Positions 1 through 41,944 of a DNA stretch of 41,944 nt are shown here, piece after piece (positions within the stretch are counted from its first letter, which is position 1; the number at the start of each line of letters is the position of its first letter). Location of the stretch: IMG/VR virus record IMGVR_UViG_3300044613_001317, positions 1 to 41,944 of that record, one strand, 5' to 3'. Origin of the DNA: a virus. The translations under genes were made by a program, and so were the position numbers. Below the pieces are notes generated by a model. That model did not search any database. It saw only the letters and a list, made by a program, of their open reading frames with translations, and was not told the origin of the DNA.

Positions 1-171
1 TCAACAAAAGAAGATTTTGAAAAGTTAAACATTGCTGCTCGTGATCCAGAAAAAAGAAAACAGAGATTGGCGACTTGGCAGGCAGATCCATTATTTGCAC
101 AATACAATAAAGATTTTTTTGAAAAAGAAGATGCGCTATTAAACTTTAAAGTTCTTAAAAAAGGAAACTAA
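1..171 (+). CDS. Partial CDS, 3' end of an unknown gene
   Basis: Frame 1 is open from the window edge to a TAA at 169-171, giving 56 residues of a protein whose start lies outside. The visible part is charged and probably helical (STKEDFEKLNIAARDPEKRK at the left edge, ending LKKGN). The next gene starts one base after its stop, so the two are likely co-transcribed. No family recognised. Confidence 0.6.
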   Translation, partial: STKEDFEKLNIAARDPEKRKQRLATWQADPLFAQYNKDFFEKEDALLNFKVLKKGN

Positions 172-477
172 ATGCAAAATGAAGTTACAACAATAGACAT
201 GGTAAATGGTTTGTCAGAGATTGCAGACTATATGGAAGATGAGGAGTTGACCACAGCACTCACATTCATTGCTAAGATAATCATTAAGCCTGATATACCG
301 CTTAATGTGGCTACAGTAGAGATTGTACGGCTACAGGCAATCGCTGCTAAGATGGCTTTTAAGGCGACATGGATGGCCAATGTGGATAAGTCAGATCGTG
401 GTAAAAAGAATCTTTATTATACGGCAGCAGAATCCATTAACAATCTAGTGTCTGCATTAAAATATATAACTCGATAG
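172..477 (+). CDS. Conserved-looking small phage protein, unknown function
   Basis: 101 residues, ATG start with an AAAGGA ribosome site 6 nt upstream, directly after the preceding stop. The protein is acidic at the N-terminus (MVNGLSEIADYMEDEELTTA) and predicted mostly helical, with no membrane segment, signal peptide or cysteine. It sits before the Cas4-like and RuvC-like genes, so a role in DNA metabolism or packaging is possible, but that is inference from position only. Confidence 0.7.
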   Translation: MQNEVTTIDMVNGLSEIADYMEDEELTTALTFIAKIIIKPDIPLNVATVEIVRLQAIAAKMAFKATWMANVDKSDRGKKNLYYTAAESINNLVSALKYITR

Positions 478-513
478 TCTGCTATACTTATACTAATAGA
501 AACGAGAAAATTA

Positions 514-1329
514 ATGACGAAAAATTTACTGCACACTGTTATGATTAAGCCAGAAGAAAAACCAGTTCATCGTATGGATATCGCTGGACTTGAAGCAAAG
601 ATTAAAGAAGGATACACGATTACTCGTGTAGATAAGCATACAACCAAGAAGACTTTTGCTCCATCCACCATTGCTTATGGTCACGGAGAGTGTGCAAGAT
701 ATTGGTACCTTGCATTTGATGGTCAGGTTTTTGAAGATAATGCAGACGCATACGCATCAGCAAATATGACTGCTGGTACTTTATCACATGCAAGAATTCA
801 AAACGCAATGCTAAATGCTGGTATTGTTAAGGTTTTCCGTGATGAAAATAATGAAGCAACAACAGAGTTTAAGATTATAAATGAAGATCCTCCTATCTTT
901 GGGTATGGGGATGTCATGTTTAATTGGCAAGAAGAAGAACTCATTGGTGAAATTAAAACAATGATGAACGAAGGGTTTGAATATAGAAAGGCATCTGGAA
1001 AAGCCAAGACTGGTCACTTGATGCAACTACTTATCTATATGAAGATCTTAAAGAAACCAACAGGTGTCATGATTTATGAAAATAAAAATAATCATGAACT
1101 TCTTTTGATACCTGTAGATGTAAACGATCATTACCGTCGGTGGGTAGACCAGGCATTTGATTGGATGAGACTAGTTAGAAAGACATGGGAAGACAGAACC
1201 CTGCCAAACAAAAACTATAGATCAAATTCCAAGATATGCAAGTCATGCCCAATTAAAAAAGCATGTGAGTCTGCAGGTCCAGGCGTAATAAAAATAGCGC
1301 CCTTGGAGATTCTCGGTGAACAATTGTAA
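514..1329 (+). CDS. Cas4-like PD-(D/E)XK exonuclease with Fe-S cluster cysteines
   Basis: 271 residues of the RecB/Cas4 nuclease type. Visible motifs in order are a single Cys at 60 (GHGEC), Asp133 in FGYGD, the E-x-K pair Glu146/Lys148 in GEIKT, the Q-x3-Y motif at 171-175 (QLLIY), and a C-terminal C-x2-C-P-x4-C set at 242, 245 and 251. Four cysteines arranged one plus three is the known Cas4/AddB pattern for holding a 4Fe-4S cluster. No CRISPR array or cas genes are nearby, so a role in phage recombination or end processing is more likely than spacer acquisition. A TATACT box at 485-490 may be its promoter. The next gene overlaps its end by 14 nt. Family confidence is high, biological role is inferred. 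Confidence 0.88.
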   Translation: MTKNLLHTVMIKPEEKPVHRMDIAGLEAKIKEGYTITRVDKHTTKKTFAPSTIAYGHGECARYWYLAFDGQVFEDNADAYASANMTAGTLSHARIQNAMLNAGIVKVFRDENNEATTEFKIINEDPPIFGYGDVMFNWQEEELIGEIKTMMNEGFEYRKASGKAKTGHLMQLLIYMKILKKPTGVMIYENKNNHELLLIPVDVNDHYRRWVDQAFDWMRLVRKTWEDRTLPNKNYRSNSKICKSCPIKKACESAGPGVIKIAPLEILGEQL

Positions 1330-1600
1330 ATGTTGCGATAATAGTTTTATGCCTGCAGTATCATATCAAATATATTGCTCGCAAAACTGTAGAGATATTG
1401 CAACAAAAGAAAAGATTGCAGCAAGATATCTGCAATCAAAAAGGCAAAAAAGAAAAGGAAAGACAAGGCTTTGCAAGTCTTGCTCTTTACCTCTTTCTAT
1501 ATACAACGACGATCCAATATGTTCTTCTTGTGCAGTAAATCCAGACGCAGTTAGTAAAGCAATTAAAGAGATAAAGGGTAGGGGTAATGGTAAAAAATAG
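1316..1600 (+). CDS. Small double zinc-ribbon protein
   Basis: 94 residues starting at GTG 1316 inside the end of the Cas4-like gene. There are two cysteine clusters: CKCCDNSF with CSQNC near the N-terminus, and CKSC with CSSC around residues 53-72. A Lys/Arg-rich linker (SKRQKRKGK) lies between them. This looks like two treble-clef or ribbon zinc sites joined by a basic segment, suggesting nucleic-acid binding. It overlaps the RuvC-like gene by 14 nt, so the three products are probably made together. No named family asserted. Confidence 0.75.
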   Translation: MNNCKCCDNSFMPAVSYQIYCSQNCRDIATKEKIAARYLQSKRQKRKGKTRLCKSCSLPLSIYNDDPICSSCAVNPDAVSKAIKEIKGRGNGKK

Positions 1601-2177
1601 ATGGGGCCTAGAGATAAAACCGCACAAGATTTGCGCCATTGACGCTAGTACAAACAGTCTTGCCTTTGCATTATTCTCTGGCGATGATCTTGAGTCTGTA
1701 GGAAAAATATATTTTGAAGGAAATAATGTATACGAAAAGGTTATGGATGCTGGTAAAAAAGTAAAAGCATTCTTTGATATTTACGGTGGGTTTGAAGCAA
1801 TTGTAATTGAGCATACTGTTTTTATGAATAGCCCAAAAACTGCAGCAGATCTTGCTTTGGTTCAGGGAGCAATACTTGGATCAGCAGGACAGACTGGGAC
1901 AAAGGTTATAGGAAAAGTTTCTCCTATTACTTGGCAAAATTTTATAGGTAATAAAAAAATATCTAAGGATGAACAGTTGTTTATTCGTTCACAAATACCT
2001 GGAAAGTCTGAGTCCTACTATAAGGCGCATGAGCGTATGCTTAGAAAAGAAAGAACTATAAAGTTTATTAATACAATTTATGATAGGACAATTACAGATA
2101 ACGATGTCGCAGACGCTTGTGGTATCGGTCACTGGGCACTAAAGAATTGGGGAAAAGCAATTGGAGTTGACAACTAG
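1587..2177 (+). CDS. RuvC-like Holliday junction resolvase
   Basis: 196 residues with an RNase H-like nuclease fold. The acidic residues expected for RuvC are in place: Asp19 (CAIDAS), Glu75 (IVIEHTVF), and a C-terminal pair Asp173/Asp176 in NDVADACGIGHW, the usual D-x2-D followed by an Ala/His helix. RuvC enzymes cut four-way DNA junctions; in phages they resolve replication and recombination intermediates before packaging. Its position between the Cas4-like nuclease and the terminase genes fits that job. Start ATG 1587 overlaps the zinc-ribbon gene. Confidence 0.85.
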   Translation: MVKNRWGLEIKPHKICAIDASTNSLAFALFSGDDLESVGKIYFEGNNVYEKVMDAGKKVKAFFDIYGGFEAIVIEHTVFMNSPKTAADLALVQGAILGSAGQTGTKVIGKVSPITWQNFIGNKKISKDEQLFIRSQIPGKSESYYKAHERMLRKERTIKFINTIYDRTITDNDVADACGIGHWALKNWGKAIGVDN

Positions 2178-2181
2178 TATC

Positions 2182-2337
2182 ATGGCTGCTAAACTATATA
2201 CAAGTGAAACCTTTATGCGTAAGAGATACCTTATGGATAAAAAAACACCAGAAGATATTGCAAAGGAATGTGGATGCTCACTAGAGACGATCTATGTTTA
2301 CCTTGCTAAGTTTGGATTAAGGAAATCAAAACGATGA
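2182..2337 (+). CDS. Small helix-turn-helix DNA-binding protein
   Basis: 51 residues. The segment TPEDIAKECGCSLETIYVYL has the spacing of a helix-turn-helix, preceded by a basic helix (FMRKRYLMDKK) and followed by a basic tail (LRKSKR). Proteins of this size and shape are often phage regulators or recombination directionality factors. Start ATG is 5 nt after the RuvC stop. Its TGA overlaps the next ATG (ATGA), indicating coupled translation. Confidence 0.65.
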   Translation: MAAKLYTSETFMRKRYLMDKKTPEDIAKECGCSLETIYVYLAKFGLRKSKR

Positions 2338-2468
2338 ATAAAGTTGAAAAAGCATTGGTAGCACTTGCTGTTGCAGGTAGCGTTGGTTTTGCTTTTGCGT
2401 TTGCTGTGCTAAAGGGTATTCCAGAAACATTTGATTGGGAGTCTGACGAGGAGGAATCTTATGAGTGA
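2334..2468 (+). CDS. Tiny single-span membrane protein
   Basis: 44 residues. One hydrophobic stretch (ALVALAVAGSVGFAFAFAVL) is followed by a strongly acidic tail ending WESDEEESYE. Start ATG overlaps the stop of the HTH gene as ATGA, and its own end overlaps the next ATG. Function unknown. Confidence 0.6.
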   Translation: MNKVEKALVALAVAGSVGFAFAFAVLKGIPETFDWESDEEESYE

Positions 2469-2703
2469 TAATCTAAACATAACCGTTGACCAAGTAAACA
2501 ATCCATTACACTACACATCAGATCCATCTGGCATTGAGTGTATTCAGATAACTCGTCATCGTAACTTTAATATTGGAAATGCATTCAAGTATCTTTGGAG
2601 AGCAGGACTTAAGGATGAAGCAAAGACTATACAGGATTTAGAGAAGGCAATTTTCTATATTAAAGATGAGATAAACAGATTAGAAGGCAAGCATGTCAAC
2701 TGA
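2461..2703 (+). CDS. DUF3310 protein (SaV-like)
   Basis: 80 residues. It shows the DUF3310 pattern common in phages: NPLHYTSDPSGIECIQIT, then NIGNAFKYLWRAGLKDEA, then a conserved helix LEKAIFYIKDEI. The biochemical role of the family is not settled. I chose ATG 2461 because a GAGGAGGAA ribosome site lies just before it; a longer reading frame from 2431 would bury that site. The end overlaps the terminase small subunit start by 11 nt. Confidence 0.85.
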   Translation: MSDNLNITVDQVNNPLHYTSDPSGIECIQITRHRNFNIGNAFKYLWRAGLKDEAKTIQDLEKAIFYIKDEINRLEGKHVN

Positions 2704-3229
2704 AGATGATCTGGTTAAACATTTAGACCAAGTAAATCAAGTTGTAGAAGAATACCTAAAGGGTAATGACCCCACAGTAATTTCAAAACAACTTTCCATC
2801 CCAAGGCAAAGAGTTGTAACCCTTATCAATGAGTGGAAAGTTATGGCATCTGCTAATGATGCTATCCGTGCTCGTGCTAAAGAAGCACTTGCAGCAGCAG
2901 ATACACACTACAGCAAGTTGGTATCTCGCACATACGAAGTTATTGATGAAGCATCTATGACTAATAACCTTAGTGCAAAGACTGCTGCCATCAAACTTGT
3001 TATGGACATTGAATCAAAGCGTATTGATATGCTTCAAAAGGCTGGTCTTCTTGAAAATAAAGAACTTGCTGAAGAGATGATGGAAATTGAAAAGCGTCAA
3101 GACATACTTGTTCTTATCTTAAAAGACATTGCATCTGAATATCCCCAGGTTCGTGATGAGATTATGCGTAGACTTTCTTCATTTGCAAAAGACAATGAGG
3201 TGATTACAGTTGTCCACGACATTCAATGA
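2693..3229 (+). CDS. Terminase small subunit (probable)
   Basis: 178 residues, immediately upstream of and overlapping the large subunit gene. The N-terminal part has a helix-turn-helix type segment (DPTVISKQLSIPRQRVVTLI) expected for the subunit that recognises the packaging site. The rest is helical and charged, as in oligomeric small terminases. Identification depends mainly on position and the helix-turn-helix, since small subunits diverge quickly. Confidence 0.75.
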   Translation: MSTEDDLVKHLDQVNQVVEEYLKGNDPTVISKQLSIPRQRVVTLINEWKVMASANDAIRARAKEALAAADTHYSKLVSRTYEVIDEASMTNNLSAKTAAIKLVMDIESKRIDMLQKAGLLENKELAEEMMEIEKRQDILVLILKDIASEYPQVRDEIMRRLSSFAKDNEVITVVHDIQ

Positions 3230-5006
3230 TTTTTTTGAAGTTCTTAAGGATAACAGTTTTCAAGAAAATCCAGTCGATGCAAAGACATTTGTTGAAGGAG
3301 AAGCATACCTAGGTCAGCCTGGGCTATCTGATATTCAATATGACATTGTAGAAGCAATGAGTCAGATATATCGTAAAGAAGATCTTGTAGACCTTATGGG
3401 AGAAGAAGAAGGCACAAGATACTTTGAAAAATATACTAAGAACGAAATCATCCTGCAACTTGGCAAGGGATCTGGAAAAGACTTCGTATCTACAGTAGCA
3501 TGTGCATATATCGTATATAAACTTTTATGCTTAAAAGACCCAGCCAAGTATTTTGGTAAGCCATCTGGAGATGCCATTGACCTAATTAATGTGGCTATCA
3601 ACGCACAGCAGGCTAAGAATGTTTTCTTTAAAGGTTTTAAATCAAAGATTGAAAGATCACCGTGGTTTGCTGGAAAGTATTATGCAAAAGCAGACTCAGT
3701 TGAGTTTGACAAGTCTATAACAGTCTACTCTGGCCACTCAGAAAGAGAATCACATGAGGGATTAAACCTTCTTCTTGCAGTGCTTGATGAGATCTCTGGA
3801 TTTGCATCTGAAGTTGGAACTGGTAATGAACAAGGAAAGACTGCTGAGAATATCTATAAGGCTTTCCGTGGATCAGTAGACTCTCGTTTCCCAGACCTTG
3901 GAAAAGTTGTTTTACTTTCATTCCCAAGATACCCAGGAGACTACATCTCAGAAAAGTATGATGCGGTTGTGGCAGAAAAAGAAGTAGTTGAAAGAACCCA
4001 CGAGTTTATTATTAATCCATTGCTACCAGATACAGACCCAAACAATAAGTTTGAAATTTCGTGGGATGAAGATCATATTATTTCATACAAATATCCAGGA
4101 GTATTTGCATTAAAAAGACCCACATGGGAAGTAAATCCAACAAGACAGATTGATGACTTTAAGATTGCTTTTATGACTGACCTTGGAGATGCAATGATGC
4201 GCTTTACATGCGTACCAACATTTGCTTCTGATGCATTCTTTAAGCAGCACGAAAAGGTCAGAGCCTGTATGACACTTAGAAACCCTGTAGATAACTTTAG
4301 AAGGTTTGACGAATCATTTAAACCAGATCCAACCAAGAAGTATTATGTACACGCTGACCTTGCCCAGAAGCACGATAAGTGTGCAGTTGCTATTGCACAT
4401 GTAGAAAAATGGGTAAGCATCCAGGTAATTAATAATTACGAACAAGTAGCACCAATTGTAGTAGTAGATGCAGTAGCATGGTGGGAACCAAAGATCGAAG
4501 GTCCTGTAAATCTATCTGAAGTTAAGCAGTGGATCCAAAACCTCAGAAGACTTGGTTTTGATATTGGTATGGTTTCCTTTGATCGTTGGCAGTCATTTGA
4601 TATTCAAAATGAACTAAAGCAGGTTGGAATGAATACTGATACTGTTTCTGTTGCTAAAAAGCACTATGAAGATATGGCAATGCTTGTGTATGAGGAAAGA
4701 CTTGCTATGCCAGCAATTGATTTATTGTTTGATGAACTAACACAGTTAAAGATTATGAAAAATGATAGAGTTGACCACCCACGCAAAAAGTCAAAAGACT
4801 TGGCTGATGCCGTATGTGGTGCAATTTTTGGAGCAATATCACATACTCCAAAAAATATGGACACTGAAGTAGAGGTTCACACCTTTAGAGACAGACCAAA
4901 GACTCCAGAAGAGCAATTTGACCTGGAAAGTCGCAATGTGATACAATATAAACCTAGCCAAATAGAAGAGATAAAAGACTATTTGGACAGACTAAAAACA
5001 CTATAA
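3210..5006 (+). CDS. Terminase large subunit
   Basis: 598 residues. This is the ATP-driven motor and nuclease that packages DNA into the capsid. The ATPase half has Walker A at 85-91 (GKGSGKD) and Walker B at 187-194 (LLLAVLDE) followed by SGF. The RNase H-like nuclease half has Asp383 in VHADLAQKHDKC and a late acidic motif SKDLADAVCGA near residue 540. Start is TTG 3210, overlapping the small subunit by 20 nt; no ATG lies near. Length is typical. It is the best marker in the window for placing this phage by phylogeny. Confidence 0.93.
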   Translation: MSTTFNDFFEVLKDNSFQENPVDAKTFVEGEAYLGQPGLSDIQYDIVEAMSQIYRKEDLVDLMGEEEGTRYFEKYTKNEIILQLGKGSGKDFVSTVACAYIVYKLLCLKDPAKYFGKPSGDAIDLINVAINAQQAKNVFFKGFKSKIERSPWFAGKYYAKADSVEFDKSITVYSGHSERESHEGLNLLLAVLDEISGFASEVGTGNEQGKTAENIYKAFRGSVDSRFPDLGKVVLLSFPRYPGDYISEKYDAVVAEKEVVERTHEFIINPLLPDTDPNNKFEISWDEDHIISYKYPGVFALKRPTWEVNPTRQIDDFKIAFMTDLGDAMMRFTCVPTFASDAFFKQHEKVRACMTLRNPVDNFRRFDESFKPDPTKKYYVHADLAQKHDKCAVAIAHVEKWVSIQVINNYEQVAPIVVVDAVAWWEPKIEGPVNLSEVKQWIQNLRRLGFDIGMVSFDRWQSFDIQNELKQVGMNTDTVSVAKKHYEDMAMLVYEERLAMPAIDLLFDELTQLKIMKNDRVDHPRKKSKDLADAVCGAIFGAISHTPKNMDTEVEVHTFRDRPKTPEEQFDLESRNVIQYKPSQIEEIKDYLDRLKTL

Positions 5007-5026
5007 AAAGAAAAGGAATAAATTAA

Positions 5027-6166
5027 ATGAACTCATTTAAGAAAATCGCACTAGCCATGGTTGCAGCCATGACTTTGGGCACAATGGTAGCAACACCTGC
5101 AAGTGCTGCTGTAATGACAGTCGCTGTAGATCTTGCTGGAACGGCTAACACAACCGCTTCATCAATCTCAACGCCTGCTTCATTGCCAGTCCCTGCAGAC
5201 AACTCAGTTGACGCTGCTGACGCACTTAAGTTCGTCGCAACAGTTGACACAGGAACAACTGTTTCTGTAGTAGCAACAAACGCAACAATCGTGTCTGCAC
5301 TACACACATCTGCTGCACCAGTAGGAGCATCTTCAGGTTCTTCAACCTTGACAATTGCAACTGGTACAGGAACAACTGCAACATTCTGGGTCTATACAAA
5401 GACTACAGCGATTGGTACAGTAACTGTTACTAATCAAGGAACAACTTTCACATACTATGTTCAGGGTACTGCTGGTAAGATTAATAACCTTACACTTTCA
5501 GCACCTGCAACTGGTGCTGCTGGAACAAAGCAGGACATTACAGTAACTGCAACAGATGCATTTGGTAACAAGGTATCTGGCAAGTCAATTACTGCAACAG
5601 TATTTGCTGCAACAGCAGTACTAGATACAGCAACAGCAACCACTGGCGCTACACTATCAGATTTTGGAGTTGCTACATTTAAGGCAACACTTCCAACAAC
5701 TGGTACACGCTCACTTATTACATTTGCTCCAACAACATCTTCAGATGCTGTGGCTGCTGCTGTAACAGGTTTGACTGCTCCAACACTTGCACCATTCGCA
5801 GAGATTACGGTTCGTGATCTAGCATCAGAACTTTCTGCACAGGTTGCAGCAAAGGATGCAGCACTTGCTGCAAAGGCTGCTTCAGATGCTGCACTAGTCA
5901 GAGCAACTGCAGAACATGTCGCTCTAATTGCTGCTGAAAAGGCTGCTTCTGCTAAGGCACTTGCCGATGCAAAGGTTGCTTCAGATAAGGCTCTTGCTGA
6001 TGCAAAGGCTGCTTCTGACAAGGTTATCCTTGATAAGGATGCACAGATTGCTAAGTTAAATGCAGACAATGCTGCAGCACTTAAGGCACTTAAGGCATCA
6101 TTTAATTCACTTGCTAAGAAGTGGAATGCAAAAAATCCAAAGGCTAAGGTTACTTTAGTCAAGTAG
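5027..6166 (+). CDS. Exported Ala/Thr-rich protein with Ig-like region and coiled coil
   Basis: 379 residues. The N-terminus is a clear Sec signal peptide (FKKIALAMVAAMTLGTMVA, then TPASAA as cleavage site). Residues of about 30-260 are Thr/Ala/Gly-rich beta-type sequence; SAPATGAAGTKQDITVTATD resembles bacterial Ig-like (Big) domains. Residues of about 265-350 form a coiled coil with short repeats such as ALADAKAASDK, ending in a basic tail. Actinobacterial surface proteins have a similar build. An AAAGGA ribosome site precedes ATG 5027, and a strong hairpin follows the gene. It could be a virion decoration or cell-surface protein made during infection; it is also a possible substrate for the modification enzymes here. 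Confidence 0.75.
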   Translation: MNSFKKIALAMVAAMTLGTMVATPASAAVMTVAVDLAGTANTTASSISTPASLPVPADNSVDAADALKFVATVDTGTTVSVVATNATIVSALHTSAAPVGASSGSSTLTIATGTGTTATFWVYTKTTAIGTVTVTNQGTTFTYYVQGTAGKINNLTLSAPATGAAGTKQDITVTATDAFGNKVSGKSITATVFAATAVLDTATATTGATLSDFGVATFKATLPTTGTRSLITFAPTTSSDAVAAAVTGLTAPTLAPFAEITVRDLASELSAQVAAKDAALAAKAASDAALVRATAEHVALIAAEKAASAKALADAKVASDKALADAKAASDKVILDKDAQIAKLNADNAAALKALKASFNSLAKKWNAKNPKAKVTLVK

Positions 6167-6173
6167 TTTGAGT

Positions 6174-6197
6174 CCTGGTGGGCGAAAGCCCACCAGG
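6174..6197 (+). terminator. Strong hairpin between the exported protein and the sulfotransferase
   Basis: A perfect 10-bp stem, CCTGGTGGGC / GCCCACCAGG, is closed by a GAAA tetraloop. It follows the stop of the exported protein by 7 nt. Only three Ts follow, so termination may be partial. The 3' arm runs into AGGG (6195-6198), the only ribosome-site-like sequence for the sulfotransferase ATG at 6205, so the hairpin may also limit translation of that gene. Confidence 0.7.
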
Positions 6198-6204
6198 GTT
6201 TACT

Positions 6205-6966
6205 ATGAAATCAATTTATTTTAATCATATACCAAGAACTGGTGGCACTACCATTGCTAGAATGTTACAAAATTCTGGGCTAAATAAGTGTGATTTAAAT
6301 ATTCTTAGTCCGCAAGAATCTATTGCTAAAAACAAAGAATTTAACAAGACCACTATCTCTCAAAGTGAATTAATTATGGGTCACTATGGAGTTGCTCCTT
6401 CAATACTTAATTCAGATATTGACACAATCACTATATTAAGAAATCCAGTAAATCAGGTAGTTAGTATGTTTTCCAAATTAAATTATGAAAGCAAAGAGTC
6501 AAAAAGCAAAGCACTGGTTCTTGATATATTTAGATCAAGCAAATTTAAAAATGATCTGCCGAGCCTTTTTATAGAATGGCTTTATGATGAAAGGTCAGTA
6601 GATTACACCAATAATGGACAAATACATAACCTAATAAATACAAGGTATCCATATCTGTATGATCCCAAAACAGGAGAGGATGCAGATAAAGAAACACAAA
6701 TCCCCGTAACGATTAAGAATGCTAAAGAAAAAATAGACTCTCTTTTGTTTTTAGGAACTACAGAAAATATTTATAGTAGTTATATTCAAATATTGGATAT
6801 TGTAAATACCAGGTTTAATGTTAGCCTAAAACAACTTAGTAGGCCAGGAATCTATAACAGCCTAAAGGAAACAGATCAAGTACTAAAAACATTAAAAAAC
6901 TCAGAGATAGAATATATCCTAGAAAAAAGCAGTATAGACAATTACTATTGGGAGCAGGCTCTTTAA
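6205..6966 (+). CDS. Sulfotransferase, PAPS-dependent family
   Basis: 253 residues. The 5'-phosphosulfate-binding loop is HIPRTGGTTI at the N-terminus and the 3'-phosphate-binding motif is TITILRNPVNQVVSMF around residue 80. Both are hallmarks of Sulfotransfer_2/3-type enzymes that move sulfate from PAPS to sugars or proteins. I chose ATG 6205 rather than GTG 6178 because the longer version would translate through the hairpin. It follows a secreted protein gene and is the first of three sulfotransferases in the window. Substrate not deducible. Confidence 0.85.
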   Translation: MKSIYFNHIPRTGGTTIARMLQNSGLNKCDLNILSPQESIAKNKEFNKTTISQSELIMGHYGVAPSILNSDIDTITILRNPVNQVVSMFSKLNYESKESKSKALVLDIFRSSKFKNDLPSLFIEWLYDERSVDYTNNGQIHNLINTRYPYLYDPKTGEDADKETQIPVTIKNAKEKIDSLLFLGTTENIYSSYIQILDIVNTRFNVSLKQLSRPGIYNSLKETDQVLKTLKNSEIEYILEKSSIDNYYWEQAL

Positions 6967-7000
6967 ATAAATACTGGCACTATTTTTTTGTGCAATAAAA

Positions 7001-7009
7001 TGGTATAAT
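7001..7009 (+). promoter_or_regulatory. Extended -10 promoter of the PA14 gene
   Basis: TGGTATAAT is a perfect extended -10 (TG, one base, TATAAT). No convincing -35 is seen. Transcription would begin near 7016, about 32 nt before the proposed start codon. Confidence 0.65.
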
Positions 7010-7047
7010 CATCCTATCAGACATGTCGTCTGTAAGGGGGAAAGGGA

Positions 7048-9189
7048 ATTAAACGACTACTAAGAATAGTAACAGCCACAGTTTTAGCCTTTGGCTGGCT
7101 ACTTATAGCCCCCCAGGAAGCCCACTCTGATGATCCACTCACAGTAGCATACCAAGAAATACAGGAACTTAACGATAGCGTAGATGACCTTGGCTATCAA
7201 GATGATTTTATAGATCTTATAGAGATAGCAGAAAATAAGTTTGCCTCAGCCACAAATGCGAAGGAACTTAAAGATGATGCCCATGATGCCCACGAAGATG
7301 CAGTAGAAGCAGAAGCCACAGCCTTAGAAGCAAAGAACCTTGCCCAGTCAAATGTGGATGGGCAAACAGCCACGGTAGCCTTGGCCCTTGAACATAAAGA
7401 CAACGCCCTTGAAGAAAAGAATGATGCTCAAGATGCACTCAGCATAGCCAATATTAATGTTCAAACTACTCAATCAAGTATGCAGGCTGCTGGAGAAACA
7501 GGTTTGGCATACACTGTTTATACTCTTGTTAGACAGGGTAATGTTGCTACCCCAGGATCTGTGCTTTGTTCTGGTACCTGGAACTCAAGTAGCATGCAAC
7601 TTCCAGTTTGCGGTAATAGATACGAAAACTTTATAGTTAAGTTCACTGGTCAAATAACAGTACCGTCTTGGTTCACATCAACATATTTTGCAGGATATAC
7701 AGATGATGGATTTAGAATGTATGTAGACGGAAATCTTGCAATAGATCAATGGATAGAGCAAGGAACTACCTGGAGCGATTATTCACCAGTATATGATGTT
7801 AGCGAAGACAAAACATTGAGTGTAGAGATTTGGTGGTACAACGGTGGTGGGCCAGGATCTTATCATCTTGGATGGGCAATTCCTGGAGGATGGACTGGAG
7901 CAGGTTGTGACTATGCGGGAAATCCAAGAGTATGGGGACAAAACTTTAGTTGTAATCTTAATACATTTTCTTCTGGCTCAGGACCAACACAGGAACAGAT
8001 CAATGCTTACAATGATGCTGTTGCAGCACAGGCTATAGCACAAACAAACTATAACAATAAATTGGCAGTATACAATGACAAACTAAGCGTATACAACTCT
8101 GAGAATACAACACTGTCATCAATGAATCAGGTTTTGCAAACCAAAACACAGGAACATCTTGATGCCATTGCAGATACAGAAGATGCTTTAGAATTGAAAA
8201 ATAGCAAAATACAAATATATAATCAATCAATAACTGATTTAAATAATGCTATTGATAACGCATGGCGTTACTATGATGAGCAACTACAAAGAGAAATTCA
8301 GTCTGCCATTGCTCAAGCAGCAGCCAATGCTGCAGCCAATCAGCCTACCCCAGAACCCACCCCAGAACCTTCTCCAGAACCAACTGAAGAGCCAACTGAA
8401 GAACCCACACCAGAGCCATCCCCAGACCCAACAGATGAGCCAACTGAAGAACCTACACCAGAGCCATCTCCAGAGCCTACAGTAGACCCTACAGATGAGC
8501 CTACACCTGAACCTACCCCAGAGGTTACCCCAGATCCAGAACCAACTGAAGAGCCAGTTGTAGAACCTACTGTAGAACCTACACCAGAACCTTCACCAGA
8601 ACCTGGACCAGGTCCAGAGCCAGAAGATAATCCTTGGACTGAACCAGATGTAGAAATTACTGATAAGGTATTAGCATCACTCGTTCCTGAAAAAGGAACG
8701 GGAACAGAAGAAGATCTATCTAATGTTATTGCCAACCTTACAAGTAAGGATAATAAGTTAGTCACTCTTTCCCCTGAACAAATCACAGCAGTTAGCCAGA
8801 CACTGAGAGCCTTGACTCAAGAAGCAAAGGCTGAGGTTGCAGAAGACCTTGGTATTAAGCCTTCAGAAGTTGCACAGGTTGCTGAGCAGATGAAATCTAA
8901 CCCAGCACTTGCAGAAGCGTTTGTTGAGTTCGCAGATAGAGCAGGGAACGCAGGAGAAACCCCAATGCCCTTTACATTAGCAGATGCAGTAACAGAAGTA
9001 CAAACAGAAGCATTCTTGGCAGACCCACTTGGAGCAGTATTTGAAGTGGATGTTACAGAACTCCTATCTAATTTCTCTGAGTTGGGTATGGATATGACAG
9101 ACGATCAGAGAGAAAAGGCCCAAGAAGTCATTATCCCAGTAATCATTGTTTCACAGATTGCAAATGTAATGATTGGGATGAGGAGGTAA
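7048..9189 (+). CDS. Exported PA14-domain protein with coiled coils and Pro-Glu-Thr repeats, probable ATT start
   Basis: The frame is open from 7036 and encodes about 713 residues from ATT 7048. A signal peptide is evident: IKRLLRIVTATVLAFGWLL followed by IAPQEAHS. Next come an acidic coiled coil, a PA14-type carbohydrate-binding domain (about residues 145-255; GYTDDGFRMYVDG, then VEIWWYNGGGPGSYHLGW), a second coiled coil, a repeat tract (residues about 432-531) and a helical C-terminal domain. The first ATG/GTG/TTG in frame is GTG 7354, which would remove the signal peptide, while AAGGGGG at 7034-7040 is ideally spaced for ATT. A +1 frameshift from ATG 7023 or a sequence error is the alternative. 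Likely a cell-surface or virion adhesin. An internal start at 7354 is the conservative annotation. Confidence 0.75.
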   Translation: MKRLLRIVTATVLAFGWLLIAPQEAHSDDPLTVAYQEIQELNDSVDDLGYQDDFIDLIEIAENKFASATNAKELKDDAHDAHEDAVEAEATALEAKNLAQSNVDGQTATVALALEHKDNALEEKNDAQDALSIANINVQTTQSSMQAAGETGLAYTVYTLVRQGNVATPGSVLCSGTWNSSSMQLPVCGNRYENFIVKFTGQITVPSWFTSTYFAGYTDDGFRMYVDGNLAIDQWIEQGTTWSDYSPVYDVSEDKTLSVEIWWYNGGGPGSYHLGWAIPGGWTGAGCDYAGNPRVWGQNFSCNLNTFSSGSGPTQEQINAYNDAVAAQAIAQTNYNNKLAVYNDKLSVYNSENTTLSSMNQVLQTKTQEHLDAIADTEDALELKNSKIQIYNQSITDLNNAIDNAWRYYDEQLQREIQSAIAQAAANAAANQPTPEPTPEPSPEPTEEPTEEPTPEPSPDPTDEPTEEPTPEPSPEPTVDPTDEPTPEPTPEVTPDPEPTEEPVVEPTVEPTPEPSPEPGPGPEPEDNPWTEPDVEITDKVLASLVPEKGTGTEEDLSNVIANLTSKDNKLVTLSPEQITAVSQTLRALTQEAKAEVAEDLGIKPSEVAQVAEQMKSNPALAEAFVEFADRAGNAGETPMPFTLADAVTEVQTEAFLADPLGAVFEVDVTELLSNFSELGMDMTDDQREKAQEVIIPVIIVSQIANVMIGMRR
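8341..8640 (+). repeat. Coding Pro-Glu-Thr/Ser tandem repeat tract
   Basis: About 100 codons encode tandem units such as PEPTPEPSPEPTEEPT with variants (PDPTDEPT, PEVTPDPEPT). The DNA itself is a degenerate repeat of CCAGAACCT-like 9- to 12-mers. Such tracts act as extended, rigid spacers in actinobacterial wall proteins. Their many prolines and threonines are plausible sites for hydroxylation or O-glycosylation by enzymes in this window (inference). Confidence 0.9.
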
Positions 9190-9190
9190 T

Positions 9191-9397
9191 ATGAAAATAA
9201 TAACAAAGGTTGTGAAGGGATTCTTCACATGGCTAAAAGATGCAGGGGTGGAGATAATCGCACAAGCCTTTACCCTCCTTGGCTTCTTCATAGCGTGGCT
9301 AACTTTGACGGGATCAGCAAGAGACATTGTTGGTATTGCAGTACTTGCAACCACAATCATCTGGCTAATCACAATCCCGCTAAGAAAGGAGGACTAA
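9191..9397 (+). CDS. Small two-span membrane protein, holin-like
   Basis: 68 residues, with a basic amphipathic N-terminus (MKIITKVVKGFFTWLKDAG) followed by two hydrophobic segments (EIIAQAFTLLGFFIAWLTL and DIVGIAVLATTIIWLITIPL). A GAGGAGG ribosome site lies just upstream and the ATG is one base after the PA14 stop. Size and topology fit a holin or a holin partner, but the endolysin is 7 kb away, so this is only a suggestion. Confidence 0.7.
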   Translation: MKIITKVVKGFFTWLKDAGVEIIAQAFTLLGFFIAWLTLTGSARDIVGIAVLATTIIWLITIPLRKED

Positions 9398-9399
9398 AT

Positions 9400-9684
9400 A
9401 TGGCAACTAAAAAGGTAGTAGAGCCTCCCAAGAAGGAGCACCCACAAAAGGCAATCACTAATATTTTAATGAGAATCCTAGCAGTCTTTGCAGCATCTGG
9501 TCTATCAGTACTTGGTGCTGGAGCAGTGGTTGGAATTGACACAATGCAGGCAGTATTCTTAGCAGGACTATTAGGCGTAGCAACAGTCATTGAAAGGCTG
9601 GCAAGGGCTTTTTTGGACGATGGAAAACTCACATTGGCAGAAATCAATGATGCGTTTAAGACGGTAGACAAAAAGGCTAATTAG
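9400..9684 (+). CDS. Small membrane protein, holin-like
   Basis: 94 residues starting at ATG 9400 after AAGGAGG. A basic, Pro-rich N-terminus is followed by two hydrophobic segments (ILMRILAVFAASGLSVLGAG and AVFLAGLLGVATVIERLARA) and an acidic helical tail (DDGKLTLAEINDAF). Together with the preceding gene it forms a pair of small membrane proteins, a common arrangement for phage holin/antiholin, but no family signature is decisive. Confidence 0.7.
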   Translation: MATKKVVEPPKKEHPQKAITNILMRILAVFAASGLSVLGAGAVVGIDTMQAVFLAGLLGVATVIERLARAFLDDGKLTLAEINDAFKTVDKKAN

Positions 9685-9700
9685 TCATTATTGGCCCTAA

Positions 9701-9758
9701 TTGACAGCCCTCTCTGGGTAGTGGTATACTTGATTATATCTATCTGGAGAGGGCTTTT
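9701..9758 (+). promoter_or_regulatory. Sigma-70-type promoter framed by an inverted repeat over the ribosome site
   Basis: TTGACA at 9701-9706 and TATACT at 9725-9730 are 18 nt apart. AGCCCTCTC (9706-9714) pairs with GAGAGGGCT (9747-9755), which is followed by TTTT. The second arm contains the ribosome site (GGAGAGGG) of the gene at 9762. In read-through RNA the hairpin could form, hide the ribosome site and act as a terminator. RNA begun at this promoter lacks the first arm and should be freely translated. Confidence 0.6.
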
Positions 9759-9761
9759 GCC

Positions 9762-10286
9762 ATGACTTGTATTGCTGTAGTAAAACATGAGGATAAAATC
9801 TACATGGCTGGAGATCGTGGCGCATCAGATGATGGAACTATTCTAGCCCTTGACGCTCCAAAAGTTTGGAAGATAGGTCCCTATCTTATTGGATATGCTG
9901 GATCAATGGACGGAGAAAGAATCCGATTTAACTTTAAACCAACACATCCAAACATTAAAGATACAGACAAGTTTATGCAAACCAGATTTATCAAAGAACT
10001 AAAAGAATTCTATAATGAGTTCTGGGTTGACACATCAAAAGATGGAGATCTTGGTCTAATCATTGCAGTTCGTGGAAATATTTACGAGCATAGTTCTGCA
10101 GATATGTCTTTATCTAAGTATACACTACCTTATCTGGCTATGGGTTCTGGAGCAGAGTACGCCTATGGGGTTTTATATGCAACAGATAAACAAAAAAATG
10201 CTAGAAATAGAGTTATGCAAGCAGTAAATGCTGCCATAAAATTTAACCCATCTTGCATGGGTCCAGTTGACATCATTAGTCTTTAA
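9762..10286 (+). CDS. HslV/proteasome beta-like Ntn hydrolase
   Basis: 174 residues. After removal of the initiator Met the protein starts with Thr1 (TCIAVV), and Asp17 (AGDRG) and Lys33 (DAPKVWKIG) fall at the positions used by HslV and proteasome beta subunits. A later segment MGSGAEYAYGVLYA matches the conserved Gly-rich loop and helix of these peptidases. The N-terminal Thr would be the nucleophile of a self-compartmentalising protease. No HslU or other ATPase is encoded here, so it may use a host ATPase, assemble alone or serve capsid maturation. It has its own promoter (9701-9730). Confidence 0.8.
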   Translation: MTCIAVVKHEDKIYMAGDRGASDDGTILALDAPKVWKIGPYLIGYAGSMDGERIRFNFKPTHPNIKDTDKFMQTRFIKELKEFYNEFWVDTSKDGDLGLIIAVRGNIYEHSSADMSLSKYTLPYLAMGSGAEYAYGVLYATDKQKNARNRVMQAVNAAIKFNPSCMGPVDIISL

Positions 10287-10289
10287 GGG

Positions 10290-10295
10290 TATACT
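10290..10295 (+). promoter_or_regulatory. Leaderless -10 box
   Basis: TATACT ends exactly 6 nt before ATG 10302 and no ribosome site is present. Confidence 0.6.
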
Positions 10296-10301
10296 TATTA
10301 T

Positions 10302-10505
10302 ATGAATCATTCACACGATGACCTATCGCCTGAAGAGCAAGAGTTTGGTATCTGGCTTGAAAACGGTATAGAAAGAGGCTGGGTTACACCTCCTTATTGC
10401 AATACTCACGACGGCGGATACGAATATATGGATGAAGAAGAAATTGAAGAATGGGACGCAGGTGGCGACCCATGTTGTCATGTCATCAGATTGATGATAT
10501 CGTAA
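10302..10505 (+). CDS. Small acidic protein, unknown
   Basis: 67 residues, very acidic (MDEEEIEEWDAGGD), with Cys/His near the C-terminus (CNTHDGG and CCHVI) that might bind a metal. The start is set by the leaderless -10 box. It lies between the two protease genes. No family recognised. Confidence 0.65.
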   Translation: MNHSHDDLSPEEQEFGIWLENGIERGWVTPPYCNTHDGGYEYMDEEEIEEWDAGGDPCCHVIRLMIS

Positions 10506-10522
10506 AAATGAAAAGGAATAAA

Positions 10523-11428
10523 ATGAAGAAAGTACTACTATCAGTTCTAGCAGCAACACTTATGCTAACAGTAACAAGTCCAGCGCAAGCACAAGATCAA
10601 AAAGTTCTTGCCATTATTGATTCGGCTATTAATTCTAATAACTTCCCAGCAATTATTCACGAAGTTTGTTTCACTGCCAAGTCTGTCCTCAATCAAAATC
10701 ATGAGGCATCATGTCCAAACATGCAACACTTTATGGAAGGCAAAGGCGCTGCATCTGCAACATGGCCTAAGAGCATAAATGATCCTACATATCACGGAGA
10801 CTCTATGGTAAAGGCAGCGCTTGCAACAGATCCTAACCTTAAGATTGTTTTTGTCCGCTTTAACAATGTGAATCGTGTTACTGGATCAAATGCTTTAGGT
10901 GGAACTCCTGAAGCGCTTATCTCAGCAATTGATTGGGTATCAAAGAATGCAGAAAAGTATAGTATTGATGCGCTATCTATTAGTCAATCGGGAGTATCTA
11001 TGGACCTAAAAACAGGTACAAAGATTTTGCATCCCGCTTGCACAAATACAGCAGTTGCTAGTTCAGTTTCACAGTTAAGTGAAAAAAATATCCCATCCTT
11101 TGCAGCAACAGGCAATGATGGACTTTCTAACCTTGTTGGATTCCCAGCATGCGTTCCTGGAGTCATTGGCGTAGGAGCCATGGGTTCACCAACTCAGTTT
11201 GAAAAGGCAACTAACAGAGGTCCTGGGCTTGATATGGTTGCTTTTGGAAAAGTAAAAATTACCAAGTATAACGGTTCGGTTACAGATATTGCTGGAAGTT
11301 CTGGAGCAACTGTAGTTACCTCAGCATCATATGTTAGTAAGAATACTGGTAAGGCATTTACAGAATATATTAACTCATTAGTTAAGGTTGTTCTGTCTGG
11401 TGTGTCTTATCCTTATTCATCTAAGTAA
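10523..11428 (+). CDS. Exported subtilisin-like (S8) serine protease
   Basis: 301 residues from ATG 10523, chosen because AAAAGGA lies 6 nt upstream and it gives a clean signal peptide (KKVLLSVLAATLMLTVTSPA, cleaved after AQA). Catalytic residues can be placed: Asp33 (LAIIDSAIN), His91 (TYHGDSMVKAAL), oxyanion Asn198 (AATGNDG) and Ser260 (IAGSSGATVV, replacing the usual GTSMA). Two Cys pairs may form disulfides, as expected outside the cell. It could process surface proteins, superinfection receptors or the exported phage proteins. A phage subtilase with a signal peptide is uncommon. Confidence 0.8.
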   Translation: MKKVLLSVLAATLMLTVTSPAQAQDQKVLAIIDSAINSNNFPAIIHEVCFTAKSVLNQNHEASCPNMQHFMEGKGAASATWPKSINDPTYHGDSMVKAALATDPNLKIVFVRFNNVNRVTGSNALGGTPEALISAIDWVSKNAEKYSIDALSISQSGVSMDLKTGTKILHPACTNTAVASSVSQLSEKNIPSFAATGNDGLSNLVGFPACVPGVIGVGAMGSPTQFEKATNRGPGLDMVAFGKVKITKYNGSVTDIAGSSGATVVTSASYVSKNTGKAFTEYINSLVKVVLSGVSYPYSSK

Positions 11429-11464
11429 ATTAAAAGTCCTGGGTATGACTTTAAACTACCCCAT

Positions 11465-11537
11465 TGCCCTATAACTCAGTTGGTAGAGTGCCGAACTGTT
11501 AATTCGGATGTCCCTGGATCGAGGCCAGGTGGGGCAG
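11465..11537 (+). tRNA. tRNA-Asn (GTT)
   Basis: A cloverleaf folds fully: 7-bp acceptor (TGCCCTA with TGGGGCA, one G-U), D arm, anticodon stem CCGAA/TTCGG with loop CTGTTAA (anticodon GTT), and T arm CCTGG/CCAGG. The T loop begins ATCGA rather than TTCGA. The 3' CCA is not encoded. Confidence 0.9.
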
Positions 11538-11547
11538 CAGTTTAGTG

Positions 11548-11553
11548 TATAAT
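11548..11553 (+). promoter_or_regulatory. -10 box upstream of the decoration cassette
   Basis: TATAAT preceded by TG (TGTATAAT) lies 11 nt after the tRNA-Asn. The leader to ATG 11586 is about 27 nt and contains AAAGGT as ribosome site. It probably drives the genes 11586-15035, which overlap or nearly touch. Confidence 0.55.
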
Positions 11554-11585
11554 TGTTATACCAAAACATTTAAGATAAAGGTAAA

Positions 11586-12245
11586 ATGATAACTAAAAAA
11601 AATAACATTTCAGGATCCCAATGGTGGATAAACTCTGAAAACTTATCATTGCCTCAAATTTTAATGGAGTCTGGACTACCAGACAAATGGTCTAAGTATA
11701 ACTCAAAAGAAATTTTAAACATAAAAAGCATACTTAAACCAATAAATAACTATGTCCTTAATCTATATCCAAAGCCAGAAATTATAAACATAACAAATAA
11801 CATAGTTACTTTTAGGCAAAGAACTCACGCCGAGATTTGGGTTGAAGAAAGAAAAGATGGCACACTGTATGCTTTAGATAAGTGTCATCAAAGACAGTTC
11901 TATCCATCTTTAAACAATCTAGAAAATAAAGAGTGTTTTGATCCAACCTATAAGTTTTATATACCCTGGTTTATAAATAAAAATGTTAGCATTAAGATAG
12001 CCAGAGTAGAGGATGAGCCTACACCATTCTACATAGGTGAAAAAAATATTATTGGAAAGCCCCTGCCACATCTATCAGACTATGCCTATTCAGAGTTTGT
12101 TGATTTTAAAATTAAGAATACTGGGGAATACTACTTAAAAGAAAAGTATGCTATTATTAGTAAGAGCACGGCAATGTACGATATGTCTGTTGTCTTAAGT
12201 GACGAAGAGATATCACAAATAAAGGATTACTATGGACAGCAATGA
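11586..12245 (+). CDS. Unknown protein, first gene of the decoration cassette
   Basis: 219 residues, no signal peptide or membrane span. Aromatic- and Asn-rich, with segments RQRTHAEIWVEERKDGTLYA and KFYIPWFINKNVSIKIARV that suggest a beta-rich fold. It overlaps the DUF6065-like gene by 14 nt and ends in DEEISQIKDYYGQQ. Its phrase about IPWF followed by a beta strand loosely resembles the downstream DUF6065-like protein, but homology cannot be claimed by eye. Function unknown; context suggests a role alongside the oxygenases. Confidence 0.7.
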   Translation: MITKKNNISGSQWWINSENLSLPQILMESGLPDKWSKYNSKEILNIKSILKPINNYVLNLYPKPEIINITNNIVTFRQRTHAEIWVEERKDGTLYALDKCHQRQFYPSLNNLENKECFDPTYKFYIPWFINKNVSIKIARVEDEPTPFYIGEKNIIGKPLPHLSDYAYSEFVDFKIKNTGEYYLKEKYAIISKSTAMYDMSVVLSDEEISQIKDYYGQQ

Positions 12246-12996
12246 GTTAGAATTAACTTTCATTCCACACGATACGACCACAGGTCTATTGTCTCCAGAG
12301 CCATCCTATAAAAAAATACCACAGTGGTATAGAGATTTGGCAAAACATTTTACAACTAATGACCTAAAGTCTTTGTGTCCAGTAAACGATAGGGGCGGGG
12401 ATGGGTCAAATGTTTCTACAAAACTATGCTTGCCATTTCAAGATGCAATGTCTCTTGGGTATATGTATTTACTGGAAGATGACCTAGAAGTAAAACTTGA
12501 TATAGATGGAAAGCCATCTCTGTCCTGGAAAAAGAATTTTATGATGATGGACAAAAGACCTAATGTTGATATGGCAATACCAAAAGATGTTCACCCAATA
12601 CATTTTGGGGTTAAGATGCAATGGTATTACGAAACACCAAAAGACTATTCTCTATTGATGACTATGCCAATAAACAGACCAGACCTACCGTTCTGGATTC
12701 CTTCTGGCATTGTTGATTCTGATATATGGGGACTGCCTGCGTTTATACCATTTTTTATAAAAAGAGATTTTGAAGGAGTCATTCCAATGGGAACACCAGT
12801 GTTTCAGATGATTCCAATTAAAAGAGAGCCTTGGAATTTAGTAGTTGATGATTCTTTTGAGGCTATAGAAAAACACCAACTAAGATCAGAAAACAGAAGG
12901 TCTGACATAACGGCACACTACAGAAAATTTGCATGGAGAAAAAAAGAATATGCAAAGTATAACAAAGAACAAGCAAACAACAAGGGAGATGAATAA
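12232..12996 (+). CDS. DUF6065-like protein
   Basis: 254 residues. It follows the pattern I associate with DUF6065: an N-terminal KKIPQWYRDLAK, then TKLCLPFQDAMSLGYMYLL with acidic residues, a central SLLMTMPINRPDLPFWIPSG, and PMGTPVFQMIPIKREPW near the C-terminus. The biochemical activity of the family is not known. Such proteins occur in phages next to 2OG-oxygenase genes, as here. It shares one base with the following oxygenase gene (TAATG), so they are translated together. Confidence 0.7.
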   Translation: MDSNELELTFIPHDTTTGLLSPEPSYKKIPQWYRDLAKHFTTNDLKSLCPVNDRGGDGSNVSTKLCLPFQDAMSLGYMYLLEDDLEVKLDIDGKPSLSWKKNFMMMDKRPNVDMAIPKDVHPIHFGVKMQWYYETPKDYSLLMTMPINRPDLPFWIPSGIVDSDIWGLPAFIPFFIKRDFEGVIPMGTPVFQMIPIKREPWNLVVDDSFEAIEKHQLRSENRRSDITAHYRKFAWRKKEYAKYNKEQANNKGDE

Positions 12997-13637
12997 TGTT
13001 AAGTAACAGAGAACATAAGTTTTTTGAAAAATATTTAGACAACGATTTAGATCAGTTGGCTAAATTTTTAGAACAAAAATACGAACTAATTCAAAGCGCT
13101 AAACTTCGTGGCGTTGAAACAATGGAAAATGATCCAGGGTATTGGCTAGAGTCTGGAAGTTTGTCAACTGTAAAGTGGAGAGAGTATAATGTATTTCAAC
13201 TTTATCATCCATCTCTTCATAAACTATACTCCGAACTATCAAAAACTGTTAAAGAAGCCTGTGAATATTATGGCGTAGACTTTGAAAAGCAGCAATATTA
13301 TGTTCAGGGTTGGTTTAATATTAATACCACAGGAAATGGAAAGTTAAACTGGCACGATCACGGTGCACCTGGCGCTCCTAATTTTCATGGGTATTACTGT
13401 GTAAAGGCTGAGCCATCAACGACATACTATAGACTCTTTGGAGATCCAAATAGAGAAGTGGCAAATCACAACATAAACAATAGAATGATTGTTTCAGAAA
13501 TGGGACACCCTCATGCAATGGGAGACTGGGACTGGGAAGGTTCAAGAATAACAGTTGCGTATGATATTCAACCTCTGCAGTCTTTGCTTATGGGTGGAGA
13601 ACATACAATTGAACAGCACTGGATTCCATTGTTATAA
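12996..13637 (+). CDS. Putative 2OG-Fe(II) oxygenase
   Basis: 213 residues. The segment QGWFNINTTGNGKLNWHDHG places His120 and His122 after a beta strand, followed by HGYYCVKAEPSTTYYRL, a later His171/His173 pair (GHPHAMGDW) and Arg184 (GSRITVAYDI). This is the iron-binding His...His and 2OG-binding Arg layout of the 2OG-FeII_Oxy_5-like group; the second iron ligand appears to be Asp121 or His122. Substrate unknown. It stands directly upstream of the glycosyltransferase and the prolyl-hydroxylase-like gene. Confidence 0.7.
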   Translation: MLSNREHKFFEKYLDNDLDQLAKFLEQKYELIQSAKLRGVETMENDPGYWLESGSLSTVKWREYNVFQLYHPSLHKLYSELSKTVKEACEYYGVDFEKQQYYVQGWFNINTTGNGKLNWHDHGAPGAPNFHGYYCVKAEPSTTYYRLFGDPNREVANHNINNRMIVSEMGHPHAMGDWDWEGSRITVAYDIQPLQSLLMGGEHTIEQHWIPLL

Positions 13638-13638
13638 A

Positions 13639-14472
13639 ATGAAAAAAATATTAGTTTATTTTTATGGGTACAAAAGCAAGTTGCTACCACAAGCAGTAGA
13701 GCAACTCATAAAAAATCAAAGTGGTCAAAATGATATACATGTTGTCGTATACGACCAAACAAATATATCAAGGCCAGAAAAGTTTTTAGGAATAGAATAC
13801 AATCATATCTACTGGGATAGATTAATATCTAGATTTAAATGCTTTTATCTTCTAAAAAAAAGAAAAGATTTTGATTTTTTTATGTATGTTGATGGTGCCA
13901 AAATGTTTGAAAAGGATTGGGATGCTGAACTATTAAGATACCAGGACGAATCAGATATTATACTTTCAGGCAATCACGACATTGTTTTTAATAAAAATAA
14001 CTATAAGTTTTATCCAGACTGGAATAAAACAAGCATTGCAATGGCAACAAAAAACAACTGGTTTGTTAAAGATTTTTTCTTTATGAAATTTAGTTTGTTT
14101 GAACTATTTCCTGATATTTCAATATTTAAATATTATGGAGTTGAGGAATATGTTTCCATGTATGCAGCGCACAAAGGTATTTCTATAGTTGCTCTTCCAA
14201 CTAATTTTGTTATTGATCAAGAGCCTAGAATAGAAGAAAATGATTTTGTTCCATTTTCTCTATATCACAACTATTCAAAAGTTATAGATTCTTTTAAATC
14301 AAAAGATGAATCTATGCCTGGAGTAAAAGAACTTATGGATCTTGTAGACTATGATTTCCGTAGTTTAGAATACTTCCCATATAATACAAACGATGTAGAG
14401 TATACATTTTTTTCAAATCTAGATAAAATTTCTGAGCAAAGATTTCATGTAGTGCAGAATGAGGTATATTGA
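13639..14472 (+). CDS. GT-A glycosyltransferase, hydroxyproline GlcNAc-transferase-like
   Basis: 277 residues from ATG 13639 (1 nt after the preceding stop). It starts KKILVYFYGYKSKLLPQAVE like nucleotide-sugar transferases. The segment FFMYVDGAKMFEKDWDAELL carries the acidic metal/nucleotide-sugar motif in the layout of the GlcNAc family PF11397, whose eukaryotic member glycosylates hydroxyproline on Skp1. A later HNYSKV segment may supply the C-terminal His of GT-A enzymes. Its neighbour is a prolyl-4-hydroxylase-like gene, which makes protein hydroxyproline an attractive acceptor. The family call is moderately sure; the acceptor is inference. Confidence 0.65.
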   Translation: MKKILVYFYGYKSKLLPQAVEQLIKNQSGQNDIHVVVYDQTNISRPEKFLGIEYNHIYWDRLISRFKCFYLLKKRKDFDFFMYVDGAKMFEKDWDAELLRYQDESDIILSGNHDIVFNKNNYKFYPDWNKTSIAMATKNNWFVKDFFFMKFSLFELFPDISIFKYYGVEEYVSMYAAHKGISIVALPTNFVIDQEPRIEENDFVPFSLYHNYSKVIDSFKSKDESMPGVKELMDLVDYDFRSLEYFPYNTNDVEYTFFSNLDKISEQRFHVVQNEVY

Positions 14473-15035
14473 TGATAACATTGCCTGTAGTAATTAAAAA
14501 TTTTATTGCTGCTGAAGATGCACAGACACTAATAAATGAGATTAACAGTCCATCAGAAGTTAATCCTTACCCAGAATATTACAAGACTAGGTATGGAGGA
14601 ACTGCTTATCCATACAACAAGGTAGTTTTAGATATTCAAAAAAAATATTCTTTACTATCTAACGAGACACACCAAAGACTTAATCCAGAAGAAACAAAGC
14701 AAATAAAAACATTTAAATCTTTTGGTTCAGTTTGGACAAAAGGTAGTTCAGCAAACGCACACGCTGACGATCAGCCACCAGAAGAATTCATTGAATATAG
14801 TACGGTAATATATCTTGACGATAATTTTACTGGAGGAGAATTATATTTCCCAAATCTTAACTTTACATATAAGCCAGAAAAATATGATGGGATATTTTTT
14901 GTTAGTGACGGAGAATTATGGAGTCATGGAATATCCGAAATAGAAAGTGGACATAGGTCAACCCTACTCTACATGCACACAACACAAACAGAACATTCAG
15001 GGGGGTATACAATTGTTGATCCAGACCTTAATTAA
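14472..15035 (+). CDS. Prolyl-4-hydroxylase-like 2OG-Fe(II) oxygenase
   Basis: 187 residues from ATG 14472, sharing one base with the glycosyltransferase stop and preceded by GAGG at a 7-nt distance. The iron site is H-x-D in NAHADDQ, then VIYLDDNFTGGELYFPN, a distal His in WSHGISEI, and the 2OG-binding Arg in GHRSTLLYMHT. This is the P4H core fold used to hydroxylate peptidyl proline. The order glycosyltransferase then hydroxylase suggests modification of the same residue in sequence. Confidence 0.85.
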   Translation: MITLPVVIKNFIAAEDAQTLINEINSPSEVNPYPEYYKTRYGGTAYPYNKVVLDIQKKYSLLSNETHQRLNPEETKQIKTFKSFGSVWTKGSSANAHADDQPPEEFIEYSTVIYLDDNFTGGELYFPNLNFTYKPEKYDGIFFVSDGELWSHGISEIESGHRSTLLYMHTTQTEHSGGYTIVDPDLN

Positions 15036-15114
15036 AAAAATTAAGACATACTTAATACTAAGAGAAATAAAGAAAAATGATAAAAAAAACAGATACCTGT
15101 ATTAAGGATAATAT

Positions 15115-16539
15115 ATGATAATTCTTGGAGTAAACGAAACATCTCATGACGCATCAGTATCTCTAATCAAAGATGGAGAAATTCTTTTTGCAGGGCATGC
15201 AGAAAGATATAGCAAACAAAAAAATGACTGGTATATCAATGATAGTTTAATAAAAGATGCTTTGCAGTATGGGGCACCAGATCATATTGCCTACTATGAA
15301 AAGCCCCTTCTGAAGGCCTCTAGGCTGGCTCTAAGGGGTGGATCTGGAGACTGGAAACCAAGGTTTGATATTCCTGGTATACCAAGGAAACATTTTAGTC
15401 ATCACTATTCTCACGCTGCAGCGGGATACTACACTAGTTCTTTTAGTGATTCCGTAATAGTTGTGCTTGATGCTATTGGAGAATACAACACATCTACAAT
15501 ATGGGTTGGTGAAGGAGATAAGATTAGGCTAAAGTATAAGCAAAACTATCCAGTTAGTTTTGGATTATTTTATTCTGCTTTCACAAAACTAATAGGTCTA
15601 ATGCCAAATCAAGAAGAATATATCATGATGGGAATGGCAGCATACGGAGACTGGACAAAATACTATAGAAAAGTAGATGAGTATTTTCCTTCATATACAA
15701 AACAAAAATATAATTTTCATCAGGGAATAAATGATTGGGGAGTAAAGATCACTGAGCAAGATAGGTTTGATATTGCTGCAGCAGTTCAGGTTGTCTATGA
15801 GCAAAGACTAAATGATTTTATGCACATGGCATACTCTATTACTGGAAAAAAGAATTTAGTATTTATGGGTGGTTGTGCACTTAACTCATCAGCAAACACT
15901 ATGCTTTGGAACATATTTGATATGATCTGGATTATGCCAAACCCTGGAGATGCTGGCAGTTCTTTGGGTGCTGCTGCTGCACTTTATGGAAAACATCTTG
16001 AATGGAAAGACCCATACCTTGGTTATGATCTGGGTGGAAAATATCCTATTCAGAAAATTATTGAGGGGATATTAAAAGACGGTATAGTAGCAGTAGCATC
16101 AGGAAGAGCAGAATATGGTCCAAGAGCATTAGGAAATAGATCAATTCTTGCAGACCCAAGAGATCCACTAATCAAAGACAAAGTAAATAGAATTAAACAG
16201 AGAGAATTATTTAGGCCATTTGCTCCTGTAGTTTTAGCAGATCACGCATATAGATGGTTTGATATGGATTTTGAAAGCCCATATATGCAGTACACAGTCA
16301 AGTGCTTACAGCCAGACAAGATACCTTCTGTGGTTCATGAAGATGGTACTTCTAGAGTTCAGACAGTTACAAGAGAACAACATCCAGGATTGTACAGGGT
16401 TATAAATAAATTTTATCTACAAACTGGAGTTCCAATACTCTTGAATACTAGTCTTAACATAAAGGGTCAACCGCTCCTAAATGATGAAAACGATATACTT
16501 AAATGGGAAAAAGAATACAACTTTACAATATGTAGGTAA
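15115..16539 (+). CDS. NodU/TobZ-type carbamoyltransferase
   Basis: 474 residues. The N-terminal Kae1-like domain begins ILGVNETSHDASVSL, has the metal-binding HHYSH at 96-100 and FMGGCALNSSANT. The C-terminal YrdC-like part has the family signature ASGRAEYGPRALGNRSILAD and ends LLNTSLNIKGQPLL. Family enzymes make carbamoyl-AMP from carbamoyl phosphate and ATP and transfer the carbamoyl group to a hydroxyl of a sugar, antibiotic or modified base. The protein is somewhat shorter than typical members but all main motifs are present. Substrate is open: a sugar laid down by the adjacent glycosyltransferase, or modified DNA; no hydroxymethyl-nucleotide synthase is in the window. Confidence 0.88.
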   Translation: MIILGVNETSHDASVSLIKDGEILFAGHAERYSKQKNDWYINDSLIKDALQYGAPDHIAYYEKPLLKASRLALRGGSGDWKPRFDIPGIPRKHFSHHYSHAAAGYYTSSFSDSVIVVLDAIGEYNTSTIWVGEGDKIRLKYKQNYPVSFGLFYSAFTKLIGLMPNQEEYIMMGMAAYGDWTKYYRKVDEYFPSYTKQKYNFHQGINDWGVKITEQDRFDIAAAVQVVYEQRLNDFMHMAYSITGKKNLVFMGGCALNSSANTMLWNIFDMIWIMPNPGDAGSSLGAAAALYGKHLEWKDPYLGYDLGGKYPIQKIIEGILKDGIVAVASGRAEYGPRALGNRSILADPRDPLIKDKVNRIKQRELFRPFAPVVLADHAYRWFDMDFESPYMQYTVKCLQPDKIPSVVHEDGTSRVQTVTREQHPGLYRVINKFYLQTGVPILLNTSLNIKGQPLLNDENDILKWEKEYNFTICR

Positions 16540-16541
16540 AC

Positions 16542-16550
16542 TGGTATAAT
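16542..16550 (+). promoter_or_regulatory. Extended -10 promoter of the lysis gene
   Basis: TGGTATAAT, identical to the box before the PA14 gene, lies 3 nt after the carbamoyltransferase stop. AAAGGAGG (16564-16571) follows as ribosome site. Confidence 0.65.
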
Positions 16551-16576
16551 AGATATGTCCTTAAAGGAGGAATAAA

Positions 16577-17191
16577 ATGGCAGCAAAAGGTAGTCTAGAA
16601 GCAATCATTGAGATTGCAAAAAAGGAAGTGGGCACAATTGAAGGCCCTAAAGATAATGAAACAAAATATGGCAAGTGGACTGGGATGAATTTTCAGCCAT
16701 GGTGCCAGTCATTTGTTTCTTGGTGTGCATTTACATCGGGATTAGATCCAAAGAAGTATCCAAAGTCTGCATCAACAGTAGCAGCGTCAGATTGGTTCAA
16801 GAAGAATGGGCGTTGGTCAGATGCTCGTAATGATGATCCACAAGCAGGAGACTGGATTTATTTTGATTTTCCAGAAGATGGTGTAAATCGTATTTCACAT
16901 GTTGGAATCTGTATCAAGAACAACGGAGATGGAACAATCCAAGTTATTGAGGGAAACACTTCAGGAACTGCAAAGGGAGATCAGCGCAATGGCGGAATGT
17001 GCGTAGAGAAGACTCGTGGTTATGTAAAAAACAACAAGAAGAAGTTGCTTAATGGAGTTGTCGGTTGGGGTCGTCCAGTTTATACTGGTGAAGAAAATGC
17101 TCCGCTTCTCAATAAGGTGGTAGCACCAGTTGTAGCAAAGCCTGCAGTAAAGCCAGTAGTTAAGAAACCAGTAGCAAAGAAGGCTAAGTAA
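16577..17191 (+). CDS. CHAP-domain endolysin (probable)
   Basis: 204 residues. Catalytic residues of a CHAP peptidase/amidase can be placed: Cys43 (PWCQSFVSW), His108 (RISHVGICI) and Glu125 (QVIEGNT). The tail after about residue 170 is low-complexity Ala/Pro/Lys/Val (KPVVKKPVAKKAK), possibly a wall-contact segment. CHAP enzymes cleave peptidoglycan stem or cross-bridge peptides; here it is the best candidate for host lysis. It has its own promoter and an excellent ribosome site, so strong expression is expected. A tail-associated hydrolase is the alternative. Confidence 0.8.
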   Translation: MAAKGSLEAIIEIAKKEVGTIEGPKDNETKYGKWTGMNFQPWCQSFVSWCAFTSGLDPKKYPKSASTVAASDWFKKNGRWSDARNDDPQAGDWIYFDFPEDGVNRISHVGICIKNNGDGTIQVIEGNTSGTAKGDQRNGGMCVEKTRGYVKNNKKKLLNGVVGWGRPVYTGEENAPLLNKVVAPVVAKPAVKPVVKKPVAKKAK

Positions 17192-17392
17192 ATGGAATCA
17201 ACAAAAAGAACTCTACTAAAAACAGCAAGTTGGGAAACATTTCATCTTGTTGGTGTTGCTGGTGTAATTTATTTATTTACTGGTGAGTGGGAGTATGCAA
17301 GTCTTGGTGCTCTTATTTACATTGGTTGGGAAGCACTCGGATATTTCTTACACGAAAGAGTTTGGGCTAAGTTTGGAAACAAGGTAAAGTAA
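17192..17392 (+). CDS. DUF2061 membrane protein, copy 1
   Basis: 66 residues with two membrane segments and the DUF2061 pattern KRTLLKTASWETFHLVGV, then YIGWEALGYFLHERVW. It abuts the endolysin stop, so a lysis-related role such as holin is conceivable but not supported by family knowledge. A second member is encoded at 18759-18962. Confidence 0.8.
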   Translation: MESTKRTLLKTASWETFHLVGVAGVIYLFTGEWEYASLGALIYIGWEALGYFLHERVWAKFGNKVK

Positions 17393-17499
17393 TGCGTATT
17401 AAGATAATTAAGTTTGTCGTAAAGGCATTAGGCTATGAGTGGGGTGGGGATTCGCTTAAGGCACCAATCTGGACAGTAAAAGAAAAGAAAAAGAAATAG
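17392..17499 (+). CDS. Tiny basic protein, unknown
   Basis: 35 residues, with an amphipathic basic N-terminus (MRIKIIKFVVKALGYEWGG) and a Lys-rich end (EKKKKK). It overlaps its neighbours by one base on both sides (TAATG before, TAGTG after), which supports it being a real translated gene. Confidence 0.55.
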   Translation: MRIKIIKFVVKALGYEWGGDSLKAPIWTVKEKKKK

Positions 17500-17684
17500 T
17501 GCCAGCCTACGAATATGTTTGTGAGTCCTGTAATAAGAACTACACAAAGGTTCGTAGTATAAAAGAAGACGATCCAGGGTATGGTTGTGAAACTTGCAAT
17601 CTGCCTCTGGTTCGTGTATACTCGAATATAGGAGCAGTTTTCAACGGTAGTGGATTTTATTCCACTGATAACAGAAAGAAATAG
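17499..17684 (+). CDS. FmdB-type zinc ribbon protein
   Basis: 61 residues, GTG start. MPAYEYVCESCNKNYTKVRS followed by GCETCNLPLVRVYS is the FmdB/CxxC_CxxC_SSSS zinc-ribbon pattern, ending GSGFYSTDNRKK as in that family. Such proteins are put near regulatory roles in bacteria, but in phages the function is unknown. Confidence 0.85.
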   Translation: MPAYEYVCESCNKNYTKVRSIKEDDPGYGCETCNLPLVRVYSNIGAVFNGSGFYSTDNRKK

Positions 17685-17694
17685 GCAGTATACT

Positions 17695-17949
17695 ATGAAG
17701 ACAATGATTGATGAATCAGTAGAAGTAAAGCAGTGGACACTATCTCCATTGGATAGGTGTGATTCTTGTGCTGCTGAAGCGTTAGTTCAAGTTACTGGAA
17801 TCTCTGGAGATTTAATGTTTTGTGGACATCACTACAATAAGATTATGGATAATCCTGAAGGTTATAAAAAAATGATGTCTTTTGCTCTTACCATCCTTGA
17901 TGAAAGAGAAAAACTTGTTGAGAATAAGTCAAAGGGTAAGGATTACTAA
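17695..17949 (+). CDS. DUF7455-type zinc protein
   Basis: 84 residues from ATG 17695. LSPLDRCDSCAAEALVQVTG followed by LMFCGHHYNKI is the pattern of the actinobacterial DUF7455 family, with Cys/His ligands for one zinc. The family is largely restricted to Actinobacteria and their phages, so it supports the host assignment. A TATACT box ends right at the start codon, too close to be a leaderless promoter for this ATG; an ATG nine bases later (17704) is an alternative start. The ATG of the next gene overlaps its stop. Confidence 0.75.
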   Translation: MKTMIDESVEVKQWTLSPLDRCDSCAAEALVQVTGISGDLMFCGHHYNKIMDNPEGYKKMMSFALTILDEREKLVENKSKGKDY

Positions 17950-18710
17950 TGATCATTCAGATTATTGGACTACCTGGTTCTGGTAAAACAGAACTTGCAA
18001 AGGCTTTAAAAGAAAGAATTAATGCTATACATCTTAATGCAGATGAAGTTCGTGCAACAGTAAATTCTGATCTTGGATTTACTCCTGAAGACAGGCTTGA
18101 ACAAGCACGACGAATGGGAGAGATGGCAAGGCTAATTGCAAAACAAGGTGTTGCTCCAGTCATTGTAGATTTTGTATGCCCAACAGAATTAACTCGTAAA
18201 GCATTTGGAAAGCCAGATATTTTAATCTACATGGAAACAATTGAAGAAAGCAGATTTGAAGATACTAATAAAATGTTTGAAGTACCCAGCAATTTTGACA
18301 TGGCTTTTATTAGTCATGAGTGGAACGCAAACGAAAAAGCAACAGAAATTATTAAGCAGTTCAGACTACATGACTGGTCTGCACCCACAACACTTATGCT
18401 AGGTAGGTACCAGCCTTGGCACGAAGGCCACCACGCCCTTTACAAGGAGGCTGGCAAGAGAACTGAGCAGGTACTTCTGGGAGTCCGTAATACCTATAAT
18501 ACAAGTGAAAAGGATCCACTTAAGTTTGATCAGGTAAAAGAATATATTGCCAAAGATGAATTTATGGATGGTGCATTAGTATTAAGATTGCCTAACATTA
18601 CTAACATTGTGTATGGTCGTGATGTAGGGTATAAGATTGAGCAAGTAGATTTGGGGGCAGACATTCATGCTATATCGGCTACGCAAAAGCGCAAAGAAAT
18701 GGGCATCTAA
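17949..18710 (+). CDS. APS kinase fused to a HxGH nucleotidyltransferase (possible PAPS-forming enzyme)
   Basis: 253 residues. The N-terminal half matches APS kinase (CysC): P-loop GLPGSGKT at 7-14, LNADEVRATVNSDLGFTPED at 29-48 (the D-x-x-R substrate motif in variant form), RRMGEMARLIAKQG and VIVDFVCPT. The C-terminal half starting near 148 is an adenylyl/cytidylyltransferase: LGRYQPWHEGHHAL with H158-x-G-H161, and ISATQKR at 242-248 for the ATP-binding signature. APS kinase phosphorylates APS to PAPS, the donor for sulfotransferases, three of which are in this window. The second domain could make APS from ATP and sulfate, giving a one-protein PAPS synthase, but its motifs look more like NMN adenylyltransferase, so the reaction is uncertain. 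Confidence 0.78.
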   Translation: MIIQIIGLPGSGKTELAKALKERINAIHLNADEVRATVNSDLGFTPEDRLEQARRMGEMARLIAKQGVAPVIVDFVCPTELTRKAFGKPDILIYMETIEESRFEDTNKMFEVPSNFDMAFISHEWNANEKATEIIKQFRLHDWSAPTTLMLGRYQPWHEGHHALYKEAGKRTEQVLLGVRNTYNTSEKDPLKFDQVKEYIAKDEFMDGALVLRLPNITNIVYGRDVGYKIEQVDLGADIHAISATQKRKEMGI

Positions 18711-18758
18711 GGTTTGGAACTTAATAACTAAAGGCCCTAAAAATATGGAGTGGCCAGC

Positions 18759-18962
18759 ATGAATGTATCTAAACAAAGATCAGCACTAAAGGCTATTACA
18801 TGGCGTATAATTGGAACAGCAGATACATTTGCTATTGCTTGGCTTATAACCAAAGAGCCAGTTACAGCAGGTGCAATCGCAAGTTTCGAGGTAGTTACAA
18901 AAACAATCCTTTATTACTTCCATGAGCGTGGTTGGAATAAAGTTAAATGGGGGAGAAAATAA
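18759..18962 (+). CDS. DUF2061 membrane protein, copy 2
   Basis: 67 residues from ATG 18759, with GGAG about 9 nt upstream; GTG 18750 is an alternative. KQRSALKAITWRIIGTADTF and TKTILYYFHERGWNKVKWG give the DUF2061 pattern with two membrane segments. Closely similar in layout to the protein at 17192-17392. It shares one base with the nuclease gene. Confidence 0.8.
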   Translation: MNVSKQRSALKAITWRIIGTADTFAIAWLITKEPVTAGAIASFEVVTKTILYYFHERGWNKVKWGRK

Positions 18963-19369
18963 TGTTTGAATATTATGTAAAGAAAGTAACAAAGGTAGTT
19001 GATGGAGATACCATTGATGTCGATATTGATTTAGGGTTTGACATCTCTTTTAGTTCAAGAGTCAGGCTGGCTGGTATTGATACACCTGAGTCTCGTACAA
19101 CAGACAAGGCTGAAAAGGCTTTAGGACTGGAAGCAAAGGCTTATTTAAAGGCTGCTATTGACAGTGCTAAGTCTGTAGTGATCAAGACAGAGAAGATGGA
19201 CTCATCAGAAAAGTATGGTCGCATCCTTGGTTGGGTATACCTTGATGGGGATACCGTTTCAATCAATGACAAGATGATCAATGATGGCCATGCCTGGGGC
19301 TATATGGGAGAGACAAAGGTCAAAGATTTCGCTGCACTTGCAAAGGCCAGAAAGAAGTCTGGCAAGTGA
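18962..19369 (+). CDS. Staphylococcal-type thermonuclease (SNase)
   Basis: 135 residues. VVDGDTIDVDIDLG, VRLAGIDTPESR and EKYGRILGWVY are the three SNase blocks. Counting from ATG 18962, Asp21, Arg35, Asp40, Glu43 and Arg87 coincide with the catalytic numbering of the S. aureus enzyme. It is a calcium-dependent phosphodiesterase acting on DNA and RNA. No signal peptide is visible, so it should act inside the cell, for example in host DNA breakdown or phage DNA processing. Confidence 0.9.
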   Translation: MFEYYVKKVTKVVDGDTIDVDIDLGFDISFSSRVRLAGIDTPESRTTDKAEKALGLEAKAYLKAAIDSAKSVVIKTEKMDSSEKYGRILGWVYLDGDTVSINDKMINDGHAWGYMGETKVKDFAALAKARKKSGK

Positions 19370-19698
19370 GTGATGACTTTGATATTGTTGACAACCTAGT
19401 TTTAAATGGTGGCCTAGAGTTTGCAGGTAAAGACTCTGAGACTGGAGAGCCATTGTATAAGCCTACAGAGAGGCTTAAAGATATTGATGCTAGGCTTAGC
19501 GAGGACTTGTCTGCATATTTTTCAGAGGTAACTTTAAAACTTTGGGAAAAAGGTTTCCTTGACATGAATATAACAGAGAAAGATCCTTTGGTAAAGTTAG
19601 GACCAAAAGGCTTTGATGCTTTAGCCATAAAGTCTTTACCAAAAGATGAGAGAGTAGTCATTGAAGAAATAGTGAAGGCTCTTTTTAACAAAAACTGA
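19366..19698 (+). CDS. Unknown acidic protein
   Basis: 110 residues, GTG start overlapping the nuclease stop (GTGA). Soluble and helical in appearance, rich in Leu, Asp, Glu and Lys (ERLKDIDARLSEDLSAYFSE). No motif recognised. Co-translation with the nuclease suggests a related function or a simple operon arrangement. Confidence 0.75.
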   Translation: MSDDFDIVDNLVLNGGLEFAGKDSETGEPLYKPTERLKDIDARLSEDLSAYFSEVTLKLWEKGFLDMNITEKDPLVKLGPKGFDALAIKSLPKDERVVIEEIVKALFNKN

Positions 19699-19722
19699 TA
19701 TACTGGGTGTCTAGGAGTATTT

Positions 19723-20139
19723 ATGAATAATTTTTATGGTGCTATTGGGACAACTCTAACTATCATTTTGCTATTATACATATACATCCTGAGAAATAAT
19801 ATAAGGAATAATCGGCAGCCTATAATTAGTCAGTCAATGTTGCAGCACCGATATAGCAATAGAAAAAATAATGCAAGAAGAATAAAGGTTAAAACTCAGG
19901 CAAACCTTCATTATGATAAAACAAACATAAAGGTTATTATTTTTGATAATGATGCGTACTGGATCAAGGACAATATTTTTTATAAAGCACCACTAGTTGA
20001 TGAACTTATCGATAAGGAAGCAGCAGAACAAGTTGACACGATACACATGGATAAGGTACAATTAGACAAGATGTTATTCATAATGGATAAATTAAGAGAA
20101 GGGATTGGCAATGATAGTAGGAGTTCAGGGGACCAGTAG
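19723..20139 (+). CDS. Membrane-anchored protein, unknown
   Basis: 138 residues: a single N-terminal membrane segment (AIGTTLTIILLLYIYILR), a basic linker (RNNIRNNR, SNRKNNARRIKVK) and a soluble C-terminal part with IKVIIFDNDAYWIKDNIFYK. Positive charges after the span predict an N-out/C-in orientation. TAGGAG lies 7 nt before the ATG, and TATACT at 19699-19704 is a likely -10 box. Confidence 0.7.
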   Translation: MNNFYGAIGTTLTIILLLYIYILRNNIRNNRQPIISQSMLQHRYSNRKNNARRIKVKTQANLHYDKTNIKVIIFDNDAYWIKDNIFYKAPLVDELIDKEAAEQVDTIHMDKVQLDKMLFIMDKLREGIGNDSRSSGDQ

Positions 20140-20461
20140 TTTTGATGACTACCAGATCTTCCTTAGATCTATGGCTGTTGCCTTATCTGAATTAACAGAA
20201 GAAGATAAAGAATTTTATCTATATTCTGCAGGACCAGAAAACATTAATATGATGGCCATGGAGTTTGTTAACTTATCAGAAAGAGGCTTAAAGTCTCGTG
20301 GTAAAAGTATTAAGTATAAGCCTGTCCCACATTGGTGGATTGAAACAAATATTTCAGAGTTAAATCATTTTGCTTTTTTATGTAAACCAAAAGAGCCAAT
20401 GTCTAAACTTGTTCATTTTTCAAAACTAAACAACATCAATACAAATGTATATAATTTTTAA
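20111..20461 (+). CDS. Rossmann-like protein, possible SLOG/YAcAr type
   Basis: 116 residues. The N-terminus IVGVQGTSSFDDYQIFLRSM has the beta-strand, Gly-Ser loop and helix with a following F-D-Y pattern seen in SLOG-superfamily YAcAr proteins. FYLYSAGPENINMMAMEFVN continues the alternating strand/helix layout. SLOG domains bind nucleotide-derived ligands. The match is by eye and partial. It overlaps the membrane protein gene by 29 nt; ATG 20111 was chosen over TTG 20105. Confidence 0.6.
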   Translation: MIVGVQGTSSFDDYQIFLRSMAVALSELTEEDKEFYLYSAGPENINMMAMEFVNLSERGLKSRGKSIKYKPVPHWWIETNISELNHFAFLCKPKEPMSKLVHFSKLNNINTNVYNF

Positions 20462-20511
20462 ATAGAATATACATAAGCCAGTGCTTTGCACACAAACAGA
20501 ACGGAAACACT

Positions 20512-20724
20512 ATGAAGTTAATTAATTCTTTAGAGACTATGGAATCAATAGTCAACAAGAACAGACAACTGTCTTGGGATGGATGGACAGTAGTGGAAAC
20601 ATTTCCATCAGAGAAGGCATACTTTTCAAAGTTTGGCATTTATAAAAACAACAAATGGCAAATGAAAAAAGAGTTTGTTCCTTCTAATCTAGGTTGGGAA
20701 ATTCCTGATAAGTATGTGATCTAA
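20512..20724 (+). CDS. Unknown small protein
   Basis: 70 residues, aromatic-rich (LSWDGWTVVETFPSEKAYFS), no membrane span. It ends immediately before the WhiB start and is probably in the same transcript. No family recognised. Confidence 0.65.
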   Translation: MKLINSLETMESIVNKNRQLSWDGWTVVETFPSEKAYFSKFGIYKNNKWQMKKEFVPSNLGWEIPDKYVI

Positions 20725-21006
20725 TTGAATAAATTTAAATGGAAAGACAACGCTGTTTGTTTAGATTATGACACAAATTTATTCTTTGACAAATATGAAG
20801 ATGATGAAATACTAAGGCCAGCAATAGATGCTTTATGCTTTTCCTGCCCAGTAAGAAAAGAATGTTTTTCTGTTGGAATTTCAGGTAAAGAGTGGGGTGT
20901 TTGGGGCGGGGTATACTTAGAAAATGGAGAGATATCAAAAGAATTCTCTAGCCACAAGAGTAAAAATGACTGGGGAATGACATGGCAATCATTAACAATG
21001 GAGTAA
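20725..21006 (+). CDS. WhiB-family Fe-S regulator
   Basis: 93 residues with the four WhiB cysteines at 12, 38, 41 and 47 (C...CFSCPVRKEC) and the signature WGVWGGV at 57-63. WhiB proteins carry a 4Fe-4S cluster, bind the principal sigma factor and redirect transcription; they occur only in Actinobacteria and their phages. The usual basic C-terminal tail is weak here (SSHKSKND). The start codon is TTG directly after the upstream stop, with no obvious ribosome site, so translation may depend on coupling. Confidence 0.93.
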   Translation: MNKFKWKDNAVCLDYDTNLFFDKYEDDEILRPAIDALCFSCPVRKECFSVGISGKEWGVWGGVYLENGEISKEFSSHKSKNDWGMTWQSLTME

Positions 21007-21007
21007 T

Positions 21008-21247
21008 ATGTACACAGACGCAATGAGAAGAGCATTTAGATCACTTCATGCTCCTAATAATTTTTCTTTACAGATTATAGATAATGATGACTTTATAACA
21101 GTAAAAGCAAAAGAAAAAGACTTTATGTCTTTAGAGACTGTGGAGTTAAAAAAGCAGGCTATTGAATATATGATTCGTGTAAAGAAGGCACTAGAGGATA
21201 ACGGAGCAATTGTTCTTCTAGTTAGAGAGGGTGGCAAAGAACTATGA
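21008..21247 (+). CDS. Unknown small protein
   Basis: 79 residues, mixed charge, no cysteines or spans. Overlaps the following gene by 4 nt (ATGA). Sequence such as IDNDDFITVKAKEKDF suggests an alpha/beta fold. No family recognised. Confidence 0.7.
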   Translation: MYTDAMRRAFRSLHAPNNFSLQIIDNDDFITVKAKEKDFMSLETVELKKQAIEYMIRVKKALEDNGAIVLLVREGGKEL

Positions 21248-21651
21248 TCCAGCCGATATTGTTAGTTATTTTATCAGTCACATCTACGGTATTAGGTTTT
21301 CTTTTTTACATTCAAAGAAAAAAGACTATACAGATAGTTGCCAATATGCTAGATTTTATGATGATCCAGGAAGCACAAAAACAAGAAACAAAAACAGAGC
21401 AAGAACAGTCTAATGAAGACTTTTTAAAATTTATTTCAGATTCTCGTGACTGGGCATACACCTATATAGACGAAGTGCAAGCATCTTTAAATAAGTTTAT
21501 TAGTGATATTGAGCCAGAGATTAGTTATTTTAAAGAGTATGGGGATGTCGGATCTATGGCTCCCAACTACTACTCTATGAAAAAAATCACTGGAGCATAT
21601 GAAGAACTAAAGAAACTGCTACCAGAAGACTATGGTAAAATAGATACATGA
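21244..21651 (+). CDS. Membrane-anchored coiled-coil protein
   Basis: 135 residues: one N-terminal membrane segment (ILLVILSVTSTVLGFLFYI) followed by a charged helical stretch rich in Gln/Glu (MIQEAQKQETKTEQEQ) and a soluble helical domain. The layout is that of spanins and other lysis or membrane-anchored scaffold proteins, but there is no second partner gene. Overlaps both neighbours by ATGA. Confidence 0.65.
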   Translation: MIQPILLVILSVTSTVLGFLFYIQRKKTIQIVANMLDFMMIQEAQKQETKTEQEQSNEDFLKFISDSRDWAYTYIDEVQASLNKFISDIEPEISYFKEYGDVGSMAPNYYSMKKITGAYEELKKLLPEDYGKIDT

Positions 21652-22250
21652 TTAATGATCCATCAAACAAAGATGAAGTCTATTTAAAAAATGTTGAAAA
21701 AATAGGAAGTTCTTCAGAAAACATTCGATATATAGAAAATATCTTGTCTGAAGAAGAGCACACAGTTTTACTTGAGTATGTAAAGGCCCGTAAAGAATGG
21801 GTTCACGAGCCATGGGATGCCGAGACTGTTGGTCCAGACCAGATGCCACAAGACATTTTAAATATGTTAGAAAAAATATTTGTATTTGTTCAAAATACTG
21901 CCACAGATTTTTATGATGTAAAGATTAATGATTTTAAAAGGGACAACCTTGTTTTAATTAAGTTTCCACGGGGTCTTGTTTTATATCCACATATAGATAC
22001 AGATTCAGTAGAATCAAATCACATTGCATCGATATACTATATTAATGACGACTATGTTGGCGGAGAGATAAACTTTCCAGATTACAATGTAAAGATTCAT
22101 CCAAAGCCTAACAGTGTTGTTTTCTTTCCTGGCAATGAAAATTACTTACATGAAGTCCTTACGATTCGAAGTGGAGACCGATATAGCACATCTATGTGGT
22201 TTCAGTTTACTGGTTCTACTTTTAACAAAAATGCAGAATGGTATAAATAA
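21648..22250 (+). CDS. 2OG-Fe(II) oxygenase, paralog family member 1
   Basis: 200 residues. The N-terminus KIGSSSENIRYIENILSEEE is a motif shared with three other oxygenases in this window. The catalytic core has H-x-D in YPHIDTDS, then YYINDDYVGGEINFPDYN, FFPGNENYLHEV with the distal His, and GDRYSTSMWF with the 2OG-binding Arg. Prolyl-hydroxylase-like. It forms a tandem pair with the next gene, separated by 2 nt. Confidence 0.88.
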   Translation: MINDPSNKDEVYLKNVEKIGSSSENIRYIENILSEEEHTVLLEYVKARKEWVHEPWDAETVGPDQMPQDILNMLEKIFVFVQNTATDFYDVKINDFKRDNLVLIKFPRGLVLYPHIDTDSVESNHIASIYYINDDYVGGEINFPDYNVKIHPKPNSVVFFPGNENYLHEVLTIRSGDRYSTSMWFQFTGSTFNKNAEWYK

Positions 22251-22252
22251 AA

Positions 22253-22804
22253 ATGACAATATCTGAATTAGGAAATTCTGTAGACAATATACAAATTACA
22301 GAAAATGTTTTATCTATAGAAGAGCATAGACAACTTCTTTATTATACAACCAATCTTGATTCTTGGGTTACTCAGCCTTGGGGTGTTAAATTTTTTAAAG
22401 ATGGACTGCCAGAACAAATCATCAGTATATTAGAAAAAGTTTTTAGGATTGCCGATAAAAAATGCAGAGAAACCTACAATGTAAGTCTTAATGTTTTTGA
22501 AAGAAAAGAAGTACACCTGATTAAGTTTGAAAAAGGCTACAAGATGAATGAGCATGCAGATACTACGGGGGATTTTGCAGCAATATACTATATTAACGAT
22601 GACTATGAAGGAGGAGAAATAAACTTTACAGATCATAATCTTAAGATTAAGCCAAAGTCTAATAGTCTTATTACATTTCCCAGCAATGAAAACTACTGGC
22701 ACGAAGTTCTTGAAAATACTGTAAAAGAAAGATACTCCTCTACTCTATGGTTTACAATTGAAGGATCTAGCCGTGTAAGACCCGAAAGTGGACTGGTCAG
22801 ATGA
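22253..22804 (+). CDS. 2OG-Fe(II) oxygenase, paralog family member 2
   Basis: 183 residues, clearly duplicated from or with the preceding gene: ELGNSVDNIQITENVLSIEE, then NEHADTTG (H-x-D), YYINDDYEGGEINFTDHN, YWHEVLENT and KERYSSTLWF (Arg). The segments before the core differ, suggesting different substrates. Stop overlaps the following ATG. Confidence 0.88.
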   Translation: MTISELGNSVDNIQITENVLSIEEHRQLLYYTTNLDSWVTQPWGVKFFKDGLPEQIISILEKVFRIADKKCRETYNVSLNVFERKEVHLIKFEKGYKMNEHADTTGDFAAIYYINDDYEGGEINFTDHNLKIKPKSNSLITFPSNENYWHEVLENTVKERYSSTLWFTIEGSSRVRPESGLVR

Positions 22805-22965
22805 TAAAATTCAAGCCATATGAGGATCGTGCATTTGATGCGTTCTATTCATGCAATGTATCTGAGTGTGAACTTGAAGCAGAAAAAATATACGGAACAG
22901 AGACATCGATTGTTGATGTTTGTTTAAATCATTATAAAGAATTATCAGAAAAAGGTTATCGATGA
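22801..22965 (+). CDS. Small zinc-binding protein
   Basis: 54 residues. CNVSEC followed 17 residues later by VDVCLNHYKEL gives a Cys-x4-Cys ... Cys-x2-His set, close in pattern to the protein at 29034-29159 (CFFC ... VCLGHL). Both neighbours overlap by ATGA, so the three genes 22253-23120 are coupled. Confidence 0.65.
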   Translation: MIKFKPYEDRAFDAFYSCNVSECELEAEKIYGTETSIVDVCLNHYKELSEKGYR

Positions 22966-23120
22966 AAGATGTTATCTTGTCAACACTAACAGGTTTTGGA
23001 TGTGGCGTAGTATTTGCCGCATTCAAATTACCAGTCCCAGCACCACCAGTTTTTGCGGGAGTCGCAGGAATTATTGGTCTATGGATTGGATTCACAGCAC
23101 TAACAAAAATAATATCCTAG
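22962..23120 (+). CDS. XapX/DUF1427-like membrane peptide
   Basis: 52 residues. FGCGVVFAAFKLPVPAPPVF followed by AGVAGIIGLWIGFTAL is the XapX pattern: two short membrane segments with a Pro-rich turn. The family is small and functionally uncharacterised. ATG overlaps the preceding stop. Confidence 0.75.
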   Translation: MKDVILSTLTGFGCGVVFAAFKLPVPAPPVFAGVAGIIGLWIGFTALTKIIS

Positions 23121-23130
23121 GAGGAAAATT

Positions 23131-23400
23131 ATGAATGAACAAATTAAAAGAGCACTAGCGTCATATGGAAGATCAGTTCTTGGAGCAGCAACAGCAATGT
23201 ATGCCTCTGGAGTGACAGATCCACAGACACTAGCATACTCACTACTTGGAGCACTTGTCCCCGTAGTATTGAGAGCAGCCAACCCTAATGACTTGGCATT
23301 TGGCAAGATGCCAGATGTTAAAGAGGTTGAGGTAGCACTAAAGACTGCTAAGGTAGTTAAGAAGGCACCAGCAAAGAAAACAGCAGTAAAAAAGAAGTAG
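23131..23400 (+). CDS. Small Ala-rich protein with Lys/Ala tail, unknown
   Basis: 89 residues with an excellent ribosome site (AGGAGG) 6 nt upstream, so it is probably abundant. The core is LASYGRSVLGAATAMYASGV followed by LLGALVPVVLRAANP, moderately hydrophobic, with a tail VVKKAPAKKTAVKKK like that of the endolysin. A holin-like or structural role is possible, but the family is not recognised. Confidence 0.75.
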   Translation: MNEQIKRALASYGRSVLGAATAMYASGVTDPQTLAYSLLGALVPVVLRAANPNDLAFGKMPDVKEVEVALKTAKVVKKAPAKKTAVKKK

Positions 23401-23406
23401 TATAAT
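23401..23406 (+). promoter_or_regulatory. -10 box for candidate RNA 1
   Basis: TATAAT abuts the stop codon of the preceding gene (TAG at 23398-23400). No start codon lies at the leaderless distance, so the product is likely non-coding. Confidence 0.6.
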
Positions 23407-23412
23407 AGATAC

Positions 23413-23533
23413 TATTCCGCTATGAGACTTTAAAAGGTTTTACAACGGATGTTCCCTTGATGGGAAAGTTAGCAGGAGTTGAATCTTCGTGGCTAATAGA
23501 CCTGAGCAGTCGTCTATAAACTGCTCATTTCTT
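23413..23533 (+). ncRNA. Candidate structured RNA 1 with terminator
   Basis: No reading frame fits this interval. Visible structure: TTCCC/GGGAA (23452-23456 with 23462-23466), TTAGC/GCTAA (23469-23473 with 23492-23496) and a terminal hairpin TGAGCAGT/ACTGCTCA (23503-23510 with 23520-23527) followed by TTTCTT as a terminator. It lies between a small gene and hsp20 and does not match a riboswitch class I know. It may be a stand-alone small RNA or a leader ending in a terminator ahead of hsp20, which has its own -10 box. Confidence 0.5.
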
Positions 23534-23537
23534 ATGC

Positions 23538-23543
23538 TATAAT
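23538..23543 (+). promoter_or_regulatory. -10 box for hsp20
   Basis: TATAAT just after the terminator of RNA 1. The leader to ATG 23601 is about 50 nt and contains a short CCCaaatGGG hairpin and the ribosome site GAAAGGGG. Confidence 0.55.
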
Positions 23544-23600
23544 ATTAATACCTGCCCAAATGGGGGGTAAATTAACTTATTCGCTTGAAAGGGGAATAAA

Positions 23601-24005
23601 ATGGTAAAAACAGCATTGGATCTTTTTAATGATCCATTTTTCAATACCTTCTCAAATCTACAGAAGGTAACAACAACAACAAACTATCCACCTTATAACC
23701 AAATCAAACTAAATGATACAGAGTATATTCTTTCATTTGCTTTGGCTGGATTTTCTAAGGATGATGTCTCAGTATCGCTAGACAATCGCAAACTTACAAT
23801 CAAGGGCGAAAAGCAGGATGCTGAGTTACCAGAGGGTGCAGAGTATCTACATAAGGGCATTGCTGCTCGTAAGTTTACTGATATCTTTACCCTTCCTGAG
23901 TTTGTTGAGGTGGTTGGGGCTGAGTTTAAGGATGGTATCTTAGATATCAAACTTGAGAAGCAGATCCCAGAAGACAAACTACCAAAAACAATCGCAATTA
24001 AGTAG
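23601..24005 (+). CDS. Hsp20/alpha-crystallin small heat shock protein
   Basis: 134 residues. After an N-terminal arm (LDLFNDPFFNTFSN) comes the alpha-crystallin domain: YILSFALAGFSKDDVSVSLD, KLTIKGEK, then the closing strands GAEFKDGILDIKLEK and PEDKLPKTIAIK. The usual C-terminal I-x-I is present as IAI. sHsps hold unfolding proteins; in phages they are thought to help virion assembly or keep the host proteome usable. Flanked on both sides by candidate RNAs. Confidence 0.92.
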   Translation: MVKTALDLFNDPFFNTFSNLQKVTTTTNYPPYNQIKLNDTEYILSFALAGFSKDDVSVSLDNRKLTIKGEKQDAELPEGAEYLHKGIAARKFTDIFTLPEFVEVVGAEFKDGILDIKLEKQIPEDKLPKTIAIK

Positions 24006-24011
24006 TACAAT
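24006..24011 (+). promoter_or_regulatory. -10 box for candidate RNA 2
   Basis: TACAAT directly follows the hsp20 stop; the context AGTAGTA-AAT is the same as before RNA 1 (positions 23396-23406 and 24001-24011). Confidence 0.55.
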
Positions 24012-24017
24012 ATAAAT

Positions 24018-24106
24018 GTCCCCACACAGGACCTTAGTGATGGATTAGTTACCCATTGGATAGAGACCGTGGCGCAAGTCAGGTGAATTGCCTGTGTGGG
24101 GCTTAA
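24018..24106 (+). ncRNA. Candidate structured RNA 2
   Basis: An 11-bp perfect closing stem, CCCCACACAGG (24020-24030) with CCTGTGTGGGG (24091-24101), encloses 60 nt with internal pairing such as ATGG/CCAT (24040-24043 with 24052-24055) and GAC/GTC. The -10 box would put the 5' end at about 24018, exactly before the stem. The 3' side runs CTTAATATTT. No reading frame is present. It resembles a compact independent RNA; I recognise no named family. Confidence 0.55.
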
Positions 24107-24116
24107 TATTTCACGG

Positions 24117-24122
24117 TATAAT
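24117..24122 (+). promoter_or_regulatory. Leaderless -10 box
   Basis: TATAAT ends 7 nt before ATG 24130. Confidence 0.6.
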
Positions 24123-24129
24123 ATAAGCA

Positions 24130-24402
24130 ATGACTGACAAAGAGTTAGACCATTATAACAAGCAAGAGTTTAAGAGGATGCTTGCCAAAATAAAGGAAGA
24201 TTCTGGCTGTGTAGACTGTGGTGTTGGTAACCATATAATTCTAGACTTTGATCATATAAGAGACAAGAAATATAATATATCTAGAATGATCCATGATGGT
24301 TTTTCATGGAAGGCTATCAAGAAAGAGATTGAAAAGTGTGAGGTGGTTTGTGCTAACTGCCACAGGATCAGGACACACAACAGGCTTAACGGTATGATAT
24401 AA
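24130..24402 (+). CDS. HNH endonuclease-like protein
   Basis: 90 residues. CVDCG and CANCH are two zinc-binding Cys pairs enclosing the HNH core: LDFDHIRDKKYNISRMIHDG, then EVVCANCHRIRTHNR. Small stand-alone HNH proteins in phages may be homing nucleases or packaging partners of terminase; the terminase is 20 kb away. Leaderless start. Confidence 0.82.
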   Translation: MTDKELDHYNKQEFKRMLAKIKEDSGCVDCGVGNHIILDFDHIRDKKYNISRMIHDGFSWKAIKKEIEKCEVVCANCHRIRTHNRLNGMI

Positions 24403-24403
24403 T
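24398..24403 (+). promoter_or_regulatory. Leaderless -10 box overlapping a stop codon
   Basis: TATAAT spans the HNH stop and ends 6 nt before ATG 24410. Confidence 0.6.
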
Positions 24404-24409
24404 TATATA

Positions 24410-24538
24410 ATGCCAAAGAAAAAAGCAACAGCGTTTAATCCTATTCAGATTAAAGATGGATGGATTGTTAGACTATACAAAGATGGTCGTATTAAATCTA
24501 AGATTGAACCCTACGAACCAAAGCATCCTAAAAAATAA
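24410..24538 (+). CDS. Tiny basic protein, unknown
   Basis: 42 residues, beginning MPKKKATAFNPIQIKDGWIV and ending EPKHPKK. Basic and likely beta-rich. The leaderless box fixes the start. It is the last gene of the left + strand block. Its stop and the stop of the convergent gene sit in a 16-nt AT palindrome (24533-24548). Confidence 0.6.
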   Translation: MPKKKATAFNPIQIKDGWIVRLYKDGRIKSKIEPYEPKHPKK

Positions 24539-24540
24539 AT

Positions 24541-24936
24541 TTATTTTGTAAGTTTGTATGAATAACGGAAACCAATTTTTCCTATATACTTTGACAATCC
24601 AGGATAGTATCCATCGAAAAACATTATGTATCTTGGGTGAGTAGAGCATATAAAAGCAAGTTTTTCAGCATTATTTTTATCTATAGTAAAAAACCAATCA
24701 TAAAAATGTTTTATTAAAGCATCAAAACCATTTTCTGCAAGTTTACTTTCTACTGGAACATTGTATTTAACTAACTCACCAAGCATTATTGTTAGATCAG
24801 TTGCTTCTTTAGCCATTACAGACCAATCATCTTTAGAATATGTAGATAGTCTTTCTTTGCATGCCACAACATTCTGACTGTCTGGCTCTCCCACCATCAA
24901 TTCTTTCCATAGATCCTTGCATGTTATTGTTTCCAT
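24541..24936 (-). CDS. TipAS-like ligand-binding domain protein without HTH
   Basis: 131 residues from ATG 24936, fixed by a leaderless box; a longer frame to 24996 would run into tRNA-Arg. ATDLTIMLGELVKYNVPVES, then LIKHFYDWFF, then LAFICSTHPRYIMFFDGYYPGLSKYI follow the TipAS pattern (helices ending D-P-R-F, Y-D, P-G-L-A). TipAS is the antibiotic-recognition part of the MerR-type regulator TipA. Here the DNA-binding half is missing, so the protein may sequester a ligand. Assignment is by eye. Confidence 0.55.
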   Translation of the reverse strand: METITCKDLWKELMVGEPDSQNVVACKERLSTYSKDDWSVMAKEATDLTIMLGELVKYNVPVESKLAENGFDALIKHFYDWFFTIDKNNAEKLAFICSTHPRYIMFFDGYYPGLSKYIGKIGFRYSYKLTK

Positions 24937-24942
24937 GCAGTA

Positions 24943-24948
24943 ATTATA
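24943..24948 (-). promoter_or_regulatory. Leaderless -10 box
   Basis: TATAAT on the - strand, 6 nt before ATG 24936; the last tRNA of the cluster ends only 16 nt further upstream. Confidence 0.6.
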
Positions 24949-24963
24949 CACCACAAATGATTT

Positions 24964-25038
24964 GTACCCCTGGCAAGAATCGAACTTGCGACGCATGGCT
25001 TAGAAGTCCATCGTTCTGTCCACTGAACTACAGAGGTA
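24964..25038 (-). tRNA. tRNA-Arg (TCT)
   Basis: Acceptor TACCTCT with AGGGGTA (one G-U), D arm GTTC/GAAC, anticodon loop CTTCTAA (anticodon TCT), T arm GCAAG/CTTGC with TTCGATT. The anticodon stem ATGGA/GCCAT has an A-G mismatch next to the loop. It would read AGA, a common Arg codon in these genes. CCA not encoded. Confidence 0.88.
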
Positions 25039-25041
25039 TTG

Positions 25042-25114
25042 TATCTCCAACGGAATTCGAATCCGTGTTGCTGCCGTGAAAGGGCAGAGTCCTAGGCCAC
25101 TAGACGATGAAGAC
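25042..25114 (-). tRNA. tRNA-Glu (TTC)
   Basis: Acceptor GTCTTCA with TGGAGAT (two wobble pairs), anticodon stem CTGCC/GGCAG with loop CTTTCAC (anticodon TTC), T stem ACGGA/TCCGT with TTCGAAT. Three nt upstream of tRNA-Arg, so they share a transcript. Confidence 0.92.
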
Positions 25115-25118
25115 AGAG

Positions 25119-25192
25119 TACACCAGGTAGGACTTGAACCTACGATAACCGAATTATGAGTTCGGGGCCTTAACCAACTTGGCTACTGGTGC
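25119..25192 (-). tRNA. tRNA-Met (CAT), elongator-type or Ile2
   Basis: Acceptor GCACCAG with CTGGTGT, D stem GCC/GGC, anticodon stem CCGAA/TTCGG with loop CTCATAA (anticodon CAT), T stem GTAGG/CCTAC with TTCAAGT. No run of three G-C pairs in the anticodon stem, so it is not an initiator. A CAT anticodon could also be modified to read ATA (Ile). Confidence 0.9.
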
Positions 25193-25198
25193 TAGACC

Positions 25199-25342
25199 TT
25201 ATTTAATTAGTAAGCCAAAAAATGTACCAAGCAAAAAACATAGGATTCCGAAAGTCGAATAGTAATATGTTTTCATATGTTGATTAATAATGTAACGCTT
25301 TAGTTCTTTTGATATGTTATTTAATTCATCTTGATCTACCAA
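25199..25342 (-). CDS. Tiny single-span membrane protein
   Basis: 47 residues. TTG start with AGGAG 8 nt upstream. A charged N-terminal half (QDELNNISKELKRYI) is followed by one membrane segment (STFGILCFLLGTFFGLLI). It lies 11 nt after the gene at 25354-25521. Confidence 0.5.
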   Translation of the reverse strand: MVDQDELNNISKELKRYIINQHMKTYYYSTFGILCFLLGTFFGLLIK

Positions 25343-25353
25343 TTATATATCTC

Positions 25354-25521
25354 CTAAATATTTTGAGATGCTTGGAACATAGACTGACCAATAATTTCTG
25401 ATCTCAGAGCAGCCTGTTGTCTTTCAAATTTAGATAAGTGTGGCTTGGCCTGAACTCTTTTTTTATTTTTGTTTGCTCTTTTAATCTTATGCTGAGAAAC
25501 TTTATTGTTTGATTTTTTCAT
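25354..25521 (-). CDS. Small basic protein
   Basis: 55 residues. The first 30 are very basic (KIKRANKNKKRVQAKPH), the rest is a Gln-rich helix. Likely nucleic-acid binding by charge alone. Confidence 0.5.
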   Translation of the reverse strand: MKKSNNKVSQHKIKRANKNKKRVQAKPHLSKFERQQAALRSEIIGQSMFQASQNI

Positions 25522-25525
25522 TAGA

Positions 25526-25654
25526 TCACTGGCTTTCTGCTACTTTGTCACAAGGACAAATTATGGACTCTGGGAGTTCGTGAACCTTGGTTACAATAGT
25601 AATCATGGTTTCACACTCAACACACTTATATACTTTCTTAATTCGTTTGCTCAT
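25526..25654 (-). CDS. Small zinc-ribbon protein
   Basis: 42 residues with CVEC and CPC pairs (KVYKCVECETMITIV, ESIICPCDK). Start fixed by a leaderless box. Confidence 0.6.
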   Translation of the reverse strand: MSKRIKKVYKCVECETMITIVTKVHELPESIICPCDKVAESQ

Positions 25655-25660
25655 AAACTA

Positions 25661-25666
25661 ATCATA
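25661..25666 (-). promoter_or_regulatory. Leaderless -10 box
   Basis: TATGAT on the - strand, 6 nt before ATG 25654. Confidence 0.55.
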
Positions 25667-25685
25667 CCATACTGAGGTATGTGTG

Positions 25686-26153
25686 TCAAGATTTGTTTCC
25701 ATCCCAAGTCCCAATCTTTGTGGTAGGGATTCCGTGCTCTTCCCAAAGCCTAATAACATTTGGATTGTCATCTACGGCATGAAGAATATTCCAATGTTTC
25801 TTAATCTGAGTTAAGATATCTTTTTTTACTTCATAGTCTGGCCTATTGTCATCATCTTTACGCATGTACAGTGCGTGATGGCCGATGTCGTTTTTAGCAA
25901 GCCAGCGAGAGGTTAGTCCACGCCAATTTTCTTTTCTTGATGTGACAATTATAATGTGTCTTTGATCAAAGAATGCCTCATTAAGCATTTGAACTACTTC
26001 AAAGTTTGGCAGGGCATCGATAGAAGCCTCATGAAAGGCATCGTAATCCCTATTAGGACCACGAACAAGGTGAAGGTATGGATCTACATTGGCTAAGGTG
26101 CCATCTACATCAAAGATGACTCCTGGGGTTACAGGACTAGTTCTGATCAACAT
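25686..26153 (-). CDS. HAD phosphatase, polynucleotide 3'-phosphatase-like
   Basis: 155 residues. HAD motif I is FDVDGTLA, motif II lies in IIIVTSRKENWRGLTSRWL (Ser/Thr after strand two), and VKKDILTQIKK followed by AVDDNPNVIRLWEEHGI gives motifs III and IV. The spacing resembles the 3'-phosphatase half of T4 polynucleotide kinase, which repairs cleaved RNA or DNA ends. The kinase half is absent. Confidence 0.82.
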   Translation of the reverse strand: MLIRTSPVTPGVIFDVDGTLANVDPYLHLVRGPNRDYDAFHEASIDALPNFEVVQMLNEAFFDQRHIIIVTSRKENWRGLTSRWLAKNDIGHHALYMRKDDDNRPDYEVKKDILTQIKKHWNILHAVDDNPNVIRLWEEHGIPTTKIGTWDGNKS

Positions 26154-26226
26154 GATATGTCATAACAAAGTAGCATACGGCATAGCCCACTAGGAATGCT
26201 GGAATTAAAAAGAAAATGCTAATCAT
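26137..26226 (-). CDS. Tiny membrane peptide (tentative)
   Basis: 29 residues, MISIFFLIPAFLVGYAVCYF then a short polar tail. Overlaps the upstream gene by ATGA and the downstream one by 17 nt, which supports translation, but the short length keeps confidence low. Confidence 0.4.
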   Translation of the reverse strand: MISIFFLIPAFLVGYAVCYFVMTYHVDQN

Positions 26227-26396
26227 TCAAAGTCCACCTGTGTTTCAAAAATTTTAGTCATATAGTTATCCTCTCCTCTTGCAATTTTTGCAGCAGCAAT
26301 ACGCATACCTAAAGCATTTGTAACTGAAGAGTCAATTGGCAACGATTCTATTTCCCTTGCTATCTCTTCTCGTAATGTCATTTCATCTATACTCAT
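26223..26396 (-). CDS. Small helical protein, unknown
   Basis: 57 residues, acidic N-terminus (MSIDEMTLREEIAREIESL). Leaderless start at ATG 26396. No family recognised. Confidence 0.55.
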   Translation of the reverse strand: MSIDEMTLREEIAREIESLPIDSSVTNALGMRIAAAKIARGEDNYMTKIFETQVDFE

Positions 26397-26402
26397 ACTT
26401 CA

Positions 26403-26408
26403 ATTATA
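26403..26408 (-). promoter_or_regulatory. Leaderless -10 box
   Basis: TATAAT on the - strand, 6 nt before ATG 26396; divergent from the + strand box at 26441. Confidence 0.6.
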
Positions 26409-26440
26409 CCCTACTTGGCAGGGTATGTCAAAACAAGTGA

Positions 26441-26446
26441 TATAAT
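26441..26446 (+). promoter_or_regulatory. Leaderless -10 box
   Basis: TATAAT ends 6 nt before ATG 26453. Confidence 0.6.
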
Positions 26447-26452
26447 AATCTT

Positions 26453-26698
26453 ATGACAACACCACCAAACTATCAAGGACTATATAACAATGGAGCACTT
26501 TATGCCATTGGAGACACAGTTATTACTGATGGAGATCCATACGGTATTGACGGAGCGTACTTCATTCGAATTAGCAACCCTGGTAATCCAGGATATCCAC
26601 CTGCAGTGGGTGGAGGAAGTAACGATAACTGGGCACCGTATGGTGTCAAGTCAGTAACTGGATCTGGATCTGTGACAGGATCAGGCGCAATAGCCTAA
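26453..26698 (+). CDS. Small Gly/Asn-rich protein, carbohydrate-binding-like
   Basis: 81 residues. NYQGLYNNGALYAIGDTVI followed by DGAYFIRISNPGNPGYPPA and NDNWAPYG resembles the short beta domains (Y-x2-GD-x-V ... Y ... W) of carbohydrate-binding module 5/12-like folds. It ends in a Ser/Gly repeat (TGSGSVTGSGAIA). An isolated + strand gene inside the - strand block, with its own leaderless promoter. Possibly a virion or surface component; assignment is tentative. Confidence 0.6.
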   Translation: MTTPPNYQGLYNNGALYAIGDTVITDGDPYGIDGAYFIRISNPGNPGYPPAVGGGSNDNWAPYGVKSVTGSGSVTGSGAIA

Positions 26699-26949
26699 TC
26701 TTTATCCCAGTAGGCTTTACCAAACTCATCAAGGTCATCCCAGCCTGAATCAGACATGTCAATCTTCATTTTTTCTAAACTTTTCTTCCACGCATCCATA
26801 TCAATCATATAGTATGTTCCCCACCATTCGTAGGGTTTATTAAGATATTTCCACATAAAAGCATGGTACTTATATCTCCACCCATACTCTTCGTCTTCGT
26901 CCATATTCACACACTTAACAATATGGTTACCAGCAAACTCTCCACACAT
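26695..26949 (-). CDS. Unknown acidic aromatic protein
   Basis: 84 residues from ATG 26949, which has GGATAGG just upstream. The frame is open to 27063, but the upper part would overlap the gene at 26978-27106. The protein is rich in Trp, Tyr and acidic residues (YGWRYKYHAFMWKYLNKPYE) with two cysteines. It converges on the + strand gene, sharing 4 nt. The start is uncertain. Confidence 0.55.
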   Translation of the reverse strand: MCGEFAGNHIVKCVNMDEDEEYGWRYKYHAFMWKYLNKPYEWWGTYYMIDMDAWKKSLEKMKIDMSDSGWDDLDEFGKAYWDKD

Positions 26950-26977
26950 ATTGCCTATCCATCGTAATGGCAGTATC

Positions 26978-27106
26978 TTAGTTCTTTGTGTCTTCGTTGA
27001 ATGATTTATCATCTTTAGGTACCCAGACTTTCTTTCCATCTTTCCATACAGGCCAATAGCCAAGACTACGCCAGTCCATGGTCATTATCTTAGGATCTTT
27101 TGGCAT
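26978..27106 (-). CDS. Small protein, unknown
   Basis: 42 residues beginning MPKDPKIMTMDWRSLGYWPV and continuing WKDGKKVWVPKDD. Overlaps the upstream gene by 17 nt. Three in-frame ATGs are close together; I take the first. Confidence 0.5.
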   Translation of the reverse strand: MPKDPKIMTMDWRSLGYWPVWKDGKKVWVPKDDKSFNEDTKN

Positions 27107-27206
27107 TGACACACCAAATCTTTCCATCACTCATTGTTTGATGGGCATTCCAGAACCAATCGGATTCTTTGCTTAGGCTACATACTTCACATTGATCAAC
27201 ATTCAT
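27090..27206 (-). CDS. Small Cys-containing protein
   Basis: 38 residues beginning MNVDQCEVCSLSKESDWFWN, with a Cys pair C-x2-C and a later Cys (IWCVNAK), possibly a partial zinc site. Leaderless start at ATG 27206, which lies 4 nt inside the end of the SGNH gene. Confidence 0.5.
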   Translation of the reverse strand: MNVDQCEVCSLSKESDWFWNAHQTMSDGKIWCVNAKRS

Positions 27207-28228
27207 ATCTTAATTATATCAGTCGGTGTTCTATGTGTCAAATTATAAAATAGATCTGCAACATGATGTTGAAAATGAATTCCTGGATGAGCATAGCCAG
27301 TTGTCTTTTTGCTATCAATGATTGAGTAATCAGATCCAACTGACCAACAGAAATTATCCTTAAACTCAGAGTTGTGATCTGACTTACAAATATCTTGCAC
27401 AAAAGTATTGCAAGGCTTAATTGATTTGGCAGGAAAGAATGATGTGAAGTTTTTTAATTTAAAATCTTTAATATTTAAAAGTTCTTCCATAAGCAAGTTA
27501 GTATTTATGTCCCAGGTTGTCCAATATAGTTTTATGCCACTTGTCAAGCAGAATGATTCTAGTATGTAAATAGAGTTTATAGAATTTAAAATTAGTTGGT
27601 GTGGGGAAGTTGCGTCTTCTACATATTTTTTATCTTTTACTTCCATCAATAAAGAACTTTTATACTCATCAATTTTTGGATTGCAGTAGGTCAATTCTAA
27701 ATGATCCCAATCAGGAAAGTTTTTATCATTTTTTGATTTGTAAAATTCCTTATCAATAACAACTACACTTCTAAAAAAGTCTGGAAACAAACAAAAGATT
27801 TCTTTTGGCATTTTGTTATTTAGGGAATACTGAATAATATTATTACAAATACTTTCTACAGATGCTCCAGGACTGCCCAAATTAACAATGCTTTTATTAA
27901 TCCTATTACCTAAAAAGTTTGTCCATCTAGCAGGTTCTGGAACTCCAACTCCAAAAGTTATAGAGCAACCAGATGCAATAACATCTGAATTGTCATCAAT
28001 TTCTCCACGACAACCAAAACGATTAATCTCGTATGTATTGTGCTCATCAACTGTTCCAACAAAAGGATCTTTTTGGTTCCACTCTTTAAAGAAAGTATCT
28101 TTAGCATATGGTTTAAAGTAGCCAAACTCGCTGGTGTTGGTGAAGTTTTTTATTAGATAGTCTTTTTCTTTATCACTTTTTTGATCAAACTTATAAAAAC
28201 TTAAAATGTCTCTTGTCAGAAAAGTCAT
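27203..28228 (-). CDS. SGNH-type hydrolase (esterase-like)
   Basis: 341 residues. Block I is DVIASGCSITFGVGV with Ser89 as likely nucleophile, block II IVNLGSPGASVES, and block V near the C-terminus TGYAHPGIHFQHHVADLF with the catalytic His. The N-terminal 80 residues are an extra region (KPYAKDTFFKEW, YEINRFGCRG). SGNH enzymes remove or transfer acyl groups on carbohydrates, so it could trim or modify a surface glycan together with the neighbouring sulfotransferases. The start overlaps the preceding stop as ATGA. Confidence 0.75.
   Translation of the reverse strand: MTFLTRDILSFYKFDQKSDKEKDYLIKNFTNTSEFGYFKPYAKDTFFKEWNQKDPFVGTVDEHNTYEINRFGCRGEIDDNSDVIASGCSITFGVGVPEPARWTNFLGNRINKSIVNLGSPGASVESICNNIIQYSLNNKMPKEIFCLFPDFFRSVVVIDKEFYKSKNDKNFPDWDHLELTYCNPKIDEYKSSLLMEVKDKKYVEDATSPHQLILNSINSIYILESFCLTSGIKLYWTTWDINTNLLMEELLNIKDFKLKNFTSFFPAKSIKPCNTFVQDICKSDHNSEFKDNFCWSVGSDYSIIDSKKTTGYAHPGIHFQHHVADLFYNLTHRTPTDIIKI
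27213..27218 (-). promoter_or_regulatory. Leaderless -10 box inside the SGNH gene
   Basis: TATAAT on the - strand, 6 nt before ATG 27206, embedded in the last codons of the upstream gene. Confidence 0.6.
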
Positions 28229-28455
28229 TCTTCTCTTCTCCAGTGTATGTATGACTTTATATATACAAGTCCATACGCTACTGCACTAACAATAAATCCA
28301 TACTGCTTAGTTACTAGACCATAAACAGTCCATAATGTTTCATTAAATAATAAAACAAACCAGCCCCAAATTGTTTTTCTTCCAACAAAATAAATTCCAG
28401 ACACGCCGATAATAGCAAGCACCCAGTGGGCATAGTCGTTAATCCATTGTTCCAT
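28225..28455 (-). CDS. Small multi-span membrane protein
   Basis: 76 residues with three hydrophobic segments (WVLAIIGVSGIYFVG, IWGWFVLLFNETLWTVYGLV, YGFIVSAVAYGLVYIKSYI). Loosely similar to the C-terminal helices of PnuC-type nicotinamide riboside transporters, but much too short. Leaderless start. Confidence 0.65.
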   Translation of the reverse strand: MEQWINDYAHWVLAIIGVSGIYFVGRKTIWGWFVLLFNETLWTVYGLVTKQYGFIVSAVAYGLVYIKSYIHWRREE

Positions 28456-28461
28456 ATATAC

Positions 28462-28467
28462 AGTATA
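28462..28467 (-). promoter_or_regulatory. Leaderless -10 box
   Basis: TATACT on the - strand, 6 nt before ATG 28455. Confidence 0.6.
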
Positions 28468-28494
28468 CCCTAAAGTAATAGTTTAGTCAAATCT

Positions 28495-29037
28495 TTATAT
28501 TATTATCTTTTTTTCTAAAAGTTTGTTGTAATAATAATAGCACAAACCAATATTTAGATCATCTGACAAATCTTTATTGTAGTCTGGCAAATCTTTGCTT
28601 GACTCAACAAAAAAGGGATCTGGCTGTCCGTAATCTCCATCAAAAAGATGATGCTCATCTTCCTTAATATCTAATAGTTCTATTAACTTTTTAATTGTAG
28701 TGTCTGGGTATTTAACAAGATCATTAAAGTCTATAACATAGTCTGCATGCTCATATAAAAAACTATAAAGAAGTATGTATTCTGATACAATTTGATTAAC
28801 TCTTTGCCATGTAACCTCATAAACACCACGATGTTCCGCTGCAATATATGAGGCAATGCTGTCTCTAGGATCTCTTGCTATGGTAATTATTACCCTTTGC
28901 TTATTGTGATCCTTATCAAATGCCCAATTAATTGTATGAGTTTTTTCAATACGGAATCCTGACTCTTTTTCAAAAAGTCTATCAAAATAGTGGGATCCGC
29001 TTCTTGGGTATGTGCTTAAATGCGGTTTGTATTTCAC
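28495..29037 (-). CDS. Sulfotransferase
   Basis: 180 residues from GTG 29037, chosen because it overlaps the upstream stop as GTGA; GTG 29070 is an alternative. The PAPS loop is LSTYPRSGSHYFDRL at the N-terminus and the 3'-phosphate motif is VIITIARDPRDSIASYIA. A short member of the family, lacking the longer C-terminal lid. Coupled to a tiny zinc protein. Confidence 0.8.
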   Translation of the reverse strand: MKYKPHLSTYPRSGSHYFDRLFEKESGFRIEKTHTINWAFDKDHNKQRVIITIARDPRDSIASYIAAEHRGVYEVTWQRVNQIVSEYILLYSFLYEHADYVIDFNDLVKYPDTTIKKLIELLDIKEDEHHLFDGDYGQPDPFFVESSKDLPDYNKDLSDDLNIGLCYYYYNKLLEKKIII

Positions 29038-29159
29038 GACACTAAGCCCATAGATAGGTGACCAAGGCACACATCAGCAACAATATAGTCGGAATGATTA
29101 ACGACAATATCAAAATGCGTTGCGTCTTTATCACAAAAAAAACATTTAGACTTCTTCAT
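29034..29159 (-). CDS. Tiny zinc-binding protein
   Basis: 41 residues. CFFCDKDATHFD and VADVCLGHL give a C-x2-C ... C-x2-H site. Similar to 22801-22965 and loosely to the DUF7455-type protein. Leaderless start, coupled to the sulfotransferase by GTGA. Confidence 0.6.
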   Translation of the reverse strand: MKKSKCFFCDKDATHFDIVVNHSDYIVADVCLGHLSMGLVS

Positions 29160-29165
29160 ATAATA

Positions 29166-29171
29166 ATTATA
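29166..29171 (-). promoter_or_regulatory. Leaderless -10 box
   Basis: TATAAT on the - strand, 6 nt before ATG 29159; it also serves the sulfotransferase through coupling. Confidence 0.6.
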
Positions 29172-29174
29172 CCA

Positions 29175-30602
29175 TTAAACAAAATCAAACCACAGTGGCA
29201 TAATATATCTTGATCCATTTGCAGGAGCAACATGATACCAGTAGTGAATATTTCCAGGGAATAGAACTAAATCGCCAGCCTTGGGCTTAAATGATACACC
29301 TTGATGAATAAAAGACAACTCTCCACCATCGTAATCGTCATTAAGATATACCCATCCTGCTAAATGGTTTGAATCTTTATGTCCTAAGTCGTCTATTGGA
29401 ATTACTGGACTATTATTATGCACCCATTCAGCAAAACGAGAGTTTCTTGGCTTTAGTTTAACACCATACTCTTCTTCCACCAAAGATTTTATTTGAGGTA
29501 TATATCTTTCTGAATAGTCTAGTGAGTCGTAATAAAGTAAAGACAAGGTAGGCTTTCCAGCGCTATCAGGCTGTAGAGGACGATTATTGCTTGTCTCTGT
29601 ACCCTTGATTAGTTCTATAATGTTGTTGCACTCTTCTTTACTTAGATAGTTACTAAAGATTTTTACATTATTAGGATTGTTTCCAATCTTAGTAAAGTTT
29701 TCTATAGTAAGTTCAGATATTACCACCTTCTTTTGTTCTGGGATAACTATGTTATTAAAATCTTTTACTAATTCTAGCAACTTGCTAATGTCTTCTTGAT
29801 CGGTATGTATCATAAAATCATATATTCCAAATTGTTCAGACAACTGTCTTATTTGTCTAACAACATCAACCATAGGTCCTTTAACATGGTGATGCTGCTT
29901 TCTTACTGGTGCATTTTTATCGTATCTAACATTTTGCTCTTCGTCGGGATGATTTATAATTAGAGGATCGATAATAACTATTGGCTTTACTCTACTAAGA
30001 TCAATCTTTTTAAATTGATCTCTAAATAGTAAGTTATCATCTACATAAATATACTCACAATGCTTGTTTGCTATTTCAATAGTAGTGTCTGAAGAACCAA
30101 CAACAGCCATATGTGTCTTATGTTGGTGCGTTTTCATCAAATCCATAACCTTATCCATCCAGACTGCAGAGATAGCAACTCTTTTTTCAAGAGTATCTAT
30201 TAGTGATGGATCGTGCATATAGTGTTCTAGAACTATTCTTTCTGCAGGACCATTTCCTTCATCTCCCCATCTTCCAGCAACAAGGTTTACACCAATTCTT
30301 CCAGGAGCAAATCGGTTTAATGTTTCACAAATTTTAGCAGCATAGTCAGGGCTTGTTCCGTATGCTGGCAAAGCAATTGTCATAATTAGTTGGTTTGTTT
30401 TTTGTAGCGCTTCTTGTATAACTAAGGAAAAGTCTATGCCTCCTGGACCGTAAGGAAGCAAAACAGATTTTACATTAGCATCATCTAGTTCTGTGGCCAT
30501 CTTAAGGATTCCATTAAGATCTAGGTTTTCAATACTGTCATTTATCTGCCAGTGCCTTCTCCACATCCAGTGAAATGTTATGGGCTTATTTATATTATCC
30601 AT
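29175..30602 (-). CDS. Luciferase-like (LLM) oxidoreductase fused to a 2OG-Fe(II) oxygenase
   Basis: 475 residues, two enzymes in one chain. Residues 1 to about 285 match flavin-dependent monooxygenases of the SsuD/alkanesulfonate type: ITFHWMWRRHW, TIALPAYGTSPDYAAKICET, FAPGRIGVNLVAGRWGDEG. Residues about 295-475 are a prolyl-hydroxylase-like domain with KIGNNPNNVKIFSNYLSKEE, H408-x-D410 (DLGHKDSN), VYLNDDYDGGELSF, His457 and Arg465 (GSRYIMPLWF). The second half is the same paralog family as 30873-31484. Joining two oxygenases suggests sequential oxidation of one substrate; for SsuD-like enzymes that would be a C-S bond or a flavin-peroxide reaction. I do not know this combination as a described enzyme. 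Confidence 0.85.
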   Translation of the reverse strand: MDNINKPITFHWMWRRHWQINDSIENLDLNGILKMATELDDANVKSVLLPYGPGGIDFSLVIQEALQKTNQLIMTIALPAYGTSPDYAAKICETLNRFAPGRIGVNLVAGRWGDEGNGPAERIVLEHYMHDPSLIDTLEKRVAISAVWMDKVMDLMKTHQHKTHMAVVGSSDTTIEIANKHCEYIYVDDNLLFRDQFKKIDLSRVKPIVIIDPLIINHPDEEQNVRYDKNAPVRKQHHHVKGPMVDVVRQIRQLSEQFGIYDFMIHTDQEDISKLLELVKDFNNIVIPEQKKVVISELTIENFTKIGNNPNNVKIFSNYLSKEECNNIIELIKGTETSNNRPLQPDSAGKPTLSLLYYDSLDYSERYIPQIKSLVEEEYGVKLKPRNSRFAEWVHNNSPVIPIDDLGHKDSNHLAGWVYLNDDYDGGELSFIHQGVSFKPKAGDLVLFPGNIHYWYHVAPANGSRYIMPLWFDFV

Positions 30603-30858
30603 TTTTTATTACTCTTCCTTTTGTTTTAAACCAAGACCCTATCTTGGCCTTTGCTACTTTGCTTCTTAAAAGTTCTCCAAATGTTTCATGTGATATATCT
30701 GATCCAAGATACTCCTGACCAGTTTCAAGGTCTATCAGTTTCCATTTGCCAGGTGCTTTTGTGTGCAAGATCAAATCGATTGGATGATCGTAATCATTTA
30801 CCTCAGAGCCATCTAAAAGTTTTCTTTTCTTTTGATTTGGTTCTGAGTTATTTGTCAT
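30595..30858 (-). CDS. Unknown small basic protein
   Basis: 87 residues, with LLDGSEVNDYDHPIDLILHT and KWKLIDLETGQEYLGSD suggesting a beta-rich SH3-like fold, ending in basic residues (WFKTKGRVIKNG). Leaderless start; its end overlaps the fusion gene by 8 nt and probably drives its translation. Confidence 0.65.
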   Translation of the reverse strand: MTNNSEPNQKKRKLLDGSEVNDYDHPIDLILHTKAPGKWKLIDLETGQEYLGSDISHETFGELLRSKVAKAKIGSWFKTKGRVIKNG

Positions 30859-30864
30859 TATTCA

Positions 30865-30870
30865 ATTATA
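30865..30870 (-). promoter_or_regulatory. Leaderless -10 box
   Basis: TATAAT on the - strand, 6 nt before ATG 30858; likely the promoter of the fusion enzyme gene as well. Confidence 0.6.
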
Positions 30871-30872
30871 CA

Positions 30873-31484
30873 CTATGGGATTGTAAACCAAATTGGCACG
30901 GTATATCTTACACCAGACAGGACTTCTTTTACTTCATGGGCATAGTACATATTTCCAGGGAACATAATGAGGTCACCAATCTTAGGCTTAATAGTAACAT
31001 CGTGTGTTGCAAAACTTAGTTCCCCACCCTCATAGTCATCATTAAGATATATAAGTGTAGGTAGGTGGTTGTCCGTTACCCATCCGAGATCGTCAACATG
31101 TAGGGCTAGTTTGGTACCCTTGTCCCATCTTGCAATGTTAAGATAGTCAAGATCTTTCTTCTTTATATTTTCATGGTTATATGCTTTTTTAACTTCATCT
31201 AAAACTCTACCGAATATGTTATATTTATCTATAACGCCCTGATAGTTGTGAATCCATGCAACAGGATTATCTTTGTCGTCTTTTTGAGAAACAAAACTAA
31301 TTCTTCTAGTTTCTTGAATATGGCTAAGAAGATAGTCAATCTCTTCAGAAGAAAGAAAATTTGGTATAACTTTTATGTTGTCTGCAGAATTGCCGATTTT
31401 TTGAAAAAATTCAAGATACGCTGGGGTTCTTTCGATTTCTCCTGGGTGGTTTCCCACTGCTTGATTGTTAACTATGTATGCCAT
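30873..31484 (-). CDS. 2OG-Fe(II) oxygenase, paralog family member
   Basis: 203 residues from ATG 31484, fixed by a leaderless box. FQKIGNSADNIKVIPNFLSS is the shared N-terminal motif. The core has H-x-D in LALHVDDLG, IYLNDDYEGGELSFATHD, FPGNMYYAHEVKEV with the distal His and SGVRYTVPIWF with Arg. Closest in the window to the oxygenase half of the neighbouring fusion, so the two probably arose by duplication. Confidence 0.88.
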   Translation of the reverse strand: MAYIVNNQAVGNHPGEIERTPAYLEFFQKIGNSADNIKVIPNFLSSEEIDYLLSHIQETRRISFVSQKDDKDNPVAWIHNYQGVIDKYNIFGRVLDEVKKAYNHENIKKKDLDYLNIARWDKGTKLALHVDDLGWVTDNHLPTLIYLNDDYEGGELSFATHDVTIKPKIGDLIMFPGNMYYAHEVKEVLSGVRYTVPIWFTIP

Positions 31485-31490
31485 ATAACC

Positions 31491-31496
31491 ATTATA
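31491..31496 (-). promoter_or_regulatory. Leaderless -10 box
   Basis: TATAAT on the - strand, 6 nt before ATG 31484. Confidence 0.6.
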
Positions 31497-31566
31497 CACT
31501 ACGAAAAAATCTTTAAAGTTCGGCGCAAAATAGAAGTTATAAACCTCTATATGCCCTATACGGGCA

Positions 31567-31671
31567 CTATTGGTGAGTAGCCTTCATATGCCGAGCAAGG
31601 GAATCATGCCCAAAGATACCCCATCTAAGATCCCATTCCTTCTTACAAATTGGACAGACTATTATCCTCAT
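31567..31671 (-). CDS. Single C2H2-like zinc finger peptide
   Basis: 34 residues. VCPICKKEWDLRW then HDSLARHMKATHQ gives C-x2-C followed by H-x4-H and a terminal His, close to a classical C2H2 finger. Overlaps the upstream gene by 29 nt. Confidence 0.55.
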   Translation of the reverse strand: MRIIVCPICKKEWDLRWGIFGHDSLARHMKATHQ

Positions 31672-31891
31672 CACTCTCCCAAATCATTAGACATCTTGTA
31701 CAGGTAATCCCATGCTCTCTCATATACCAAGTATGGTCACACCTAACAACATAATCCTTGCCCATACCCTTACGCTTTAGTTGTTGTCTGAACTTTCCAT
31801 TAGGATCGTGAATGTGGCAAAAATGATTTGAGCCAGTTGTATTTGCAAAGCAGGTTTTGCCATTATTCTTTTTGGCATAACACTTTCTCAT
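31643..31891 (-). CDS. Small protein with two zinc sites
   Basis: 82 residues. First site: CYAKKNNGKTCFANTTGSNHFCHIH; second site: CDHTWYMREHGITCTRCLMIWE. Between them a basic stretch (RQQLKRKGMGK). Start overlaps the upstream stop as ATGA. Confidence 0.65.
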   Translation of the reverse strand: MRKCYAKKNNGKTCFANTTGSNHFCHIHDPNGKFRQQLKRKGMGKDYVVRCDHTWYMREHGITCTRCLMIWESDEDNSLSNL

Positions 31892-32010
31892 TGGCGATGT
31901 CTTTTCTTATTACCATACCTAGCCTTAACCTCAGCCTTAGCCTGTTCTACAATGGCGTTCGTAATGTCTTCAACAGTAAACTCTTGATCGAAGGTTTCTT
32001 CAGTATCCAC
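31888..32010 (-). CDS. Tiny acidic/basic helical protein
   Basis: 40 residues, GTG start with TAGG just upstream. Acidic N-terminal half (MDTEETFDQEFTVEDIT), basic C-terminal half (KARYGNKKRHRQ). Overlaps both neighbours. Confidence 0.45.
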   Translation of the reverse strand: MDTEETFDQEFTVEDITNAIVEQAKAEVKARYGNKKRHRQ

Positions 32011-32206
32011 CTAGGCACTCATTTCTTGTATGGTATAGACGAATCTTGGTCATAGTTTTTTTGTTCGGGGCACTGAGAGGTTCACCGCATGCAGCACACT
32101 CCATGTCCCATTCGCCAGAAAAGAAGTCATATCGTAATCCTTTTGTGCGATTATATTTTTCTATACGAAATGCTGTAAATGGGTCAGGTATCTCCATATT
32201 GATCAT
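32000..32206 (-). CDS. Small zinc-binding protein
   Basis: 68 residues with CAACGEPLSAPNKKTMTKIR, then HTRNECLGGY. One likely zinc site formed by C-x2-C and His/Cys. Leaderless start. Confidence 0.6.
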   Translation of the reverse strand: MINMEIPDPFTAFRIEKYNRTKGLRYDFFSGEWDMECAACGEPLSAPNKKTMTKIRLYHTRNECLGGY

Positions 32207-32212
32207 ATCTTA

Positions 32213-32218
32213 ATTATA
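32213..32218 (-). promoter_or_regulatory. Leaderless -10 box
   Basis: TATAAT on the - strand, 6 nt before ATG 32206; the 15 bases from box to ATG are identical to those at 27204-27218. Confidence 0.6.
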
Positions 32219-32237
32219 GCCTGGTTTGGCTGGTTTG

Positions 32238-32789
32238 TCAATGTATGGATTTATCTAGCATGGCATTATAAATGTCATATAGTTTGGATAGGTCTGTATC
32301 TTCTATATATTTTCTAATCATCTCATACTCTCTAACCTTCTTGCTAGATATCATATGGCCATGTTCAGCGTAGTCCTTAAGTCGACCAGACTCATAGCCC
32401 TCAGTGATGATCTCAACATCCATCTTAATGGCTATGGCCTTGATCGTTTCAACGGGGAAATTTATTAGTCTATCGTAATCTATTATAATATCAAATTGAT
32501 CAATCATAGTCATATCATCTGTGCCAGTAAAGTACTTAGAGTAATCGTTTAGCCAAAGACTCCTTAAATTATTATTAACTAACTTGTCTAAAGTAGTACT
32601 TGAGGTATCGTAAAAGTATCTCATAGAAACCTCAGATGCCAGAAACTCTACTGGATCTCTGGCTATCGTTATCATTTTGTTATTTTGAAGAGTATGAAAC
32701 CTTTCCACAAACAAACCAGTATGTTGTAGTATCCTGTCTTGAAGATAGTTTGAGCCAACTCTAGGCAGGGTAACTATCGAATAATCCAT
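32238..32789 (-). CDS. Sulfotransferase
   Basis: 183 residues. PAPS loop IVTLPRVGSNYLQDRIL and 3'-phosphate motif KMITIARDPVEFLASEVS. Same compact type as 28495-29037. DIIIDYDRLINFPVETIKAI in both proteins (there VIDFNDLVKYP) shows they are paralogs. Leaderless start. Confidence 0.82.
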   Translation of the reverse strand: MDYSIVTLPRVGSNYLQDRILQHTGLFVERFHTLQNNKMITIARDPVEFLASEVSMRYFYDTSSTTLDKLVNNNLRSLWLNDYSKYFTGTDDMTMIDQFDIIIDYDRLINFPVETIKAIAIKMDVEIITEGYESGRLKDYAEHGHMISSKKVREYEMIRKYIEDTDLSKLYDIYNAMLDKSIH

Positions 32790-32795
32790 AAAACC

Positions 32796-32801
32796 ATTCT
32801 A
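32796..32801 (-). promoter_or_regulatory. Leaderless -10 box
   Basis: TAGAAT on the - strand, 6 nt before ATG 32789; divergent from the + strand box at 32824. Confidence 0.5.
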
Positions 32802-32823
32802 GCATATTCTGCGGGGGATAAAG

Positions 32824-32829
32824 TATAAT
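32824..32829 (+). promoter_or_regulatory. Leaderless -10 box
   Basis: TATAAT ends 6 nt before ATG 32836. Confidence 0.6.
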
Positions 32830-32835
32830 AGACTA

Positions 32836-33150
32836 ATGACCCTACTATATATACTCTATAGCCCTGTGTATAAGGCTGTCAAAATAGGGATATCTGATGT
32901 CTCAGGTAGAAGGTTTGCAAGCCATAGGACCAAGGGTTGGATATTGATTAAGTATTGGGCATTTTCCGAACGGGATAAAGCAAGAGCAATAGAATCCCTA
33001 GTAGTACAAACCCTTACTTCCAAGTATGGACATTTCCTGGATAAGGCGGATATGCCACAAGGGGGTTATACGGAGACATTTGATGCGTCGAAGATAACTC
33101 GAAAAGGTTTGATCCGTATGGTCAATAGGGCTATAAAGGATGTATCGTAA
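32836..33150 (+). CDS. GIY-YIG-like (T5orf172/MUG113 type) protein
   Basis: 104 residues. LYILYSPVYKAVKIGISD, then GRRFASHRTKGW and YWAFSERDKARAIESLV match the T5orf172-type GIY-YIG fold (YIL...KIGIS...R...H). Catalytic Arg and Glu equivalents are plausible at GRR and AIES. May be a nuclease of mobile or anti-host type. An isolated + strand gene close to the putative origin. Confidence 0.7.
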   Translation: MTLLYILYSPVYKAVKIGISDVSGRRFASHRTKGWILIKYWAFSERDKARAIESLVVQTLTSKYGHFLDKADMPQGGYTETFDASKITRKGLIRMVNRAIKDVS

Positions 33151-33153
33151 TCT

Positions 33154-33252
33154 TTATTTACCCTGGCATTTTGGACACTTGGATGTAGGGTTTGAGGTTC
33201 CATAAGGTACTTGGAACATACCCCCACAGTCAAAGCATAAGACATCTAACAT
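33154..33252 (-). CDS. Tiny zinc ribbon
   Basis: 32 residues with CFDCGGMF and CPKCQGK. Start shares TAATG with the stop of the upstream membrane peptide, so it is translated by coupling. Confidence 0.55.
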   Translation of the reverse strand: MLDVLCFDCGGMFQVPYGTSNPTSKCPKCQGK

Positions 33253-33338
33253 TATCCAGTCATCCTTATCTGTTGTAGGTAGGCCATATAGTTAAGAAAT
33301 ATGAATAGGCCAAGCATGATGATTAGGAAAGGTTTCAT
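33252..33338 (-). CDS. Tiny membrane peptide
   Basis: 28 residues, KPFLIIMLGLFIFLNYMAYL as a membrane segment. Leaderless box at the correct distance and coupling to the next gene support it. Confidence 0.45.
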   Translation of the reverse strand: MKPFLIIMLGLFIFLNYMAYLQQIRMTG

Positions 33339-33344
33339 ACATAA

Positions 33345-33350
33345 AGTATA
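33345..33350 (-). promoter_or_regulatory. Leaderless -10 box
   Basis: TATACT on the - strand, 6 nt before ATG 33338. Confidence 0.55.
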
Positions 33351-33356
33351 TCAGAG

Positions 33357-33479
33357 TTATCCACAGGTTGGACAGTAGTATGGAGCATCAGGCTTATCTG
33401 GATCGATAGCCAATAGGTAGTAACATTGAGTGCATTTAATGTCACTGAGTTCGTGTTCTGTTGTTGGGTCTGTTGTCAT
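33357..33479 (-). CDS. Tiny zinc ribbon
   Basis: 40 residues with CTQCYYLL and CPTCG. Its last codons contain a DnaA-box-like TTATCCACA (33357-33365 on the + strand). Leaderless start. Confidence 0.55.
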   Translation of the reverse strand: MTTDPTTEHELSDIKCTQCYYLLAIDPDKPDAPYYCPTCG

Positions 33480-33485
33480 ATGTTT

Positions 33486-33491
33486 AGTATA
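33486..33491 (-). promoter_or_regulatory. Leaderless -10 box
   Basis: TATACT on the - strand, 6 nt before ATG 33479. Confidence 0.55.
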
Positions 33492-33752
33492 TCATGGTTT
33501 TCAACAGAGTTATCCACAAGTTATCCACAGATTAATCTTACTGATAATATTATTAGACACTCTAGAAGTGGAGCATTGTGGAGGATAGTGGAGTAGGGAG
33601 CGCTTTTAACGATGCGTTCGTAATCTTTTTTTGGAGAGAGGGGCCTTATCACAAAACCTTCATATTGTCAAACCTCAAACCTTCCTATCCCGCTGCGGAT
33701 GATATCACAGATATAATGGTTTGTCAAGTCCTTTCAAACCTTAAAACCCCAT

Positions 33753-33778
33753 AAAAAAATCTCCCAAAACCAGGGAGA
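33753..33778 (-). terminator. Rho-independent terminator
   Basis: On the - strand, TCTCCC then a 7-nt loop then GGGAGA is followed by seven Ts (+ strand A run 33753-33759). It ends the transcript of the gene at 33851-34096 and shields the origin region from it. Confidence 0.8.
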
Positions 33779-33850
33779 AATTGTCGATAATCGTAATGTT
33801 TTTTTAACAAACCTTTATGTTATTTAAAGAAACCAGGAGATAATGGTTTG

Positions 33851-34096
33851 TTATTCTATAGGGGTTTGTTCTTGTATGGTTTGCTCTTGATCCCCTGGGA
33901 TTTCGCCTTCGGCGAAGCGGCCTGTGGCCTGCTCAATTTCACGGGCCTGCAAAAATTCGGGGGTAAATGTAAAGAATCTATTCAAACCTATAGCATGTGT
34001 AACAGTAACAAATGAGTTCCACATGTTATCTGAGAAAGCCTGATATTGTTTAGGATCTCTTTTGGCATATTCTGCAAAGTGATGTTTAGGGCTCAT
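33851..34096 (-). CDS. Unknown small protein
   Basis: 81 residues from ATG 34096, fixed by a leaderless box (the frame is open further but that would translate the promoter). SPKHHFAEYAKRDPKQYQAF and an acidic Gln/Glu-rich tail. No family recognised. Confidence 0.6.
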   Translation of the reverse strand: MSPKHHFAEYAKRDPKQYQAFSDNMWNSFVTVTHAIGLNRFFTFTPEFLQAREIEQATGRFAEGEIPGDQEQTIQEQTPIE

Positions 34097-34102
34097 ATAT
34101 TT

Positions 34103-34132
34103 ATTATAACACCATATAAAAGGGTTTGACAA
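34103..34132 (-). promoter_or_regulatory. Full promoter with leaderless -10 box
   Basis: On the - strand, TTGTCA (34127-34132) and TATAAT (34103-34108) are 18 nt apart, and the -10 ends 6 nt before ATG 34096. The -35 overlaps that of the + strand promoter. Confidence 0.65.
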
Positions 34133-34154
34133 ACCTTACAAACTATGGTATAAG
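34126..34154 (+). promoter_or_regulatory. Sigma-70-type promoter, divergent
   Basis: TTGACA (34126-34131) and TATAAG (34149-34154) are 17 nt apart. It shares the near-palindromic TTTGACAAA with the - strand promoter. Confidence 0.6.
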
Positions 34155-34172
34155 TTCAGCAGGGGGAAAGAT

Positions 34173-34319
34173 TTGAAGGTTCGTAATGTCCTGGTTTGGG
34201 GATATAAAGGTTTGGATCGTAATAAGGTTTGGTGGTTTGACAATTTGATAAAAGTATGGCACGTGCCCTTTCGGGTCACTGATTATTCGTCAACAAAAAT
34301 ATCTTCAAGTCGTGCGTAG
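34173..34319 (+). CDS. Candidate small Trp-rich protein
   Basis: 48 residues from TTG 34173 with AGGGGG 6 nt upstream and a promoter in front. It begins with KVRNVLVWGYKGLDRNKVW and contains WWFDNLIKVWHVPF. The last 37 nt lie antisense to the end of the gene at 34283-34543. The strength of promoter and ribosome site is the argument; the short length and unusual start lower confidence. Confidence 0.35.
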   Translation: MKVRNVLVWGYKGLDRNKVWWFDNLIKVWHVPFRVTDYSSTKISSSRA

Positions 34320-34543
34320 CCTTCGTCTTGAATTCCCAAACCTTCAATAAACAAATCCCAAGTTTCGTTGATGTATTGTTCTAGTGTTGGTGTGTGATTA
34401 ATTATTCCTTCAGCAAAACCAAAAGCAAGTGGCAAACCTAAATCGTTATACTCCATAAAATCTGACCACTCGTCATCCTTTTTAAAATTAACCCATAGTT
34501 GTCCAAGGATTAAAGCCTTGCTATCAAAATCCGTTGTTGGCAT
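34283..34543 (-). CDS. Unknown conserved-looking phage protein
   Basis: 86 residues, acidic (YNDLGLPLAFGFAEGIINHT, ending EDIFVDE), resembling small proteins common in actinophage small-gene arrays. Overlaps the upstream gene by 20 nt. Confidence 0.7.
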   Translation of the reverse strand: MPTTDFDSKALILGQLWVNFKKDDEWSDFMEYNDLGLPLAFGFAEGIINHTPTLEQYINETWDLFIEGLGIQDEGYARLEDIFVDE

Positions 34544-34730
34544 AATTTGTTCCTTCCTTAGTTTCTTTGGCTGACTCTGCTATTACCTGTAATCGATTAT
34601 ACACTACATAGGGCTGAGATTTTGCTAAGTATTCCCCGACCAATTCCAAATCAACTCTGAGGTCAGCAATAATGTTGCCCATTTTATTGGCAATCTTTTC
34701 CTCATCTGTAATTCGTCTGCTTATACGCAT
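34524..34730 (-). CDS. Unknown small protein
   Basis: 68 residues from ATG 34730, chosen for GGGAG 7 nt upstream. Begins MRISRRITDEEKIANKMGNI and looks helical throughout. No family recognised. Confidence 0.65.
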   Translation of the reverse strand: MRISRRITDEEKIANKMGNIIADLRVDLELVGEYLAKSQPYVVYNRLQVIAESAKETKEGTNYANNGF

Positions 34731-34804
34731 AGTTCTCCCTTGTATCCATTGTATCAAAAAGTGGGGGAAAGAGCAAGCCCCACGCCTGCCCCTTCCACCC
34801 GATT

Positions 34805-34830
34805 AATCTAGGTGACCCAATACCTAGATT
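34805..34830. terminator. Symmetrical hairpin at a gene end
   Basis: A 9-bp stem AATCTAGGT/ACCTAGATT with an 8-nt loop. The stop codon of the gene at 34824 lies inside one arm. No T run, so it may act as an RNA stabiliser or weak terminator. Confidence 0.5.
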
Positions 34831-35198
34831 TGCTCAACTAAATCTGCAACACCACTGCGGGTTGGCCGATAGGCCTCAACAAATTTATCAAAGGGCACAG
34901 AGACATTATCAGTAACAGTCTTAGTAACAAAGTCGACTAGGACCGTTTTCTCACCTAGGTCCAGGCCATCATTGTCAATTGCATATATACCAAATCCGTG
35001 CTCATCCAATACTGAACCATTAATAAGATAACTTATGATCATCCGTGTTCCATATGCTGAATCAAACCATCTAGGCTTTGAATGCTGCAGCGCCATTGCT
35101 AGGTCCCGCTGCCATTCGGTCTCGCCCCAATGACTATAGAGAACTACCCTAGGGCCCTTCTCACTGTCTTGAAATACATAGTTAATCCGTGCTCCCAT
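34824..35198 (-). CDS. Unknown protein
   Basis: 124 residues, alpha/beta in appearance, with VVLYSHWGETEWQRDLAMAL and FVTKTVTDNVSVPFDKFVEA. Contains no cysteines or spans. Shares one base with the next upstream gene (coupled). Similar proteins are common in actinophages, function unknown. Confidence 0.75.
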   Translation of the reverse strand: MGARINYVFQDSEKGPRVVLYSHWGETEWQRDLAMALQHSKPRWFDSAYGTRMIISYLINGSVLDEHGFGIYAIDNDGLDLGEKTVLVDFVTKTVTDNVSVPFDKFVEAYRPTRSGVADLVEQI

Positions 35199-35536
35199 TA
35201 GTCTTGCTCCTCATCTAGGTCGCCCTCAAAGTCAATGACAACCTTAGATACACGGCCATCATCATTTAACTGAATATACACAGGGTAGTATCCGTCACCA
35301 TAGCCCGTATTAAATACAATTGCTTTACCAATGCCTAGTTCTCCAGCATTATTGGCAAGCGTTGTAGCACTGGCACCCTGATAAGAGTATTCATACATCT
35401 TGCCTTCTAGGTCCCATTCCTCGCCTTCGTTAGTATTCCAGCCGTCAAGGTAGCAAGGGTCTCCCACCATTGCTTGACCGCTGTCCACAGCGAAGGAGCC
35501 TACTAATCTTAGTTCATCTATTACTATTTGTGTCAT
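35198..35536 (-). CDS. DUF4241-like protein
   Basis: 112 residues. LVGSFAVDSGQAMVGDPCYL followed by AIVFNTGYGDGYYPVYIQLN follows the DUF4241 pattern (vDSG ... GDPCY ... GDG.Y.V). Function unknown; frequent in phages and actinobacteria. Overlaps the upstream gene by ATGA. Confidence 0.65.
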   Translation of the reverse strand: MTQIVIDELRLVGSFAVDSGQAMVGDPCYLDGWNTNEGEEWDLEGKMYEYSYQGASATTLANNAGELGIGKAIVFNTGYGDGYYPVYIQLNDDGRVSKVVIDFEGDLDEEQD

Positions 35537-35967
35537 TTTGTTTCCAATCCTACTAGGGTCATTTCTTCAAGTGTAGCACACTGAGGGCATTTTGGCAAGT
35601 CTGCCTCATCAAAGGCATCTCTAACAGTATTATCAGGGTCCTCAAACTCTGCTCCACAGTTCTCACAGTAGAACCAGTTATAACTAACTCTGATTTGAAT
35701 TGTTGTGTTGGGTGGGCAAGGAACTTCAGTAATGAAGTATCCTAGTCTATTTACAAATCCCCAGCCGCTCCAGATATATGAGCCACCATCGTCGCCATCA
35801 CCATACATCCAGATACGGTCCTCTGGCTGCTCTTTAACAAAGGCAACCTCATCGCCATAGGTTTCAAACATCTCACCATTAAAGGAGGCGTTAGTATCTA
35901 TATGATTTTTGATTGGCTTGTATGTGTCACACCAGTCATCAAAGTCCATTTCAATAAAGTTATCCAC
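35533..35967 (-). CDS. Zinc-ribbon protein
   Basis: 144 residues. An acidic N-terminal domain with Trp-rich segments (IWMYGDGDDGGSYIWSGWGF) is followed by a C-terminal zinc ribbon: FYCENCGAEF and LPKCPQCATL. Function unknown. Confidence 0.7.
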   Translation of the reverse strand: MDNFIEMDFDDWCDTYKPIKNHIDTNASFNGEMFETYGDEVAFVKEQPEDRIWMYGDGDDGGSYIWSGWGFVNRLGYFITEVPCPPNTTIQIRVSYNWFYCENCGAEFEDPDNTVRDAFDEADLPKCPQCATLEEMTLVGLETK

Positions 35968-36238
35968 GGCTCTTTATCCTATCTGCAATAGCAAAGGCTA
36001 AAGCATATGTTAGATTATATACTTCCACATAAGCGTCAAGCCTTCCTTCTGCTCGTGTGCGGTCCATAGAAAGCATTGCGTCAGAGTAGCCACCCTCACG
36101 CTCTTCCTTTTCAATCTCAAGGTATTCAGTCTCAGCCTCAAGCATTAGGTTCTTAAGTTCTCCGTGTAGGATATCAGTTCCTGATACTCCCATATTAACT
36201 GCTAGTTGTAGTCGTGGGTCTAGTTGTGTGGTTTCCAT
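35960..36238 (-). CDS. Unknown helical protein
   Basis: 92 residues, strongly helical and acidic (LMLEAETEYLEIEKEEREGG), starting METTQLDPRLQLAVNMGVSG. Separated by 2 nt from the upstream gene. Confidence 0.65.
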   Translation of the reverse strand: METTQLDPRLQLAVNMGVSGTDILHGELKNLMLEAETEYLEIEKEEREGGYSDAMLSMDRTRAEGRLDAYVEVYNLTYALAFAIADRIKSRG

Positions 36239-36240
36239 AG

Positions 36241-36447
36241 TTATATTCTACCCTCTAGCACTGACAAGAAATGGCGGGTAGCAATAAGTTCACCTGTATT
36301 ATGCATGTCATCAATCTCTAGGTCACGATACTCATCAGAGTCATAGTCACCCTCAAATGTGTCCATTAGGTTTTGTAGTTTGTCTGCATCCTGCAAAAGG
36401 CTAATCTCATGCAGGCGTATATATTCTTTGAATGTATTTAGGTCCAT
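36241..36447 (-). CDS. Unknown acidic protein
   Basis: 68 residues (MDLNTFKEYIRLHEISLLQD, then FEGDYDSDEYRDLEID). Leaderless start with a 7-nt spacing, so it heads the transcript that includes the downstream genes. Confidence 0.65.
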   Translation of the reverse strand: MDLNTFKEYIRLHEISLLQDADKLQNLMDTFEGDYDSDEYRDLEIDDMHNTGELIATRHFLSVLEGRI

Positions 36448-36448
36448 A

Positions 36449-36682
36449 CTATAAAGTATACGGGTTTGAGTTGATTTTTACAACTTCACGGGGTGTGACC
36501 TTGCTCACATCTGTAATGATCGGAGCATAGGCTTCTTCATAACTAATATAGTTTAGCATCCTACCACAAGGGCATTTCATTTCCACTACCCCCAGGGGGA
36601 AGCCAAAGTCATCCCTAGCGGTAAATTCAACAAGAGCATCACACTCATCAGGATCGCAAACAAATGTATACTTACTCCACAT
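36449..36682 (-). CDS. Small zinc-binding protein
   Basis: 77 residues from ATG 36682 (GGAG about 10 nt upstream; ATG 36691 is too close to that site). FVCDPDECDALVEF and VEMKCPCGRMLNYI provide four cysteines for one zinc. Its end contains the -10 box of the next gene. Confidence 0.65.
   Translation of the reverse strand: MWSKYTFVCDPDECDALVEFTARDDFGFPLGVVEMKCPCGRMLNYISYEEAYAPIITDVSKVTPREVVKINSNPYTL
36455..36460 (-). promoter_or_regulatory. Leaderless -10 box
   Basis: TATACT on the - strand, 7 nt before ATG 36447. Confidence 0.55.
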
Positions 36683-36860
36683 TGTGAACATACTCCTTTG
36701 CCCATTCAGGCGCTTCGCCTTCTACCCAATCTAATTTAACATCAAAGTCTCCACCGCCACCTTCAGGCCAGCCAGTTGTTACTACTAACTCTGTGCCGTC
36801 TTCAAAGAAGATTTGCTCAACAATGGTGCGGTATGTAATTTCACGGGATTGAATGTTCAT
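36672..36860 (-). CDS. Unknown small protein
   Basis: 62 residues, beta-rich and acidic (EQIFFEDGTELVVTTGWPEG). Overlaps neighbours at both ends, including one shared base with 36860-37066. Confidence 0.65.
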   Translation of the reverse strand: MNIQSREITYRTIVEQIFFEDGTELVVTTGWPEGGGGDFDVKLDWVEGEAPEWAKEYVHNVE

Positions 36861-37066
36861 TAGTCCTCTATATATTCTACTGATACTTGGTGGATTACTT
36901 CATCATACTTAACAAGGGTATCAATGTCCTCAACAAAACGAGCAATAAGATAATCAACCTTATCCTCAGTGCTCATATCAGGTGGACCATAGAGTTCAAA
37001 CCCTATATCATTAGACATTGCTTCATCAATATCTACAATCTGTTCAATGGCTATTTTAACTTTCAT
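36860..37066 (-). CDS. Unknown small acidic protein
   Basis: 68 residues (MKVKIAIEQIVDIDEAMSND), alternating strands and helices. The start overlaps the upstream stop as ATGA. Confidence 0.65.
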   Translation of the reverse strand: MKVKIAIEQIVDIDEAMSNDIGFELYGPPDMSTEDKVDYLIARFVEDIDTLVKYDEVIHQVSVEYIED

Positions 37067-37233
37067 TTGCTATTTGCTCCAGCCTCGTATGCAACCTTGT
37101 AAATCTCTACAAGTCTTAGGTATGTTCCTTTGACTGCATCATCCTCATTAGACATAGAGGCCTCAAAGTATACGATTTGGTCTGCTTGGTCTTGCAGTTC
37201 TTCTTTATGCTCTTTCGATATCTTGATTTTCAT
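37063..37233 (-). CDS. Unknown small helical protein
   Basis: 56 residues, MKIKISKEHKEELQDQADQI then EDDAVKGTYLRLVEIYKVAY. AAAGGA upstream; a TATAAT box on the - strand (37261-37266) gives a leader of about 25 nt. Confidence 0.6.
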   Translation of the reverse strand: MKIKISKEHKEELQDQADQIVYFEASMSNEDDAVKGTYLRLVEIYKVAYEAGANSK

Positions 37234-37285
37234 TTGGGTCCTTTGTTTGGGTTATATATTAATTATAGCGGAGACCACTGACAAA

Positions 37286-37447
37286 TTAGAAATATCCTTC
37301 TGCCATTAGTCCTTCAAGGAAGTCTTTGGTTTTCCACAGGGTATTGTGTAGCCAAGGATCTTGATCAGGATTAACATTAATCATAAGTGATTGAACACCC
37401 AAGATCATATCTAGTGCATCTACTTCTTCATATCCCACTAGTGGCAT
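37286..37447 (-). CDS. Unknown small protein
   Basis: 53 residues, MPLVGYEEVDALDMILGVQS then DPWLHNTLWKTKDFLEGL. Shares TAATG with the upstream gene. Confidence 0.6.
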   Translation of the reverse strand: MPLVGYEEVDALDMILGVQSLMINVNPDQDPWLHNTLWKTKDFLEGLMAEGYF

Positions 37448-37599
37448 TATCCTACCTCTATCCCAGCATACTTAGCCATAGTATTAAGAGTGATGTGGAT
37501 GTGACAGTCACAATCCTCTCCCCCCATATTTTCATCAAACTCTAGGTGAGAGAAATTGTCCTCATAAATCTCATTGATTAGTTCGTCTATGGTGTTCAT
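37447..37599 (-). CDS. Unknown small acidic protein with Cys/His motif
   Basis: 50 residues; GGEDCDCHIHITLNT has C-x-C-H-x-H, a possible metal site. Coupled to both neighbours. Confidence 0.6.
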   Translation of the reverse strand: MNTIDELINEIYEDNFSHLEFDENMGGEDCDCHIHITLNTMAKYAGIEVG

Positions 37600-37838
37600 T
37601 TTGTGTGCCACTCCCCTAGTTCAGGTAGGAATACATTTTCTTCTATATCCCATTGGGCATCGTCCCAACTAAGTTCATCAGACATTACCTTGGCAATCTC
37701 GTCTATGAAGGTTTGCATAACGGCTTCTGCGTGGTGTCTATTCTTAGCCTTGATATTTGTAATAGAGATAGCAAGATCACAAGAATAGTAATCTGCATAC
37801 ATTGTTGGGTCTTCCATTGTTTCTGTTTCTAGGGTCAT
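37596..37838 (-). CDS. Unknown small protein
   Basis: 80 residues, with SCDLAISITNIKAKNRHHAE, a ferredoxin-like strand-helix pattern, and an acidic C-terminal half. Overlaps both neighbours by 4 nt. Confidence 0.65.
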   Translation of the reverse strand: MTLETETMEDPTMYADYYSCDLAISITNIKAKNRHHAEAVMQTFIDEIAKVMSDELSWDDAQWDIEENVFLPELGEWHTK

Positions 37839-38053
37839 ACATATTCCTTTTCGTAGGCTTGGTGTGAGGTTACTACTAATTCTAGCATTTCGGCAGGGTA
37901 TCTGTCAAGCACCCAATTAAGGGCCTCTCCAGCAGTCTTAAAGTCAGAGGCGGTAGTGCTCTCCCCATAACCTTGAATGGTTGCTTCCCAGCAGTCAATA
38001 CCACCAGGTGAGACGGAGTAGTTCATTTCATATATTGCCACTTGTTTGGTCAT
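37835..38053 (-). CDS. Unknown small protein
   Basis: 72 residues, MTKQVAIYEMNYSVSPGGID then TAGEALNWVLDRYPAEMLEL. Leaderless start; head of the array 37286-38053. Confidence 0.65.
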   Translation of the reverse strand: MTKQVAIYEMNYSVSPGGIDCWEATIQGYGESTTASDFKTAGEALNWVLDRYPAEMLELVVTSHQAYEKEYV

Positions 38054-38059
38054 ATATTA

Positions 38060-38088
38060 ATTATCGCATAATCTAGGGAAAATGTCAA
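38060..38088 (-). promoter_or_regulatory. Full promoter with leaderless -10 box
   Basis: On the - strand TTGACA (38083-38088) and GATAAT (38060-38065) are 17 nt apart; the -10 ends 6 nt before ATG 38053. Confidence 0.65.
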
Positions 38089-38093
38089 CTCTA

Positions 38094-38168
38094 TCGTAAA
38101 GATTTTTTGGTTTGACATTTTGGGGGATCTTTTATAGTCTTCGTAAAGATTTTTTAATTTGACATTTT
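38094..38168. repeat. Direct repeat in the intergenic region 38054-38236
   Basis: TCGTAAAGATTTTTT at 38094 and again at 38141, each followed two bases later by TTTGACATTTT. The repeat length is about 28 bp with a period of 47 bp. The rest of this 183-nt gap holds a CACGTG site (38194 region) and an ATGCA/TGCAT hairpin near 38208, no gene. Confidence 0.7.
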
Positions 38169-38236
38169 TATGTCCGATTTGTCTGGTTTGGGGCACGTGC
38201 AATTTTTATGCATTGCAGTGCATATTTATTTACTTG

Positions 38237-38310
38237 CGATCCGTACGGGACTTGAACCCGTGACCTCTACCGTGACAGGGTAGCGAACTAACCAACTATT
38301 CTAACGGACC
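38237..38310 (-). tRNA. tRNA-Asp (GTC)
   Basis: Acceptor GGTCCGT/ACGGATC, anticodon stem CTACC/GGTAG with loop CTGTCAC (anticodon GTC), T stem with TTCAAGT. Discriminator G, CCA not encoded. Confidence 0.93.
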
Positions 38311-38316
38311 TAATGG

Positions 38317-38369
38317 TGAGCAGTTTTAATTCTTGCTCAGGAATTTTTTTGTTATGCTAAAGACATAAC
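38317..38369 (-). terminator. Two-hairpin 3' element, copy A
   Basis: GTTATG/CATAAC (38351-38369) overlaps the end of the DUF932 gene, and TGAGCA/TGCTCA (38317-38339) follows. On the + strand it reads CTTGCTCAGG at the second arm, shared with copies B and C. It sits between the DUF932 gene and tRNA-Asp. Confidence 0.55.
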
Positions 38370-39374
38370 ATTCTGAACTACTTTTAGCAAACGATTTTTT
38401 TCTGCGTTGATAGCAGGGTCAAATCCTGATGCTGATGCGAGAATGGATTCGTTATTGCCACCACGAGCAGAACGATACCAGTCAAGTCGCTCAGTTAGCG
38501 CATTGAACGCACCCCAAGCATTACCAGCAATCATACCATTAAATTCACCAGTGTAAATATCGTTAATCATATCTACCTTGTTTTCCCATTTCTTGCTTGA
38601 ACCCTTAGCATCTTTTTCAGGCTTTGGGTAAGCAGCAAGAATGATTTTGTTAAAGTCAATGGCGCTAACTTCTTTTTCAATCATAGCCTTAGCCATAATA
38701 TCAAATTCGTCCATATAAGCATTAGCAAGACCAAGAGTTTCACGAGCAATCTGAACTTTGCCGTTAGCGGTCTGAGTGTGGCGAATCTTGAAAGATTGCT
38801 TGATGCCCTTATTCTTCTTACGACCTACGCCACCAAGCGCAAGGTTAAGAGTGTTAGCGCATACGACACGAACTGGCGTGATGCTTGCTTGAATAGCGAT
38901 TGAACCATCGTGTGATGTGTTGATGAGCAAATAAGTTTTTACCTTATCTGATACACCATTAGGGTCAAGAATTGTTTCACGCTCTAGTGCTAAAGCACCG
39001 AACACGACACGACCACCCTTGATTGAACCAGCGGTTTCCCAACGACCACCGCCGTCTAGGATATTATCACCGAATGAAAACAAATCTTCATTTTGTAGTG
39101 GGTGATAACGCTCACCAACAATTCCAAGAACATCTGTCTGAGAGTTATCTGTTGGGTTAGTGCGTAGGACATACTGATATGCCTTATCGCTTGTGAGATG
39201 TGTAGGGGTTTCCAAATCTTCTAGGCGAACATTCCACCCATTTAGATTTGCTGCTTGTAGCATTTCTGCCGTTGTTTTTTCTTCTGTAAAGACTGTTCCC
39301 AATCCGTGCCAAGCAGGTTCTCTGAATGATGCGAATGAGGTTTTGCCATTTTGCGTTTCTAAGTCGTGAGCCAC
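38352..39374 (-). CDS. DUF932/TIGR03299-type phage-plasmid protein
   Basis: 340 residues, GTG start with AGAAGGAAA upstream. Hallmarks are PAWHGLGTVF near the N-terminus, VGERYHPLQNEDLFSFGDNI, then TSHDGSIAIQASITPVRVVC and ANTLNLAL. The family is widespread on phages and plasmids with no established activity. The C-terminal half includes LDWYRSARGGNNESILASAS. Among the longest genes of the right block, ahead of tRNA-Asp in the same direction. Confidence 0.88.
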   Translation of the reverse strand: MAHDLETQNGKTSFASFREPAWHGLGTVFTEEKTTAEMLQAANLNGWNVRLEDLETPTHLTSDKAYQYVLRTNPTDNSQTDVLGIVGERYHPLQNEDLFSFGDNILDGGGRWETAGSIKGGRVVFGALALERETILDPNGVSDKVKTYLLINTSHDGSIAIQASITPVRVVCANTLNLALGGVGRKKNKGIKQSFKIRHTQTANGKVQIARETLGLANAYMDEFDIMAKAMIEKEVSAIDFNKIILAAYPKPEKDAKGSSKKWENKVDMINDIYTGEFNGMIAGNAWGAFNALTERLDWYRSARGGNNESILASASGFDPAINAEKNRLLKVVQNVMSLA

Positions 39375-39506
39375 GATTTCCTTCTTTCTGTTGTTGATAA
39401 TCTAATCATACACCCACCCACCGACAAAAGTCAAATCGTATAAGTAATCAGGGGACAAATGGGGCATTTCGTAACTGTGTCGTAATTCACAATGTGATCT
39501 TCGCCA

Positions 39507-39526
39507 TGTGGATAACCTGTGGATAA
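39507..39526. other. Second tandem pair of DnaA-box-like sites
   Basis: TGTGGATAA at 39507-39515 and 39518-39526, that is two TTATCCACA sites on the - strand with the same 11-bp spacing as the pair at 33510. The surrounding gap 39375-39599 holds no gene. Confidence 0.6.
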
Positions 39527-39545
39527 ACCCCACGTGCAAAATTTT

Positions 39546-39603
39546 ATAAAAAAGAGAGCAGTTTTAAAACTTGCTCAGGTTTTTATTAGTAGCCCCCTAC
39601 TAA
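39546..39603 (-). terminator. Two-hairpin 3' element, copy B, with T run
   Basis: TTAGTAG/CTACTAA (39586-39603, CCCC loop on the + strand) overlaps the end of the gene at 39600. The second hairpin GAGCA...TGCTC (39556-39576) with inner GTTTT/AAAAC is followed on the - strand by TCTTTTTT, a good rho-independent terminator. Confidence 0.75.
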
Positions 39604-40031
39604 ATATCTATTCTATCAATTGAGGATGATAGATAAGAAATGTTGTCTGAGTTATAATCGACGGTATCGAAATCAATATCGTGAATTGCATTCTGTGCAT
39701 CCTCTTCAGTGCGAGCATTAACAGTAACAGAATACATAACTGTAACTTCAACTTCGAATTCTTTTGTTAATTCAAAGCCCATAATTTCTGCAATTGATTC
39801 TGCTTGAGACTCAGAGATATCTTCACTCTCTAATTCACTAAGGGTCCACTCTTGCATTGATTCAACCATACGGTTGCGTTCTGCAGAGTCTGCATATGAG
39901 CGCTGAGTTACTTTTTGAATGTGCTCCTCTAATTGAGTTACACGCAATGTTGCCTTGGCTAAAGAATCACGAAGAAACTCTTCTGTTGCATTGACTGTGC
40001 TTGCTAGTGTTGATATATCTTGCTGGTCCAT
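39600..40031 (-). CDS. Unknown coiled-coil protein
   Basis: 143 residues: a coiled-coil N-terminal half (LRDSLAKATLRVTQLEEHIQ) and a beta-rich C-terminal half (EFEVEVTVMYSVTVNARTEE). Leader of about 40 nt from a TATAAT box, with a sequence shared with 40095-40592 (AACAGAAAGA then CCCCCA before the ATG). Confidence 0.7.
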   Translation of the reverse strand: MDQQDISTLASTVNATEEFLRDSLAKATLRVTQLEEHIQKVTQRSYADSAERNRMVESMQEWTLSELESEDISESQAESIAEIMGFELTKEFEVEVTVMYSVTVNARTEEDAQNAIHDIDFDTVDYNSDNISYLSSSIDRIDI

Positions 40032-40094
40032 TGGGGGCCTCTTTCTGTTTGTTGGTTTATATTAATTATACTGTAAGGCACTGACAATTGTCAA

Positions 40095-40592
40095 CTACCA
40101 AGATGAGCAATAAGAAAATGAAAGTCGATCAATTTCTGGTAGCGCAAATATACGCTCTAATTGATTAATAGTATTAGTAAGGTCCTTCCAATACCATTCA
40201 TCAATATCTGTGCTCCCAAAGAAAAATCCTTCTTGTGGTGGGAACAGGCTAGGGTCTTTTGTTTCTAATGCGTGTTTACATAAAGCAAGCAACTCTATTA
40301 GTTTATCTTGTGAAACATAGTAACTACCACAGTCATCAATACCGTTCTGAATATTCTTTACGAACCAAGCGTGTATCTGATTAGCCTTGCGCCAATAAGC
40401 ACAAGTAACTTCTACGCTTGCTCCATAGATATCTGTAGCGACATCTGTTAGTTGAGTTATTTCCATTAAGTCATTGAACTTAGGGTATACGGCTTCGGGT
40501 GAGTCATAAGATAGTTCATCATTTGACTGTAGTGCTTTCCAGTTAATTTTTTCTAAATGCTTTTTAGCACTAAGATACATATCTAGTCCCAT
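40095..40592 (-). CDS. Conserved phage protein of the MGLDMYL type
   Basis: 165 residues starting MGLDMYLSAKKHLEKINW, with VTCAYWRKANQIHAWFVKNI, GIDDCGSYYVSQDKLIELLA and PPQEGFFFGSTDIDEWY. This layout recurs in many phages and mobile elements; function unknown. Ribosome site AAGGAAG. Confidence 0.8.
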   Translation of the reverse strand: MGLDMYLSAKKHLEKINWKALQSNDELSYDSPEAVYPKFNDLMEITQLTDVATDIYGASVEVTCAYWRKANQIHAWFVKNIQNGIDDCGSYYVSQDKLIELLALCKHALETKDPSLFPPQEGFFFGSTDIDEWYWKDLTNTINQLERIFALPEIDRLSFSYCSSW

Positions 40593-40654
40593 TGGGGGCT
40601 TCCTTCTTTCTGTTTGTTTCTTTTAATTATACTATAGGGGTCTGACAAATTGGG

Positions 40655-40770
40655 TGATAGGGGTAGGCACGGCCGTTAGTCTGGAACCCACCCCTATCAG
40701 ATCCCCAGGGGACGCTTGCTATAAATAGCGTGGAACGCAGGGGATAATGAGTGGGGCTTTTACACCCCAC
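40655..40770 (-). ncRNA. Three consecutive stem-loops, candidate RNA or leader
   Basis: TGATAGGGGT/ACCCCTATCA (40655-40664 with 40690-40699, perfect 10 bp), ATCCCC/GGGGAT (40701-40706 with 40740-40745, with an inner GCTAT/ATAGC), and GTGGGG/CCCCAC (40751-40756 with 40765-40770). The third may terminate the gene at 40783. The other two lie upstream of the next promoter on the - strand. No reading frame is evident; strand is inferred from neighbouring genes. Confidence 0.5.
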
Positions 40771-40782
40771 CCAATTATCTAA

Positions 40783-41205
40783 TTAGAGATAACGAGCAAC
40801 CGCATTGTATGTGGAAGTATTTACAACTTCCTCATCTGTCATCTTTAAGATGCGAATTGCGTTTGTGATTTCCTCTTTCATTTCCTTATAGGTATGAGTG
40901 TGAATAACCTCAAAATCCTTTTCAGGTTCAGTAGGGAACTCTCCCTCTTTTACTACAATGTCAAAATCAACATTGAGGTTGTTGTTCCAAGAACGATAGT
41001 TAGTGCGTAGGTTTTCAGCCTTTGAGAAGTTGGCAATAGCCCACTCACCAATTTGCTTTTTCCAAGCCTCATAAGCAACTGTGTGCTTGCGTTCGTTTTC
41101 TCCTTGTGTTGCGTAGTCCATCTCTAGTTTTGCTAGTGATGCCTCTAGTCCTGCGATTACTCGCTGAGTAGGGATTTTTACTGAGATTGCTTTTCCTCTA
41201 GCCAT
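40783..41205 (-). CDS. Unknown helical protein
   Basis: 140 residues, basic N-terminus (ARGKAISVKIPTQRVIAGLE), mostly helical and charged (GENERKHTVAYEAWKKQIGE). AAAAGAGAAA before the ATG as a weak ribosome site. No family recognised. Confidence 0.75.
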   Translation of the reverse strand: MARGKAISVKIPTQRVIAGLEASLAKLEMDYATQGENERKHTVAYEAWKKQIGEWAIANFSKAENLRTNYRSWNNNLNVDFDIVVKEGEFPTEPEKDFEVIHTHTYKEMKEEITNAIRILKMTDEEVVNTSTYNAVARYL

Positions 41206-41248
41206 TTGTTTTCTCTTTTCTTTTGTGGGGTATTAGTTGGGGGTGTGT

Positions 41249-41296
41249 GAGCCTTTTTGTATCTTGCTCAGGATAGTTTTTAGCGTTATTGCTAAA
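41249..41296 (-). terminator. Two-hairpin 3' element, copy C
   Basis: TTTAGC/GCTAAA (41279-41296) directly follows the stop of the gene at 41298, then GAGC/GCTC (41249-41269). The + strand CTTGCTCAGG matches copies A and B. Confidence 0.5.
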
Positions 41297-41297
41297 C

Positions 41298-41462
41298 TTA
41301 CTTTGCCGTCCAAGTTGTATAACGGGTTGCGCCATTTACATCTAACTTTACACGAACATTTCCATTAGCCTGTGGTGTAATTTCTGTAATTACTCCGCTG
41401 ACCTTTGACTTCTGTGTTGTGAAAGTGTCGCCGACCTTGTATGTTGCTGTTGCTACTGCCAT
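41298..41462 (-). CDS. Small beta-rich protein, paralog 1
   Basis: 54 residues, beginning AVATATYKVGDTFTTQKSKV and ending RYTTWTAK. Similar along its length to the product of 41568-41738 (Y-x-V/I-GD-x-FTT-x-K-x-x-V-S/T-G-x-I). Looks like a small SH3-type barrel. Confidence 0.65.
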   Translation of the reverse strand: MAVATATYKVGDTFTTQKSKVSGVITEITPQANGNVRVKLDVNGATRYTTWTAK

Positions 41463-41525
41463 TTTTTTCTCTTTTCTGTTTAGGGGTTGTTATTTGGTTA
41501 TACCTAAGTATAACATTTTGCGGAT

Positions 41526-41567
41526 AAAAATGTCAAATCTAAACCTGACATTTCTCACATTGTGAGA
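41526..41567 (-). terminator. Double hairpin with T run
   Basis: On the - strand TCTCAC/GTGAGA at the gene end is followed by AAATGTCA/TGACATTT (41528-41535 with 41546-41553) and TTTTT. A strong terminator for the gene at 41568. Confidence 0.75.
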
Positions 41568-41738
41568 TTACTTAGAGGTCTTGACCATAGCAAGGCGTTG
41601 TGCGCCATTTGCCAAAATCAGACTAACTCTGGTAACCTTATTAGACATTGGTGTAAAACCTGCGATACGACCTGTAACGCCTGTCTTGCTGGTTGTGAAT
41701 AAATCACCAATTTGGTAAGTGTATCCGTGAAGTGTCAT
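41568..41738 (-). CDS. Small beta-rich protein, paralog 2
   Basis: 56 residues from ATG 41738 (AAAGG upstream; the longer open frame includes the promoter and is rejected). Begins TLHGYTYQIGDLFTTSKTGV and ends RLAMVKTSK. Confidence 0.65.
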   Translation of the reverse strand: MTLHGYTYQIGDLFTTSKTGVTGRIAGFTPMSNKVTRVSLILANGAQRLAMVKTSK

Positions 41739-41862
41739 TTGGGTCTTGCCTTTCGTTGTGGGGGTTAATTGCTTATAGTATAATTTTAGCAAAAAAATGT
41801 CAGAAATACAAATCCTGGGGGGGGTTCTGGGGTGTGTTCTTAAACACATCTTAAAGGCGTGT

Positions 41863-41888
41863 CGCAACTTGACAAATCAAGTTTTGCG
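41863..41888. other. Hairpin at the right edge; 41739-41944 otherwise gene-free
   Basis: CGCAACTTGA and TCAAGT-TT-TGCG pair with a two-base bulge around a CAAA loop. A G run (41818-41824) precedes it. The remaining sequence holds a TATACT box on the - strand near 41775 for the gene at 41738 and no gene that I can support. Confidence 0.45.
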
Positions 41889-41944
41889 GACGTGGATCCC
41901 ATGCAATTTTTATTGGTAAAAAAATAAAAGTACTATGCACCAAA

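Follow-up and report, generated by a model that had tools for sequence, protein, structure and literature searches.

A conserved phage gene unit of DUF6065-like proteins, a probable 2OG oxygenase and a PF11397-like glycosyltransferase: a candidate system for modifying phage-particle proteins

In the window analyzed here (the whole 41,944-nucleotide stretch of the viral record IMGVR_UViG_3300044613_001317), six consecutive plus-strand genes at 11586-16539 bring together oxygenases, a glycosyltransferase and a carbamoyltransferase, which raises the question of what such a set of enzymes would modify. The answer that we favor, at about an even chance, is that the cassette hydroxylates and then glycosylates repeat-rich proteins of the phage particle. 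Protein decoration of this kind is hardly known in phages. If the reading is true, phages hydroxylate and glycosylate their own host-contact proteins, which would have consequences for adsorption and for host recognition among abundant freshwater bacteria. It would also make available a compact system of bacterial type for hydroxy-linked glycoproteins. A set of 2OG oxygenases common in aquatic phages would gain a testable job, and DUF6065 gains a predicted fold and, together with the first gene of the cassette (g1), a fixed genetic context. The carriers are freshwater phages, probably with actinobacterial hosts, as the presence of WhiB suggests.

Gene order and enzyme families

The open reading frames lie where the original prediction had placed them, and its run of six genes, the first five touching or overlapping, proved to be real. 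The gene g1 overlaps the following DUF6065-like gene by 14 bases, the latter overlaps the oxygenase gene OX1 by 1, OX1 and the glycosyltransferase (GT) gene are 1 base apart, and GT overlaps the prolyl-4-hydroxylase-like (P4H-like) gene by 1. The carbamoyltransferase gene starts 79 bases further on and is followed by a CHAP endolysin at 16577. Values of dN/dS were 0.03-0.21 across all six genes (four pairwise comparisons each, 24 in all; 0.11-0.21 for g1), so these are real genes under purifying selection and not chance reading frames. Promoter-like and terminator-like sites were no more frequent than in shuffled sequences.

Judging from its sequence, OX1 (12996-13637) is probably a PF13759-type 2OG-Fe(II) oxygenase. 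No Pfam 2OG match was found in the 32 members of its family, the commonest weak match being PoNi_C (13 members). Compared by hhalign with the PF13759 set, the family gave a probability of 90.7 (E 1.3e-6) with H-x-H and H...R aligned, against only 0.05-0.11 for the GT, g1, DUF6065 and carbamoyltransferase families; residues H120, H122, H131, H173 and R184 are invariant. The ligands of 2OG-Fe(II) oxygenases follow the pattern H-x-D...H...R/K, which H97, D99, H152 and R162 of the P4H-like protein fit, all four being invariant in 12 sequences. This gene (14472-15035; ATG at 14472, TTG at 14469) matches PF13640 with 26.6 bits (E 1.2e-5), just below the cut-off of 27. Both oxygenase classes are supported, that of OX1 as a probable one, and so is the NodU/NolO-type carbamoyltransferase (15115-16539, 474 aa), which scores 181.5 bits for PF16861 and 120.7 bits for PF02543 (cut-offs 27 and 24) and matches phrog_1601. 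A truncated form of it was ruled out by lengths of 473-477 aa in nine aligned relatives.

The glycosyltransferase (13639-14472, plus strand, 277 aa) begins at a conserved ATG with the N-terminus MKKILVYF. It had been predicted to resemble PF11397, and profile comparison together with structure prediction bore out the family relatedness and a GT-A fold, though not a Pfam match of the window copy itself. Twelve of 33 family members match PF11397 at E up to 1 (best 2.9e-9), and the family aligns with true PF11397 proteins at an hhalign probability of 95.5% (E 1.6e-8, 183 columns; other families 0.07-0.86%). In whole contigs, the only cassette GT to pass the Pfam cut-off is that of phage G025 (22.2 bits, cut-off 21); G002, G017 and G018 also gave matches, all of them in non-cassette genes, and the window's virus has a genuine PF11397 enzyme elsewhere, at about 82.2-83.1 kb of the contig. 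The window GT has no Pfam match, hence none above the PF11397 cut-off, and a sequence search of solved structures returned nothing for it.

Its AlphaFold model, of modest confidence (pLDDT 59, pTM 0.62), predicts a GT-A-type fold. VIA Z scores reach 15.6 (cellulose synthase, 194 residues, 3.6 Å) and 14.8 (GalNAc-T2), the structural matches listed also include R699 (Z 12.9) and human LH3 (Z 13.2), and the best Foldseek matches are the cytidylyltransferase KdsB and TarP. PF11397 enzymes have a DSH-like acidic metal motif; in the cassette GTs, D85 is nearly invariant in the close set but not conserved among the 33 members, all of which keep the WD that comes next. Since the window GT has no Pfam match and the DSH-like aspartate is not conserved family-wide, we infer, and do not observe, a Hyp-GlcNAc chemistry.

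Linkage of the genes in related phages

The fixed unit is g1, DUF6065-like, OX1 and GT, with near all-or-none linkage. Among 42 distinct loci found through OX1 (from the best 80 of 180 matches), g1, DUF6065 and GT were all present in 33 and all absent from 8, and one locus was cut by a contig end. Distinct here means below 95% identity: identical copies were merged and copies more than 95% identical were then dropped, which reduced 83 loci to 58 overall and left 42 in the OX1-found subset. Loci with none of the partners make up 9 of the 58. Two of these are surplus OX1 copies: L182 adjoins a unit truncated at the end of its contig, and L118 comes from a phage whose unit lies at another site. 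The g1 scan alone brought in 21 further distinct loci, 17 with all members and three cut by contig ends; the remaining one, L167, has g1, DUF6065 and GT without OX1, which counts against the protein reading.

The other two enzymes are attached to this unit to different degrees. In the OX1-found set (again from the best 80 of 180 matches), a P4H-like gene lies near 31 of the 33 units and a carbamoyltransferase near only 14. Co-occurrence in relatives therefore upheld linkage as such, and not the five named enzymes as one fixed pathway. It is possible, if clearly less probable than the reading we favor, that two separate things meet here: the four-gene unit as one system, and the P4H-like enzyme and carbamoyltransferase as neighbors with other substrates. 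The patchy presence of the carbamoyltransferase fits this, as do its occurrence with OX1 where the unit is missing and the four more P4H-like genes scattered across the window's virus. It is opposed by the position of the P4H-like gene: among 60 distinct GT loci it directly follows GT in 47 and lies no more than three genes downstream in 56, the P4H profile being a broad one.

The DUF6065-like pair and nucleotide modification

The original prediction named one DUF6065-like protein (12232-12996, plus strand, 254 aa; phrog_7084). Profile evidence for the label comes from its family, 20 of whose 38 members match PF19541 (DUF6065) at E up to 1 (best 6.8e-6); the window member itself has no such match. 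In locus L240 a true PF19541 protein (1.2e-24) adjoins a member of the cassette family. The first gene, g1 (11586-12245, plus strand, 219 aa), is itself a divergent DUF6065-like protein, a point absent from the original prediction: it has no Pfam or PHROG match, and it aligns with the DUF6065-like family at an hhalign probability of 93.3 (E 2.7e-7, 162 columns), against 0.05-0.53 for the 14 remaining family pairs. No mention of DUF6065 was found in the literature searched.

For the DUF6065-like protein, one of the two, the AlphaFold model (pLDDT 82, pTM 0.75) predicts a dUTPase-type fold. In Foldseek against the PDB, 49 of 50 listed titles were dUTPase or dCTP deaminase (best E 1.4e-3), VIA gave a Z of 9.6 over 129 residues at 3.7 Å, and the BFVD matches were unnamed or uncharacterized proteins first and dUTPases next. 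The dUTPase superfamily has five catalytic motifs. The phage protein keeps GIVDSD and GTPxxQ, which align with motifs 3 and 4 (VDSD being motif 3-like), and differs from the dUTPase / dCTP deaminase superfamily in an altered motif 2, the absence of motif 5 and an extra C-terminal helix. A profile link between DUF6065 and dUTPase (PF00692) was not significant (6%; 0.1% for g1), and a sequence search of solved structures with the DUF6065-like protein gave one chance-level match. No classical dUTPase was found in 17 contigs of these phages.

That fold invites an alternative that we regard as unlikely, hypermodification of DNA or nucleotides, in which the DUF6065-like protein and g1 would be dUTPase-like nucleotide handlers, OX1 and the P4H-like enzyme would oxidize a base or nucleotide, and GT and the carbamoyltransferase would decorate it. 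Glycosyltransferases and carbamoyltransferases do occur in known phage DNA modification systems. Phage records matching the DUF6065-like protein are 49 haloarchaeal viruses and one cyanophage; in the haloviruses a class II ribonucleotide reductase lies beside or near DUF6065, and in the window's virus one lies directly behind a second DUF6065 gene. This proximity, like a protein of 676-696 aa (alike by eye and length) that follows the unit in several relatives, speaks for nucleotide chemistry. The reductases count against the protein reading, and it is not obvious what a dUTPase fold would do in protein glycosylation.

Other evidence opposes the nucleotide alternative. The thymidylate synthase / hydroxymethylase family PF00303 is absent from the 17 contigs (some maybe fragments), which speaks against base hydroxymethylation. 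TET/JBP-type oxidation was likewise rejected, as Tet_JBP matches in 16 of the 17 contigs all fell below the cut-off and, where checked, lay in P4H-type genes. The GT is of a type known to act on protein, and related phages have tail genes in the vicinity of the unit.

Candidate acceptors and known systems

Many relatives encode an FG-repeat protein with Fn3 domains, a presumed tail protein, and a short way downstream of it comes DUF6065, either by itself or together with the unit. The unit or OX1 is close behind the FG-repeat protein in 13 loci. In seven contigs (G002, G009, G011, G013, G015, G021 and G023) it stands away from the main unit, and in all seven the next cassette-family gene downstream is a DUF6065 copy within 4.5 kb. 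Similar arrangements recur in other contigs: L240 has an Fn3 protein, two 2OG-type genes, two DUF6065 genes and a further 2OG gene, and L253 has the order 2OG, DUF6065, 2OG near T4-like neck and tail genes. Its placing in the virion is presumed. In L103 it is flanked on one side by a tail fibre protein (Mtd_N, PHROG tail fibre) and on the other by g1; the homologue in L110 matches a PHROG of virion structural proteins (2.7e-6).

Ser/Thr-Pro repeats, with classes assigned by reading the repeats (a looser automatic count scored G002 and G009 positive too), were present in the FG protein of all eight contigs with OX1 within 4.5 kb downstream (G014, G016, G017, G018, G020, G022, G023 and G025) and in two of six without it, G012 and G024 being left out because no FG-repeat protein was found in either. 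As G002, G009, G011 and G021, where only DUF6065 is adjacent, have at most one (S/T)PF but G013 and G015 have many Ser/Thr-Pro, OX1 adjacency and proline content do not track cleanly. In a tree test on the looser count, every one of 200 pairings yielded 0 or 1 supporting pair and no opposing one; with at most one informative pair, we take the pattern as a hint only.

The acceptor proposed originally was the Pro/Glu/Thr repeat near 8341-8640, in a PA14-type exported protein (7354-9189, plus strand). The repeat is real (8338-8617); its role as acceptor is weakly supported. The PA14 match, 23.7 bits, is just below the cut-off of 24, and the frame is open from 7036, where there is a signal-peptide-like start but no ATG, GTG or TTG. 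Seven of nine PA14-family proteins from 16 phage contigs carry a Pro-rich repeat. In phage G012 the PA14-family protein next to the unit lacks one (at most 4 Pro in 40 residues), which also counts against the protein reading, and Pro-rich PA14 proteins accompany OX1 also where g1 and GT are missing. The FG-repeat protein is better linked to the unit.

In the reading that we favor, the reactions, substrate, sugar and order of steps are what we infer. OX1, aided in most of these phages by at least one P4H-like enzyme, would hydroxylate repeat side chains, and the PF11397-like GT would put a sugar on the new hydroxyl; where present, the carbamoyltransferase would add a carbamoyl cap to the sugar or to the hydroxyl. 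Substrates would be the FG-repeat/Fn3 protein in many relatives and perhaps the PA14 protein at the window's site. The two DUF6065-like proteins would probably be substrate- or nucleotide-binding partners and not dUTPases. A bolder version, which we hold only tentatively and think rather doubtful, is that DUF6065 proteins form a dUTPase-fold branch outside nucleotide metabolism that works in pairs, serving a PF13759-type hydroxylase and a PF11397-like GT that write hydroxy-linked sugars on FG or Pro repeats of phage tail proteins, which would make this the first system in phages to parallel the hydroxylation-glycosylation of Skp1 or collagen.

Modification of the host surface or of a small molecule (a cell-wall glycan, surface protein or metabolite altered, for example to block superinfection) seems improbable to us: exported proteins and the endolysin adjoin the cassette at the window's site and NodU-type enzymes have sugars and small molecules as substrates, but none of the six window proteins has a signal-like N-terminus by eye, and in other lineages the unit sits directly behind the presumed tail protein. 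Least likely is the original prediction in full, in which prolines of the PA14 repeat are hydroxylated, given GlcNAc and carbamoylated by the adjacent NodU enzyme; the frequent Pro-rich repeat and the PF11397-like GT favor it, and G012, the Pro-rich proteins without g1 and GT and the patchy carbamoyltransferase oppose it.

Among known systems, one comparison is with Gnt1, which we presume to belong to PF11397. In Dictyostelium and Toxoplasma the P4H PhyA acts with hydroxyproline-directed Gnt1, whose substrate is hydroxylated Skp1 (PMC3515798). The phage cassette likewise has a P4H-type oxygenase and a PF11397-like GT, and adds the PF13759-like OX1, two DUF6065-like partners and, in some phages, a carbamoyltransferase; its presumed substrate is a repeat protein. 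Mimivirus L230 and R699 provide virus-encoded collagen lysyl hydroxylation and glycosylation (PMC9546862), which like our proposed system acts on a repeat-rich viral protein; the sequence families and presumably the residues differ, with collagen repeats there and FG or Pro repeats here. The viral P4H of PBCV-1 is active on Pro peptides, yet a search for hydroxyproline in purified particles is reported to have been negative; the text consulted mentions no linked GT unit (PMC7019647). The particle result counts against virion-protein hydroxylation.

In the literature searched, no phage paper joining prolyl 4-hydroxylase, glycosyltransferase and carbamoyltransferase was found, and nothing on phage tail fiber hydroxyproline with a prolyl hydroxylase. 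T4-like cyanophages share enzyme classes with the cassette, having Nol-like carbamoyltransferases and 2OG oxygenases, and differ in that g1, OX1 and GT gave no tblastn match in 50,697 phage records. In cyanophage S-MS29, a tail fibre gene has a carbamoyltransferase and five genes of 2OG type within 13 kb; no particular function is assigned to the 2OG genes in the text consulted on this phage (PMC10436341).

Conservation of the phage module

The six-gene cassette at 11586-16539 (+) is a real, conserved phage module, apparently undescribed in the open-licence literature, and its most probable role is to hydroxylate and glycosylate repeat proteins of the virion. Two DUF6065-like proteins, one with a predicted dUTPase fold, would act as partners. 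All six genes showed a dN/dS of 0.03-0.21 against four relatives. G+C content was 0.31-0.34 across the glycosyltransferase (GT) and prolyl-4-hydroxylase-like (P4H-like) genes (13001-15000) versus 0.36-0.38 in the flanks, with similar dips elsewhere in the window. The window is a linear contig of viral origin (41,944 bases). Its cassette is identical to one in phage contig G002 (118,981 bases), and we infer that the window corresponds to approximately positions 32,444-74,387 of G002. As WhiB matches exceeded the cut-off in 15 of 17 phage contigs, with the window copy at 20725-21006, these phages are probably actinophages; WhiB is described as an actinophage marker in PMC10202952.

Viral contigs were scanned with GT, the first gene (g1) and the 2OG-type oxygenase OX1 (best 80 of 180 matches for OX1), yielding 83 loci with distinct OX1, or 58 once copies more than 95% identical were dropped. 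In 48 of the 58, g1 and the DUF6065-like gene lay upstream and GT downstream, all at most three genes away; nine had no unit partner and one, at a contig edge, lacked g1. Frequent doubling of OX1 or DUF6065 limited strict adjacent-gene order to 37 of 58 loci. Since the g1 and GT scans select for linkage, a fair count comes from the loci detected through OX1 alone (from the best 80 of 180 matches): 33 of these 42 loci contained the whole unit, eight none of it, and one was at an edge. P4H lay near 31 of the 33 complete units, and at 47 of the 60 distinct loci with GT the gene immediately following it is P4H-like. The predicted linkage of the named enzymes held for DUF6065, OX1, GT and P4H; the carbamoyltransferase lay near 14 of the 33. 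Where the unit is missing, OX1 can sit immediately upstream of a carbamoyltransferase. The g1 scan alone brought in 21 distinct loci: 17 complete, three truncated by contig ends, and one (L167) that has DUF6065 and GT and lacks OX1.

Enzymes and DUF6065-like partners

Taken singly, genes 1-4 had no significant Pfam match, the fifth matched PF13640 just under its cut-off and the sixth matched PF02543 and PF16861; in PHROGs, the second is phrog_7084 (unknown function) and the sixth phrog_1601. H-x-D...H...R is invariant in 12 P4H-like sequences and H-x-H...H...R in 32 OX1 sequences; no Pfam 2OG model matches the 32 OX1 members, and profile comparison relates them to PF13759 (90.7%). Three more P4H-like oxygenases lie at 21648-22250, 22253-22804 and 30873-31499 (-). 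Near further P4H-like genes are two sulfotransferase-like genes, at 28495-29070 (-) (PF00685, 1e-5, over the cut-off) and 32238-32789 (-) (0.0032, below it). The 475-aa protein at 29175-30602 (-) has a C-terminal 2OG oxygenase domain behind a long N-terminal part that is flavin monooxygenase-like by eye, with no Pfam match.

The proposed likeness of the GT to PF11397 stands for the family, though the window copy has no Pfam match. PF11397 was matched by 12 of 33 diverse members, one over the cut-off in its own contig, and the family profile aligned over 183 columns (probability 95.5%; five other families, 0.07-0.86) with true PF11397 proteins, relatives of one encoded by the window's virus. 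A GT-A-type fold is predicted for the window GT (pLDDT 59), with KdsB and TarP on top in Foldseek, and cellulose synthase (Z 15.6), GalNAc-T2 (14.8) and, further down among the matches listed, human LH3 (13.2) and mimivirus R699 (12.9) in VIA. The motif Asp is not conserved across the family, and the reaction may therefore differ.

PF19541 was matched by 20 of 38 members of the second gene's family, of which g1 is, judging by sequence, a distant relative. For the DUF6065-like model (pLDDT 82), 49 of the 50 PDB titles listed were dUTPase or dCTP deaminase, none with an E-value <0.001; Z in VIA reached 9.6 against these enzymes, and BFVD returned its own uncharacterised relatives first, then dUTPases. 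Sequence profiles were not significant (dUTPase 6%, dCTP deaminase 7%, unrelated families 0.1-1.8%), and g1 scored 0.1% against dUTPase. In the best dUTPase alignment, motifs 3 and 4 are matched by GIVDSD and GTPxxQ, respectively; motif 5 is absent, which makes a working dUTPase unlikely.

Neighbouring repeat proteins and the proposed substrate

We propose virion repeat proteins as the substrate, mainly because the unit or DUF6065 lies near presumed tail genes. The window cassette is flanked on one side by the PA14/Pro-rich exported protein, an HslV-like protein and an S8-like exported protein (export by eye), and on the other by a CHAP endolysin. In another lineage it follows a presumed tail protein that combines Fn3 domains and (S/T)PFGF repeats with an end that looks Hint-like by eye. 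Proteins of this kind, whose tandem repeats are FGA or (S/T)PFGF and whose C-terminus is Hint-like, include L034:8493-10271 and homologues such as L110:3285-4592. Behind the FG-repeat protein, g1 starts after 6-7 bases at five loci; at seven, a small gene follows after 4-13 bases and OX1 after ~620-660; at one, OX1 follows after 43. A tail fibre protein (Mtd_N) lies upstream of the FG-repeat protein at L103, and a portal gene downstream of the unit at L101. Among cassette genes listed within 4.5 kb downstream of 29 distinct FG-repeat proteins, DUF6065 occurred in 27 and OX1 in 23, most loci having been found through the unit. In the seven contigs in which the FG-repeat protein and the main unit are apart, the next cassette-family gene was DUF6065 every time (7/7). 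The pattern recurs, next to Fn3 or T4-like neck and tail genes, in two contigs that were binned with Bacteroidetes genomes.

A nucleotide role for the cassette is kept alive by the predicted dUTPase fold and by a nearby RNR: in the window's virus, an FGA-repeat homologue (contig 102.5-104.3 kb) is followed by two small ORFs, then a second DUF6065 and a class II RNR, and in haloviruses HF2 and HJTV-2 the DUF6065 gene, on the opposite strand, has RNR to one side and tail genes to the other. Both arrangements also count towards the tail context, which, with the absence of PF00303 from 17 contigs, argues against a nucleotide role.

Several results weigh against virion repeat proteins as the substrate, and the acceptor originally suggested, the Pro-rich PA14 repeat, is weakly supported. 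In 16 contigs, 7 of 9 PA14-family proteins carry the repeat; the two that lack it are in G012, where the unit is present at that site, and in G018, where it is not. In G021 the unit adjoins a Pro-rich protein of 720 aa that the profile used does not recognise as PA14-like. Ser/Thr-Pro occurred in the FG repeats of 8/8 contigs with OX1 adjacent and 2/6 without, a difference for which the tree test had no power. PBCV-1 illustrates that hydroxyproline may be absent from the particles of a virus with its own P4H (PMC7019647). The frame of the PA14 protein continues upstream through 7036-7354, where there is a stretch resembling a signal peptide and no ATG, GTG or TTG start.

Outside the window, a cytochrome P450, an enzyme seldom reported in phages, is encoded at locus L033 of this virus (L033:6556-7740; G002 ~80.6-81.7 kb; PF00067, 7.7e-57). 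The same locus carries a true PF11397 glycosyltransferase (L033:8160-9128, -) and, ~1.8 kb away, a protein with collagen-like GPQ/GPA repeats (L033:10932-11663, +), a possible second hydroxylation-glycosylation pair.
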